A DNA stretch of 48,987 nt, from NCBI GenBank assembly GCA_002734065.2, contig NVXU02000027.1:1-48987 (forward strand), read 5' to 3'. This document shows, in pieces, positions 1 through 48,987 of this stretch. The notes below the pieces were generated by a model. The model was not told where the DNA came from. It saw only the letters and a program-made list of their open reading frames with translations, and did not search any database. The translations under genes were made by a program, and so were the position numbers. Each line of letters starts with the position of its first letter. Positions within the stretch are counted from its first letter, which is position 1. Source of the stretch: Fluviicola sp. GTDB taxonomy: Bacteria; Bacteroidota; Bacteroidia; Flavobacteriales_D; Crocinitomicaceae.

Positions 1-20
1 ATATGCATACTCATATCCAT
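1..20 (-). CDS. 5' end of an unidentified gene running off the left edge
   Basis: On the minus strand an ATG at 18-20 is preceded by an AAGGA Shine-Dalgarno element five bases upstream. Only six codons (MDMSMH) lie in the window, so the product cannot be named. The call rests only on the start signal. Confidence 0.35.
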
Positions 21-173
21 AATAATCCTTTTTTATAGAAGTTTACAGAAATTTTCATTAATACCTTGTGAGATAAATCTTATGAGGCTCTATATGTAAG
101 TAATGCCAAAGAGATAGCCCAAAAGAGTGCTGATAAGAACCATCCCAGATTGGTTTGAGTTAAGTATGAAGAG

Positions 174-950
174 TTATATAGCGAGTCTTATTCCAACTGG
201 ACAATGATCACTTCCAGTTATATAGTCTAAAATAAATGCATCTTCAAGAGACTCACATAAGTCTTCACTTATAAAGAAGTAGTCAATTCTCCAGCCTACA
301 TTTTTGAGTCTAGCACTTGAACGGTAGCTCCACCAGCTGTATCTGTCAGCTTCGTCTCCATTTACGTATCTAAATGTATCCACATACCCATGGTCGAGTA
401 GTTTATCTATCCACTCACGTTCTATTGGTAAGAAGCCTGATGTTTTAGAGTTTGCTTTTGGATTTTTAAGGTCTTGTTCTTTATGGGCAGTATTTACATC
501 TCCACAGATAACTATACTTTTTCCCTCTTCTCTTAATTTCTCACAATGAGTCAGTAAGTCATCATAAAACTTCATCTTGTAATCAAGTCTCTCTTGATTC
601 TTTTGACCATTTGGAAAGTAGATGTTAAAGAGTACTATGTCATCGTAGTGAGTCTCAACTATACGACCCTCATTCATAGTATCTATATGGTTGTCAGTAG
701 AGTTGTAATCACTCTTTAACATAGAAAATGTAGCAGTTCCACTATAACCTTTTTTCTCTGCTGAGTTAACATGTAACTCTTTATACTCTTTATCAAATAA
801 ACCATCAGGTATCTGTTCAGGAAGGGCTTTTATCTCTTGAAGACAAAGTATGTCAGTTTCACGTTCATCTATCCATTTAAGCGCTTCTTTTGTGTGCACA
901 GCACGAATACCATTGACATTCCACGAGATTATTTCTATTGAGTCTGACAT
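174..950 (-). CDS. xth: Exonuclease III (AP endonuclease)
   Basis: 258-residue member of the exonuclease III/AP endonuclease family, which cuts the backbone 5' of abasic sites and removes 3'-blocking groups in base excision repair. The sequence shows the family motifs in order: NVNGIRA near residue 11, LQEIK with the metal-binding Glu near 39, GDVNTAH near 150, the substrate-contacting YSWWSYR, WRIDYFF and the C-terminal SDHCPVGI with the catalytic His at about 249. Length is normal for the family. It is monocistronic in appearance, lying downstream of the sdh genes on the same strand with about 75 bases between. Identification is secure; the exact start (ATG at 950) is supported by the motif spacing. 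Confidence 0.95.
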   Translation of the reverse strand: MSDSIEIISWNVNGIRAVHTKEALKWIDERETDILCLQEIKALPEQIPDGLFDKEYKELHVNSAEKKGYSGTATFSMLKSDYNSTDNHIDTMNEGRIVETHYDDIVLFNIYFPNGQKNQERLDYKMKFYDDLLTHCEKLREEGKSIVICGDVNTAHKEQDLKNPKANSKTSGFLPIEREWIDKLLDHGYVDTFRYVNGDEADRYSWWSYRSSARLKNVGWRIDYFFISEDLCESLEDAFILDYITGSDHCPVGIRLAI

Positions 951-993
951 ATTATTTCCATTGTTGAGATTTTAGAGTGTAAAAGTTGAAGGT

Positions 994-1012
994 TTCCCGC
1001 ATAAAACGGGAA
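994..1012 (-). terminator. Putative hairpin terminator after the sdh genes
   Basis: A GC-containing inverted repeat TTCCCG/CGGGAA with a seven-base loop sits just past the stop codon of the last sdh gene and before xth. The following bases on the minus strand are only moderately T-rich, so it may act as an attenuator rather than a strong intrinsic terminator. Confidence 0.35.
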
Positions 1013-1024
1013 GGGAAGAGTAGA

Positions 1025-1906
1025 CTAAACGAAGTCTACTTTTGTAACATGGTGTTTCATACCTAGTGTTTCTGGAGGACAACCAAGTGCAAGACCAATC
1101 ATTTGTTGCATGTGAAGAACTGGAAGTGAAACTTCACGTCCCACTGCTACAGATGCATGATGTGTTTGAGTGTCTAGCTTTAAGTGACAAAGTGGACATG
1201 GAGTTACCATCCAGTCAGCATTACCATCCATTGCACCAGCAATAGCATTTCCAGTTAGAGTAGCAGCAACTTTCGGCGCTTGAAGCTCTGCATGGAAACC
1301 ACAACACTTGTTCTTTTGTTCATAATCAACAGTATTACCACCACATGCGATGATTAAATCATCTAATGAAGTAGGGTTGTAAGAGTTTTCCGGAGTATCA
1401 TGAGTCTCATTTTGAAGCTCTGAAGGACGGATGTTGTGACAACCATAAAAAGGTGCGATATTAAACTGAGAAAGTGGTGTAACAACCATCTTTTTTATCT
1501 TGTCAAGACCGAAGTCATCAATGATAGCATATAAGAAGTGAGTGATTTTAGATGTACCTGCATACACTAAACCAACTTCTTCAAGCTTTTCATTAACTCT
1601 TGCTTTAAGGTCAGCATTGTTATCTAAACGGTGCTTAGTCATAGCAGTATTAAGTTGACAAGTATTACAGATAGTAACCATAGTAAGACCATGTTTCTCT
1701 GCATAAGCGATATTTCTAGCGTTTAAAACTAGAGATAAAAAGTCATCATAATCTTGTAGGTGAGAAGCTCCGCAACATGAAGCTTCTGTAAGTTCTACTA
1801 GTTCGATATCTAGCTTTTCAGCAACTGCCATAGTTGACATCATTTGCTCAGGTGTACTTTGTTTAGCAGTACATCCTGTAAAAAGTGCGTATTTTAATTT
1901 TCCCAT
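1025..1906 (-). CDS. sdhE: Succinate dehydrogenase/fumarate reductase CCG-domain subunit (SdhE/HdrB-like)
   Basis: 293-residue subunit that replaces the cytochrome b anchor of classical complex II in the non-classical (type E) enzymes of Campylobacterota and archaea. It carries two CCG domains: C12, CC44-45, C80/C83 and C156, CC201-202, C237/C240, each of the C-Xn-CC-Xn-CXXC form that binds a non-cubane Fe-S cluster in the HdrB family. No transmembrane span is evident. It ends the sdhA-sdhB-sdhE operon, starting 9 bases after sdhB. In Wolinella the equivalent trio acts as methylmenaquinol:fumarate reductase (MfrABE), but MfrA there is Tat-exported; the SdhA here shows no Tat signal, so a cytoplasmic complex is inferred. 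The symbol is not the SdhE flavinylation factor. Confidence 0.9.
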   Translation of the reverse strand: MGKLKYALFTGCTAKQSTPEQMMSTMAVAEKLDIELVELTEASCCGASHLQDYDDFLSLVLNARNIAYAEKHGLTMVTICNTCQLNTAMTKHRLDNNADLKARVNEKLEEVGLVYAGTSKITHFLYAIIDDFGLDKIKKMVVTPLSQFNIAPFYGCHNIRPSELQNETHDTPENSYNPTSLDDLIIACGGNTVDYEQKNKCCGFHAELQAPKVAATLTGNAIAGAMDGNADWMVTPCPLCHLKLDTQTHHASVAVGREVSLPVLHMQQMIGLALGCPPETLGMKHHVTKVDFV

Positions 1907-1915
1907 TATCTACTC

Positions 1916-2893
1916 CTAGAACTTTGCAGTTGATGAAGATTTTACAAGTTTTTGAATCTCATCAAGGTTATCTGATTTTATAATGCCCCATGGTGGAACA
2001 ATTTTACCTTTGCTAAACATTTTAAGTGCAACCGGTACATGTTTTACGATTCCAGCTAACTCAGAGTAAAGTACTAAACCACCCTCATCAAGAACACCAT
2101 TGCGTTTGATTGATTTTTCAAATCCAACAGCATGACGCGTTGCTACATTTGAGTTTGCTTGACCTGATTGGAAAAGCATATTGTGTAGTTTACCAATCTT
2201 TTCAATCGGATTAATCTCTTTTGGACATGCCTCAGCACACTCAAAACATTTTACACAATCCCAAACACCTGAACCCATCTGGTTCACGTCTGTAAGTCTT
2301 GAGTCATTTCCATCACGAACATCAGCTTCAAATCTATAAGCCGCTGCAAATGCAGCTGGACCCATAAACGCATCACTAATCTCAACAACAGGACAAGCAT
2401 AGTGACAAGCACCACACTGAATACATAAATCAGCTTCGTCTAGTGCATTTGCCTGTGCAGGAGTTACTAGGTTTTCAGCTGTTGGATTTTCATCAATTTC
2501 TGTATCAAGATAAGGTGTTACTGCCTCATGTTTCTCCCAGAAGTCAGCTTTATCAATGATCATATCTTTGATAGCACGCTTTTTACTCAGTGGCTCGATA
2601 GTCAGTTCGTTACCGAAAATTTCAATCATGTCAGTCATAGACTCTTTACAAGCAAGAGTTACACGACCATTTACCTTGATAGCACATGTTCCACAGATAC
2701 CGTGGCGACAAGATCTTCTATATGAAAAACTTCCGTCATGGTCCCATTTGATTCTATTTAAGATGTCTAAAACAACTTCTTCAGAAGTAACATCCATAGA
2801 ATAATTTTCATAGTATGGAAGATAGTCTTCATCAGCATTAAAACGAAATACATTGAAGTTTACTTTTTGTGTATTAATTGTAGTTGTACTCAT
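1916..2893 (-). CDS. sdhB: Succinate dehydrogenase/fumarate reductase iron-sulfur subunit
   Basis: 325-residue electron-transfer subunit. An N-terminal plant-type ferredoxin domain carries C62, C67, C70 and C82 for a [2Fe-2S] cluster (SCRHGICGTC). The helical domain carries two CxxCxxCxxxCP motifs, C157/C160/C163/C167 and C213/C216/C219/C223, typical of type E enzymes, which have two tetranuclear motifs. It passes electrons between the flavin in SdhA and the CCG subunit. It sits between sdhA and sdhE with 18 and 9 base gaps, so one transcript is expected. Its N-terminal stretch VFRFNADEDYLPYYENY is closely mimicked by the divergent gene at 4778, see there. Confidence 0.96.
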   Translation of the reverse strand: MSTTTINTQKVNFNVFRFNADEDYLPYYENYSMDVTSEEVVLDILNRIKWDHDGSFSYRRSCRHGICGTCAIKVNGRVTLACKESMTDMIEIFGNELTIEPLSKKRAIKDMIIDKADFWEKHEAVTPYLDTEIDENPTAENLVTPAQANALDEADLCIQCGACHYACPVVEISDAFMGPAAFAAAYRFEADVRDGNDSRLTDVNQMGSGVWDCVKCFECAEACPKEINPIEKIGKLHNMLFQSGQANSNVATRHAVGFEKSIKRNGVLDEGGLVLYSELAGIVKHVPVALKMFSKGKIVPPWGIIKSDNLDEIQKLVKSSSTAKF

Positions 2894-2911
2894 AAGTTTT
2901 CTATTCCTCTT

Positions 2912-4624
2912 TTAGTAAGTTCTAGCTTTAAGCTCATGTTTGCCTAAAACAACATCCATGTAGTCTAGTTTGATGTTACCATCTTTATCCATATACGCCA
3001 TTGTGTGTTTTAAGAAATCATCATCATTACGAGTATCAAAATCTTCTCTAAAGTGAGCACCACGACTTTCGTTTCTTGCAACAGCAGCCTCTACGATAAA
3101 CATAGAGTAGTCAAGCATATGTCCAAATTCAAGAGATTCTTGCAGTTCAGTATTAAATACTTTTGACTTGTCTTTGATACGGATATTTTTATAACGTCCA
3201 CGAAGCTCTTTTATCTTAGCGATAACGATATCAAGAGTCTCTTTTGTTCTAAATGCACCTGCATTTGCAGTCATACTCTGTTGTAACTCTTCTCTAAGAA
3301 CAGGAACTTTTTCAGAACCGTTGTTCGTTAAAGCCCAGTCGATTTCTGCAAGTGCAGTTGCAGCATCTTCTTGCGTTGCAACACGAAGTTCAATCTTATC
3401 AATCTCTGCAGTCATCGTTTTACCAACGTAGCGACCAAAAAGTAGTGCTTCAAGAACTGAGTTCGCACCAAGACGGTTTGCACCGTGAACAGATACACAA
3501 GAACACTCACCAGCTGCATAAAAACCTTCGATAAGTTCATCATTATTTAAACGAACGTTACCAGCGATATTTACCGGAATACCACCCATAGAGTAGTGTG
3601 CAGTAGCAGAGATAAGGATAGGTTCTTTAATCATGTCAAGACCTAAGAAAGTGATAGCTAACTCACGAAGTTCAGGAAGTCTTTCCATAATGAGGTCTTT
3701 TCCTAAATGTGTTACATCTAAATAAACAGCGTCTTTTCTTGGACCACAACCACGACCTTCTCTGATTTCATTTAAAATAGCACGCGCTACAACATCACGA
3801 GATGCAAGTTCCATAGCATTTGGAGCGTATTTTTCCATAAATCTCTCACCCTTAGAGTTAAAAAGACGTCCACCCTCACCACGAGCAGCTTCAGAGATAA
3901 GTACACCATTACCTGAAAGTCCAGATGGGTGAAACTGTACAAATTCCATATCTTCTAAAGGAAGACCATGACGGGCTACTATAGAAAGACCATCACCAGT
4001 ATTTGCATGAGCATTTGAGTTGATTTTATATGAACGTGCATATCCACCAGTAGCAAACATTACAGATTTAGCGTTAAAAATTGCCATTTGCATATCACGA
4101 ATATTAAATGCGATTACGCCAGATACTTTTCCATCTTTATAGATAATATCAGCTGCATACCACTCATCCCAAAACTTCACACCACAGCGATGAGCTTGCT
4201 CATAAATAGTTTGTAATAAGGTAAGTCCAGTCCTGTCTTTTGCAAAACATGCACGAGGTGATGATTGTCCACCAAATGGACGTTGAGCTATTTTTCCATC
4301 TTCTGTACGAGAAAATGCAGCACCCATACTCTCAGCCCAACGAATTGTCTCCGGAGCTTTTTTACACATAAATTCAACTGCATCTTGATCAGCTAGGTAA
4401 TCAGAACCTTTTACTGTGTCAAATTCGTGAAGTTCAACAGAATCTTCATCACTAAAAGCAGCGTTAACTCCACCTTGAGCTGCACCTGAATGGCTTCTCA
4501 ATGGATGCAATTTAGTAATAACAGCAACTTTTTTTCCTGCATTTTGTAGTTCTCTTGCTGCGGCACATCCGGCAAGACCGGCACCAACAACAATTGCATC
4601 GTAAGTATAAATGGGGATACTCAT
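2912..4624 (-). CDS. sdhA: Succinate dehydrogenase/fumarate reductase flavoprotein subunit
   Basis: Catalytic FAD subunit of the dicarboxylate oxidoreductase. A dinucleotide-binding motif VVGAGLAGCAAA is near the N-terminus, followed by RSHSGAAQGGVNA with the His expected to bind FAD covalently, the active-site block HPSGLSGNG...SEAARGEGG, and the C-terminal GECSCVSVHGANRLGANS. I set the start at the ATG at 4624 (570 residues): an AAAGGA Shine-Dalgarno lies seven to eight bases upstream, and this element falls inside the coding part of the longer alternative that begins at 4642. There is no twin-arginine signal, unlike the Wolinella MfrA protein. First gene of the sdhABE operon; its promoter region is shared with the divergent gene at 4778. 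Confidence 0.96.
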   Translation of the reverse strand: MSIPIYTYDAIVVGAGLAGCAAARELQNAGKKVAVITKLHPLRSHSGAAQGGVNAAFSDEDSVELHEFDTVKGSDYLADQDAVEFMCKKAPETIRWAESMGAAFSRTEDGKIAQRPFGGQSSPRACFAKDRTGLTLLQTIYEQAHRCGVKFWDEWYAADIIYKDGKVSGVIAFNIRDMQMAIFNAKSVMFATGGYARSYKINSNAHANTGDGLSIVARHGLPLEDMEFVQFHPSGLSGNGVLISEAARGEGGRLFNSKGERFMEKYAPNAMELASRDVVARAILNEIREGRGCGPRKDAVYLDVTHLGKDLIMERLPELRELAITFLGLDMIKEPILISATAHYSMGGIPVNIAGNVRLNNDELIEGFYAAGECSCVSVHGANRLGANSVLEALLFGRYVGKTMTAEIDKIELRVATQEDAATALAEIDWALTNNGSEKVPVLREELQQSMTANAGAFRTKETLDIVIAKIKELRGRYKNIRIKDKSKVFNTELQESLEFGHMLDYSMFIVEAAVARNESRGAHFREDFDTRNDDDFLKHTMAYMDKDGNIKLDYMDVVLGKHELKARTY

Positions 4625-4666
4625 TAGCTTTCCTTTGTTCATAAAAATTTATAATAATTACGCGGA

Positions 4667-4709
4667 TTATATCTCTTTTAGCCTTTATATATAATAAAAA
4701 GAGATATAA
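4667..4709. promoter_or_regulatory. 13-bp inverted repeat in the divergent sdhA / SdhB-like promoter region
   Basis: TTATATCTCTTTT at 4667-4679 and its exact reverse complement at 4697-4709 are separated by 17 bases. They lie in the only non-coding space between sdhA (minus) and the cysteine-less SdhB/SdhE-like gene (plus). The symmetry fits a dimeric regulator bound to two half-sites or an RNA hairpin in a leader. Which protein would bind is not known. Confidence 0.5.
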
Positions 4710-4777
4710 AGAGACATTTAATGATAAAAAATTTAATATTTTTGTGATATACTTTACTCAATCTATAAAGGGATACT

Positions 4778-5854
4778 ATGACGAATGAAATAAATGTAGA
4801 GTTGTTTAGGTTTGATGCTAAGCTAGATTACCTACCGTACTATAAAACATATATTATTGAATATAACGATAGAGATACAATTCTAAGTTTATTAAATAAA
4901 GTAAACGCAATAGATAAATTTGACTATGAAGCTACTAATGAGTTTAATATGAAAATAAACAACTTATATCTATCCGCTAAAGAGCATATATCCAATATTG
5001 TTGCTTTAACATCAAATAATTTTAAAATAGAACCAGTTAGTATGTTTAGAGCCACTAGAGATTTACTAATAGATAAAAAAGATTATTTAAAAAATATTTT
5101 AATGTTTGATAAGTTTATAAATCCTATGGAGATGGATGAATATGCTCAAAGTCTTGAGTTAGATTATTATGCATCTAATACATATAACTTCAATAGAGAC
5201 TATATTGGTGACCATGCCTTACTTATTGCTAGTGATATTATAAAACATACACCTGAATTTACTAAAGATATTTTAAAAATAATTTCTGACAAGGCTCATG
5301 GAATCTGGTTCCATACATCATTAAAAAATAGGGTTTTTAATTATGACCTTAAAAAAGAGCAAAAAATACAAAACTTATTGCATATGTTGCCAAAGGCTAA
5401 AAATTCGCAAATAAACAATAGCTCTTTATTAAATATTGATGCAGTAGAAATATCTCAATTTTTTAATGGTTTTAATATAGCTTCTTATGAGGGCATTAGT
5501 AAGGATTCTTGTACATCTCTAATAAACGATTCTAGAGCTTCTTATGTGGAACTAAATCAAAAGTATGAAGACCTAGCCCCTTATTCAACACTTGTAGATA
5601 GTGAATTTTCTTTAAAGATCGCTGGTGAGATTTTACTAGAAGCAAAAGATAATAATGCTGATTTTTTAGTAGTTAGGGGTAATGGTGATATTATGCTTTT
5701 TGATGGAAAACAAAAAAGTATAGAAAAAGCTGTGGGTAGAGAGATACAACTTCCTGTTATAACTCAAAAACAGTTTTCATTATTACTAAGTGGCGAAAAA
5801 GATGTGATTAAGCTAAAGATAAATACTCACAAGGTTAAGGTTTCTTTTCTTTAA
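4778..5854 (+). CDS. Cysteine-less SdhB-SdhE fusion-like protein, function unknown
   Basis: 358 residues. Residues 6-104 follow SdhB of the same locus closely (LFRFDAKLDYLPYYKTY against VFRFNADEDYLPYYENY; NFKIEPVS against ELTIEPLS; RDLLIDKKDYL against KDMIIDKADFW), but all four [2Fe-2S] cysteines are absent. Residues 125-205 resemble its helical domain (GIW..., QKIQNLLHML against EKIGKLHNML) with none of the eight cluster cysteines. Residues 221-358 resemble the C-terminal half of SdhE (NADFLVV against NADWMVT; AVGREIQLPV against AVGREVSLPV; a matching HKVKVSFL end). The only cysteine is C245, which falls near the CC pair of the second CCG domain. It is divergent from sdhA. I infer a cofactor-free paralogue used in assembly, regulation or as a structural decoy; it may match an existing DUF family. 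No catalytic role is claimed. Confidence 0.85.
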   Translation: MTNEINVELFRFDAKLDYLPYYKTYIIEYNDRDTILSLLNKVNAIDKFDYEATNEFNMKINNLYLSAKEHISNIVALTSNNFKIEPVSMFRATRDLLIDKKDYLKNILMFDKFINPMEMDEYAQSLELDYYASNTYNFNRDYIGDHALLIASDIIKHTPEFTKDILKIISDKAHGIWFHTSLKNRVFNYDLKKEQKIQNLLHMLPKAKNSQINNSSLLNIDAVEISQFFNGFNIASYEGISKDSCTSLINDSRASYVELNQKYEDLAPYSTLVDSEFSLKIAGEILLEAKDNNADFLVVRGNGDIMLFDGKQKSIEKAVGREIQLPVITQKQFSLLLSGEKDVIKLKINTHKVKVSFL

Positions 5855-5994
5855 AGTTCAGCCTGAGCTAAATCTTTTATGGCATCATAAATATGGAGGT
5901 ATCTTGGTTATAGTTATTTATCTCTGTAACTTGATTAAGCATAAGTTACTTGTTTTATGATTTAGGTTTCCTGACTTATTCTCATTATAAATGT

Positions 5995-6000
5995 TATAAT
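5995..6000 (+). promoter_or_regulatory. Putative -10 box upstream of thiL
   Basis: A TATAAT hexamer lies about 60 bases before the thiL start in otherwise non-coding AT-rich DNA. No convincing -35 is seen, as is usual for Campylobacterota housekeeping promoters. Confidence 0.4.
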
Positions 6001-6059
6001 CTCCTTTATTTTATATATTTAGGCTTTAATCAAAACTTAATGCCTCCTAAGAAGTTTAT

Positions 6060-6878
6060 TTGAATTTAGAAAATTATTTTATATCCCAGTTTAATAGCAA
6101 ATATATTGGCGATGACGCAGCTGTAATTGGTACACATATCTACTCAAAAGATGCCTTTTTTGAGAATGTTCATTTTAAGAGAAAATGGATGAGTTTTAGA
6201 CAAATATCATCTAAGGCTATGTATGTAAACATTTCAGATGCTGTAGCTATGAATGCTAAGCCTAGATACGCACTTTTAAGTGTAGCTATGCCTAAGTCAA
6301 TGACTAAGACTGATATGCAAGAATTAGCCTTAGGTTTTAAAGATGTAGCATCTGAATTTGGAATAGAGATTATTGGTGGGGATACTATAAGTAATACCAA
6401 ACTTGACATTACTATTACAATTATCTCCGAAACTAAAAAAGCTTTACTTAGACGTGGTTTAAGAAAAAATCATCTTTTGGCATATACGGGTAAACTTGGA
6501 CAATCTGCAAAAGACTTGAAAAAGTTAATGAATTTAGGTACTTTGCATAAAAAATCAAAATTTGTAAATATACAGCTAAGAGATAAGTTTGTTAATAATG
6601 TATCTCGTAATTTAAGTGCAGGTATGGATATATCTGATGGTTTATTTTCAGATTTAGACAAGCTGGCATCTATAAATAAACTAGGATTTAAATTCTTAAA
6701 AAAAATACCTAAATCAATAGGGTGCAGCGGTGAAGAATATGAAATGTTAGTCTCATTTGATAAAAGAAATAAAAAAGCAGTTTTAAGAAAAGCTAAACAA
6801 AGCAGGCTGGAGATAAATATTTTTGCATCAGCTTTTAGAAATAGATATATTAACAGATGTAAGGCTCATCATTTTTAA
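6060..6878 (+). CDS. thiL: Thiamine-monophosphate kinase
   Basis: 272-residue ATP-dependent kinase that phosphorylates thiamine monophosphate to thiamine diphosphate. It belongs to the PurM/SelD/ThiL-type ATP-binding fold: GDDAAVIG at residues 17-24 supplies metal-binding acids, ISDAVAMNA and IIGGDTIS follow, then AYTGKLGQS, MDISDGLFSDL and the C-terminal SGEEYEML. It is shorter than the roughly 320 residues of enterobacterial ThiL, which fits my recollection of Campylobacterota proteins. The start is a TTG at 6060, chosen because the family N-terminus is reproduced; the ribosome site (AAGAAG) is weak. It is followed by truD after a 118-base gap. No thiamine riboswitch was recognised upstream. 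Confidence 0.85.
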   Translation: MNLENYFISQFNSKYIGDDAAVIGTHIYSKDAFFENVHFKRKWMSFRQISSKAMYVNISDAVAMNAKPRYALLSVAMPKSMTKTDMQELALGFKDVASEFGIEIIGGDTISNTKLDITITIISETKKALLRRGLRKNHLLAYTGKLGQSAKDLKKLMNLGTLHKKSKFVNIQLRDKFVNNVSRNLSAGMDISDGLFSDLDKLASINKLGFKFLKKIPKSIGCSGEEYEMLVSFDKRNKKAVLRKAKQSRLEINIFASAFRNRYINRCKAHHF

Positions 6879-6996
6879 TTTAAGAATTTAAGCTCCTTAT
6901 TTTTTTTGAATGTATATATTAGCTTAATTTCAGGCCCTTGGAACAAAATTTAGGTACAATTCGATTAATATAGCATACAAAAAAGGGACAATTATA

Positions 6997-8076
6997 ATGG
7001 ATAGATTTTATTCACTTAACCACTCTAGTATAGATTTTCATTTTAGACAAAGTCCTAGAGACTTCGTAGTTGAAGAACTTCCATTATATGAATTCTCAGG
7101 TGAGGGCGAACACCTTGTTTTATTTGTAAGAAAAAAGAATATGTCTACACTTGAGCTTGTTGGTGCAATAGCTAGATACTTAAACATTAAAAATAGAGAT
7201 ATTGGTTATGCTGGCTTAAAAGATAAACATGCAATGACTAAGCAGTATATATCTTTACATAAAAAATATGAAGCTGACCTAGAAAACTTCAACCATGAAA
7301 ATGTAAAAATCATCTCTAAAACTTACCATAATAATAAGATAAGAATAGGGCACTTAAAAGGTAATAGGTTTTATATAAAACTTAAAAAAGTAAACCCTAC
7401 CTCTGCACAAAAGATAGATGAGGCACTTAAAAATCTAAAATCTCAAGGCATGCCAAACTTTTTTGGTTATCAGAGATTTGGAAATGATGGAGATAATCAT
7501 ATACTTGGTGAGCAAATTGCTAAGGGTGAAAAAAAAGAGCGTAACCCTAAGATAAAAAAACTTCTTATAAATTCTTATCAGTCCCACCTTTTTAATTTAT
7601 GGTTAAGTAGAAGATTAGAGATTAATAAACTAGTTAATAATTTTGAAGCTAAGGACTTAGAGGAACTTTTAAACTTACCAAATCATGAGATAGAAAAAAT
7701 GAAAGCTCAAAAACATTATTTTAAACTTATAAGTGGTGATATTATGGAACATTATCCGTATGGAAGATTGTTTAACTTTGAGGGTGATGAAAATGATTTT
7801 GATAGGTTTAACAACAAAGATATCTCTGTAACTGGCTTGCTTTGTGGTTCTAAAGTTAAAACTGCTTGTGATAATGCTAGGTCTATAGAAAAAGACTTTG
7901 ATGATGAGATTAATGCTGATGGTGCTAGAAGGTATGCGTGGGTCTTTCCAGAAAAAGTTGAGGGTAGGTTTAATCAAGTTGAAGCTCAGTATGAGTTAAA
8001 CTTTTCTCTTCCAAAAGGCTCATATGCTACTGTACTTATAGAAGAGTTAGCTAAACGTAAGATAAATGAAAAATAG
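6997..8076 (+). CDS. truD: tRNA pseudouridine(13) synthase TruD
   Basis: 359 residues. TruD converts U13 of certain tRNAs to pseudouridine. The family signature GYAGLKDKHAMTKQYIS is at residues 70-86 with the catalytic Asp at 76, and the conserved NFFGYQRFG follows near residue 155. The C-terminal half contains the family insertion domain. Start ATG is preceded by AAAGGGAC. It lies between thiL and psd on the same strand, with 16 bases to psd, so co-transcription with psd is likely. Confidence 0.93.
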   Translation: MDRFYSLNHSSIDFHFRQSPRDFVVEELPLYEFSGEGEHLVLFVRKKNMSTLELVGAIARYLNIKNRDIGYAGLKDKHAMTKQYISLHKKYEADLENFNHENVKIISKTYHNNKIRIGHLKGNRFYIKLKKVNPTSAQKIDEALKNLKSQGMPNFFGYQRFGNDGDNHILGEQIAKGEKKERNPKIKKLLINSYQSHLFNLWLSRRLEINKLVNNFEAKDLEELLNLPNHEIEKMKAQKHYFKLISGDIMEHYPYGRLFNFEGDENDFDRFNNKDISVTGLLCGSKVKTACDNARSIEKDFDDEINADGARRYAWVFPEKVEGRFNQVEAQYELNFSLPKGSYATVLIEELAKRKINEK

Positions 8077-8092
8077 ATTAGGGTATGTATAG

Positions 8093-8911
8093 ATGAGTAG
8101 ACATATAACATCGGCAATTTCGCAGGTTTTTGGTAAATTTGCAAGCAAAAAGTTTTCAAAACCAATTCAAAACTTAGTAAATAGTACATATGTAAATCTT
8201 ATGGGTTTAAATATGGATGAGTTTCATAACTCAAATACATATAACAGTTTAAATGCGCTTTTTACAAGAAAACTAAAAGAGGATAGAAAATACTCACTTG
8301 ATGGACAAGACTTTATATCACCATGTGATTCTCTTATTTCTGAGTGTGGTATATTAAATTATAACTATGCATTACAGATTAAGGGTATGAGTTATAAGGG
8401 TGATGAGCTAGTTGGTGATTTCTTTAGCCAAGAGGAAAAAAGTATAATTAATAATGGTACATTTATTAATTTTTATTTGTCTCCAAAAGATTATCATCGT
8501 TATCATATACCAACAAATTTAAGCATATTAAAAGCTGTACATATCCCAGGAAAGTTTTTTCCGGTAAATATGCCAGCGTTAAAAAGAAAAGTGAACCTTT
8601 TTGTAGAAAACGAAAGAGTTGTACTTTTATGTGAGACTCAGGCTAAAAAAAGATTTTATATAGTATTAGTAAGTGCTTTAAATGTTGGTGTAATGCAGGT
8701 CTCTTTTGAAGTTAAAATTAAAACAAATGCTGATGCACTATATAGTAAACTATATAGTTATGATAATCTTTATTTAGATAAAGGTGATGATTTCGGATGT
8801 TTTGAAATGGGTTCAACTATAGTTATTTTAGCTGAAAAGGATTTTTTAGACTTAAATACTAAATCTGGTGATAATGTTAAGTATGGGGATACTATTGCAA
8901 AAATAAAGTAA
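8093..8911 (+). CDS. psd: Phosphatidylserine decarboxylase proenzyme
   Basis: 272-residue proenzyme that makes phosphatidylethanolamine. Self-cleavage at the GST motif (G240-S241-T242, in FEMGSTIV) would give a pyruvoyl-bearing alpha chain of about 32 residues, as in the family. Upstream, SPKDYHRYHIP carries the conserved His residues. The variant MGST instead of LGST is common. An AGGG element lies about nine bases upstream of the ATG. It ends 7 bases before a palindromic repeat element. Confidence 0.93.
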   Translation: MSRHITSAISQVFGKFASKKFSKPIQNLVNSTYVNLMGLNMDEFHNSNTYNSLNALFTRKLKEDRKYSLDGQDFISPCDSLISECGILNYNYALQIKGMSYKGDELVGDFFSQEEKSIINNGTFINFYLSPKDYHRYHIPTNLSILKAVHIPGKFFPVNMPALKRKVNLFVENERVVLLCETQAKKRFYIVLVSALNVGVMQVSFEVKIKTNADALYSKLYSYDNLYLDKGDDFGCFEMGSTIVILAEKDFLDLNTKSGDNVKYGDTIAKIK

Positions 8912-8917
8912 TTAATA

Positions 8918-9047
8918 AGATTCCAAATCAAGTTTGGAATGACGATAATTGGAATGAGAAAAACTCTTAAATTACGTCATTCCAAACTTACAACCTACGT
9001 CATTCCAAACTTGCAACCTACGTCATTCCAAACTTGATTTGGAATCT
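8918..9047. repeat. Palindromic dispersed repeat with internal 23-bp tandem units
   Basis: A 27-bp perfect inverted repeat forms the ends (8918-8944 and 9021-9047, containing ATTCCAAATCAAGTTTGGAA). Each end is itself a small palindrome ATTCCAAA-TCAAG-TTTGGAAT. Between them the unit beginning ACGTCATTCCAAACTT recurs with an exact 23-base period at 8974, 8997 and 9020. A related element lies at 20219-20318. It has no coding capacity. The design fits a REP-like or MITE-like non-autonomous element; being placed between psd and the convergent ychF it could also serve as a bidirectional transcription stop. Confidence 0.8.
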
Positions 9048-9186
9048 AGCTTAAGAAATAAGTTTATCTTCTTTATTGTTGTCGAAGCTAATGCTCGAGT
9101 GTGATATAGCTGGTTTAGATTCTACATATTTTAGTTCTATACATAACTCATGAGATTATATAATTGAACTAAATTTGATATTTTAT

Positions 9187-10305
9187 TTAAACATTAAATC
9201 TAAAATGCATTATATCTCCATCATTAACTATATATTCCTTACCTTCAAGGCGCATTTTACCAGCTTCTTTTGCTTTACTTTCACCACCACACTCTATATA
9301 GTCATTATATGAGATAACTTCAGCGCGAATAAAACCTTTTTCAAAGTCATTATGAATTACAGCTGCCGCCTTAGGTGCTGTAGAGTTTTGGCGTATAGTC
9401 CAAGCACGAACTTCTTTTACACCAGCTGTAAAATAAGACATAAGTCCTAGTTTATCAAAACCTTTATGTATAATTTGATCAAGTCCACTCTCTTCAATGC
9501 CTAGTTCATTTAAAAAATCTTGAGCTTCTTCTTCATCAAGACCAATTAATTCTTCTTCAACTTTTGCACAAATTTTCACAATCTCACAGTTATTTTCTTC
9601 AGCATGTTGAGTTAAAGCTCCAACAAATGGATTGTCATCCATAGCTCCACCCTCATCCTCTAAAGAATCTTCATCTACGTTAGCTGCATATATGATTTCT
9701 TTATTTGTTAAAAATCTAACATCATGATTTAGTTGTTTGTAGATATCGGAATCTACCTCTTCAAAGTTTCTAGCCATATTTCCATCAGCTAAGAACTCTA
9801 ATAGTACCTCTGCCATCTCTAAGCTTGCTTTAGCATCCTTATCAGCCTTAGCTTGTTTTTTTAGTCTATCCATTCTATTTTGAAGAACTTCAATATCAGC
9901 TAAAATAAGTTCATTTTCAATTATTTCAACATCACGAAGTGGATCAATAGAACCCTCAGTATGTACAATGTTCTCATCTTCAAAACATCTAACTATATGT
10001 AAAATAACTTCTGTTTCACGGATGTTTGATAAAAATTTATTTCCAAGACCCTCACCCTTAGATGCACCCTTAACAAGACCTGCTATATCAACAAAGTCTA
10101 AAGTAGAGTATTGAATCTTTTCAGGATTAACAATTTTAGCTAACTCATCTAATCTTTTATCTGGTACTGGCACTATCGCTTTATTAGGTTCTATTGTACA
10201 AAAAGGGTAGTTAGCCGCTTCTGCATTTTGTGCTTTTGTTAAAGCATTAAAAGTTGTTGATTTACCTACGTTTGGAAGCCCTACTAGACCAATTGCTACA
10301 CCCAT
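9187..10305 (-). CDS. ychF: Redox-regulated ATPase/GTPase YchF
   Basis: 372-residue Obg-family P-loop ATPase that associates with ribosomes. GLPNVGKSTTFNALT is the Walker A/G1 block at residues 8-22, DFVDIAGLVKGAS the G3 block, followed by a coiled-coil region and the C-terminal TGS domain ending GDIMHFRFNV. Length is usual. ATG at 10305 is preceded by AAAGG with six bases spacing. It lies upstream-to-downstream of pepA on the minus strand, an adjacency I recall for H. pylori HP0569-HP0570. Confidence 0.95.
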   Translation of the reverse strand: MGVAIGLVGLPNVGKSTTFNALTKAQNAEAANYPFCTIEPNKAIVPVPDKRLDELAKIVNPEKIQYSTLDFVDIAGLVKGASKGEGLGNKFLSNIRETEVILHIVRCFEDENIVHTEGSIDPLRDVEIIENELILADIEVLQNRMDRLKKQAKADKDAKASLEMAEVLLEFLADGNMARNFEEVDSDIYKQLNHDVRFLTNKEIIYAANVDEDSLEDEGGAMDDNPFVGALTQHAEENNCEIVKICAKVEEELIGLDEEEAQDFLNELGIEESGLDQIIHKGFDKLGLMSYFTAGVKEVRAWTIRQNSTAPKAAAVIHNDFEKGFIRAEVISYNDYIECGGESKAKEAGKMRLEGKEYIVNDGDIMHFRFNV

Positions 10306-10373
10306 GAATTACCTTTAATTATTAATATAATTTTATTTTTGAAATGATACCTAAAACTTGCTTTTATATTTAT

Positions 10374-11786
10374 TTATATGTTCTTTAAATATTCACTAAT
10401 CATTCGAACACCAGCACCAGTACCGCCATAAACATTACAATCCCAAGGAGATTCTGTATATGCTGAACCAGCTATATCAAAATGCACCCATTTATCTTTA
10501 TTTTCTTCAAGAATAAACTTATCTAAAAATAAACCAGCTGTAATTGCTCCACCATAAGGTTTTGAAGCTGTATTACATATGTCAGCTATTTCACTTTTTA
10601 TAAGTTTTTTTAGGTGCCTATTAAATGGAAGTGAGCCAGTTAATTCACCAGATGCAGTAGCTGCGCGAGATATATCATGTTTTAGTTTATTTGAGTGCCC
10701 CATAAGTCCAGTAGTGTATTGTCCAAGTGCTACCATGCAAGCACCAGTTAGAGTTGCAAAATCAAAAATATTATCAGCTTTTACATTGTCTTGAGCGTAT
10801 GATAATACATCAGCTAATACTAAACGACCCTCAGCATCTGTATTTCTAACCTCAATAGTAGTACCGCTTCTAGATACTAATATATCATCAGGTTTATAAG
10901 CATTTCCACCAATCATGTTTTCAACTGCACCAATAAAGGCGTGAATTTCAACATCTAGTTTCATCTCACTAGCAGCTTTAATCATACCGAGTACTGCACA
11001 TGCACCTGATTTATCCATTTTCATCGTTACCATAGATGTAGCAGGTTTTAGGCTTAATCCACCACTATCATAAGTTAGACCCTTACCAATAAGTGAGATG
11101 ATTTTTTTAGCATTAGCTGGTTTATATGATAAATGTATTAAGGCACTCCTGTGAACAGAGGCACGACCGACAGCAAGCATAGCTCCCATTTTTTCTTTTG
11201 CCAAATCATCTTCTTGAAGGATATTACACTCAAGAGAGTTGTCAGCTGCAAGTTTTTTAGCTACATCTACTAAGGATTGAGGGTGTAATTCTTGGGGAGC
11301 TGTATTTACTATATCCCTAGTAAAACAAGTCGCATTAGCTACTATTAAAGCATTTTTGAAAGTTGTATTTAAGGCTTCAAAATCTAAGTCATTAGTTACT
11401 AGAAATATATCTTTTATACTTATCTCATTAGGTTCAGATTTATAATTATTAAACTCATATCCACCTAAGATAATACCCTCAACTAGACCAGTAAGTGTTG
11501 AATTACTTATTACAGATATTTTAATACTTGCATAGTTTGATGACTTTAAAGTCTTAATCATACTAGCACTAGCACTTCTTACTTCATCGGCTTCATTTTT
11601 TTCCAAACCACAAAGTAAAAGTTTTCTCTCATGTAAAAAACAGATAGAATCCTGTTCAGCTTTGAAACCAGCTTTAGTTAATAATTCTTTGTCTAAATGA
11701 CTATCTAAATCATGAGAACTTAAAAATTCTACATTTATTTCTGCCTTTGTATCCGCAATATTTGAGTTTAATAGTTCAATATTCAT
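10374..11786 (-). CDS. pepA: Leucyl aminopeptidase (M17)
   Basis: 470-residue cytosolic dizinc aminopeptidase that releases N-terminal residues from peptides. The C-terminal catalytic domain shows GKGLTYDSGGLSLKP (234-248) with metal ligands, MKMDKSGAC (255-263) and the M17 signature NTDAEGRL at 315-322. The N-terminal macro-like domain is divergent, as usual. Start ATG at 11786 has an AGGA site six bases upstream. It follows ychF in the same orientation. Confidence 0.95.
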   Translation of the reverse strand: MNIELLNSNIADTKAEINVEFLSSHDLDSHLDKELLTKAGFKAEQDSICFLHERKLLLCGLEKNEADEVRSASASMIKTLKSSNYASIKISVISNSTLTGLVEGIILGGYEFNNYKSEPNEISIKDIFLVTNDLDFEALNTTFKNALIVANATCFTRDIVNTAPQELHPQSLVDVAKKLAADNSLECNILQEDDLAKEKMGAMLAVGRASVHRSALIHLSYKPANAKKIISLIGKGLTYDSGGLSLKPATSMVTMKMDKSGACAVLGMIKAASEMKLDVEIHAFIGAVENMIGGNAYKPDDILVSRSGTTIEVRNTDAEGRLVLADVLSYAQDNVKADNIFDFATLTGACMVALGQYTTGLMGHSNKLKHDISRAATASGELTGSLPFNRHLKKLIKSEIADICNTASKPYGGAITAGLFLDKFILEENKDKWVHFDIAGSAYTESPWDCNVYGGTGAGVRMISEYLKNI

Positions 11787-11937
11787 GTTAATCCTAAAAG
11801 TTATATTTGTTTGTTATGATAGTATATTAGCTAAAAGAGTATAAAAGAAGGTTTACTTATTTGATAGTAGTTTAATCTTATAAAATATTTTTAGATATAG
11901 TAATGATCACATAATTAAATTATATTATAATCAATTT

Positions 11938-12824
11938 ATTACAAATAAAAATATACTTATTATTGACCATAACGAAAATAATTTAGATAAACTTAGTGAC
12001 TTGTTGGAAATACATGACTTTAATGTATTTGGTATAAGCTCACAAGATGAATTACATATATTAGAAAAAATTAAAGATATAAGTTTATTTTTGGTTAGTT
12101 CACATATCAGTTTTGTAAGCTTGGAAAATTTATTTGATATTATTGAGAATAAATACTCAGCTACCCATCCAGTAATGTTTATAGATAGTTCAAAGGAGCA
12201 TGATACAAAGAGTTTAAATGAATGTTATAAGTTTGGTTGTGTAGATTACATTAAAAAACCATTTGATTCAAAAGAGATAATGTATCGCATAAATTTTCAG
12301 GTAAATCAATTTCTTAAACTTAATGAATATAGGCTTAGGCTTGATAAACTTACTCAGACCAATTATCTAAGTTTTCCTCTAAGATGCATATATAAGCTAT
12401 TTTAAAACATACTATATTTTTAAATGAAAGGCATCCAAGTGAGAACTCTGTTTTTCATTTAAGATTACTTGAGGTTGAAAAGGTCGTATCAACCTTTGGT
12501 TTTGAGTATGGTGAAAAACTAATAGCTTCCTTTTCTAAGGCATTAAAGAAAATATTAAGAGAATCGGATGCAGTTGGAAGATGGGCTGGCTCTGATTTTG
12601 TGATTATATTGCCTCGTACTGGGATAAATATAGCGGAAAAAGTTGCAAAAAAACTATATATGAGCCTCATTAATACTGAGATAATGAAAAATATCAAACC
12701 TAGTTTAGCAATAGGTATTACTAATATATTATATGATGATACAGTTGAAAATGTTTTAGAAAAAGCAAGAAACGAGATGCAAAAAGCCTCAAAAGAAAGA
12801 TATGATAGGGTATCTAAAGCTTAA
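11938..12824 (+). pseudogene. Decayed response regulator with receiver and degenerate GGDEF domain
   Basis: The reading frame from about 11944 encodes a receiver domain (NILIIDHNENN, FIDSS with the phospho-acceptor Asp, YIKKPFD) but has no ATG, GTG or TTG in front of the conserved core; the first available TTG at 12001 removes the first strand and acidic pocket. The frame stops at 12403-12405, then homology resumes in another frame (LKHTIFLNERHPSENS) after a second stop at 12393-12395, and continues to 12824 as a GGDEF-type domain in which the signature reads AGSDF instead of GGDEF. The domain ends in the usual KERYDRVSKA. I infer loss of the start plus a frameshift. It lies between the convergent pepA and trpB. 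Confidence 0.75.
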
Positions 12825-12840
12825 GGCAAAAGTAAATTTT

Positions 12841-14040
12841 TTAGTCTAAGTGTAAAATATCTTTAACTTGAATCATATCCTTATCGCCACGACCAGATAG
12901 ATTTACTAAAATTAACTTATCTTTGATATTTGGTAATTTTTTAAGATAAGCTATAGCGTGAGCACTCTCTAAAGCTGGGATAATGCCCTCTTTTTGAGAT
13001 AACCATACAAAAGCATCAAGTGCCTCTTTATCAGTTATATTATCATAGGATATGGACTTATTATCCTTATGAAAAGAATGTTCAGGGCCAATGCCTGGGT
13101 AATCTAGCCCAGCTGATATAGAATGAGCCTCTAGAATCTGACCATCATCATCTTGAAGTAGGTAAGCCATCTGACCATGAAGAACTCCTGGACGTCCCTT
13201 ATCTAAAGAACAACCGTGTTTATCTGTATCCACACCAAGTCCACCAGCTTCTATGCCAATACACTCAACTTCTTCATCTTCTAAGAAGTGTTGAAACATA
13301 CCAATAGCATTAGATCCACCACCAATACAAGCTATTACATAATCAGGTAGACATTGTTCTTTTTCTAGTATCTGCGCGCGTGCCTCATAACCAATAATAG
13401 CCTGAAAATCTCTAACCATCATTGGGTATGGATGTGGACCAGCTACAGTCCCTATTATATAAAAAGTATCCCTAGCATTTGTAACCCAGTGTCTAATTGC
13501 ATCATTCATAGCATCTTTAAGTGTACGTGAACCACTAGTAACTGAGTTTACTTTTGCACCAAGTAACTTCATACGAAAAACATTTAACTCTTGACGGTGT
13601 ACATCTTTTTCACCCATAAATATTTCGCACTCTAGACCAAGTAAGGCACAGACAGTCGCAGTAGCTACCCCATGTTGCCCAGCACCAGTCTCAGCTATGA
13701 TTTTTTTATATCCAAGTCTTTTAGCCATAAGCCCTTGAGCTATTACATTATTTATCTTATGTGCACCAGTATGATTTAAATCTTCACGTTTAAGGTAAAT
13801 TTTTGCACCAAGTTCATCTGATATATTTTTAGCATAATAAAGTGGGTTAGGGCGACCTACATAGTCCTTTAGATAATAATGAACTTCTTTCCAGAAGTTT
13901 TTGTCAAAACGAATAGCCTCATACTCATCTTTAAGTCTTAAAAGTGCTGGCATAAGAGTTTCAGGGACATAACGTCCACCAAAGATTCCGAAATGTCCAT
14001 TTTCATCTGGATCGTATTTTGAAGCAGTTGGTATATACAT
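12841..14040 (-). CDS. trpB: Tryptophan synthase beta chain
   Basis: 399 residues. Condenses indole with serine using pyridoxal phosphate, bound by K95 in [25 protein letters not shown] is the phosphate-binding glycine loop, and [18 protein letters not shown] the typical TrpB1 N-terminus. No trpA or other trp gene is in the window, so this is a detached copy; its start overlaps the stop of apt by one base (TAATG), which indicates it is the last gene of the folD-to-trpB run and translationally coupled to apt. Whether a second trpB exists elsewhere cannot be seen. Confidence 0.95.
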
Positions 14041-14588
14041 TAGTTAACCTCTATAAGAGAATATACATTAGTTATCTCTTTTAATTTTTTTTGTCCATCA
14101 AGAAATGATAAACTTAAAATAAAACAAGCTTCAACACACTCAGCTCCAGTTTGTTTTATAAGTTTGGCTGCAGCATTAGCAGTACCCCCAGTTGCAATTA
14201 AGTCATCAATCATCAAAACTCTAGCACCTTTTATCTCGCCAAAGGCATCTATATGAACTTCAACCTCATCAATACCATACTCTAATATATATTTTTCACT
14301 AATTGTTGTATATGGTAACTTACCTTTTTTTCTTATTGGTACAAAACCAAGTCCTAACATTTGAGCTAAAGCTGCTCCAAATATAAAGCCCCTTGCATCA
14401 ATTCCAGCTATATAATCAAGATTATATCCCTTGTATCGTTCAAAAAGATGATTCATAAGAACCCCATAAGCTTCTTTATTATTTAATAGAGTTGTGATAT
14501 CTTTAAAAACTATACCTTTTTTTGGAAAGTCTGGTATATTTCTAATTGAATCCTCAATGATTTTTCTTTGTTCATTGCTTAGTGTCAT
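14040..14588 (-). CDS. apt: Adenine phosphoribosyltransferase
   Basis: 182-residue purine salvage enzyme making AMP from adenine and PRPP. The PRPP-binding signature [14 protein letters not shown] is present with both acidic residues, and [12 protein letters not shown] marks the N-terminal half. Length matches the family. It is 8 bases downstream of the coiled-coil membrane gene and overlaps trpB by one base. Confidence 0.95.
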
Positions 14589-14596
14589 AAAAATCC

Positions 14597-14929
14597 TTAT
14601 AATAGAGCGTCAATACGACTCTCAAGAGCTTTGATTTTATTGTTTAATCTATCTGTTTCTTGTCTATGCTTCGCATTTCTTTGTTTTAAAACTTTTAATT
14701 CATTTCTTAATTTTTTAAGTTCATCACTTAATATATCAACATTACCTAGGGCACGTTGTAATTGGATTTGATATTTTCTTATTAGAATTTCTGCCTCTTG
14801 AAGAGTAATTTTCATTAAGTCATTACTTCTTTTTTCTTTGCTTGTGATGCTTTTAAAGTAAAACATTTTTACAAATAGATAAATAGATAATATAGACAAT
14901 ACTGTTAAAAGTGACCATTCCCAGAACAT
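14597..14929 (-). CDS. Small membrane-anchored coiled-coil protein, unknown function
   Basis: 110 residues: one N-terminal membrane span (about residues 5-25, rich in L, I, F) and a long charged helical segment (40-110) with heptad-like spacing of L and I, so a coiled coil facing the cytoplasm is likely. It sits between rpiB and apt; I recall that the H. pylori apt-rpiB interval also holds one small uncharacterised gene (HP0573), so this may be a conserved lineage gene. No enzyme motif is seen. Confidence 0.75.
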
Positions 14930-14956
14930 AAACTTTCCTTGTTGTTATCAGTATTT

Positions 14957-15394
14957 TTAAGAGTTAATTGCTTCTATCTTACAAACGCGAGCAGTATGCC
15001 TACCGCCATCAAAGTCTGTTTCTATCCATGAATCTAAAATAGATTCAGCTACACCCCTACCAACTATACGCTCACCAAAACAAAGTATATTTGCATCATT
15101 ATGTCCACGTGCCACGCTAGCTGTATATGCATCATGACATAAAGCTGCTCTAATTCCAGTAAAACGATTGGCAGCCATGCTCATGCCAATACCTGAACCA
15201 CAGATAAGTATACCATTTGACTCTGAATCAGCCAAAACTGCCTCAGCTACTTTTACAGCATAGTCTGGATAATCAACTCTTTTTTTAGAAAATGGACCAA
15301 GGTCAACAACCTCATGCCCCTTTTCTTTTAGTAACTCAACTGTATAGTCTTTTAAGTCAATACCAGCATGGTCAGTTGCTACATAAAATTTCAT
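14957..15394 (-). CDS. rpiB: Ribose-5-phosphate isomerase B
   Basis: 145-residue RpiB/LacAB-family isomerase interconverting ribose 5-phosphate and ribulose 5-phosphate. DHAGIDLK at the N-terminus, the catalytic Cys in CGSGIGMSMAANR and GHNDANILCFGERI are all conserved. Length is standard. Part of the folD-lepB-M50-rpiB-apt-trpB run, with 10 bases after the protease gene. Confidence 0.94.
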   Translation of the reverse strand: MKFYVATDHAGIDLKDYTVELLKEKGHEVVDLGPFSKKRVDYPDYAVKVAEAVLADSESNGILICGSGIGMSMAANRFTGIRAALCHDAYTASVARGHNDANILCFGERIVGRGVAESILDSWIETDFDGGRHTARVCKIEAINS

Positions 15395-15404
15395 GTTTAT
15401 CCTT

Positions 15405-16085
15405 TTAAAGTAATAATTGCAATATAGTTCTTACAGGTATTAATAGTAAATAATCTTTAAGTGGTGTAATTAAAATAATTATAACTATAATCATCCCATA
15501 ACGCTCATTTTTATAAAAGAACTCAGCTACTGAAGTTACCCTATATTTAAGTGCTAGATGCATTAAAAAGTGTGCACCATCAAATTGAGGTATTGGAAGT
15601 ATATTAAATACTCCAAGTAGTACATTTATAACTAATAATTTTAGTACAAGAATGTAAGTAAATACATATACTAAACTATCAGCTGTAGTTGGCTGATCCA
15701 TTACAACTATTACAATAGATGCTATAGCAGCTAAGGTGAAGTTATATACAATACCAGCTAAATCAACCTGCATAGCACCATTATATCCAGCATTACGGAT
15801 TACAGTAGCTGTATTTATAGGTACAGGTTTAGCCCAGCCAAATAAAAATCCTGCATCCCCACCTAATAGTATTGGCAAAAAATACATAAGAAAAGGAACA
15901 AGAATAGTACCAACTAAATCAATATGAACTAATGGATTTATAGATAACCTACCTGCATTTTTAGCTGTAGTATCGCCGTATACATAAGCTACCCATCCGT
16001 GCATAATCTCATGCCCAATGATAGCTATAGCTAAGGCAAATACTGCTGCTAAAATTTTTAGTAAATCAATGGATTCCATGGTCAT
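15405..16085 (-). CDS. Site-2-protease-like membrane metallopeptidase (M50)
   Basis: 226 residues with about five to six membrane spans. The zinc site is HEIMH (HExxH) in the first span, and the third ligand is in NILPIPQFDG, the family's NPxDG-type motif near the C-terminus. No PDZ domain, so it belongs to the short bacterial group rather than RseP. Its start lies inside the end of lepB (20-base overlap), showing tight coupling. Substrate unknown; placement next to lepB suggests a role in handling membrane or signal-peptide remnants, which is inference. Confidence 0.88.
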   Translation of the reverse strand: MTMESIDLLKILAAVFALAIAIIGHEIMHGWVAYVYGDTTAKNAGRLSINPLVHIDLVGTILVPFLMYFLPILLGGDAGFLFGWAKPVPINTATVIRNAGYNGAMQVDLAGIVYNFTLAAIASIVIVVMDQPTTADSLVYVFTYILVLKLLVINVLLGVFNILPIPQFDGAHFLMHLALKYRVTSVAEFFYKNERYGMIIVIIILITPLKDYLLLIPVRTILQLLL

Positions 16086-16875
16086 CTTTATCTGTTTTTT
16101 TTCTTTCAGCTATAGCTTTGTTTAAATGAATAGGAGCTTCAAGGTCAGTTGGAGTCTTTCCTAATCTATCCCATCTAATTTCCCAATTCTCGTCTATAGA
16201 GAAGTATATAAACCAAGGTGTACCTTCTATATTTTCATATGGAACTGCACCCCAAAAACGACTATCATTAGAGTGATCACGGTTATCACCCATCATAAAA
16301 TAATTATCTTTTGAAATTTTAATTGGTGAAAAGTTAAAAAGTTGAAGAGGATATCTACCGTCGTTAATTATCTTATCGTCATTATGTACACCTGGGTGTT
16401 CTTTTTTATAAGGATTTTTAACCCAAAGTTTTTTAGCAAAGTTGATTATTTCATAAGTAGAAAAATTATCTTTAATCCAATCATCACCTTCCCTGTGATG
16501 TATAAATAGGTCTTTATTAAATAAAAATAGTTCATCCCCCGGAAGTGCTACACAACGTTTTACAAAATGTTGTTTTACGTTACCTGGGTATCTGAAAATA
16601 ACTATATCCCCGCGAGATGGAGTATCACCATCCATTAAACGAAGACGATCAGACCAAGGCATAATTGACATTTCTAAAAAAGGAATATGTGGCATAGGTA
16701 TGCCATATGCAAATTTTTTTGCAAATAGATGATCACCTACTAAAAGACTATCTTTCATACTTCCAGAAGGAATTCTAAAAGCCTGTGCCACAAAAAATAT
16801 AACAAATAATACTATTATTATAGTACCAGTCCAAGAGTTAGAAAACTTATATGTCTTTTTTAACATTTCTTTCAT
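16066..16875 (-). CDS. lepB: Signal peptidase I
   Basis: 269-residue inner-membrane Ser/Lys protease that cleaves Sec and Tat signal peptides. One N-terminal span (about 17-32), then the catalytic Ser39 in RIPSGSM, the general-base Lys106 in HFVKRCVALPGDE, and the family block MMGDNRDHSNDSRFWG. The insert between the last two boxes is long, a feature of epsilonproteobacterial enzymes. It directly abuts folD (no gap) and overlaps the M50 gene. Confidence 0.95.
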   Translation of the reverse strand: MKEMLKKTYKFSNSWTGTIIIVLFVIFFVAQAFRIPSGSMKDSLLVGDHLFAKKFAYGIPMPHIPFLEMSIMPWSDRLRLMDGDTPSRGDIVIFRYPGNVKQHFVKRCVALPGDELFLFNKDLFIHHREGDDWIKDNFSTYEIINFAKKLWVKNPYKKEHPGVHNDDKIINDGRYPLQLFNFSPIKISKDNYFMMGDNRDHSNDSRFWGAVPYENIEGTPWFIYFSIDENWEIRWDRLGKTPTDLEAPIHLNKAIAERKKTDKDDHGIH

Positions 16876-17733
16876 TTATTTTTTATCCTCAGCATTAGCT
16901 TTTGCGGCTTTTAGCGTATTTTTTAAAAGCATAGCTATAGTCATTGGCCCAACACCACCTGGTACTGGGGTTATATATGAGCATTTTTTACTTACATTAA
17001 GAAAATCAACATCACCAACAAGTTTTCCATTATCTGCACGGTTAATCCCAATATCTATAATAATTACATTTTCTTTAACCATATCTTCTTTGATTAGATT
17101 AATGACACCAACGCCAACTAAGATAATATCTGCATTTAAGGTGTGTTTTTTTAAATCATCTGTAAATATATGTGTGATTTCTACTGTAGCATCTGCATTT
17201 AAAAGTAGGGCAGCCATGGGTTTACCAACAATGTTTGAAGCACCAACTACTACGCAGTTTTTACCTTTAACATCTATATCGTATTCCTTTAATAACTCCA
17301 TTACGCCTAATGGTGTGCATGGTACAAAACCATCAAGTCCAGTTGCCAGTCTTCCAACATTAAATGGATGGAAACCATCAACATCTTTATCTGGAGCTAC
17401 AAGTTCAAGGAGTTTTGTCTCATCAATTTGTGCTGGTAATGGTAGTTGTATTAAAATTCCATCGATATTAGAATCATTATTCATCATTATGATAGTTTTT
17501 TCTATAGCCTCTTGTGAAATATTTTCAGGCATATCATGTGTAATTGAATAAAAACCAACTCTATCACAGGCTTTTTTCTTCATTTTTACATATGCAGTAC
17601 TTGCTGGGTCTTGTCCGACTAATACTACAGCTAAACCTGGTGTACATCCACATTTTTCTTTTAGTTTTTTTACTTCATCAGTAACTTGTATCTCTATTTT
17701 TGTTGAAAGTGCTTTGCCATCGAGAAGTTCCAT
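16876..17733 (-). CDS. folD: Bifunctional methylenetetrahydrofolate dehydrogenase/cyclohydrolase
   Basis: 285-residue FolD, oxidising 5,10-methylene-THF and hydrolysing the methenyl form to 10-formyl-THF. Conserved YVKMKKKAC with the catalytic Lys, ILIQLPLP, KDVDGFHP, and the nucleotide-binding VVGASNIVGKPMA. It is the first gene of the minus-strand run that continues into lepB. The 10-formyl-THF product is the substrate of PurU encoded at 34691. Confidence 0.95.
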   Translation of the reverse strand: MELLDGKALSTKIEIQVTDEVKKLKEKCGCTPGLAVVLVGQDPASTAYVKMKKKACDRVGFYSITHDMPENISQEAIEKTIIMMNNDSNIDGILIQLPLPAQIDETKLLELVAPDKDVDGFHPFNVGRLATGLDGFVPCTPLGVMELLKEYDIDVKGKNCVVVGASNIVGKPMAALLLNADATVEITHIFTDDLKKHTLNADIILVGVGVINLIKEDMVKENVIIIDIGINRADNGKLVGDVDFLNVSKKCSYITPVPGGVGPMTIAMLLKNTLKAAKANAEDKK

Positions 17734-17803
17734 TTAAACCTCATAAATTATTTTTTTGTTATTATACCTTTTTAAGTTTACAATATGTTTATATAGGCCA
17801 ATA

Positions 17804-18148
17804 ATGAAATACACTTTAATATTACTAGTCCCAATATTTTTATTTAGTGATACTAGTTTTATCACACCAATGGAGTATGCATCGCAGTTATATAAAAATC
17901 CTAGGGGTATAGGGTGCGAGCATTGTCATGGTATTAATGGGGAAGGAAAAATTGTTGCAAGATATATAGATAAAAAAAAGAAAAAAATATTTAGTGGACC
18001 AGTTATTAATAATCTTGATTTTTATGTATTTAATAAGGCTTTAAATAAAAGAAAAAGAGGTATGCCAAGATACTTTTTAATAAATTCAGAGATAAAAGCT
18101 CTTTATTTTTATTTACAAGAACAAAAAGAGAGAAAAAATGATAAATAA
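17804..18148 (+). CDS. Small periplasmic cytochrome c
   Basis: 114 residues from the ATG at 17804, preferred because a clean signal peptide (MKYTLILLVPIFLFSDTSF) then starts the protein; a TTG at 17756 would add an implausible extension. One haem-binding CEHCH (C38, C41, H42) is followed by a Lys-rich loop and a candidate distal Met at residue 87 (RGMPRYFL). Monohaem class I-like cytochrome, likely an electron carrier; partner unknown. Divergent from folD and overlapping the next gene by 11 bases. Confidence 0.82.
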   Translation: MKYTLILLVPIFLFSDTSFITPMEYASQLYKNPRGIGCEHCHGINGEGKIVARYIDKKKKKIFSGPVINNLDFYVFNKALNKRKRGMPRYFLINSEIKALYFYLQEQKERKNDK

Positions 18149-19073
18149 TTATTTGCAAGATGTAGAAAATGCATTTGAAAATAGAGATTTATCTGCTTTA
18201 AATGCACTTGCAGTACCTAGTTTTAGAATAATAAACAAGTCAAAAGGTTTTTCTAGTGTACTTATGCTTTCTTGCAACAATATTAAGCATTTATCTAAGA
18301 TAAATTCCTTAGATGCCGATTGTATAATATTAAATTTAGAAGATGCTGTAAGTAAACAGGATAAACCTTTTGCCCTTGTTTTATGTGCAATCTTTTTGAG
18401 TTTAAATAAACAAAGTTCTAAAAAATTAGTAGTTAGGGTAAATGCTCTTGATGAAGGTGGATACGAAGAGATAGTATATCTAAATCAGTTTATGCCAGAT
18501 GCCATAAGGGTACCAAAAATAAAGACACAAGAAGAGGTAAAACAAGTATTTGCACTTATTAATGATGAATGCGAATTGCATCTCTCTATTGAGACTAAAG
18601 AAGCTTGGTATAACTTAAGCCAGCTTAAGGTTCATAAACGTGTTACGACATTTTACCTAGGTGTATTAGATTTATTTGCAGATATGGGTTTAAATCATTC
18701 TTTAATAAATAAAAACAATCCAACTATGCTTTATATACTGTCTCATTTTCTTATTAGCTGTAGGTCAATGGACGTTAAAGCTGTGTCTTTTGTATATCAG
18801 AAGTTCAAAAATTTAGAAATTTTTTCTGAGTGGATAAGTTTAGAAAAATCTATGGGTTATGATTGTAAGGCTTGCATATCTCCAAAACAAGTAGAATTGG
18901 TAAATAAAATATTTGAAAATCAAGAAGATTTAATAACTAGAGCTAAAACTATAGTTAAGTTATTTGAAATGCATGAAAGTCAAGGTATTACAGGTTTTGT
19001 AGATGATGAATATGGTTTTATAGATGAGCCGGTATACAAGGGTGCTTTAGTATTATTAGAAACTAAGTCATAA
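18138..19073 (+). CDS. CitE-like HpcH/HpaI aldolase-citrate lyase family protein
   Basis: 311 residues. The acyl-CoA lyase core is visible: ILNLEDAVSKQDK (metal/CoA region of CitE), KLVVRVNALD with the conserved Arg, SIETKEA with the metal-binding Glu, and YLGVLDLFADMG. Family members cleave citryl-, malyl- or citramalyl-CoA; which substrate applies cannot be read here. No citD, citF or citX genes are near, so it is not part of a citrate lyase operon. It overlaps the cytochrome gene by 11 bases. Confidence 0.82.
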   Translation: MINNYLQDVENAFENRDLSALNALAVPSFRIINKSKGFSSVLMLSCNNIKHLSKINSLDADCIILNLEDAVSKQDKPFALVLCAIFLSLNKQSSKKLVVRVNALDEGGYEEIVYLNQFMPDAIRVPKIKTQEEVKQVFALINDECELHLSIETKEAWYNLSQLKVHKRVTTFYLGVLDLFADMGLNHSLINKNNPTMLYILSHFLISCRSMDVKAVSFVYQKFKNLEIFSEWISLEKSMGYDCKACISPKQVELVNKIFENQEDLITRAKTIVKLFEMHESQGITGFVDDEYGFIDEPVYKGALVLLETKS

Positions 19074-20117
19074 TACTTGAATTTGATTCCTGCCATTATT
19101 TTTAGCCTTGTATAAAGCATCATCTGCACGTTTTATTATACTACTCAAATTATTATCACTAATGCAAAACTGAGATATACCTATGCTGATAGTTGTGTTT
19201 AATAAGTTCTTACCAACTTCAATGGATAAGTTACGACAATCCTGAATAATACTATTTGCCAAAACAAGTGCATTAGGTATTTTTGTCTCTGGCAGTAAAA
19301 TAATAAACTATTCTCCGCCATATCTACATAATAAATCTATCTCCCTAGTGCTCTTTTTAAGTAAGGAGGCAATTTCTATTAGCACCTTATCACCAATATC
19401 ATGTCCATAGTTATCATTGAATTTTTTAAATAAATCAATATCTATCATAAATAATGAAAAACTTTGCTTATGTCTAATAAATCGGTTAAAGTCCTTGTTA
19501 GCATGCATAAAAAAATGTCTACGATTTGGTATGTCTGTCAAAAGATCAGTATTAGCTAATTCTAAAAGTTCGTTTTGAAGTTTTTCTTTGCCGTTTATAA
19601 AATAAAAAAATAGTACAAAAATAATAATTGAAACTAGCGGTATATTTAAAGTGAAAAATAAAATACTAATATTAGTTGATATATGAATAGCCAAGTGTCT
19701 TATTTCACTATCAAATATACCGCTAGTTATAATTAATAATATATATATAACCATCTTAGAGCTGTGCTTTTTTTTGAAAAGTAAAACTTACTAATATTGT
19801 TAAAATAGACCAGATTATTACAGTCCACTAGCTATAAATCTAGCAAGGGAAACTTGAAAGAAAAAGGGTATTAATAAACTGATAATTACTTGCAAAGTCT
19901 GGGCAAGTTGAAATTTTTTACTTATATATAGATATATGAAATTAATTATAGTTACAATTGTATAGGCATAAGGTATATATGATTGAATAACTAAGTCATA
20001 ATAAAGGGTAATACTACCCCCCCCAGACAAGACCACTTAAACTCATAACTAAGCCGATATATATTAAAATCCTGTGTTCTTATCTTTCTTTGGGTGTATT
20101 GTTTTGTATATCAGCAA
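19068..20117 (-). pseudogene. Membrane-bound diguanylate cyclase pseudogene with amber codon in the GGEEF motif
   Basis: Homology runs from about 20117 (TIHPKKDKNT) through several membrane spans to a GGDEF domain ending ALYKAKNNGRNQIQVL at 19068. Lesions: a frame change before GLVMSLSGLVW, a C8 (G8 on the coding strand) tract at 20017-20024 where seven G would restore frame, a one-base loss near 19820 after RFIASGL, a T8 (A8) tract at 19768-19775 where seven A would restore frame, and an in-frame TAG at 19308-19310 exactly where the third acidic residue of GGEEF belongs (YGGE-stop-FIILL). The inhibitory or catalytic half of the enzyme cannot be made. Convergent with the CitE-like gene by a 6-base overlap. 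Confidence 0.85.
20017..20024. repeat. Homopolymeric C8/G8 tract
   Basis: Eight consecutive C on the plus strand, inside the N-terminal membrane part of the GGDEF pseudogene. Poly-G tracts of this size are the classic slippage sites for phase variation in Campylobacterota. In this AT-rich DNA the run is conspicuous. Confidence 0.8.
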
Positions 20118-20218
20118 TTGAGGATATACAATCAATTATACAATTTTTGTTATAATTAAACATAATAAATTATAGTATTAATAAATTAATTAAATATTAG
20201 TAAAAAGTATTGTTATGT

Positions 20219-20318
20219 AAAACTTGATTTGGAATCTAAGCTAATAAATTAGACCCTAAATCAAGTTCAGGGTGACGAAAGTTGTTGTATTCATGGTGAC
20301 GAAAGTAGGTGTATGAAT
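20219..20318. repeat. Second, diverged copy of the palindromic repeat family
   Basis: AAACTTGATTTGGAATCTA (from 20219) repeats the right end of the 8918-9047 element; ACCCTAAATCAAGTTCAGGGTGACG follows from about 20253 as a diverged palindromic end. Two tandem 24-base units starting GGTGACGAAAGT lie at 20271-20294 and 20295-20318. The architecture (palindromic ends plus 23-24-base tandem units with TGACG core) is shared with the first copy. It lies between the GGDEF pseudogene and the TonB-like gene. Confidence 0.7.
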
Positions 20319-20336
20319 TAGCCTTCTCCAAACATA

Positions 20337-21209
20337 TTAATATCTAGCTAAATTATAATAAATATTATATCTTATAAGGGTTTTTTCACTTGGTCTAGGA
20401 TACCGGCTATAGGCATATTCAATAGTCTCTTTTGTAGTATCATCAAGTACATAATAACCACTTTTTTGTATAAATTTAAAATCAGTCATATCACCATTTG
20501 TATGTAGGTAAAATTCAATTACATTACTTCTATTAACATTTATATCTTTTGGTAAGTTAACCCTAGCTACACGATTTAAAATTTGTTGTGTAATTCTTCT
20601 CATAATTTCTTGATTATCAATGATATACTTTTGTTGTCCAGGCGTAAGTTTACCAAATTTATCTCCGTAAAGTTCTTTTATATTTTGACTAATACTACTT
20701 CTCTTAGCTGTTTTTTTAATCTCTTTTTTTACTGTATCTAATGATTTATCCTCACTCATCCAGGCATAAGGACTTGTATGTTGTTTTTTTATAGGTTTAT
20801 TTTTACTTGTATTATTATCTAGTTTGGCAAATGGATTAAAAACTTCATACTTGGGTTTTGTTTTTAAACTTATTTTTGGTTTTGATTCATAGATAGTTTT
20901 TTTGTTTACTTTTTTTTGTTTTTTTATCTTTTTTTTATCGTATATTATAACTTCTTTTTTAATAAGTTCTTTTAGTTGTTTGCCCTTTGGCATTGGTGGT
21001 GCTATGGGTATATCTTGCGGTGTTTTTTTTATTTCACCTGATTTTTTTTCTTTTTTTGGCATCTCTTTAAGTGATATTTTAATTCTTTTTTCTTCTAGTT
21101 TTTCTTTTTTTGTAATATTAGGTTTAAGTATACCTAATACTATAAATATCATTACAAAAAGAAGGTGGATTAATAATGCTACAAAGAGGGAGAACATTGA
21201 TCTATTCAA
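20337..21209 (-). CDS. TonB-family energy transducer
   Basis: 290 residues: one N-terminal membrane anchor (about 5-28), a long Lys-rich periplasmic linker (residues 35-150) and a C-terminal TonB-like domain (VIEFYLHTNGDMTDFKFI ... SRYPRPSEKTLI). TonB proteins couple the proton gradient to outer-membrane transporters. No exbB/exbD or receptor gene adjoins. The start is a TTG at 21209 with GGA six bases upstream; an ATG four codons on is the alternative but is poorly spaced. The linker is richer in Lys than in the Pro typical of enterobacterial TonB. Confidence 0.78.
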   Translation of the reverse strand: MNRSMFSLFVALLIHLLFVMIFIVLGILKPNITKKEKLEEKRIKISLKEMPKKEKKSGEIKKTPQDIPIAPPMPKGKQLKELIKKEVIIYDKKKIKKQKKVNKKTIYESKPKISLKTKPKYEVFNPFAKLDNNTSKNKPIKKQHTSPYAWMSEDKSLDTVKKEIKKTAKRSSISQNIKELYGDKFGKLTPGQQKYIIDNQEIMRRITQQILNRVARVNLPKDINVNRSNVIEFYLHTNGDMTDFKFIQKSGYYVLDDTTKETIEYAYSRYPRPSEKTLIRYNIYYNLARY

Positions 21210-21270
21210 AGATATTCCATTTATTTTCAGTTATTGATATGATTATATCAAATCTAGATTAATACAACTT

Positions 21271-21279
21271 TGCTATAAT
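21271..21279 (+). promoter_or_regulatory. Extended -10 element upstream of hemL
   Basis: TGCTATAAT (extended -10, TGn-TATAAT-like) lies about 30 bases before the hemL start, with an AAGG ribosome site between. Housekeeping sigma promoter is likely. Confidence 0.5.
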
Positions 21280-21307
21280 CATAAAAAATATTTTAAGGTC
21301 ACAATAA

Positions 21308-22600
21308 ATGAGTACAAACGGTTCACTAAAAGCATTTGAACAGGCGCAAACATTAATCCCAGGTGGAGTAAACTCTCCAGTTAGAGCATTTGCGAGCGTT
21401 GGTGGTTCCCCGATATTTATAGACGAAGGGCAGGGTGCCTATTTAACAGATGTAGATGGAAATAAATATGTTGACTATGTACAAAGCTGGGGTCCATTAA
21501 TATTTGGTCATAGGGATGAGGCTATAGAATCTGCTGTAATTGAGGCAGTTAAAAATGGTCTTAGTTTTGGTGCACCAACTCAAGCTGAAACTGATTTAGC
21601 AGAACTTGTAGTATCTATGTTTGATTCTATAGATAAGATTAGATTTGTAAGTTCTGGTACTGAGGCTGTAATGTCTGCTATTCGTTTAGCTCGTGGTTAT
21701 ACTGGTCGTGACGATATTTTAAAGTTTACTGGTTGTTACCATGGTCATAGTGATTGCCTCTTAGTTGAAGCTGGATCTGGTGCTGTAACTTTTGGAAACC
21801 CATCTTCACCAGGTGTTCCAGCTGATTTTACAAAACATACGCTTTTAGCTGAGTATAATAATATAGAATCTGTAAAAAAATGTTTCATAGATTCTTCTGA
21901 TATCGCTTGTATAATCATAGAACCAATAGCCGGTAATATGGGCTTAGTTCCAGCTGATAAAGAGTTCTTGCATGAGCTTCGTAAAATTTGTGATGAAAAT
22001 GGAACTTTACTTATTTTTGATGAAGTTATGTCTGGTTTTCGTGCAAGCATCAATGGTGTTGAATCTATCACTGGGGTAAGACCAGACCTAGTAACCTTAG
22101 GAAAAGTAATAGGTGGAGGTATGCCAGTTGGTGCATTTGGTGCCCGTAGTGAGATTATGGATCAACTTTCACCAGAAGGACCAGTATACCAAGCTGGAAC
22201 ATTGAGTGGAAATCCAGTTACAATGGCAGCTGGTTTAGCTGCATTAACTAAACTAAAGAAAAATAGCCAGCTTATGTCTGTTTTAAATGCACGTGCAACT
22301 AGACTAGTTGAGGGTATGAAAACAGAGGCTAAGGCTTGTGGCATAGGTATGCAAATAACTACACGTGGTAGTATGTTTGGATTCTTTTTAAATGATACTG
22401 AGGTTAAAAACTTTGCTGATGCATGCTCATGTGATAGTGATTTATTTGCTAAGTTTCACTCTAGTATGTTAAAAGAAGGTTTTTATTTTGCTTGTTCATT
22501 ATATGAGACAGGTTTTATCTCTACAGCTATTACTGATGAGATAGTAGAAGATACTATAAAAGCTAGCGCAAGAGTATTTAAAGAGATAAGTAATGGATAA
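21308..22600 (+). CDS. hemL: Glutamate-1-semialdehyde 2,1-aminomutase
   Basis: 430-residue PLP enzyme that makes 5-aminolevulinate from glutamate-1-semialdehyde (C5 haem pathway). PLP lysine K266 in [34 protein letters not shown] near 113-130 and [10 protein letters not shown] near 236-245 are family signatures. Full length. Overlaps the next gene by 8 bases, so the downstream AtpZ-like gene is translationally coupled. Confidence 0.96.
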
Positions 22601-22919
22601 AGAAAACAAAACACCTAAAATTAAGCCTATTATAGAAGCTGCCGATAGTTTATCCCTTGGAATATCTATAGTAGTAGCAGTTATTATGGGTGTAGGTGTT
22701 GGATATTTACTAAAAAATATTACTGGGCAGTCTTGGACTTTTTGGATTGGTGTTGGTTTAGGAATTGCAGCGGCAATATTAAATGTATACAAGGCATACT
22801 CAAAACAATACAAAGAGTATGAAGAATTAGCAAAAGAGCCACGTTATGCAATTAAGAAAAAGCTTTACGAAGAAAAAGAAGATGACGATGATGAGGACTA
22901 TGGTGAAAAAAAGTATTAA
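22593..22919 (+). CDS. AtpZ/AtpI-family small membrane protein
   Basis: 108 residues with two membrane spans (about 24-40 and 48-68) and glycine-rich [10 protein letters not shown] between them, the pattern of the AtpZ/AtpI family, which assists F-type ATP synthase assembly or divalent-cation transport. The C-terminal tail is strongly charged ([16 protein letters not shown]). The ATP synthase genes are not nearby; position after hemL appears to be a lineage habit rather than functional proof. Confidence 0.75.
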
Positions 22920-23418
22920 ATTATTTATATTTACACAAATACTGATTTTTTTAACATATTTAATTTCATTTGAAGTTTATATAAATATTCATATAGCTTT
23001 TTTAAGTAGTTTTCTTATAATCATTGGATCAACATATGCCTATAGAAAAATGATTAACACTCAGCTTGAGGCTGATATAATAAATGAAGAAAGGGATCTT
23101 TTAGACACGATAGAAGATCCTCATGAACTTTATGATGATACAGCAATAAATGATAGCCCAATAGATGAACTTGATTTAAAAGAGATAGTTAAACAAGAGA
23201 AGAAAAAAATAAAAATTTTAAATTTAAAAGATATTAAAAAAGGTTCTAAGGCTGGATTTTCTCCCCTTAGGTTAGTCCCTTATGCTTTTTTGATTTTAAG
23301 TTTTATAGCATTAAAAAATAATGGATTATTGGATATAAAAGTATATTTGCCTTCATTACTTATAGGTATAATCATTGGCTACAGTAGTACAAAAAATATA
23401 ATAAACATTTCTAAATAA
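22900..23418 (+). CDS. Four-span membrane protein, unknown function
   Basis: 172 residues from the ATG at 22900 ([11 protein letters not shown]), which has GAGG four bases upstream; a start at 22846 would run deep into the preceding gene in a low-complexity Lys/Met stretch. Two N-terminal spans (about 6-26 and 28-48), a charged cytoplasmic-type middle rich in D and E (residues 55-110), and two C-terminal spans. Overlaps the AtpZ-like gene by 20 bases. No recognised domain; co-expression with hemL and the AtpZ-like gene is inferred from the overlap. Confidence 0.7.
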   Translation: MVKKSIKLFIFTQILIFLTYLISFEVYINIHIAFLSSFLIIIGSTYAYRKMINTQLEADIINEERDLLDTIEDPHELYDDTAINDSPIDELDLKEIVKQEKKKIKILNLKDIKKGSKAGFSPLRLVPYAFLILSFIALKNNGLLDIKVYLPSLLIGIIIGYSSTKNIINISK

Positions 23419-23479
23419 AAATAAAGTATTTATGTGATATTATTATAACAATTAATATTAACATATTTAGGGAATTATT

Positions 23480-24202
23480 ATGACTAACTTTAAGGCTCTG
23501 AAAAAAATTTCTAAAGATTTTACTCTTTTATTTGTAGAAGATGACTTCACACTTCGTAATCAAACAGCAAAAATTTTTTCTAACTTATTTAGATTAGTTG
23601 ATACAGCAGAAAATGGGAAAGAAGGTCTTGAATCTTTTAATAACTACTTTAATATTACTGGTAAATATTACGATATAGTAGTAAGTGATATAGAGATGCC
23701 ATATATTAATGGTATTGAACTAAGTCGTAGAATCCTTGCAATTAACAATAATCAAAAAATTGTAATTATGTCAGCATATGATGACAAGGAATACCTCTTA
23801 GACCTTATTAAGATTGGTATTGAGTGCTTTATGCAAAAACCATTATCAACTGATCATCTCTTAGATACTATGCATAAGGTATGTGTATCATTTGAAGATG
23901 AAACTAGCACTTCATTTGGTAATGGATATTACTTTAATAATTATTTAAAGATTCTTTTTCATAATACAAGTAGAATTAATATTTCATATAATGAAACTAT
24001 GCTTTTAGAGTTATTACTTAGTGATAAGACTAAGAAGTTTACTGCAAATGAAATACATCACCATATATATGATGATATACAAGAAACTTTTGTGAAAGAA
24101 ACTGTAGATAGTTTAATACAAAGACTATCAAACAGGTTACCAGATGGTTCTATTATCAATGATAGTAATATTGCATTTGGTTTAAATTTATCTACTAGAT
24201 AG
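23480..24202 (+). CDS. Response regulator, receiver plus winged-helix DNA-binding domain
   Basis: 240 residues. The receiver has the acidic pair E20-D21, phospho-acceptor D70 in VVSDIEMP, and K120 in MQKPLS. The C-terminal 90 residues fit an OmpR/PhoB-like effector in outline (YNETMLLELLLSDKTKKFTA, then a recognition region VDSLIQRLSNRLP and IAFGLNL end). First gene of a four-gene signalling run, with an AGGGA site before its ATG. Its receiver is similar to that of the regulator at 26971. Confidence 0.87.
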   Translation: MTNFKALKKISKDFTLLFVEDDFTLRNQTAKIFSNLFRLVDTAENGKEGLESFNNYFNITGKYYDIVVSDIEMPYINGIELSRRILAINNNQKIVIMSAYDDKEYLLDLIKIGIECFMQKPLSTDHLLDTMHKVCVSFEDETSTSFGNGYYFNNYLKILFHNTSRINISYNETMLLELLLSDKTKKFTANEIHHHIYDDIQETFVKETVDSLIQRLSNRLPDGSIINDSNIAFGLNLSTR

Positions 24203-24209
24203 CTTAATC

Positions 24210-25619
24210 ATGTTAAAATCTTTACAAAACTTTGATTATCACAAGGAGCTTATTGAAACGCTTTTAAAGTCCAAATTAGAACCGTTAATTTCTAACTTAC
24301 TTATGCCTATTTTAATCTATATTTTATTTATGGATTTAATACCCCAAAATTTGTTTAATGTTTGGTTTATTTCACATATAGTTCTTTTTATTTTTAGGAT
24401 ACTTGTTAGAAAAAAATTCTACAGTATACTTTACGTAGCCAATCCTGATGTATTAAAAAGATATATTAAAGTATATTTGTTGTTGGTTTTTTTATCTGCA
24501 GTATTGTGGGGATTATTATTTACCTTGTCATATATTTATATGGATAACTTAAATAACTATATAGCATTAGCTATTTTAATGGGTTTAGTATCTGCTAGTG
24601 TAACTACTTTAAGCTCTATTTTTCATGCCTCTTTTATTTTTGTGACAACTATTGCTTTATTCATATTATTTAATGTACTTTATTTTGGTGATGAATCAAC
24701 TCAATATATAATAGCTATATGTTTATTGATATTTATGTATGTAGTTACAAATGCCAATCATAAAATGTATATCTTCTTAAAAAATAATATTGATAAACGA
24801 GAAGAGAGTAGTGTGTTAAATAAACTTCTAAATAAAAAAGTTAAAGAAGTAATTAAAGAAACAAATAATAAAGAGGAACTTCTTCAAAGACAATCGGCTT
24901 TAGTTCAAATGGGTGAGATGATATCTATGATTGCACATCAGTGGAGGCAACCACTTGGAGCTATAGTAGCTATATCAATTGATTTAAAAATGCAAATTGA
25001 ATTAGATAGCTTTGATTTAGAGATAAAAGAACAAAGAGATAATTGTAAAAAATATTTTAGCGATTCTCTTAAAGATATTGATTTTTTAGTACAAAATATG
25101 ACTACAACAATCGATGATTTTAGAAATTTTTATAAACCAAATAAGGCTCACTCTATAACATCTATCACTATACCTATTGTTAAGGCTATCAATATAGTTA
25201 AGAACTCTTTTAAATCAGATGGTATAAATATAATTGAAGAATATAATTCAACAAATGAGATAGATTTGTATGTAAATGAGATGATGCAGGTTATTTTAAA
25301 TATATTAAAAAATGCTCAAGACAATTTCAAAGAAAAAAATATTGAAAATAAAAATATTATTTTTACTTGTAAAGATATTCATGATGGGGTATTGATTGAG
25401 ATTTGTGATAATGGTGGTGGAATAGATGAAAAAGTTTTATCAAGAATTTTTAACCCATATTTCTCAACTAAGAGTGAAAAAAATGGAACTGGTCTAGGTC
25501 TATATATGTCTAAAATTATTATAGAGGAACATCATTTTGGAAGTTTGAGTGTATATAACAGTTGTGATGGTGCATGTTTTTGCATAGCTCTAAATAAAAA
25601 TCTAGAAAGAAATATATAA
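24210..25619 (+). CDS. Membrane sensor histidine kinase
   Basis: 469 residues. Six membrane spans (residues about 27-180) without a large extracytoplasmic loop, then a cytoplasmic coiled coil and a kinase core: phospho-acceptor H243 in MIAHQWRQPLGA, N-box ILNILKNAQDNF, G1 box DNGGGID, F box NPYFSTK and G2 box GTGLGLYMSK. The AHQWRQPL type H-box is common in Campylobacterota. The sensory signal is likely perceived within the membrane. Starts 7 bases after the upstream regulator and overlaps the next kinase by one base (TAATG). Confidence 0.9.
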   Translation: MLKSLQNFDYHKELIETLLKSKLEPLISNLLMPILIYILFMDLIPQNLFNVWFISHIVLFIFRILVRKKFYSILYVANPDVLKRYIKVYLLLVFLSAVLWGLLFTLSYIYMDNLNNYIALAILMGLVSASVTTLSSIFHASFIFVTTIALFILFNVLYFGDESTQYIIAICLLIFMYVVTNANHKMYIFLKNNIDKREESSVLNKLLNKKVKEVIKETNNKEELLQRQSALVQMGEMISMIAHQWRQPLGAIVAISIDLKMQIELDSFDLEIKEQRDNCKKYFSDSLKDIDFLVQNMTTTIDDFRNFYKPNKAHSITSITIPIVKAINIVKNSFKSDGINIIEEYNSTNEIDLYVNEMMQVILNILKNAQDNFKEKNIENKNIIFTCKDIHDGVLIEICDNGGGIDEKVLSRIFNPYFSTKSEKNGTGLGLYMSKIIIEEHHFGSLSVYNSCDGACFCIALNKNLERNI

Positions 25620-26974
25620 TGATATTAATCATAGCAATTTTATTATCTATGGGTCTAGTCCTTTTAGTTCAAATGTATTATACGAAAAAAATTCATTGTA
25701 TAAATCTGCAAAGTGATTTAGATAATAAAACCATTGATTTGAAAATAAGTTTAGAAAAAAATATTAAATTAGAAAAAAAATTAAAAACAAGTGATTTTTA
25801 TTTAAAAAACATACAAGAACTAGCTAGCATAGGTATATGGGAAGTTTATGCTGATAAATCTAAAGTGTCATATTTTAGTGATGAGATGTATAAGATAATA
25901 TCTCAAGATAAAAATACATATGAGCCAACTTTTAGAAACTTTAAAAAACTTTTAGTCAAAGAAGATCGAAATCTATTTACAAATAGTTACTATTGCACAA
26001 TTAAAACTAAGTCTGATTTTATTGTTGCTTTTAGTCTTGTTAATTCAGATGGTAAATGCCTTAGAATAGAATCTCGTGCCCATCATACTTTTTCAAAAAA
26101 TGGTGAATATAAGTCAACCTTTGGTATCTTTTTAGATAGTGTCCAGAAACATCAAGTAGAACATAAACTTAGAAATATTAATAAAAACCTTGATTTACGC
26201 GTTAAAGAGGAGATACAAAAAAATGAGGTACAACAAGAAAAGTTCTTTAAGCAGTCTAGAATGGCACAAATGGGTGAGATGATATTTATGATAGCTCATC
26301 AGTGGAGACAGCCCCTTAGTGCTATCTCTTCAACATCTATAGACTTACAAATGCAAATTGATTTAGATACTTTTAATTTAGAAGAAAAAAATAAAGATAA
26401 ATCTTGTCAGATGTATTTTAAAAAAGAGCTAAAAGAGATTGATAAATTAGTTAAAAACTTAACAAATACTATAGATGATTTTAGAAACTTTTATAAACCA
26501 AATAAGAATAAACATATAGGTTTAATTGATGAATCGATAAAAAAAGCTTTATCAATTATGAGGGCACCTTTGAAAGCCAAAGGTATAGATATTATTGAAG
26601 ATTATAAAAGTGATACTAACTTACATTATTATATGAATGAGATAATGCAGGTAGTTTTAAATATATTAAAAAATTCACAAGATAATTTTTTAGAAAAACA
26701 GATAAAAAAACCAAAAATTATTATTAGTACTTTTGATACTGATTTAAATACAGTCGTTAATATAATTGATAATGGCATGGGTATTGAAGAAAGTATTATA
26801 GAAAAAGTATTTGATCCGTATTTTTCTACAAAAGATGAAAAAAATGGAACTGGCTTAAGTCTATATATGTCAAAAATTATAATTAGTGAACATCATGGTG
26901 GAGACTTATATGTAACTAATTATGATAATGGTGTGCGTTTTACAATAGAATTAAAAAAGGAGTTAAGGTTATGA
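25619..26974 (+). CDS. PAS-containing sensor histidine kinase, tandem paralogue of the upstream kinase
   Basis: 451 residues. One N-terminal span (about 2-19), coiled coil, a PAS-like domain (62-172, ASIGIWEVYADKSKVSYFS...), then a kinase core with H227 in MIAHQWRQPLSA, N-box ILNILKNSQDNF, G1 DNGMGIE, F box DPYFSTK and G2 GTGLSLYMSK (Ser in place of the usual Gly/Ala). From the H-box to the C-terminus it is closely similar to the preceding kinase (shared IDDFRNFYKPNK), so the two cores arose by tandem duplication with exchange of input domains. Overlaps the following regulator by 4 bases. Confidence 0.9.
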   Translation: MILIIAILLSMGLVLLVQMYYTKKIHCINLQSDLDNKTIDLKISLEKNIKLEKKLKTSDFYLKNIQELASIGIWEVYADKSKVSYFSDEMYKIISQDKNTYEPTFRNFKKLLVKEDRNLFTNSYYCTIKTKSDFIVAFSLVNSDGKCLRIESRAHHTFSKNGEYKSTFGIFLDSVQKHQVEHKLRNINKNLDLRVKEEIQKNEVQQEKFFKQSRMAQMGEMIFMIAHQWRQPLSAISSTSIDLQMQIDLDTFNLEEKNKDKSCQMYFKKELKEIDKLVKNLTNTIDDFRNFYKPNKNKHIGLIDESIKKALSIMRAPLKAKGIDIIEDYKSDTNLHYYMNEIMQVVLNILKNSQDNFLEKQIKKPKIIISTFDTDLNTVVNIIDNGMGIEESIIEKVFDPYFSTKDEKNGTGLSLYMSKIIISEHHGGDLYVTNYDNGVRFTIELKKELRL

Positions 26975-28041
26975 AAATAGATAATAAGACAATAATGAAA
27001 TATTCTAAAAATTTAAATGTTTTATATATAGAGGATAATGAAATGTTGCGTAATTCAACATTGCGTATATTTAATACATATTTCAATATAGTTGATATTG
27101 CAGAAGACGGAGCTAAAGGTTTAGCTATGTATATGAAATATAAAAATGAGACAGCTGAGTATTATGATATAGTAATAACAGATATTAATATGCCAAATAT
27201 GAATGGTATTGAAATGAGTCAGCTTATATGTCTTGAAAACAATATACAGTCTTTAATATTTATTACAGCATATAACGATTCTTCTTATCTTCAAAATGCT
27301 ATTGATATTAGTGCCGATGGTTTTTTGTCTAAACCAATAATACCCGAGCAAATACAAACACTTTTATATAAAGTAAGTAAAGCAATTAGTGATTCAAAAG
27401 AGATAACTATTTTTTTTAATCATGTGGAAAAGTTAAACTTTGAATTAGAAAATCAAAATGCTCAGTTAAAGAAAAAAAATGAAGAACTAGAAAAATCATA
27501 CAGGATGTTAAATACACTTGCAAATAAGGATCAAATAACATCTGCGAAAAAAAAACAAAAAACAAAAAATATTGAAGAGATATATCTAAGAGAGCAGATG
27601 CAGCAATTTGTTAATGAAGATCTTCAAGAAATAAAAGATTTATATACAGAGATAGATAGTAATGTAATATCTGTAATAAATTCAAATGGAGATATACCTG
27701 CAGATGCAATTGAAGATATTATGAGAGGTTTCACTCAATACGCATCATTATTGTCTTTTTATACATTTTTTACAGAATTAGCAGCAGCTATGAAAGATTT
27801 TGCAGTCACTCTAAGAGATAATCCACTGCCTGATGATAAACAAAAGATAAATGATATATTTGTTTTATTAGAGAGTTTTTTATTTGTTTTAAATAAATGG
27901 AATAAGGACTTGGAAAACAGTGACGATGCTGTTAGTTTTTTTGATGCTTCAATTATCAGTGATATGAATACAATAACAATTATGTGGACTATGAGTGATA
28001 CCTTAGATGAAGAGGAGGATGTTGATGATATGTTTTTTTAA
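26971..28041 (+). CDS. Response regulator with helical output domain of unknown type
   Basis: 356 residues. Receiver with E21-D22, phospho-acceptor D71 in VITDINMP and K121 in SKPIIP, then a coiled coil (about 140-175), then an apparently all-helical domain (190-335) with no DNA-binding, GGDEF or HD motif. The protein ends in an acidic tail and DDMFF. The output domain could be a dimerisation or phosphotransfer-interaction module; nothing in the sequence decides. Last gene of the signalling run; its stop overlaps the convergent PAS gene. Confidence 0.85.
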   Translation: MKIDNKTIMKYSKNLNVLYIEDNEMLRNSTLRIFNTYFNIVDIAEDGAKGLAMYMKYKNETAEYYDIVITDINMPNMNGIEMSQLICLENNIQSLIFITAYNDSSYLQNAIDISADGFLSKPIIPEQIQTLLYKVSKAISDSKEITIFFNHVEKLNFELENQNAQLKKKNEELEKSYRMLNTLANKDQITSAKKKQKTKNIEEIYLREQMQQFVNEDLQEIKDLYTEIDSNVISVINSNGDIPADAIEDIMRGFTQYASLLSFYTFFTELAAAMKDFAVTLRDNPLPDDKQKINDIFVLLESFLFVLNKWNKDLENSDDAVSFFDASIISDMNTITIMWTMSDTLDEEEDVDDMFF

Positions 28042-28721
28042 GATGTAATCATAGGTATGTTTATAGTTATTTTACTTTGTATATCTATATAAAAATTTGT
28101 ATTTGCACTTAAAATTTCTAGTTCATTGGATTTATATTGATTAATATCATCTGCATAAATCACTATAGAGAATATACTATATTTTTTATTTTCAAATTTA
28201 ATATGTTCACCAATTCTATAAAAAATTCTTGTATATATTTTATCATTATGTTCAAAACATGAATAAATTTTATTTAGAAGCTTTATGAAGTTGTTTGAAT
28301 CTATTATTATCTCTGGTATAGTCGGATCAAATTCTTTTACAAATATGATTTTAGAATTAATAGAGCTTGCAGATATACATAAGTCGACTAAGGTATATAT
28401 ATTTATAAGCTCACCTACTGGTTTTTCTTTATCCAATTTAAAAGTTGGAGCCTGATAAAATTTAATACCTATCTCATCTTCATTTTCGTATCCAACACAG
28501 ACGGCAAAAAACTTATATCTACCAAATTCTAGTTCTATAAAAGTTGTTTTAAAACCAAAAGAAACATTTGCATAAGTAGTAGCCAATTTAAAAATCTCAT
28601 CTGTAGTAGCAGAACCCAATAAAAATTGAGCCTCGGCATTTAGTGAAATAATTTTTCCATTTGAACTAAAAAGTACAAAAGGGTTGTAGTCATATTCAAT
28701 CCATTGTTGTTCAAAAGTCAT
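28038..28721 (-). CDS. PAS-like protein with a degenerate kinase-like tail
   Basis: 227 residues. Residues 1-95 resemble a PAS fold (NPFVLFSSNGKIISLNAEAQ is typical of the PAS entry strand). The rest lacks an H-box; SNNFIKLLNKIYSCF is reminiscent of the N-box helix of HATPase domains, but Asn and G boxes are missing, so I regard any kinase link as weak. It starts 9 bases after rpoD ends and runs in the same direction, so it is probably read through from rpoD. Convergent with the regulator at 26971 (4-base stop overlap). Confidence 0.65.
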   Translation of the reverse strand: MTFEQQWIEYDYNPFVLFSSNGKIISLNAEAQFLLGSATTDEIFKLATTYANVSFGFKTTFIELEFGRYKFFAVCVGYENEDEIGIKFYQAPTFKLDKEKPVGELINIYTLVDLCISASSINSKIIFVKEFDPTIPEIIIDSNNFIKLLNKIYSCFEHNDKIYTRIFYRIGEHIKFENKKYSIFSIVIYADDINQYKSNELEILSANTNFYIDIQSKITINIPMITS

Positions 28722-28730
28722 ATGCTACTA

Positions 28731-30590
28731 CTATTCCTCTATATAATTTTTAAGTTTTCTACCAACTTTAGGGTGTTTAAGTTTTTTGATAGCTGAACTC
28801 TCTATTTGACGGACACGTTCCCTAGTTACGCTTAACTCTTTACCAATCTCTTCTAAAGTTCTATCACTCTCATCATCCATAATTCCAAAACGTAGTTTTA
28901 TTACAGCTTTTTCACGTTCATTTAATTGTTCAAGTACATTCTCTATTTGACCACGTAAATCATCTTTTAAAATTGCATCAGATGGAGATAAAGATGTTTT
29001 ATCTTCAATAAAGTCACCAAATCGACCATCATCTTCACTACCAATAGGAGCCTCTAATGAGATAGGCTCTTTAGTGATTTTAATAACATTTTTTACTTTT
29101 TCAACTGACAATCCAACTTCTTCAGCAATTGTATCAACATCTGGCTCTTTACCATGCTCTTGCAGGTGTTTACGCATGATTTTATTGATACGGTTTATAG
29201 TCTCAATCATATGAATTGGTATACGAATAGTTCTAGCTTGGTCAGCAATAGCACGTGAAATAGCCTGACGAATCCACCAAGTTGCATAAGTAGAGAACTT
29301 ATAACCTTTTTTATATTCAAACTTATCAACAGCCTTCATTAGACCAATATTACCTTCTTGGATAAGGTCAAGGAAAGGTAATCCACGGTTTGTATAACGT
29401 TTTGCAATAGATACAACTAGTCTAAGGTTAGATTTTGCCATTTTAGTTTTAGATATCTCAGAAATATTTTTACCACGTTTGATTTGTTCTAAAATGTCAG
29501 CTAGTTTTTCAGGTTCCATATCAAAACTATTTTTACTTGCTTCTTTGGTCTGAACAAGTTTTTTTATTTCCATATATGTAGAAACCATAGTAGCCTCTGG
29601 AACCATATTTGCAATATCTTCTTTGTTTAATTCACATATTTTTTCAACTAAAATTTTATGATTAGCTTTTAGAGTTGCATTAAATAAAGGAAGTTTATAT
29701 TCTAATCTTTTTAATTCTTTATCGTAACCTTCATCGCTTTTAAGGGCAGTCTCCATAGCTTTAACAAGTTCATTTATCAATTTAGATGTTGGACCAAGGT
29801 CTAAAAGTTTATCTCTTAAAACAGATTTTTTATATGTTACATTTAAGAAGTAGGTTGCAATATCTAAATTTAATTTACCATATAAATTTGCAGGAACTTT
29901 TTCAGCAATTTTCATCCACTCTTTTTTTGCTTTCTCTAATGCTTTGAAGCTAATAGTTACTTTTTCAACTCTAGTTTTATCTTTAGCAGTTAAAGTTTTT
30001 GGCTCTGAATCTGCAACTACAGTTTCTTCAGTATTAGAATTGTCATCACCATCTTCTTTTTCATCTTCAAAACTTTTAAATAATTCTTTAACTCTTCTTT
30101 CACGGTTAAGAAGAGGTTCTCTATAGTCTAAAATAAATTCAATTAAATATGGAACTGAACAAATTGCATCAATAATAATACTCTCACCATTTTCAATTTT
30201 TTTAGATATTTCAATCTCTTCTTCTTTTGTAAGTAAGGGAATTTGACCCATTTCACGAAGGTACATTCGTACAGGCGAATCTGAACGTGACCACTCAAGA
30301 AGCTCATGTTCTTTTAAAATATCGAATTTATCATTATCGCTATTTTCAAGCATTTTTCTTTGTGCATCACGCCTAGCTTCAGCTTCTCTTTCGTTTAGTA
30401 TTTTTGCATGTTCTGAAGCTGTATATATACAAGTTTTATTTTTTTCAATAAGTTTAAAAATATTTTTTGCTTGTGCAGCTGTTGGTTGTTTATCAAATAA
30501 TTCAATTAATGATTCATATGTTGAACAATCTTTTGATTTTTGATTCGTAAAAAATGAATCAATTGCCTTGTTGAGTTCTTTTGCTGTCAT
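28731..30590 (-). CDS. rpoD: RNA polymerase primary sigma factor (sigma-70)
   Basis: 619 residues from the ATG at 30590; a TTG two codons earlier is possible but the AAGG site is better spaced (8 bases) for the ATG. Region 1.2 [16 protein letters not shown], region 2.3-2.4 [20 protein letters not shown], region 3 [15 protein letters not shown] and region 4.2 [18 protein letters not shown] are clear. A long acidic, poorly conserved insert (about residues 160-240) lies between regions 1.2 and 2, as in other large primary sigmas. Directs housekeeping transcription; divergent from flgFG. Confidence 0.97.
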
Positions 30591-30681
30591 ATGCAATATG
30601 CCTTGTAGGTTTAAGTTAGAAATAAGAGTGGATTATACCCAAATATTATTAATATATTCTTTTTTATTGATTAGATTTTAC

Positions 30682-30697
30682 TGGAACACCCTTTGCT
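30682..30697 (+). promoter_or_regulatory. Sigma-54 promoter of flgFG
   Basis: CTGGAACACCCTTTGC shows the invariant GG (30683-30684) and GC (30695-30696) separated by ten bases, in an CTGGaac-N5-TTTGC context, about 60 bases before the first flagellar gene. RpoN with FlgR is known to drive middle flagellar genes in Campylobacter and Helicobacter. Confidence 0.8.
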
Positions 30698-30756
30698 TAA
30701 GTATTTAAAATTGAAGTAATAACAGTAAAAATTATATTTTATCTAAAAGGGATTTT

Positions 30757-31578
30757 ATGCAAAGTGGATACTACTCTTCGGCGGCAGGCATGGTGACACA
30801 ATTTAACCGTCTTGATGTTATCGCTAATAATCTTGCTAATGTTAATACAATTGGATTTAAAGAAGACAATGTAATAGTTGGTGACTTTATGCGACTTTTT
30901 AAAGAAGCTAGAGATGAATTGCCAAATGCTAATCAGACAAAAGAAGCTGCGCAATTTCTAAATCGTGCGATGACTAAGGCACCCCAAATAGTTGATTCCT
31001 ATACAAATTATACTATGGGTAATATGCAAAATACAAACAATACTTTAGACTTTGCGCTTTCTCGTGAAGGTTTATTTTTTGTTGTAAAAACTCCACAGGG
31101 TATAAGATTAACAAGGGATGGTTCTTTTGTTAAGGATGATGAGGGAAAACTTGTAACAAAAGCTGGTTATGAAGTATTACCAGATGATTATTTTGCATCA
31201 CAAAATCCTATTAGCTTTAACTCTGAAGATTCTGTAATTGAAGTAGATAAAAATGGACAAATTTATACGAATATACCAAATACGGCAAAATTAATTCCTA
31301 ACTCAAAATTATTTATTGCTCAACCAGATAATATAAATCTTCTTAAAAAAGAGGGTGATAACCTTTATATATATGATGGACCATCAGACTTTAAAAGTAT
31401 TAAAAATAGCGGAGCTGTTCTTCAAGGTAGTGTAGAAAAAAGTAATGTTAATGCCGTAAAAATGATGACACAAATGATAGAAACAAATCGTTTAGTTGGA
31501 ATGTACCAAAAAGCCATGGATACTCAGATGAATGAAATGAACCGTGACGCAATAGATAAAATCGCAAAAAAAGGATAA
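30757..31578 (+). CDS. flgF: Flagellar basal-body rod protein FlgF-type
   Basis: 273 residues. N-terminal rod motif NNLANVNTIGFK and C-terminal block SNVNAVKMMTQMIETNRLVGMYQKA are the conserved coiled-coil ends of FlgF/FlgG proteins; the centre has the usual LTRDGSF. I call it FlgF because it precedes a canonical FlgG and has a divergent middle; in some Campylobacterota annotations this gene is called flgG2. Proximal rod component exported by the flagellar type III apparatus. First gene after the sigma-54 promoter. Confidence 0.9.
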   Translation: MQSGYYSSAAGMVTQFNRLDVIANNLANVNTIGFKEDNVIVGDFMRLFKEARDELPNANQTKEAAQFLNRAMTKAPQIVDSYTNYTMGNMQNTNNTLDFALSREGLFFVVKTPQGIRLTRDGSFVKDDEGKLVTKAGYEVLPDDYFASQNPISFNSEDSVIEVDKNGQIYTNIPNTAKLIPNSKLFIAQPDNINLLKKEGDNLYIYDGPSDFKSIKNSGAVLQGSVEKSNVNAVKMMTQMIETNRLVGMYQKAMDTQMNEMNRDAIDKIAKKG

Positions 31579-31582
31579 GATT

Positions 31583-32371
31583 ATGATGCAATCTCTTTAT
31601 ACAGCCTCTACAGGAATGTTAGGCATGCAGACACAGATAGATACTACAGCCAATAATATTGCCAATATTAATACAATTGGTTTTAAGAAATCTCGTGCAG
31701 AATTTGCTGACTTGATGTACAAGGTTATGGAGTATGCTGGAACAGCTACTTCAGACGTAACTAAGAGTCCAACTGGTATTGAAGTTGGTTTAGGCTCTCG
31801 TCCAACTGCCATTAGTAAGATATTTTCAGAGGGAAGTCTAAAACAAACTGATAACCAACTTGATTTAGCAATTACTGGTAGAGGATTTTTTAAGTTAGCA
31901 CTCCCTGATGGTACTGAGGTATATTCTAGAAATGGTGCCTTTAAGATTGATCAAAATGGTTCAATGGTTAATAGTGATGGATATACAATGATACCAGAGA
32001 TAGTAATTCCACCAGATGCAACAAATATTACTATTGGTACTGATGGTACAGTTAGTGTAGTTCAACCAGGACAAACTCAGGCTACTCAAATTGGTCAAAT
32101 TCAAACAACAAATTTTATTAATGCTTCAGGTCTTCATTCCTTAGGTGATAACTTGTATATTGAGACAGACAGTTCTGGTCAACCAGTTGAAGGTATACCT
32201 GGTGTAGATGGACTTGGTATTTTAAGACAAGGTTTTGTTGAGCTTTCTAATGTTGAATTGGTAGTTGAATTAACTGATTTAATTACTGGGCAACGTGCAT
32301 ATGATTCTAATTCAAAAGTAATCACAACTTCTGATGAAATGTTGCAAACTACAAATAACCTAAAAAGATAA
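31583..32371 (+). CDS. flgG: Flagellar distal rod protein FlgG
   Basis: 262 residues. YTASTGMLGMQTQIDTTANN and NIANINTIGFKKSRAEF at the N-terminus and ELTDLITGQRAYDSNSKVI at the C-terminus are nearly diagnostic of FlgG; GFFKLALPDGTEVYSRNGAF marks the middle domain. Forms the distal rod. Four bases after flgF, same transcript. Confidence 0.96.
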   Translation: MMQSLYTASTGMLGMQTQIDTTANNIANINTIGFKKSRAEFADLMYKVMEYAGTATSDVTKSPTGIEVGLGSRPTAISKIFSEGSLKQTDNQLDLAITGRGFFKLALPDGTEVYSRNGAFKIDQNGSMVNSDGYTMIPEIVIPPDATNITIGTDGTVSVVQPGQTQATQIGQIQTTNFINASGLHSLGDNLYIETDSSGQPVEGIPGVDGLGILRQGFVELSNVELVVELTDLITGQRAYDSNSKVITTSDEMLQTTNNLKR

Positions 32372-32382
32372 TAATCTCCTAG

Positions 32383-32416
32383 ATACAACTTAATACTAAA
32401 CAATATTAAGTTGTAT
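32383..32416 (+). terminator. Inverted repeat after flgG
   Basis: A 13-bp arm (ATACAACTTAATA at 32383-32395) pairs with 32404-32416 across an eight-base loop, just past the flgG stop. The stem is AT-rich and not followed by a strong T run, so it may work with Rho or as a 3'-end stabiliser. Confidence 0.5.
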
Positions 32417-32461
32417 TAAGCCTAGCTTTAATTATTTATAAATTATAAACCTCAATTTAGC

Positions 32462-32467
32462 TATAAT
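32462..32467 (+). promoter_or_regulatory. Putative -10 box upstream of leuD
   Basis: TATAAT within AGCTATAATCG, about 60 bases before the leuD start, downstream of the flgG hairpin. The same GCTATAATC context occurs before hemL. Confidence 0.5.
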
Positions 32468-32525
32468 CGCAAAATTATTTAATAAAATATAGATATTCTA
32501 AGATATTCTATAGTTAGGAATTATT

Positions 32526-33029
32526 ATGCAAAAAACAAATATTTATGGTAAGGTTTGGAGATTCGGTAGAGATATTGATACAGATTTAATCATAGCAGCT
32601 CGTTATTTAAACACTTCAGTTCCTGAGGAATTAGCTAAGCATGTAATGGAAGATGCTGACCCTGAATTTGTAAATAAAATGACTCCAGGTGATGTTATAG
32701 TAGCTGATGTTAACTTTGGTTGTGGAAGTTCTCGCGAGCATGCACCCATAGCCTTAAAAGCAGCTGGTGTTGCAGCTATTATAGCTCCAACTTTTGCAAG
32801 AATATTTTATAGAAATGCATTTAACATGGGCTTACCTATATTTGAGCTACAAGAGAGTTCTGAAATAAATGAAGGCGATGAGATTAGTATAAATATGAAT
32901 GCTGGGACTATTACAAATAAAACAACTTCTAAAACTTATAATTTCACACCAATTCCTGCGTTTATGCAAGAATTGATAGATGCTGGTGGTTTAATGAACT
33001 TTGCAAAAAATGAAGTAGAAGGTAAATAA
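32526..33029 (+). CDS. leuD: 3-isopropylmalate dehydratase small subunit
   Basis: 167 residues of the short archaeal/epsilon-type Leu[14 protein letters not shown] near the N-terminus and the signature [19 protein letters not shown] and [17 protein letters not shown] are present. With LeuC (not in the window) isomerises 2-isopropylmalate to 3-isopropylmalate. Overlaps leuB by one base. Confidence 0.95.
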
Positions 33030-34096
33030 TGAAGAGATATAAGATTGCGCTAATTAAGGGTGATGGTATTGGACCAGAGATAATTGATGAGGCTGTAAAA
33101 GTCTTAGATGCACTTGCATCTTACTCTGACTTTGATTTTTCTTATGAAGAACTATTGATGGGTGGCGTAGCTTATGACATGACAGGCGATCCATTACCAC
33201 AAGAGACTATAAGTGGTTCACTAAAAAGTGATGCTGTACTTTTTGGAGCTATTGGTGGTCAAAAATGGGATAATCTTCCAAGAGAAAAACGTCCAGAGAG
33301 CGGACTTTTAAGATTTAGAAAAGAATTAGGCGTATATGCTAACCTTCGTCCAGCTGTAGTATATAATGAACTAATAAATGCATCTTCATTAAAACCTGAG
33401 ATTATTAAAGGTGTTGATATTATGGTTGTTCGTGAACTTATTGGTGGAATCTATTTTGGTGAGCCAAAAGGACGCACTAAAGATAAGGGTTGGAATACTA
33501 TGCTTTATACTCGCAAAGAGGTTGAACGCATAGCTCACCAAGCATTTAAAATTGCACAAAAAAGAGATAAAAGAGTTTGTTCTATTGATAAAGCAAATGT
33601 TTTAGATGTATCTCAACTTTGGCGTGATGTAGTAACTGAAATATCATCTGAATATCCAGATGTAGAGTTATCACATATGTATGTAGATAATGCAGCTATG
33701 CAATTAATTCTTAACCCTAGACAGTTTGATGTAATGCTAACAGGAAATATCTTTGGTGATATCTTATCTGATGAAGCATCGATGTTATGCGGATCAATTG
33801 GTCTTTTGCCATCAGCATCTGTAGGTGAAAAAATTGGTGTATATGAGCCTATACATGGTTCAGCACCTGATATTGCTGGTCAAGGTATAGCTAATCCAAT
33901 TGCTACTATAGCATCAGCATCAATGATGTTAAGACACTCATTAGGTGAAGAAGAAGCAGCAAATATTATTGATGCAGCTATAACAAGGGCACTTAGCGAA
34001 GGCTACAGAACTCAAGACTTAGCGCAGTTTGATGCTAAAGAGGTCTGTTCAACATCAGAAATGGGCTCAATTATAGCAAACTATATCAAAAGATAG
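33029..34096 (+). CDS. leuB: 3-isopropylmalate dehydrogenase
   Basis: 355 residues. NAD-dependent oxidative decarboxylation step of leucine synthesis. [10 protein letters not shown] at the N-terminus, [15 protein letters not shown] substrate loop, the metal site [14 protein letters not shown] and [18 protein letters not shown] near the C-terminus are all conserved. Overlap with leuD indicates coupling. Confidence 0.96.
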
Positions 34097-34110
34097 AGTA
34101 AGATTTTTAT

Positions 34111-34359
34111 ATGCAAACACTTACCTTAGCAAATATTTATGAACTTCAGGGTCTTAAAGAGGAGGCCTTGGAGATTTACAAAGAAATTCTAAAAAAAGAT
34201 ACAAACAATAGTGATGCTAAAATTGCTATAAGAAGATTATCTGGCATGAGAAAAAAGTTCTTAGGTGTAGATACTCAGATGAAAGAGTTTTTTATAAAGA
34301 TGGATGCAGATATAGAGTTTAATGAATTTGAAAGGTGGTTATTAAAATCATGGAATTAA
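34111..34359 (+). CDS. Small TPR-like protein
   Basis: 82 residues. The first 36 fit one TPR helix pair (LANIYELQGLKEEALEIYKE), with a second partial repeat after it (NSDAKIAIRRL), then a charged C-terminal helix. A protein of this size precedes the ciaD gene in Campylobacter jejuni (from memory, Cj0787), so it is probably a lineage-conserved gene. Overlaps the next gene by about 10 bases. Function unknown. Confidence 0.7.
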   Translation: MQTLTLANIYELQGLKEEALEIYKEILKKDTNNSDAKIAIRRLSGMRKKFLGVDTQMKEFFIKMDADIEFNEFERWLLKSWN

Positions 34360-34694
34360 AAGATGTAATATTATCAACCTTAGCTGAGATGGAAGAGGTA
34401 AATTTATCTCAAGATGAAATAATAAAAGAAGTGAGAGAACCTAACCCTAAAATTAAAAAAGAAAAAACTACTATTTTGTCTTCAAAAACACAAGAAATTA
34501 AAGAAAATAGCCCTGATGGAGAATTAATATTTTTAAACTCAATGAGAGAAAGACTTTTAGTTTTATTTGAAGGTTTTCAAGCACCAAATAATACAAATAT
34601 AGAGGCTAAAATAGATATGACCTTAAATTTTTTAGAATATATTTTAGCAAATATTGATACTAGGGTAGATGAATTGAAGAAGGCTAAACGTTGA
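34350..34694 (+). CDS. CiaD-like domain protein
   Basis: 114 residues from the ATG at 34350 (MELKDVILSTLAEMEE); a GTG at 34335 is an alternative. The N-terminal third is acidic and low-complexity; the C-terminal half (LIFLNSMRERLLVLFEGF, then MTLNFLEYILANIDTRVDEL) matches what I know of the CiaD-like domain. In C. jejuni, CiaD (Cj0788) is a secreted invasion effector encoded just before purU (Cj0790), the same order as here, though the cca gene between them is absent. In a presumed free-living organism an ancestral, non-virulence role is inferred. Overlaps purU by 4 bases. Confidence 0.65.
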   Translation: MELKDVILSTLAEMEEVNLSQDEIIKEVREPNPKIKKEKTTILSSKTQEIKENSPDGELIFLNSMRERLLVLFEGFQAPNNTNIEAKIDMTLNFLEYILANIDTRVDELKKAKR

Positions 34695-35527
34695 GTAAAT
34701 ATAGAGTTTTAATAGATGCTAATGATGAAAAAGGTTTAGTTTACAAGGTATCTACAGTTTTTTATAATAATGATTTAAATATACTATCAAATAGTGAGTT
34801 TGTAGATAAAGAGAATAATAAATTTTTTATGCGTAGTGAGGTTGATGGAGATATAGAGGCTTTAGAATTAGAAAAATATTTAAAAGAAGTATTACCATCT
34901 ACATCTAGTATAAAAGTGATAGAGCCAAAGAAAAAAAATATAATAATAATGGCTACTAAAGAGATGCATGCCCTTGGTGATATACTAATCAGGCATGAAT
35001 CTGGTGAGCTTGAAGCAAATATTTTATGCGTAATTTCTAACTATGAAGACTTAGGTTCATTAGTTGAAAAGTTTGATATTCCATTTTTATCAATTTCTCA
35101 TATAAACTTAGATAGGAATGAACATGAAGATAAGATTTTAGAATGCTTATCCTTGTACGATAATCTTGACTATATAGTATTAGCTAAGTATATGCGTATA
35201 TTAACACCTAGGTTTGTAGAGACTTATTCAGATAAGATTATAAACATTCATCACTCATTCTTACCAGCATTTATAGGTGCCAATCCTTATAAACAAGCTT
35301 ATGATAGGGGTGTTAAGATTATTGGTGCTACTTCACATTTTGTAAATAATAATCTTGATGAGGGTCCAATTATTGCTCAAGAGGTTATACATGTTAATCA
35401 TGCATATAGTTGGCGTGATATGCAAAGGTCTGGAAAAGATGTTGAGAAAGTTGTATTGTCTCGCGCTTTAAAATTAGCCTTAGAAGATAGAATTTTTGTA
35501 TATGCAAATAAAACGGTTATCTTCTAA
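34691..35527 (+). CDS. purU: Formyltetrahydrofolate deformylase
   Basis: 278 residues. An ACT domain (about 1-75) followed by a formyltransferase-like hydrolase domain: INIHHSFLPAFIGANPY carries the catalytic-site His, and HFVNNNLDEGPIIAQEV the catalytic Asp. Releases formate and THF from 10-formyl-THF, balancing one-carbon pools. TTG start at 34691 lies inside the stop of the upstream gene (TTGA overlap). Stop overlaps trmL by one base. Confidence 0.94.
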   Translation: MSKYRVLIDANDEKGLVYKVSTVFYNNDLNILSNSEFVDKENNKFFMRSEVDGDIEALELEKYLKEVLPSTSSIKVIEPKKKNIIIMATKEMHALGDILIRHESGELEANILCVISNYEDLGSLVEKFDIPFLSISHINLDRNEHEDKILECLSLYDNLDYIVLAKYMRILTPRFVETYSDKIINIHHSFLPAFIGANPYKQAYDRGVKIIGATSHFVNNNLDEGPIIAQEVIHVNHAYSWRDMQRSGKDVEKVVLSRALKLALEDRIFVYANKTVIF

Positions 35528-35994
35528 TGGCATTTAACCTTGTACTTGTAAATCCTCAAATTCCAAATAATACTGGTGCTATTGGTAGGTTGTGTGTAAA
35601 TGCTGGTGCAACTTTACATATAATAAAACCTATAGCTTTTGATATAGATGAAAAAGCAGTTCGTCGTGCTGGACTTGATTATTGGGAAAAATTAGACCTG
35701 CATGTATGGGAATCTATAGATGAATTCTTTTTGAAAAATGAAATAACAGATAATGCATATTTTGCCACTACCAAAACGGATAAACCTTATTTTCAAGCAG
35801 ATTTTAAAGATGGTGATTTTATTTTCTTTGGAAGTGAAACAGCTGGAATTCCAGAGAGTATTTTAAATAAGTACAAAGGACAAAATATCACTATACCTAT
35901 GACAAAAGAGGGCAGAAGCCTAAACTTAGCTATTAGCGCAGGCATAGTCCTTTATGATGCTATACGTCAAACTTATAATACATTTGAGAGATAA
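35527..35994 (+). CDS. trmL: tRNA (cytidine/uridine(34)-2'-O)-methyltransferase TrmL
   Basis: 155-residue SPOUT methyltransferase. VNPQIPNNTGAIGRLC, FGSETAGIPESIL and the knot motif IPMTKEGRSLNLAISAGIVLYDA are diagnostic. Adds 2'-O-methyl at the wobble base of leucine tRNAs in E. coli. Follows purU with a one-base overlap. Confidence 0.94.
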   Translation: MAFNLVLVNPQIPNNTGAIGRLCVNAGATLHIIKPIAFDIDEKAVRRAGLDYWEKLDLHVWESIDEFFLKNEITDNAYFATTKTDKPYFQADFKDGDFIFFGSETAGIPESILNKYKGQNITIPMTKEGRSLNLAISAGIVLYDAIRQTYNTFER

Positions 35995-35997
35995 GTT

Positions 35998-36189
35998 ATG
36001 AGCATTATTGATGGAATCATGCTTGTTCTTTTTGTTTTATTTATGATTTTTGTTTTTGGCGGTTACCATAAAAATAAATCAGCACAAAGAGAGGCTGAAT
36101 TTAAGAGACTAGAAAAGAAAAAGAAATTACATTCAAATGACTCTAATGAATCTGATAAAAATTCAGAACTTAATAAACTAGAAGATTAA
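35998..36189 (+). CDS. Small single-span membrane protein
   Basis: 63 residues: a membrane helix at about 5-23, then a highly charged soluble tail (KRLEKKKKLH and Asn/Ser/Asp/Glu-rich end). Three bases after trmL, so in the same transcript. No known family recognised; size and topology resemble other small lineage-specific membrane proteins. Confidence 0.6.
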   Translation: MSIIDGIMLVLFVLFMIFVFGGYHKNKSAQREAEFKRLEKKKKLHSNDSNESDKNSELNKLED

Positions 36190-36192
36190 GTC

Positions 36193-36276
36193 TTAAAATA
36201 CTATATCAGCCCATTTCTCTAGTTTGTTTTCAAATATTTTTAATAAACTTTGTGCATTTTTAATCATTATTGACAT
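36193..36276 (-). CDS. Possible 27-residue small protein, divergent from the S24 repressor
   Basis: Minus-strand frame MSIMIKNAQSLLKIFENK..., ending KWADIVF, with ATG at 36274-36276 and a good AAGGGA site seven bases upstream. It is amphipathic-looking and ends close to the end of the trmL run. Small size means it could be chance; the ribosome site is the main support. If real it shares its upstream region with the repressor at 36419. Confidence 0.35.
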   Translation of the reverse strand: MSIMIKNAQSLLKIFENKLEKWADIVF

Positions 36277-36358
36277 TAAGTATCCCTTTTATTAATTATT
36301 AGATACTACACATTTTTTAAAGTAATTGTAAAAAATATTGCATTTTGTCATATTTATT

Positions 36359-36387
36359 TTGACTTAATTACAAAATACTATTATAAT
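36359..36387 (+). promoter_or_regulatory. Near-consensus sigma-70 promoter of the S24 repressor
   Basis: TTGACT at 36359-36364 and TATAAT at 36382-36387 are separated by exactly 17 bases, about 30 bases before the repressor start. A recognisable -35 is unusual in Campylobacterota. GTCA-N9-TGAC around 36347-36363 overlaps the -35 and is a possible autoregulatory operator. Confidence 0.65.
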
Positions 36388-36418
36388 TATATTATGTAAA
36401 AATATAGAGGGATATATA

Positions 36419-37078
36419 ATGAAAAAATTCTTAGAAATTATTGAAGAGATTAAAAGCATAGTCTCTTGTGAATTTAGTGGTAAAAAAATATTTGATAAAG
36501 ATGTAGCTAATATATTGGGCATAAGTCAAATGAACTTTGCAACTATGAAAAAAAGAAATAAAATACCCTTCGGGGAACTTCTAGACTTTTGTGCAACTAA
36601 ATCTATATCTATTAATTGGATGTTATATGGTCAATCTCCAGAATCATTAGTAGAGGCTACAAATAAATTTTTTATGATTAGATACTATAGTGATGTAAGC
36701 GCATCTGCTGGTGGTGGCTCTGAGATATCAAATGAAGATATAGAAAAAGTAGAGATGCCATTGGAGTTTGTTCATAGGCTAGGTGGTGAAAATGAGTTAA
36801 AACATATTGAGGCTATTAATGTTTCTGGTGATTCTATGGAACCAACCTTTTCTTATAATGATATAGTATTTATTAACAGATCAAAGACTGATCTTCAAAG
36901 GGGTGGTATTTTTACTATAAGAACTCAGGCAGGCTTATTTATTAAAAGAATTGTTCGAAGAATAGATGGAAAAATAGATATAATATCGGATAATGAAATC
37001 TATCCAACTCAAACACTAGATTCATCGGAAATTGATGTTATTGGTAGGGTTGTTTGTAGATTTGGAGATGTAGATTAA
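36419..37078 (+). CDS. S24-family (LexA/CI-like) transcriptional repressor
   Basis: 219 residues. N-terminal HTH (about 25-72, VANILGISQMNFATMKKRN), then a LexA-type autoprotease: cleavage dipeptide A97-G98 in SASAGGGSE, catalytic S139 in NVSGDSMEPT and K176 in LFIKRIVRR. All catalytic residues are present, so RecA-stimulated self-cleavage is possible. Such stand-alone repressors are either phage-derived or SOS-like regulators; no phage genes adjoin, so a domesticated regulator is inferred. Next gene starts 9 bases downstream. Confidence 0.88.
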   Translation: MKKFLEIIEEIKSIVSCEFSGKKIFDKDVANILGISQMNFATMKKRNKIPFGELLDFCATKSISINWMLYGQSPESLVEATNKFFMIRYYSDVSASAGGGSEISNEDIEKVEMPLEFVHRLGGENELKHIEAINVSGDSMEPTFSYNDIVFINRSKTDLQRGGIFTIRTQAGLFIKRIVRRIDGKIDIISDNEIYPTQTLDSSEIDVIGRVVCRFGDVD

Positions 37079-37087
37079 AGGTTTTTT

Positions 37088-38491
37088 TTGAAATATTTAT
37101 TTTTTATTTTACTAAGTTTAGTATTTATAGGCTGCTCATCAAAGAGCATACAGTCAGTAGAAAAAATCTCAATACAAAAAGAGATAATTGTAACTCACCC
37201 GAAACTTACAACAGTAACTCCAGTTATAAAAATTGATAATAATGTAGATCTTGACAACGGTAAGATATATGATTTAGAGCACATATCTCAAGATGTTAAT
37301 GCCTATCTAAAATATATAAACTCAAAATCTAGTTTATATAACTCACAAAAAAACTATGAAAAGATGTACTTTAGTGTATGGAATATGAAAAAACATAAAG
37401 ATAGTCTAAATGCTGCAAGATGGGCTTTTGCTATACATAAAACTACTAATAGTTATGGAGAAAATTTACAACCATTAAAAAAAGATTTTTTTGAAAAAAC
37501 ATATAAAAATTCAAATTTTAAAGAGTATAAAACAAAAAATATAAAAGCAATAACTATTCGAGAAACAAATATAAGAGCTTTTCCAACTATAAAGCCATTA
37601 TATAGAGACCCAAGTCTATCGGGTGAGGGTTATCCATTTGATTATCTACAAAATAGTACAATTCACGCAAATAAGCCCATCTTAATTTCTCATTTTTCAC
37701 AAGATAAGGAGTGGGCATTTGTATTTACTAGTTTTACATCTGGTTGGATTAAAACAAATGAGTTGGTAGTATTAAACTCAAAATATACAGACTTATGGCA
37801 AAAAGCACAACAGGTAAGCATAATAAAAGAGGGCGTACCTATATATGATATCAACGGAAATTTTTTATTTAAATCAAAAATTGGTATGATGTTCGCTTTG
37901 ATAAGTGAGGATGAAAATTCATATACTATATTAAATGTATCTTCATACAAAAACTACAAACCTTTGTTTTTAAAATCAAAAATCTCCAAAGATATTGCTA
38001 ATAAAGGCACTTTGAAATTTACTAAAAATAATTTAAAAAATATTATAAATGAGGTATCTAAAACTAACTATGGATGGGGTGGGCTTAATGAGCAAAGAGA
38101 CTGCTCATCAATGCTTCGTGACCTTTATGCTCCATTTGGAATTTGGTTACCTAGAAACTCATCAAAACAGGCTAATGTAGGTAAAATAATCAAACTAAAT
38201 CACCTATCTGAAGATGAAAAAATAAGTATTATTAAAGAAAAAGCCATCCCTTTTGAAACTTTTTTATATAAAAAAGGACATGTAATGCTTTATGTAGGAA
38301 TATATAAAAACGATATCATCATCTTTCATAATATGTGGGGTATAAAGACTAACAAAGATGGAGTAGAGGGTAGGATAGTTATTGGCAGACCAATATTTAG
38401 TACATTAGAAGTTGGAAAATACCAAAAATACTATGACAAAGATGCAAAACTACTAAGAAAACTTAGAAGTATAAATATTTTCACAAGATAG
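37088..38491 (+). CDS. SH3/NlpC-P60 (C40) peptidoglycan hydrolase lipoprotein
   Basis: 467 residues. Lipoprotein signal with lipobox VFIGC (Cys16). Residues about 60-230 form the N-terminal and SH3b-like region (AITIRETNIRAFP, EWAFVFTSFTSGWIKTNEL), a second SH3b follows (240-300), and the C-terminal NlpC/P60 domain carries the nucleophile C339 in NEQRDCSSML, H398 in GHVMLYVG and a third polar residue near H414. Likely a periplasmic endopeptidase in cell wall remodelling. TTG start with AAAGG six bases upstream. Co-oriented with the repressor. Confidence 0.85.
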   Translation: MKYLFFILLSLVFIGCSSKSIQSVEKISIQKEIIVTHPKLTTVTPVIKIDNNVDLDNGKIYDLEHISQDVNAYLKYINSKSSLYNSQKNYEKMYFSVWNMKKHKDSLNAARWAFAIHKTTNSYGENLQPLKKDFFEKTYKNSNFKEYKTKNIKAITIRETNIRAFPTIKPLYRDPSLSGEGYPFDYLQNSTIHANKPILISHFSQDKEWAFVFTSFTSGWIKTNELVVLNSKYTDLWQKAQQVSIIKEGVPIYDINGNFLFKSKIGMMFALISEDENSYTILNVSSYKNYKPLFLKSKISKDIANKGTLKFTKNNLKNIINEVSKTNYGWGGLNEQRDCSSMLRDLYAPFGIWLPRNSSKQANVGKIIKLNHLSEDEKISIIKEKAIPFETFLYKKGHVMLYVGIYKNDIIIFHNMWGIKTNKDGVEGRIVIGRPIFSTLEVGKYQKYYDKDAKLLRKLRSINIFTR

Positions 38492-38500
38492 GACTTGTGA

Positions 38501-38719
38501 TTAAGCCTTTGTATCTAGGAGTGAACCAAGCATCTCATTTTGTGTTTTTATAGCACTCACATTTACAGCATTAACATTATCCGTTACAATAAGGTTTGCT
38601 ACCTCTTTTGCTAAGTCAACCCCAACCTTATCTGAGCTAAGTCTTGAAATATTATTAGCTGTAGTATTTAAAAAATTTTGATTATTTGTTATAGATGAAA
38701 CGTTATTAGATATACTTAT
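38501..38719 (-). CDS. Small flagellar rod-like protein with ATA in the start position
   Basis: A 72-residue frame beginning SISNNVSSITNNQNF and ending DLAKEVANLIVTDN ... IKTQNEMLGSLLDTKA. The end is the typical C-terminal helix of flagellar rod/hook proteins (as in FlgC/FlgG/FlgE), and NNI and NTTANNIS echo the N-terminal rod motif. A perfect AAGGAG (38725-38730) lies five bases before ATA at 38717-38719, where ATG is expected; no ATG, GTG or TTG is in frame between the upstream stop and the conserved part. Either a rare ATA-initiated gene or one silenced by a start-codon mutation. It follows dapD on the same strand. Confidence 0.65.
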   Translation of the reverse strand: MSISNNVSSITNNQNFLNTTANNISRLSSDKVGVDLAKEVANLIVTDNVNAVNVSAIKTQNEMLGSLLDTKA

Positions 38720-38791
38720 TTTATCTCCTTGCTAAATAGTATTGTATAAGCAAAAAGATAAAAGTATGTTTATTTTAAATAAGTAATTCTT

Positions 38792-39991
38792 TTAATGCAG
38801 GTCGGTATTTAGTTTAATTTCTCTAGTTGAACGAGATACTGTAATCTCACCAGTCATAGAGTTTTGTCTGAAGTGTAAACCACTAAAGTTAGATAGCTGT
38901 TTAGCTTTGAATATTTCACCCTGCATATTGGCATTTGTATTTACTTCCATGATTTTTTTAAGCTCATTTGGATAAATTCCAACCTTAGTTCCCTCTAAGA
39001 TTGATAAACCAGCATCAATAATACAAGCATTACCAAGTGGAATACCACAAGTTGAATTTGCACCTAATAAACAGTTTTTACCAATAGATATAGGGTTCCC
39101 ATCAGTTCCACTTAATACGCCTAGTATAGATGCACCACCACCAATATCAGAACCATCCCCAACTATAGCAGAAGAAGATATGCGACCCTCTACCATTACA
39201 GAACCAGTAGTACCAGCATTAAAGTTGATATATGACGCACCAGGCATTACAGTAGTTCCAGCTGCAAGTTGAGCACCAAACCTTACTTTAGATGTATCTA
39301 AAATTCTAGTATTGTCTTGTGGGATAATATGCTGGAGGAATCTTGGAAATTTATCTACAAAGTCAATATGTGGATATTCGTTTGCTAGTTTTAACTCTAT
39401 TTCAAATTCTCTTAGATAATCTAATTCTATTGGTTGACCATTAGCCCATGCAACATTAGGTAAGGCTCCAAATGCACCATTTAAGTTGATATCTCTTAGA
39501 GGTACTTTAGCTTGGCTAATTGCATATAGTTTTAGATAAGATGCTTCAACACTCTTAAGCGGAGCATCATCAAAAATAAAGGTTACTTTAAATTCACCCT
39601 CTAAAGAACCACTAGACATTATTTGGTTATACAAAGCAGATACTACTTGAATATTTTTATGAGCATCACCATTTGCCTCGTCAGAGTAAGGTGTAAAAGC
39701 ATTTAAGCAAGATTTTAAAAACTTTGCATTAATGTTACAAACAACTTCACTTTCTTTAAAATCAACGTTTATACCTTGTTCAGATAATGCTTTTATAAAT
39801 AAAGCTGCACTTCCAAAATTTTCATCCCAGTTAATTAATGGATATGTAGCTTGAAGTGTTTTTTCAACGTTTAGTTGTCCTAAATCTACCCTAGCTATAC
39901 CAAAGGCTAAAGGATCTCTATATCCTGGAGTTGATGTTTTAATATCTTGTATTAATGCTTTAAAAGCATCTGTTGTTTCAATAATTTCCAT
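38792..39991 (-). CDS. dapD: 2,3,4,5-tetrahydropyridine-2,6-dicarboxylate N-succinyltransferase
   Basis: 399 residues from the ATG at 39991 (MEIIETTDAFKAL); the upstream ATG at 40030 would add 13 residues lacking similarity. Makes N-succinyl-2-amino-6-oxopimelate in lysine and meso-diaminopimelate synthesis. The left-handed beta-helix of hexapeptide repeats is clear (GAQLAAGTTVMPGASYINFN, SIGKNCLLGANSTCG). The protein is longer than E. coli DapD (274) and of the Campylobacterota/actinobacterial type with a large N-terminal domain. Confidence 0.92.
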   Translation of the reverse strand: MEIIETTDAFKALIQDIKTSTPGYRDPLAFGIARVDLGQLNVEKTLQATYPLINWDENFGSAALFIKALSEQGINVDFKESEVVCNINAKFLKSCLNAFTPYSDEANGDAHKNIQVVSALYNQIMSSGSLEGEFKVTFIFDDAPLKSVEASYLKLYAISQAKVPLRDINLNGAFGALPNVAWANGQPIELDYLREFEIELKLANEYPHIDFVDKFPRFLQHIIPQDNTRILDTSKVRFGAQLAAGTTVMPGASYINFNAGTTGSVMVEGRISSSAIVGDGSDIGGGASILGVLSGTDGNPISIGKNCLLGANSTCGIPLGNACIIDAGLSILEGTKVGIYPNELKKIMEVNTNANMQGEIFKAKQLSNFSGLHFRQNSMTGEITVSRSTREIKLNTDLH

Positions 39992-40111
39992 GAATTCTCG
40001 CTTAAATAATTTATTAATGCAATTATACATAAAAACTACTAATAACTATTTGTATATACTTAGTTCTTAGTCTTTGTGACTAAAATTTTATAAACAATAA
40101 AGATACTAGAT

Positions 40112-40615
40112 ATGACTACTTGGGTAGAATTTTTTAAAAATAATGATTATATTGGTGTAAAAAAGTACATTAAAACAGGAGCTGATTTAAATGAAGCAAA
40201 TGAGAATGAAGAATCAGTATTAGCCTTAGCTTTAAAATATAAATGTGATATAGATCTTTTAATGTTACTTATAGACAATGGGGCAGATATATATGATTTT
40301 GATGAAGATGGGGTTAGTATATTTGAATCAGCTGTATCCTATGGTAATATAGATATTGTAAATTATATTATAGATAAAGGTATTGATGTTAATACAACAA
40401 AAAGAAAAAGTAGATTTACACCTTTAATGAATGCTGCATGTTATGGACGTATAGATGTTTTTAAAATACTTATGGAGCATGGTGCGGATGTTAATGCTGT
40501 GGATTTGAGGGGGATGAGTGTCATAGACTTTGCAAGGAAGATGAATAAAAAAAGTATCTTAGCTTTGTTGAATTATGATGAAAATACGCCGAAAAATACT
40601 AACTACGCAAGGTAA
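40112..40615 (+). CDS. Ankyrin-repeat protein
   Basis: 167 residues, essentially all ankyrin repeats (about four to five): the loops LIDNGADIYDFDEDG, IIDKGIDVNTT and LMEHGADVNAVDLRG are textbook. No signal peptide, so cytoplasmic protein-protein interaction is expected. Divergent from dapD. Partner unknown. Confidence 0.85.
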   Translation: MTTWVEFFKNNDYIGVKKYIKTGADLNEANENEESVLALALKYKCDIDLLMLLIDNGADIYDFDEDGVSIFESAVSYGNIDIVNYIIDKGIDVNTTKRKSRFTPLMNAACYGRIDVFKILMEHGADVNAVDLRGMSVIDFARKMNKKSILALLNYDENTPKNTNYAR

Positions 40616-40618
40616 GTT

Positions 40619-40810
40619 TTAATCAAAAAATTTACCTTGTTTCTCATTATCTAAAGGTTTTCGTTTTTCTTTTACAAGCCAATCTTGCAGAAGAGATTCT
40701 ACAACCTTGCTTAAGCTCATTTTATACCTACTTCTAGAATACTTCATTGCCTCATTCCATGTTTTTTTATCTATTAATAAACTTCTTGTTACTTCGTCTT
40801 TTATTTTCAT
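40619..40810 (-). CDS. Ribbon-helix-helix (CopG-like) protein
   Basis: 63 residues. A strand (TRSLLID), a first helix (TWNEAMKYSRSRY) and SLSKVVESLLQDWL as the second helix match the RHH DNA-binding fold of antitoxins and plasmid repressors. Basic tail. It follows the HTH gene at 40836-41444 by 25 bases, so the two are probably one transcript. No toxin-like ORF is adjacent. Confidence 0.6.
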   Translation of the reverse strand: MKIKDEVTRSLLIDKKTWNEAMKYSRSRYKMSLSKVVESLLQDWLVKEKRKPLDNEKQGKFFD

Positions 40811-40835
40811 ATATATATTAGATTCCTAGTTTTTA

Positions 40836-41444
40836 TTAAGATGCATTAAGTAGTTTTACAAAACTTTTATAACTATCTACTATTTTTTGATTTTTTTGAT
40901 TTTGTATATAAAACTCTATAGCTTTACGACCAAGACGAGGAATCTCATTTTTCACAGCCCAGCTACTTACAGTACCCTCTGGAACTTCTAAGATATTTGC
41001 AAGATTTTTTTGTGTAATATCTAGTTCTTTACAAACTTTTTTTACAACATTTGTTTTGGTTCTTTTTCTAGTTTTTGATAACTTTAAATTACTTGGAGCC
41101 TTAGTATTAAGTTCTTCAGTTTTTATAGTGTAATCATGATTTTTTATCCAGCTAAAAATATCAGAAGCATTTAGAATCCAGTCCCTAGAGTTTAAAGGTT
41201 TAATTATATCATTCATAAACTCAATAACATATTGTTCAGAAAAATCTTTATCGCTTAACTGATAAAGCATAGAAAAAGCTAATTGTTTAGCACCTGAGCT
41301 AACATTACCCCAGTCAAAACTATTTTTAGACTTTTTATAAATATCATATCTTAGTGGAAGTTCAAGTTCTCCATAAGTTACATACTTATTTCCCAATAAT
41401 GCTTTATGACCCTTAAATACATAATTATTTCTTATTAGACTCAT
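40836..41444 (-). CDS. DUF6166-like N-terminal domain plus C-terminal HTH protein
   Basis: 202 residues from the ATG at 41444, which has GAGGA closely upstream; a start at 41540 would add 32 implausible residues. Residues 1-95 (YVFKGHKALLGNKYVTYGEL ... FDWGNVSSGAKQLAFSML) resemble the DUF6166 type domain I recall from mobile elements, whose ending RDWILNASDIFSWI fits. After a basic linker comes a Cro/CI-like helix-turn-helix (DITQKNLANILEVPEGTVSS). A regulator on an accessory locus is inferred. Confidence 0.65.
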   Translation of the reverse strand: MSLIRNNYVFKGHKALLGNKYVTYGELELPLRYDIYKKSKNSFDWGNVSSGAKQLAFSMLYQLSDKDFSEQYVIEFMNDIIKPLNSRDWILNASDIFSWIKNHDYTIKTEELNTKAPSNLKLSKTRKRTKTNVVKKVCKELDITQKNLANILEVPEGTVSSWAVKNEIPRLGRKAIEFYIQNQKNQKIVDSYKSFVKLLNAS

Positions 41445-41620
41445 CTTTTCCTCTTTATATTTTAAATGTATAATTATAGTTTTGAAATTTTTCTTTTTTG
41501 TAGAGCTATTTAATAAAAAAACACGTATATAGATATACAAGCAATAATTATTCCAATAACCAAATTAACATGATGAAATTACTTGATTTTTACTTATTTA
41601 TAGTATCAGTTAGAAACTAC

Positions 41621-42352
41621 TTATATTAAAGTATAAGCTATATCTAAGTTTTTAAGAGAGTTTGTGAAAAATGAAAAATACTTTTGTAACTCTTTTTCAT
41701 TAGTAGATGCCAGTGAGATTTCAACAGATATATTATTTGGCTCATGAATAGGAAGTGATGATAGTTCTATATTTAGAGGAAGTTCTTTCATTATATCTAT
41801 AAGTGTATCTTCACTCGTTTTGGCATGTAGACTTAGTCTGTACTTTTGTTGTGATTTATTAAATAATTTTTTTATTACATCTTTAATCATAGGATGTGAC
41901 ATTTGAGGGAAACCTGGTACAAAAAAATATCTATTATTAAGGCTAAAACCAGACATATTATTTATGGGATTAAATAATAAACTAGAGCCTATAGGTATAT
42001 CTGACATATTGATTCTATGTGGATAAGCTTTTTCTTTAAACCTTTTTAGTATATCTTTTTCAAATTCTTTATGTCTATGTAGTTTTTGATTTGTAAATAC
42101 ATCAGCTGATATGCAACGTGTTAAATCATCTGGGGTAGTTCCAATACCGCCAAAACTAAACATTACTGAGTTTTCATCATTTTTTATAAACTCATAGGTA
42201 TTTTTCATCAATTTTTCATCATCTTTAATTATAAATGATGCAAAAAGCTCATGTCCATATTTATTTAGTTCATCACGCAAGAAAACAAAGTGTTTATCTT
42301 CTCGTCTAGCATTTAAAATTTCAGTTCCAATTATTACTGCATAAAAATTCAT
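41621..42352 (-). CDS. CinA-like molybdopterin-binding-domain protein
   Basis: 243 residues with the MoaB/Mog fold seen in the N-terminal half of CinA: IGTEILNARREDKH and the signature FGGIGTTPDDLTR. The C-terminal PncC amidase domain of CinA is absent; the C-terminal half has a KH-like swapped region (TSEDTLIDIMKELP, SVEISLAS). COG1058-type proteins hydrolyse NAD-related nucleotides (pyrophosphatase activity); that activity is by family only. Stands alone. Confidence 0.8.
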   Translation of the reverse strand: MNFYAVIIGTEILNARREDKHFVFLRDELNKYGHELFASFIIKDDEKLMKNTYEFIKNDENSVMFSFGGIGTTPDDLTRCISADVFTNQKLHRHKEFEKDILKRFKEKAYPHRINMSDIPIGSSLLFNPINNMSGFSLNNRYFFVPGFPQMSHPMIKDVIKKLFNKSQQKYRLSLHAKTSEDTLIDIMKELPLNIELSSLPIHEPNNISVEISLASTNEKELQKYFSFFTNSLKNLDIAYTLI

Positions 42353-42412
42353 TTATAATCCATTTTTTTGTAAATAAATAGTATTATACTGAAAATGATT
42401 TAAGGAAGATAT

Positions 42413-42703
42413 ATGTCATATATGCAAGAGCTAGAAGAGCTACTTACGAAAAGTGTTATCCCTGATTTAGATGAAAGATTAGATGAAATATTTGAAGAGA
42501 TTGCAGATAATAAAGAAGCTACAGAAGATGCAAAAGAAGAGATAGAAGAGTTACGTGAGTTTAAAGCGGACTTACAAGATGTTTTAGACGATATACAAAG
42601 TGGTGATATTGAAGAAGATGAATGTAAAGAACTTATAGATGATATTAAAGAGGCTCAAAAAGGCTCAGATGAAGAAGACTTTGGATTTGTTGAAGAAGCG
42701 TAG
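42413..42703 (+). CDS. Very acidic helical protein, unknown function
   Basis: 96 residues, more than a third Asp/Glu, with heptad-like leucine and isoleucine spacing (residues 8-80), so a soluble coiled coil. The tail ends EEDFGFVEEA. Start MSYMQELEELL has GGAAG upstream. Precedes adk by about 100 bases on the same strand. No family recognised. Confidence 0.65.
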   Translation: MSYMQELEELLTKSVIPDLDERLDEIFEEIADNKEATEDAKEEIEELREFKADLQDVLDDIQSGDIEEDECKELIDDIKEAQKGSDEEDFGFVEEA

Positions 42704-42718
42704 TTAATATATTTTTTA

Positions 42719-42745
42719 TATAGATATCATAGTATTGTATCTATA
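42719..42745. promoter_or_regulatory. 8-bp inverted repeat upstream of adk
   Basis: TATAGATA and TATCTATA separated by eleven bases, between the acidic gene and adk. Preceded by a T run. It could be an operator or a weak hairpin; it may also be chance in AT-rich DNA. Confidence 0.3.
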
Positions 42746-42757
42746 GCTAATGTTTAA

Positions 42758-43450
<693 letters not shown>

Positions 43451-43732
43451 TAAAACAAAATTAAAAAACTTTTTTAAGTAGTATGGTGTGTGCAATGTAA
43501 GATATTTTTACAAATTAACACACATCTTCTACTGTTATTTATACATTTAAAGTACAAATAATGAGGCAGATAAATCATATTATACACATCAAAAAGTAAG
43601 AGCTAATCTACTATAAATAAACATAAAAACATTGAAATTTCTAATATTACAAAAACTTAAAAATTGTTGATGATTATCTCTTGAATTATAAGAAAAAATA
43701 ATTATTTAACCTGAAATATTTTATTTTAAATA

Positions 43733-44311
43733 TTAAATTTTAGAGTTTATAAAACTTCCCATCTCTAAAACTATATCTTGTATAGTACCTTCACCAGAAA
43801 TCACTTTTAAAATATTTTTAGTTGTATAAAAGGCTTGTATATCAGCTAATGGTTCAAGATAAACTTTCATGCGATTATTAAATACTTTAGTATTATCATC
43901 AGCACCACGAGCACGACCTAATACTCTATCACGAGCTGTATCTTCACTAACTTTTACTTCTATAACGCTAATTAGTTCCAAAAAATTATCTTGAAGTAGG
44001 TACCCATCAAGAGCGTTTAATTGCTCCATACTTCTAGGGTAACCATCTATAATAATTATATCAGTAGGGGCATTTTTAATAGCATTTGTGATTGTTTTGA
44101 TAGCTACAGCTATAGGGACAATTAAGCCTTTAGAGATGTATGTATCTATCTTAAGTCCAAGCTCACTTTTTTTTGCAACTTCTGCTCGAAGCATATCACC
44201 AGTAGAGTAGTGTGCAATGTTATCGTTTTCTTTAGCTATTAGTTCTGCATCGGTAGTTTTACCAGAGCCTGGGGCTCCGATAATTAAAAAAAGTTTTTTA
44301 CAACTTGGCAT
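43733..44311 (-). CDS. Adenylate kinase, short Campylobacter type
   Basis: 192 residues. P-loop [20 protein letters not shown] and DGYPRSMEQ, but the LID is short ([17 protein letters not shown]), the form that I recall as the sole Adk of Campylobacter. Lies 36 bases after aspS in the same direction, the order known in C. jejuni (aspS, adk). So this is likely the ancestral lineage copy, and the long form at 42803 an additional one. Substrate preference is unproven. Confidence 0.88.
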
Positions 44312-44347
44312 TTAGTGCCTCCATGCATTGAACTTTAGTTCTTATCA

Positions 44348-46105
44348 TTAAGATTGTTTTTTCTCACGTAAACGAATATGTAAATCACTTAGCTGAGTAT
44401 TATCAACTGGACTTGGTGCTTTTGTAAGTATACAAGAAGCTTTTTGAGTTTTAGGGAAGGCTATAACATCACGGATGCTTTTCTTTTTAGATATAAGCAT
44501 CATTAGTCTGTCAAAACCTAAGGCAAAACCACCATGTGGAGGTGCACCAAACTTAAGAGCATCTAGCAAGAAACCGAATTTTTCTTGAGCTTCTTCTTCT
44601 GCAATTCCAAGAAGTTTAAAAACTTCATTTTGAACATCTTCTTTGTGTATACGAATAGATCCACCACCAAGCTCAGTACCGTTAAGTACAATGTCATAAG
44701 CTATAGATTCTATCTCTTCTACATCGTTTTTATCTGTATCTTTAGGTTGAGTAAATGGATGGTGAAGTGCTTTAACACGACCATCTTCAACTTCAAACAT
44801 TGGGAAGTCCACTACCCATACAAACTCGTAAGCATTTTCATCTATAAGATTCATTTTTTCATGCTCAGCTATAAAGTTTCTGAAACGACCCATATAATCC
44901 CATACAGTCTTTTTATCACCAGCACCAAAGAATACAACATCACCAACTTGCATATCAAGTCTCTCAATTAATAGAGTTATGTCCTCTTCTTTGAAGAATT
45001 TAATAAGCGGACCCTTAAGACCATCCTCTTTCATTTGGAAGTAACCAAGTCCATGCGCACCAAATTTACGAACAAAATCCTCAAAAGACTTCATTTCACG
45101 TTTTGAGAAAACTAAATCAGCACCAGGTACTTTAAGAGCTTTAATACGGTTAGTTTTTGGTTTTTTAGCTATATTTGTAAAAATTTCATTATCACATCTT
45201 TCAAATATATCAATAACATCTATCATTTTAAGGTCATATCTTAAATCTGGTTTATCACTTCCATACAATTCCATAGCATCATTATAAGCTATACGATTAA
45301 AAGGAGGTTTAATGTCTACATCACAAGCTTTAAACATAGCTGTTAATAAATCTTCTGCAACCTTGATTACGTCTTCTTGATTACAAAAACTCATCTCAAC
45401 ATCTATTTGAGTGAATTCTGGTTGACGGTCTGCACGCAAATCTTCATCACGGAAACATTTTGCTATTTGGAAGTAGCGGTCGAATCCACCAATCATTAAA
45501 AGTTGTTTAAAAAGTTGTGGTGATTGCGGAAGTGCGTAGAACTCACCATTATGTACACGAGATGGAACTAGATAATCACGAGCACCCTCAGGAGTTGATT
45601 TAGTTAGGATAGGGGTCTCAACCTCTAAGAAGCCATTTTCATCAAGAACATTTCTAGCTGCAATCGCTGCTTTTGAACGAAGACGAAAAACCTCATAAAG
45701 ATCAGGATCACGTAGTTCTAAATAACGGTACTTTAATGTAGTCTCTTCACCAACATTTTTATCACCGATTACAAATGGAACCGGAGCTGATTTATTTTCA
45801 ATGATTAATTCATTAACAATAATCTCAATAGCACCAGTTTTAAGACGTGAGTTAGTTAAACCTTCACCACGTAAACGAACTGTACCTTTTGCAATTAAAA
45901 CGTATTCATCACGAACGCCGTCAGCTACTTTATGTGCAGCTGCACTATCTTCAGGGTCACAAGTAAGCTGAATAAGACCTGTTTTGTCTCTTAAATCGAT
46001 AAATATTATCCCACCGTGGTCACGATAGTTATTTGTCCAACCTGCTAGAACAACATCTTGCCCAACGTGCGTTTCATTTAAATCTGTACAATAATGACTT
46101 CTCAT
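44348..46105 (-). CDS. aspS: Aspartyl-tRNA synthetase
   Basis: 585 residues. N-terminal OB fold ([20 protein letters not shown]), class II motif 2 [21 protein letters not shown] insertion domain of bacterial AspRS in the middle, motif 3 [13 protein letters not shown] and [10 protein letters not shown]. Bacterial type. Related enzymes in Helicobacter are non-discriminating and depend on GatCAB for Asn-tRNA; whether this one is cannot be told. Upstream of the short adenylate kinase. Confidence 0.96.
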
Positions 46106-46171
46106 AAATATAGAGTCCTATAAAATAATTTTCGCGATTATATCTAAACTTAACTTAAGTTATATGCTTAT

Positions 46172-46504
46172 TTATATGCCATTACTTATTACTTTTTTAA
46201 TATCAGAAGCTAAAATTACACCATAATCTTTGTAAATCATTGTGTCTGCATCTTTATAAATAATCATAGTAGGTACTTTTTGTATATTATATTGTTCAGC
46301 TATATCTTGTGCTTCATTACAGTCTATAAATAATACAGAAATATTTTCATTTTCATCTTCTAAATCTTCTAGTTCACTCTCTAGAGCAAAACATGCATCG
46401 CAAAGTTCAGCTCCAAATTTTAAAATTACAGTATTTTTCTTTTTAAACTCTTTTTGCATTATTAATTCAAAATCACTTATATCTACATCTTCAAAAATTG
46501 CCAT
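46172..46504 (-). CDS. Thioredoxin-like protein with LCDAC active site
   Basis: 110 residues with a thioredoxin fold: ILKFGAELCDACFALESEL carries C35 and C38, and YNIQKVPTMIIYKD has the cis-Pro loop. The active site is LCDAC in place of WCGPC, so its redox potential and partners probably differ from TrxA. No signal peptide. Stands between aspS and nadK on the minus strand. Confidence 0.8.
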   Translation of the reverse strand: MAIFEDVDISDFELIMQKEFKKKNTVILKFGAELCDACFALESELEDLEDENENISVLFIDCNEAQDIAEQYNIQKVPTMIIYKDADTMIYKDYGVILASDIKKVISNGI

Positions 46505-46595
46505 TATTTTTCTCTCTTGTATATTTTTAAAATTTTAACATAGTATTTTATATTGATACTTGTTTTAGGTAAATTATTTTAATAACAAAATAGAG

Positions 46596-46601
46596 TATAA
46601 T
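46596..46601 (+). promoter_or_regulatory. Putative -10 box upstream of nadK
   Basis: TATAAT in GAGTATAATAAGC, about 30 bases before the TTG start of nadK. Confidence 0.5.
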
Positions 46602-46630
46602 AAGCAAAAATATTTATATAAAGAGTAAAT

Positions 46631-47485
46631 TTGCATAATAAAAAAATACAAAAAGTCGGTGTAATTTTAAGACCGTTTACTCCTGAGATAAAAGATGATT
46701 ACCTTAAACTAGAAGCTACTTTTAAAAACTATGGTGTAGAGGTTTTTTGTGAAAAAAACTCTGCAAACATGATAGGTTTAGATGGTGTAGATTTTATAGA
46801 TTTAGGTAAGACATGTGATGCACTTGTAACACTTGGTGGTGATGGCACACTTATCTCTACAGTTAGAAAATCTTTTGATTTTGATATACCAATACTTGGA
46901 ATTCATGCGGGTAACCTTGGCTTCTTAGCAGACTTAGCCTTGGATGAAGTAGATAATTTTGTTCAAAAAATAACTTTAGGTGAGTATAAGTTAGATGAAA
47001 GAGCAATTCTAGAAGCTACAGTTATAAAAAATGGAAAAGAAGTTAAAATGTACGCCTTTAATGATATTGTATTAACTAGGACTAGGGTCTCAAATATGAT
47101 TCATATTGAGACTTTGATTGACTCTAAGCCATTTAATACATACTATGGTGATGGAGTAATTGTTTCAACTCCTACAGGTTCAACTGCATATAACCTTTCA
47201 GCTGGTGGCCCAGTAATGTTTCCTATGACAAATGTTTTTGCATTAACTCCAATTTGTCCGCACTCCTTAACTCAAAGACCAGTAGTACTTCCTGGTAAAT
47301 TCCCTATAGAGATGAAAACATCAGAAGAAAGAGCTCTAATTATCATAGATGGTCAAGATATGCATGAGTTAGGTCTTGGTGAGAGTGTACAAATCAAACT
47401 CGCTAGAAAAACAGTAAAACTTATACATAAAGAAGAATATAATTATTTTGATGTTTTAAAAGAAAAACTAGGCTGGGGAGAATAA
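46631..47485 (+). CDS. nadK: NAD kinase
   Basis: 284 residues. Phosphorylates NAD to NADP. The catalytic GGDGT is in LVTLGGDGTLIS (about residue 74), followed by GIHAGNLGFLAD, YAFNDIVLTR (NE/D region) and the GDGVIVSTPTGSTAYNLSAGGP block. TTG start at 46631, AAGAG upstream. In C. jejuni recN follows nadK; here it is replaced by decayed sensor genes. Confidence 0.94.
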   Translation: MHNKKIQKVGVILRPFTPEIKDDYLKLEATFKNYGVEVFCEKNSANMIGLDGVDFIDLGKTCDALVTLGGDGTLISTVRKSFDFDIPILGIHAGNLGFLADLALDEVDNFVQKITLGEYKLDERAILEATVIKNGKEVKMYAFNDIVLTRTRVSNMIHIETLIDSKPFNTYYGDGVIVSTPTGSTAYNLSAGGPVMFPMTNVFALTPICPHSLTQRPVVLPGKFPIEMKTSEERALIIIDGQDMHELGLGESVQIKLARKTVKLIHKEEYNYFDVLKEKLGWGE

Positions 47486-47590
47486 TATTTAAAAATATAA
47501 TTTAAATGTTGTTTTTAGTAAAAATATTTAAAATTATTATTTAATATTGTAATGTACAATACATATTTCCACTATAATGGAGTTATTGTA

Positions 47591-48559
47591 ATGTTATTTA
47601 TAAAAAAATTCTTTTTATACTTTTTATCTTAGAAATTAGTCTTTTGCAGGCTATAACTACTGCTCCAATTAGTGGCCGTATATTAAATGCCAATAGTATA
47701 TTACCAGCTGATGTTTTAGCCAGATCAAAACTACTTATTAGTGAACTAGAGTTAATACGTATAGAGATGGGAAAATCTGGTACCTCTTATAAATCAACTA
47801 AGGTAATAAAATGCAGCACCTAGGGAGGTTTATTTTCAGGCCTTAGCACTTTTTAATAAGTCTAATCGTTTATCATTTGAAAAAACTGGTTTTTCTGCGA
47901 AGGCACCAAACTTTGTTAATTCATCATTAATTACACCATTTCATGTATGGGAAATAGTTGATTATGCCCTTCAAAAAGTGCTTGCTGTAAAAAAGGCACT
48001 AAATATTTCTGAAAAATCACAAGAACAAATCCAAGCTATAGATACAAAACCTGATCATGTTTTTTCTTCAATGCTTGAAGCTAACAGAGCCATAAATACC
48101 CTTTTGAGTAGATCTTTCTCTTCAAGTGACGCTTATTAACAAGTAAGTATATCTGTATATATAATGGCTCAACTTCTTGTTAGTTTTGAAAATATTAGAA
48201 GTATCCCTTTTGAATCTTTGCTTATACGATATAAAACACCAACAGATGTATATAAAAGATTACTAAAATGTTATACGATTTTAAAAGAGATAGCTAAGTT
48301 TAGTGAACATGAATTTCTTGAATTTAAATATATTAAAGGTTCATTTAGACAAAAAGAACCAAGTGATGTATATGATTTATCTACACTTCTTATTGCCGAT
48401 ATTAGTTACTTACACACATTTAGGAAAGGTGCGCATAAAAGTCAAAAAGCATATTACTCAGGATTTAAAATTCCATCTCAGGTATATCAGCGTGTTGGTA
48501 TTTTACAGACACAACTTGAAACTTTACTTAAGTTAGTAAAAAAAATCCAAAGTGGTTAA
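47591..48559 (+). pseudogene. Decayed exported protein of unknown function
   Basis: ATG at 47591 with GGAG eight bases upstream. The frame MLFIKKF breaks at an A7 tract (47602-47608); one more A would give a clean signal peptide (MLFIKKILFILFILE...), after which TTAPISGRILNANSILPAD continues. A second shift near 47812 moves the frame to AAPREVYFQALALFNK, and an in-frame TAA at 48137-48139 (perhaps CAA before mutation) interrupts SSSDAYQ before the last part (48164-48559, MAQLLVSFENIRSIP ... LKLVKKIQSG). I reconstruct a periplasmic helical protein of about 320 residues. It directly precedes a membrane sensor fragment and could have been its partner. No family recognised. Confidence 0.75.
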
Positions 48560-48574
48560 AGAAGTAAGATAAGT

Positions 48575-48987
48575 ATGAATAAACTTGAAAAAAAAAGTAT
48601 AGAACTAGAGAGTAACTTACTGCATTCACATTTTTTAGTAGCTGTATTGGGTATATTTATGCTAATTATCGGAGCATCTGCAAGCTTATGGTTAAGAGGT
48701 TATGCCCTAGATTTAGCAACTGTAAGTGGGCCAAAGTTACAGTCTATAAATAAACTTCAAACAGCCTTGCAACAATCAGTTTCAAATTTACGAGCTTGGA
48801 TGTCAATAAATGATAAAGAATTTATGATAAATAGAAAAAATGCTTGGGATAATAATATGCCAATTCTAATATCAAGTGCAATTTTTTTGAAGTAAGTTGA
48901 AAGATAGGATTAATCGATAATCTGCTAATTTATTTCAACCAAAAAACAAGAAGTAGCATGAGATATAAACAATTAACCCTAGAGAAA
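48575..48987 (+). pseudogene. Truncated membrane sensor (histidine kinase or chemoreceptor N-terminus)
   Basis: The first 106 codons give a cytoplasmic lead, one membrane span (about 19-45), and the start of a periplasmic four-helix-type sensor (TVSGPKLQSINKLQTALQQS, MSINDKEFMINRKNAWDN), as seen in HAMP-containing kinases and chemoreceptors. The frame stops at 48893-48895 and no single other frame clearly continues, although the third frame stays open to the end. Window end prevents a firm verdict on whether a kinase or methyl-accepting domain followed. Sixteen bases after the decayed exported protein. Confidence 0.6.

Follow-up and report, generated by a model that had tools for sequence, protein, structure and literature searches.

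The open reading frame (ORF) that faces sdhA across 135 bases and sits just ahead of thiL and truD in the window (the whole 48,987-nucleotide stretch that was analysed, which is the whole of contig C9 of its assembly) was found to encode a protein that, as judged from sequence comparison, is one member of an old, already catalogued, class-wide family and not a local paralogue. The first-pass annotation had given its position and length correctly (the frame has an ATG start and a single Cys at residue 245) and had guessed that it might already be catalogued as a domain of unknown function. This guess was right, as the Pfam models Fer2_3, DUF5644 and HdrB-like_C all matched above their cut-offs (Table 1).

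Table 1. Coordinates of the DUF5644-family gene, its domains and neighbouring genes in the window
Feature	Coordinates	Strand	Basis
DUF5644-family protein, cofactor-free, SdhB-SdhE-like, 358 aa	4778..5854	+	ORF call, Pfam, homology
Fer2_3 (SdhB/FrdB ferredoxin-like N-domain), residues 7-103	4796..5086	+	PF13085 28.7 bits, cut-off 27
DUF5644 domain, residues 106-205, no cysteines	5093..5392	+	PF18712 36.6 bits, cut-off 25
HdrB-like C-terminal domain, residues 273-352, CC + CXXC lost	5594..5833	+	PF22196 35.1 bits, cut-off 33.4
sdhA, flavoprotein subunit, divergent neighbour	2912..4642	-	TIGR01812 above cut-off
sdhB, iron-sulphur subunit, 12 Cys	1916..2893	-	domain/family matches, Cys count
sdhE, two CCG domains, 12 Cys	1025..1906	-	PF02754, two stretches
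thiL, thiamine-phosphate kinase	6060..6878	+	NF004354 above cut-off
truD, tRNA pseudouridine(13) synthase	6997..8076	+	NF002154 above cut-off

Both halves of the protein are almost certainly homologous to SdhB and SdhE, the sequence similarity being far past chance. The in-order relation that had been claimed was confirmed, with residues 1–210 corresponding to the ferredoxin and dicluster domains of SdhB/FrdB and residues 225–358 to the second, C-terminal CCG domain of SdhE (E-type complex II)/HdrB. In single-comparison BLASTP the protein was 30% identical to the window SdhB over 117 positions (E 7e-18) and 27% identical to the window SdhE over 112 (E 4e-9), while profile–profile comparison (hhalign) gave 99.7% probability and E 5e-27 over 212 columns for SdhB (residues 1–210), and 98.2% and E 4e-14 over 131 columns for SdhE (residues 225–358). 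The strings DYLPYY, IEP.S, GRE..LPV and NAD are common to the window protein and SdhB/SdhE in the alignment, as had been noted. The DUF5644 domain aligns with the dicluster domain of SdhB, and the protein shares its fold with a relative from Helicobacter pylori whose structure has been solved (PDB 3kwl). Among 34 aligned members, matches at E <= 0.01 were found in 31 for PF18712, 32 for PF22196 and 23 for Fer2_3.

The two-domain SdhB/FrdB fold was recovered by profile–profile comparison and in a structure model, which as predicted matched both the SdhB/FrdB and the HdrB folds. This model was built from 21 rows (4 orthologues, 8 SdhB and 9 SdhE pieces) and leans to the SdhB/SdhE folds because its alignment contained SdhB and SdhE rows. 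Four of the five models of this second prediction scored 47–52, and the first model, from four orthologues only, had a pLDDT of 49.5 and was left out of the fold search.

The likeness to SdhB and SdhE does not extend to the cluster ligands. None of the 12 cluster cysteines of the window SdhB is kept in the aligned window protein, the Fer2_3 domain has no cysteines and is gapped in the [2Fe-2S] loop region, and the first CCG domain, the CC pair and the CXXC of SdhE/HdrB are all missing. TIGR00384 (dhsB) scored 22.3 bits in the window protein, under its cut-off of 88, and PF02754 (CCG) gave no Pfam match. The earlier suggestion that Cys245 sits near the former CC pair was wrong, as the pair aligns with residues 265–266, ~20 residues further on. 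The Cys245 column holds Cys in only nine of 44 aligned rows, among which the largest Cys column numbers 16; this alignment includes L189, a weak PF18712 match unlike the family that was left out of the cysteine counts, neighbour counts and dN/dS.

Ligand loss is a property of the members examined as a whole. Across 93 family N-halves, each of the 12 SdhB-cysteine columns has Cys in 0 to 4 sequences, and at most one of the 12 is present in any N-half; columns around the [2Fe-2S] loop are mostly gapped. Across 77 C-halves (25 split, 43 short-fused and 9 of the 24 long-fused), Cys occurs at the 12 SdhE-cysteine columns in 0 to 9 sequences each, again with at most one of 12 per sequence. Orthologues that keep the cysteines, which would have made the loss a local artefact, were not seen, as none of the relatives examined retains the ligand set. 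The basis on which the protein had been called a pseudo-subunit, a fold kept with its ligands gone, is borne out by the alignments, the profile–profile comparison and the structure model.

By length the 93 members sort into three sets. In 26 the first ORF is short (208–270 aa), 43, the window protein among them, are short fusions with open frames of 323–410 aa, and 24 are long forms (495–563 aa). The columns of the first SdhE domain are missing in the short fusions and retained by the long forms. At 25 of the 26 split loci a complete, co-oriented ORF of 211–303 aa comes after the short one, and at L149 a cut ORF of 402 aa does. The second ORF was searched by BLAST at 19 of these loci (L192–L210), and at all of them it matches the family C-part or SdhE. 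At L193 and L207 the halves are separate ORFs in the same frame, with an intervening stop and gaps of 12 and 9 bases, which may be either a fused gene that has split or the reverse.

In trees of 28 rows, the family N-halves form one group (support 96/91), as do the C-halves (100/99). A branch of the N-half tree with 98/92 support sets the family with Sdh-type SdhB, apart from FrdB/MfrB. Neither tree is rooted, and a number of family rows are long. As each half is a single group across the class, the family seems to have parted from SdhB and SdhE before the class spread, and the window gene is not copied from its neighbours. The origin proposed in the first-pass annotation, from same-locus SdhB and SdhE, was therefore not upheld, each half being one old class-wide group that is split into two genes in many lineages, and a local duplication at the sdh locus was ruled out by both half trees. 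Among the pairs listed with at least 0.90 identity (n=7), dN/dS was 0.05–0.29. Among distant pairs, whose dS approaches or exceeds saturation, it climbed to 0.80. Judged by the ratios in close pairs, selection on the family gene is purifying.

The distribution of the family was examined in a single draw from the class (298 genomes, centred on genome G317) and in 14 control genomes. At E <= 1e-3, PF18712 was found in 156 of the 298, with 143 of these over its cut-off, and all 14 controls lacked it. Profile A1 matched 249 genomes at E <= 1e-5, a count that includes SdhB and SdhE matches, and a carrier was defined by A1 at E <= 1e-50 (118 genomes) or by PF18712, the 13 genomes under its cut-off included. 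On this definition 190 of the 298 genomes, about two thirds, are carriers; PF18712 alone misses members, and A1 brings 34 more genomes. SdhE was found by protein search (E <= 1e-20) in 116 genomes, 71 with the Sdh type (E < 1e-79) and 45 with the Mfr type, which is 37–41% identical.

The gene had been expected to go with sdhABE, but the family was counted in 175 of the 227 genomes without Sdh-type SdhE and was missing in 56 of the 71 genomes with it (15/71 carriers), whereas 39 of the 45 genomes with Mfr-type SdhE are carriers. FrdC (NF010072) is present in 235 genomes, 177 of them carriers, against 13 carriers among the 63 without it; as the genomes are related, Fisher tests on these counts are not independent evidence. 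Two carriers, G501 and G527, have no FrdC, SdhE or MfrE at the thresholds used. The family is thus neither required by nor confined to sdhABE, and a strict tie was ruled out by the 298-genome counts. At named sdhE loci a member stands beside sdhABE in 3 of 80, several loci being too short to tell, and a whole-genome search of 50 of those 80 genomes found a clear member in four. A first scan of genome contigs with the window protein as query gave no match.

The claimed linkage to sdhABE is real where both are present, and is in part a shared thiL/truD neighbourhood. In the 15 genomes with both the family gene and Sdh-type SdhE, the gene lies next to sdhA in 11 (L025, L158, L159, L170, L173, L188, L190 and L247–L250), in the same block beyond thiL/truD in two (L251 and L252, the ORF labels of the latter showing sdhE and not sdhA/sdhB), and on another contig than sdhABE in two (G342 and G562). 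L025, L159 and L173 have the same divergent layout as the window, indicating that the arrangement itself is real. At L158 the family gene is co-directional with sdhA and overlaps it by four bases, with no thiL in the 12 kb fetched, and at L046 and L068 it adjoins sdhABE from the opposite side. As an sdhABE block is also found near thiL without the family gene (L012), the linkage appears to be partly a shared address.

Neighbours within four ORFs were counted at 73 fetched loci, with reference genes named by NCBIfam; the loci were chosen and are not a random sample, and L257 (a weak match in G311 with no family ORF) and 30 short loci (L122–L151) stand outside this set. The commonest neighbour is thiL, with thiL or truD at 49 loci, a sdhA-like gene at 15 (one of which, at L199, is only 38% identical to SdhA), flgI at 13, a pepF-like gene at 9 and murA at 8. 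At nine loci (L195, L198, L201–L204, L206, L210 and L211) the family gene or pair lies between two unnamed genes, one of 154–178 aa after the pepF-like gene and one encoding a protein of 91–104 aa; the L204 copies of both proteins had no Pfam match above cut-off. A protein of 108–134 aa is encoded directly after the family gene or its second half at 17 of the 73 loci, and the copy at L161 (coordinates 6143–6526) had no Pfam match. In the window itself, phosphatidylserine decarboxylase and exodeoxyribonuclease III were also identified by NCBIfam, SdhE matched NF042965 and TIGR03288 under their cut-offs, and Rfam gave no match at gathering scores.

The SdhE of Sulfurimonas NORP9 and that of the window are 100% identical, and the window differs from NORP9 at only 4 positions in 1–3817 and at 120 in 3818–4635, placing a break inside sdhA at ~3818; blastn found no match to NORP9 from 4635 until 6049, and 71–77% identity after that. 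The break may be either a chimeric join or a recombination breakpoint, and, as sdhB and sdhE lie to the left of it, they may be of another cell line than the family gene. The window is apparently a Sulfurimonas (Campylobacterota) contig stray in the 3.49-Mb assembly of an organism of another phylum, because the assembly's relatives have neither an orthologue (one of 60, the assembly itself) nor SdhB (no match at E 1e-3 in the other 59), and contig C6 of the assembly carries a second AspS, 45% identical. The search outside the class covered these relatives and the phylum of the assembly, in which there were matches in 6 of 247, all but one weak (E at least 2.5e-5), and no orthologue besides the window protein itself. 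A 16S search of the assembly gave no match.

For the gene names Cj1459/Cj1460, no paper was found in open-licence PMC. A functional study of the family, of HP0468 or of 3KWL was likewise not recognisable in that literature. HP0468 is entered in a table as a DUF5644 protein (PMC9570263), and 3KWL is given elsewhere as solved by X-ray but without a known function (PMC3397514). From species, length and DUF, 3kwl is probably HP0468, although these two papers name them separately. At 514 residues 3kwl is longer than the window protein, and it is the long family forms that keep the first-SdhE-domain columns. PMC6090961 reports gene variants linked to gastric cancer risk, HP0468 being one of them, gives its function as undetermined and, citing another paper, states that molecular hydrogen upregulates it; it also calls HP0468 poorly conserved outside Helicobacter, whereas the family proved far wider in the 298 genomes. 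E-type SdhABE is described in PMC2680327, with 10 cysteines in SdhE.

We infer that the family originated by duplication of one sdhBE unit. An sdhB–sdhE pair would have been duplicated early, in the ancestry of the Campylobacterota class, and the old duplicate would have lost its Fe-S ligands and stayed under selection. Its halves would have fused in this lineage, leaving out the first SdhE domain. The window protein would no longer move electrons and would be a pseudo-subunit working by protein–protein binding. Its targets may be the flavoprotein or assembly intermediates of the succinate dehydrogenase/fumarate reductase superfamily, where it would have an optional part in maturation or regulation rather than being an essential subunit. 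SdhA/FrdA-type complexes are our best guess of its partner, put forward tentatively, and a partner unrelated to them is nearly as likely. It is rather improbable that the metal-free look-alikes act specifically as a maturation or control factor for FrdA/SdhA/MfrA, holding the site of the Fe-S subunit until flavinylation or cluster loading is done. The flavinylation factor SdhE/YgfY/Sdh5 (PF03937), a small protein aiding complex II maturation, shares only a name with the SdhE considered here and is a functional comparison with no homology claimed. PF03937 was over cut-off in none of the 298 genomes (two weak matches, E 4.5e-4 and 6.3e-4) and among the 14 controls matched E. coli and Caulobacter, leaving room for, without proving, a maturation role.

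A credible alternative, if one we would not presume, is a repurposed scaffold, the fold having been recruited to work away from succinate/fumarate enzymes, for example as an adaptor in some other housekeeping process. The sdh linkage would then be a relic of the gene's birthplace and of the shared thiL/truD neighbourhood, consistent with the neighbour counts, the anti-correlation with Sdh-type SdhE and carriers G501 and G527. However, the adjacency in 11 of 15 genomes with both, including the overlapping gene at L158, and the genes still beside sdhABE on its other side at L046 and L068, argue for a connection. The emptied cluster pockets could instead hold another ligand or cofactor, making the protein a sensor or enzyme, and the strong conservation of non-Cys residues in the 34 members (e.g. 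D17, Y22, N61, Y131, G144, D291, D295 and R321) would suit this; it is nevertheless unlikely, as Pfam offers no ligand-binding domain among them (four other models matched 1–2 members each at E 5e-4 or worse). A stoichiometric subunit, added to SdhABE or substituting for one of its own, would explain the SdhB- and SdhE-like halves and the adjacency in the window and in 11 of 15 genomes, but it is very unlikely, as such a subunit, or an assembly factor, would be expected where sdhABE occurs and nowhere else, and 175 of the 190 carriers have no Sdh-type SdhE while 56 of the 71 genomes with it are without the gene. A decaying gene or sequencing artefact, at which the cysteine loss alone could hint, is scarcely credible beside the open frames of 43 fused members, ligand loss in all 93 N-halves and a relative with a solved structure, and decay of the window gene was ruled out by the dN/dS in close pairs.

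An H. pylori crystal structure that had no explanation and a domain of unknown function thereby become a defined question, namely why roughly two in three of the 298 genomes sampled from the class keep the fold of a respiratory subunit minus its metal ligands. The ancestry of the DUF5644 family and its occurrence in both split and fused forms point to testable partners.
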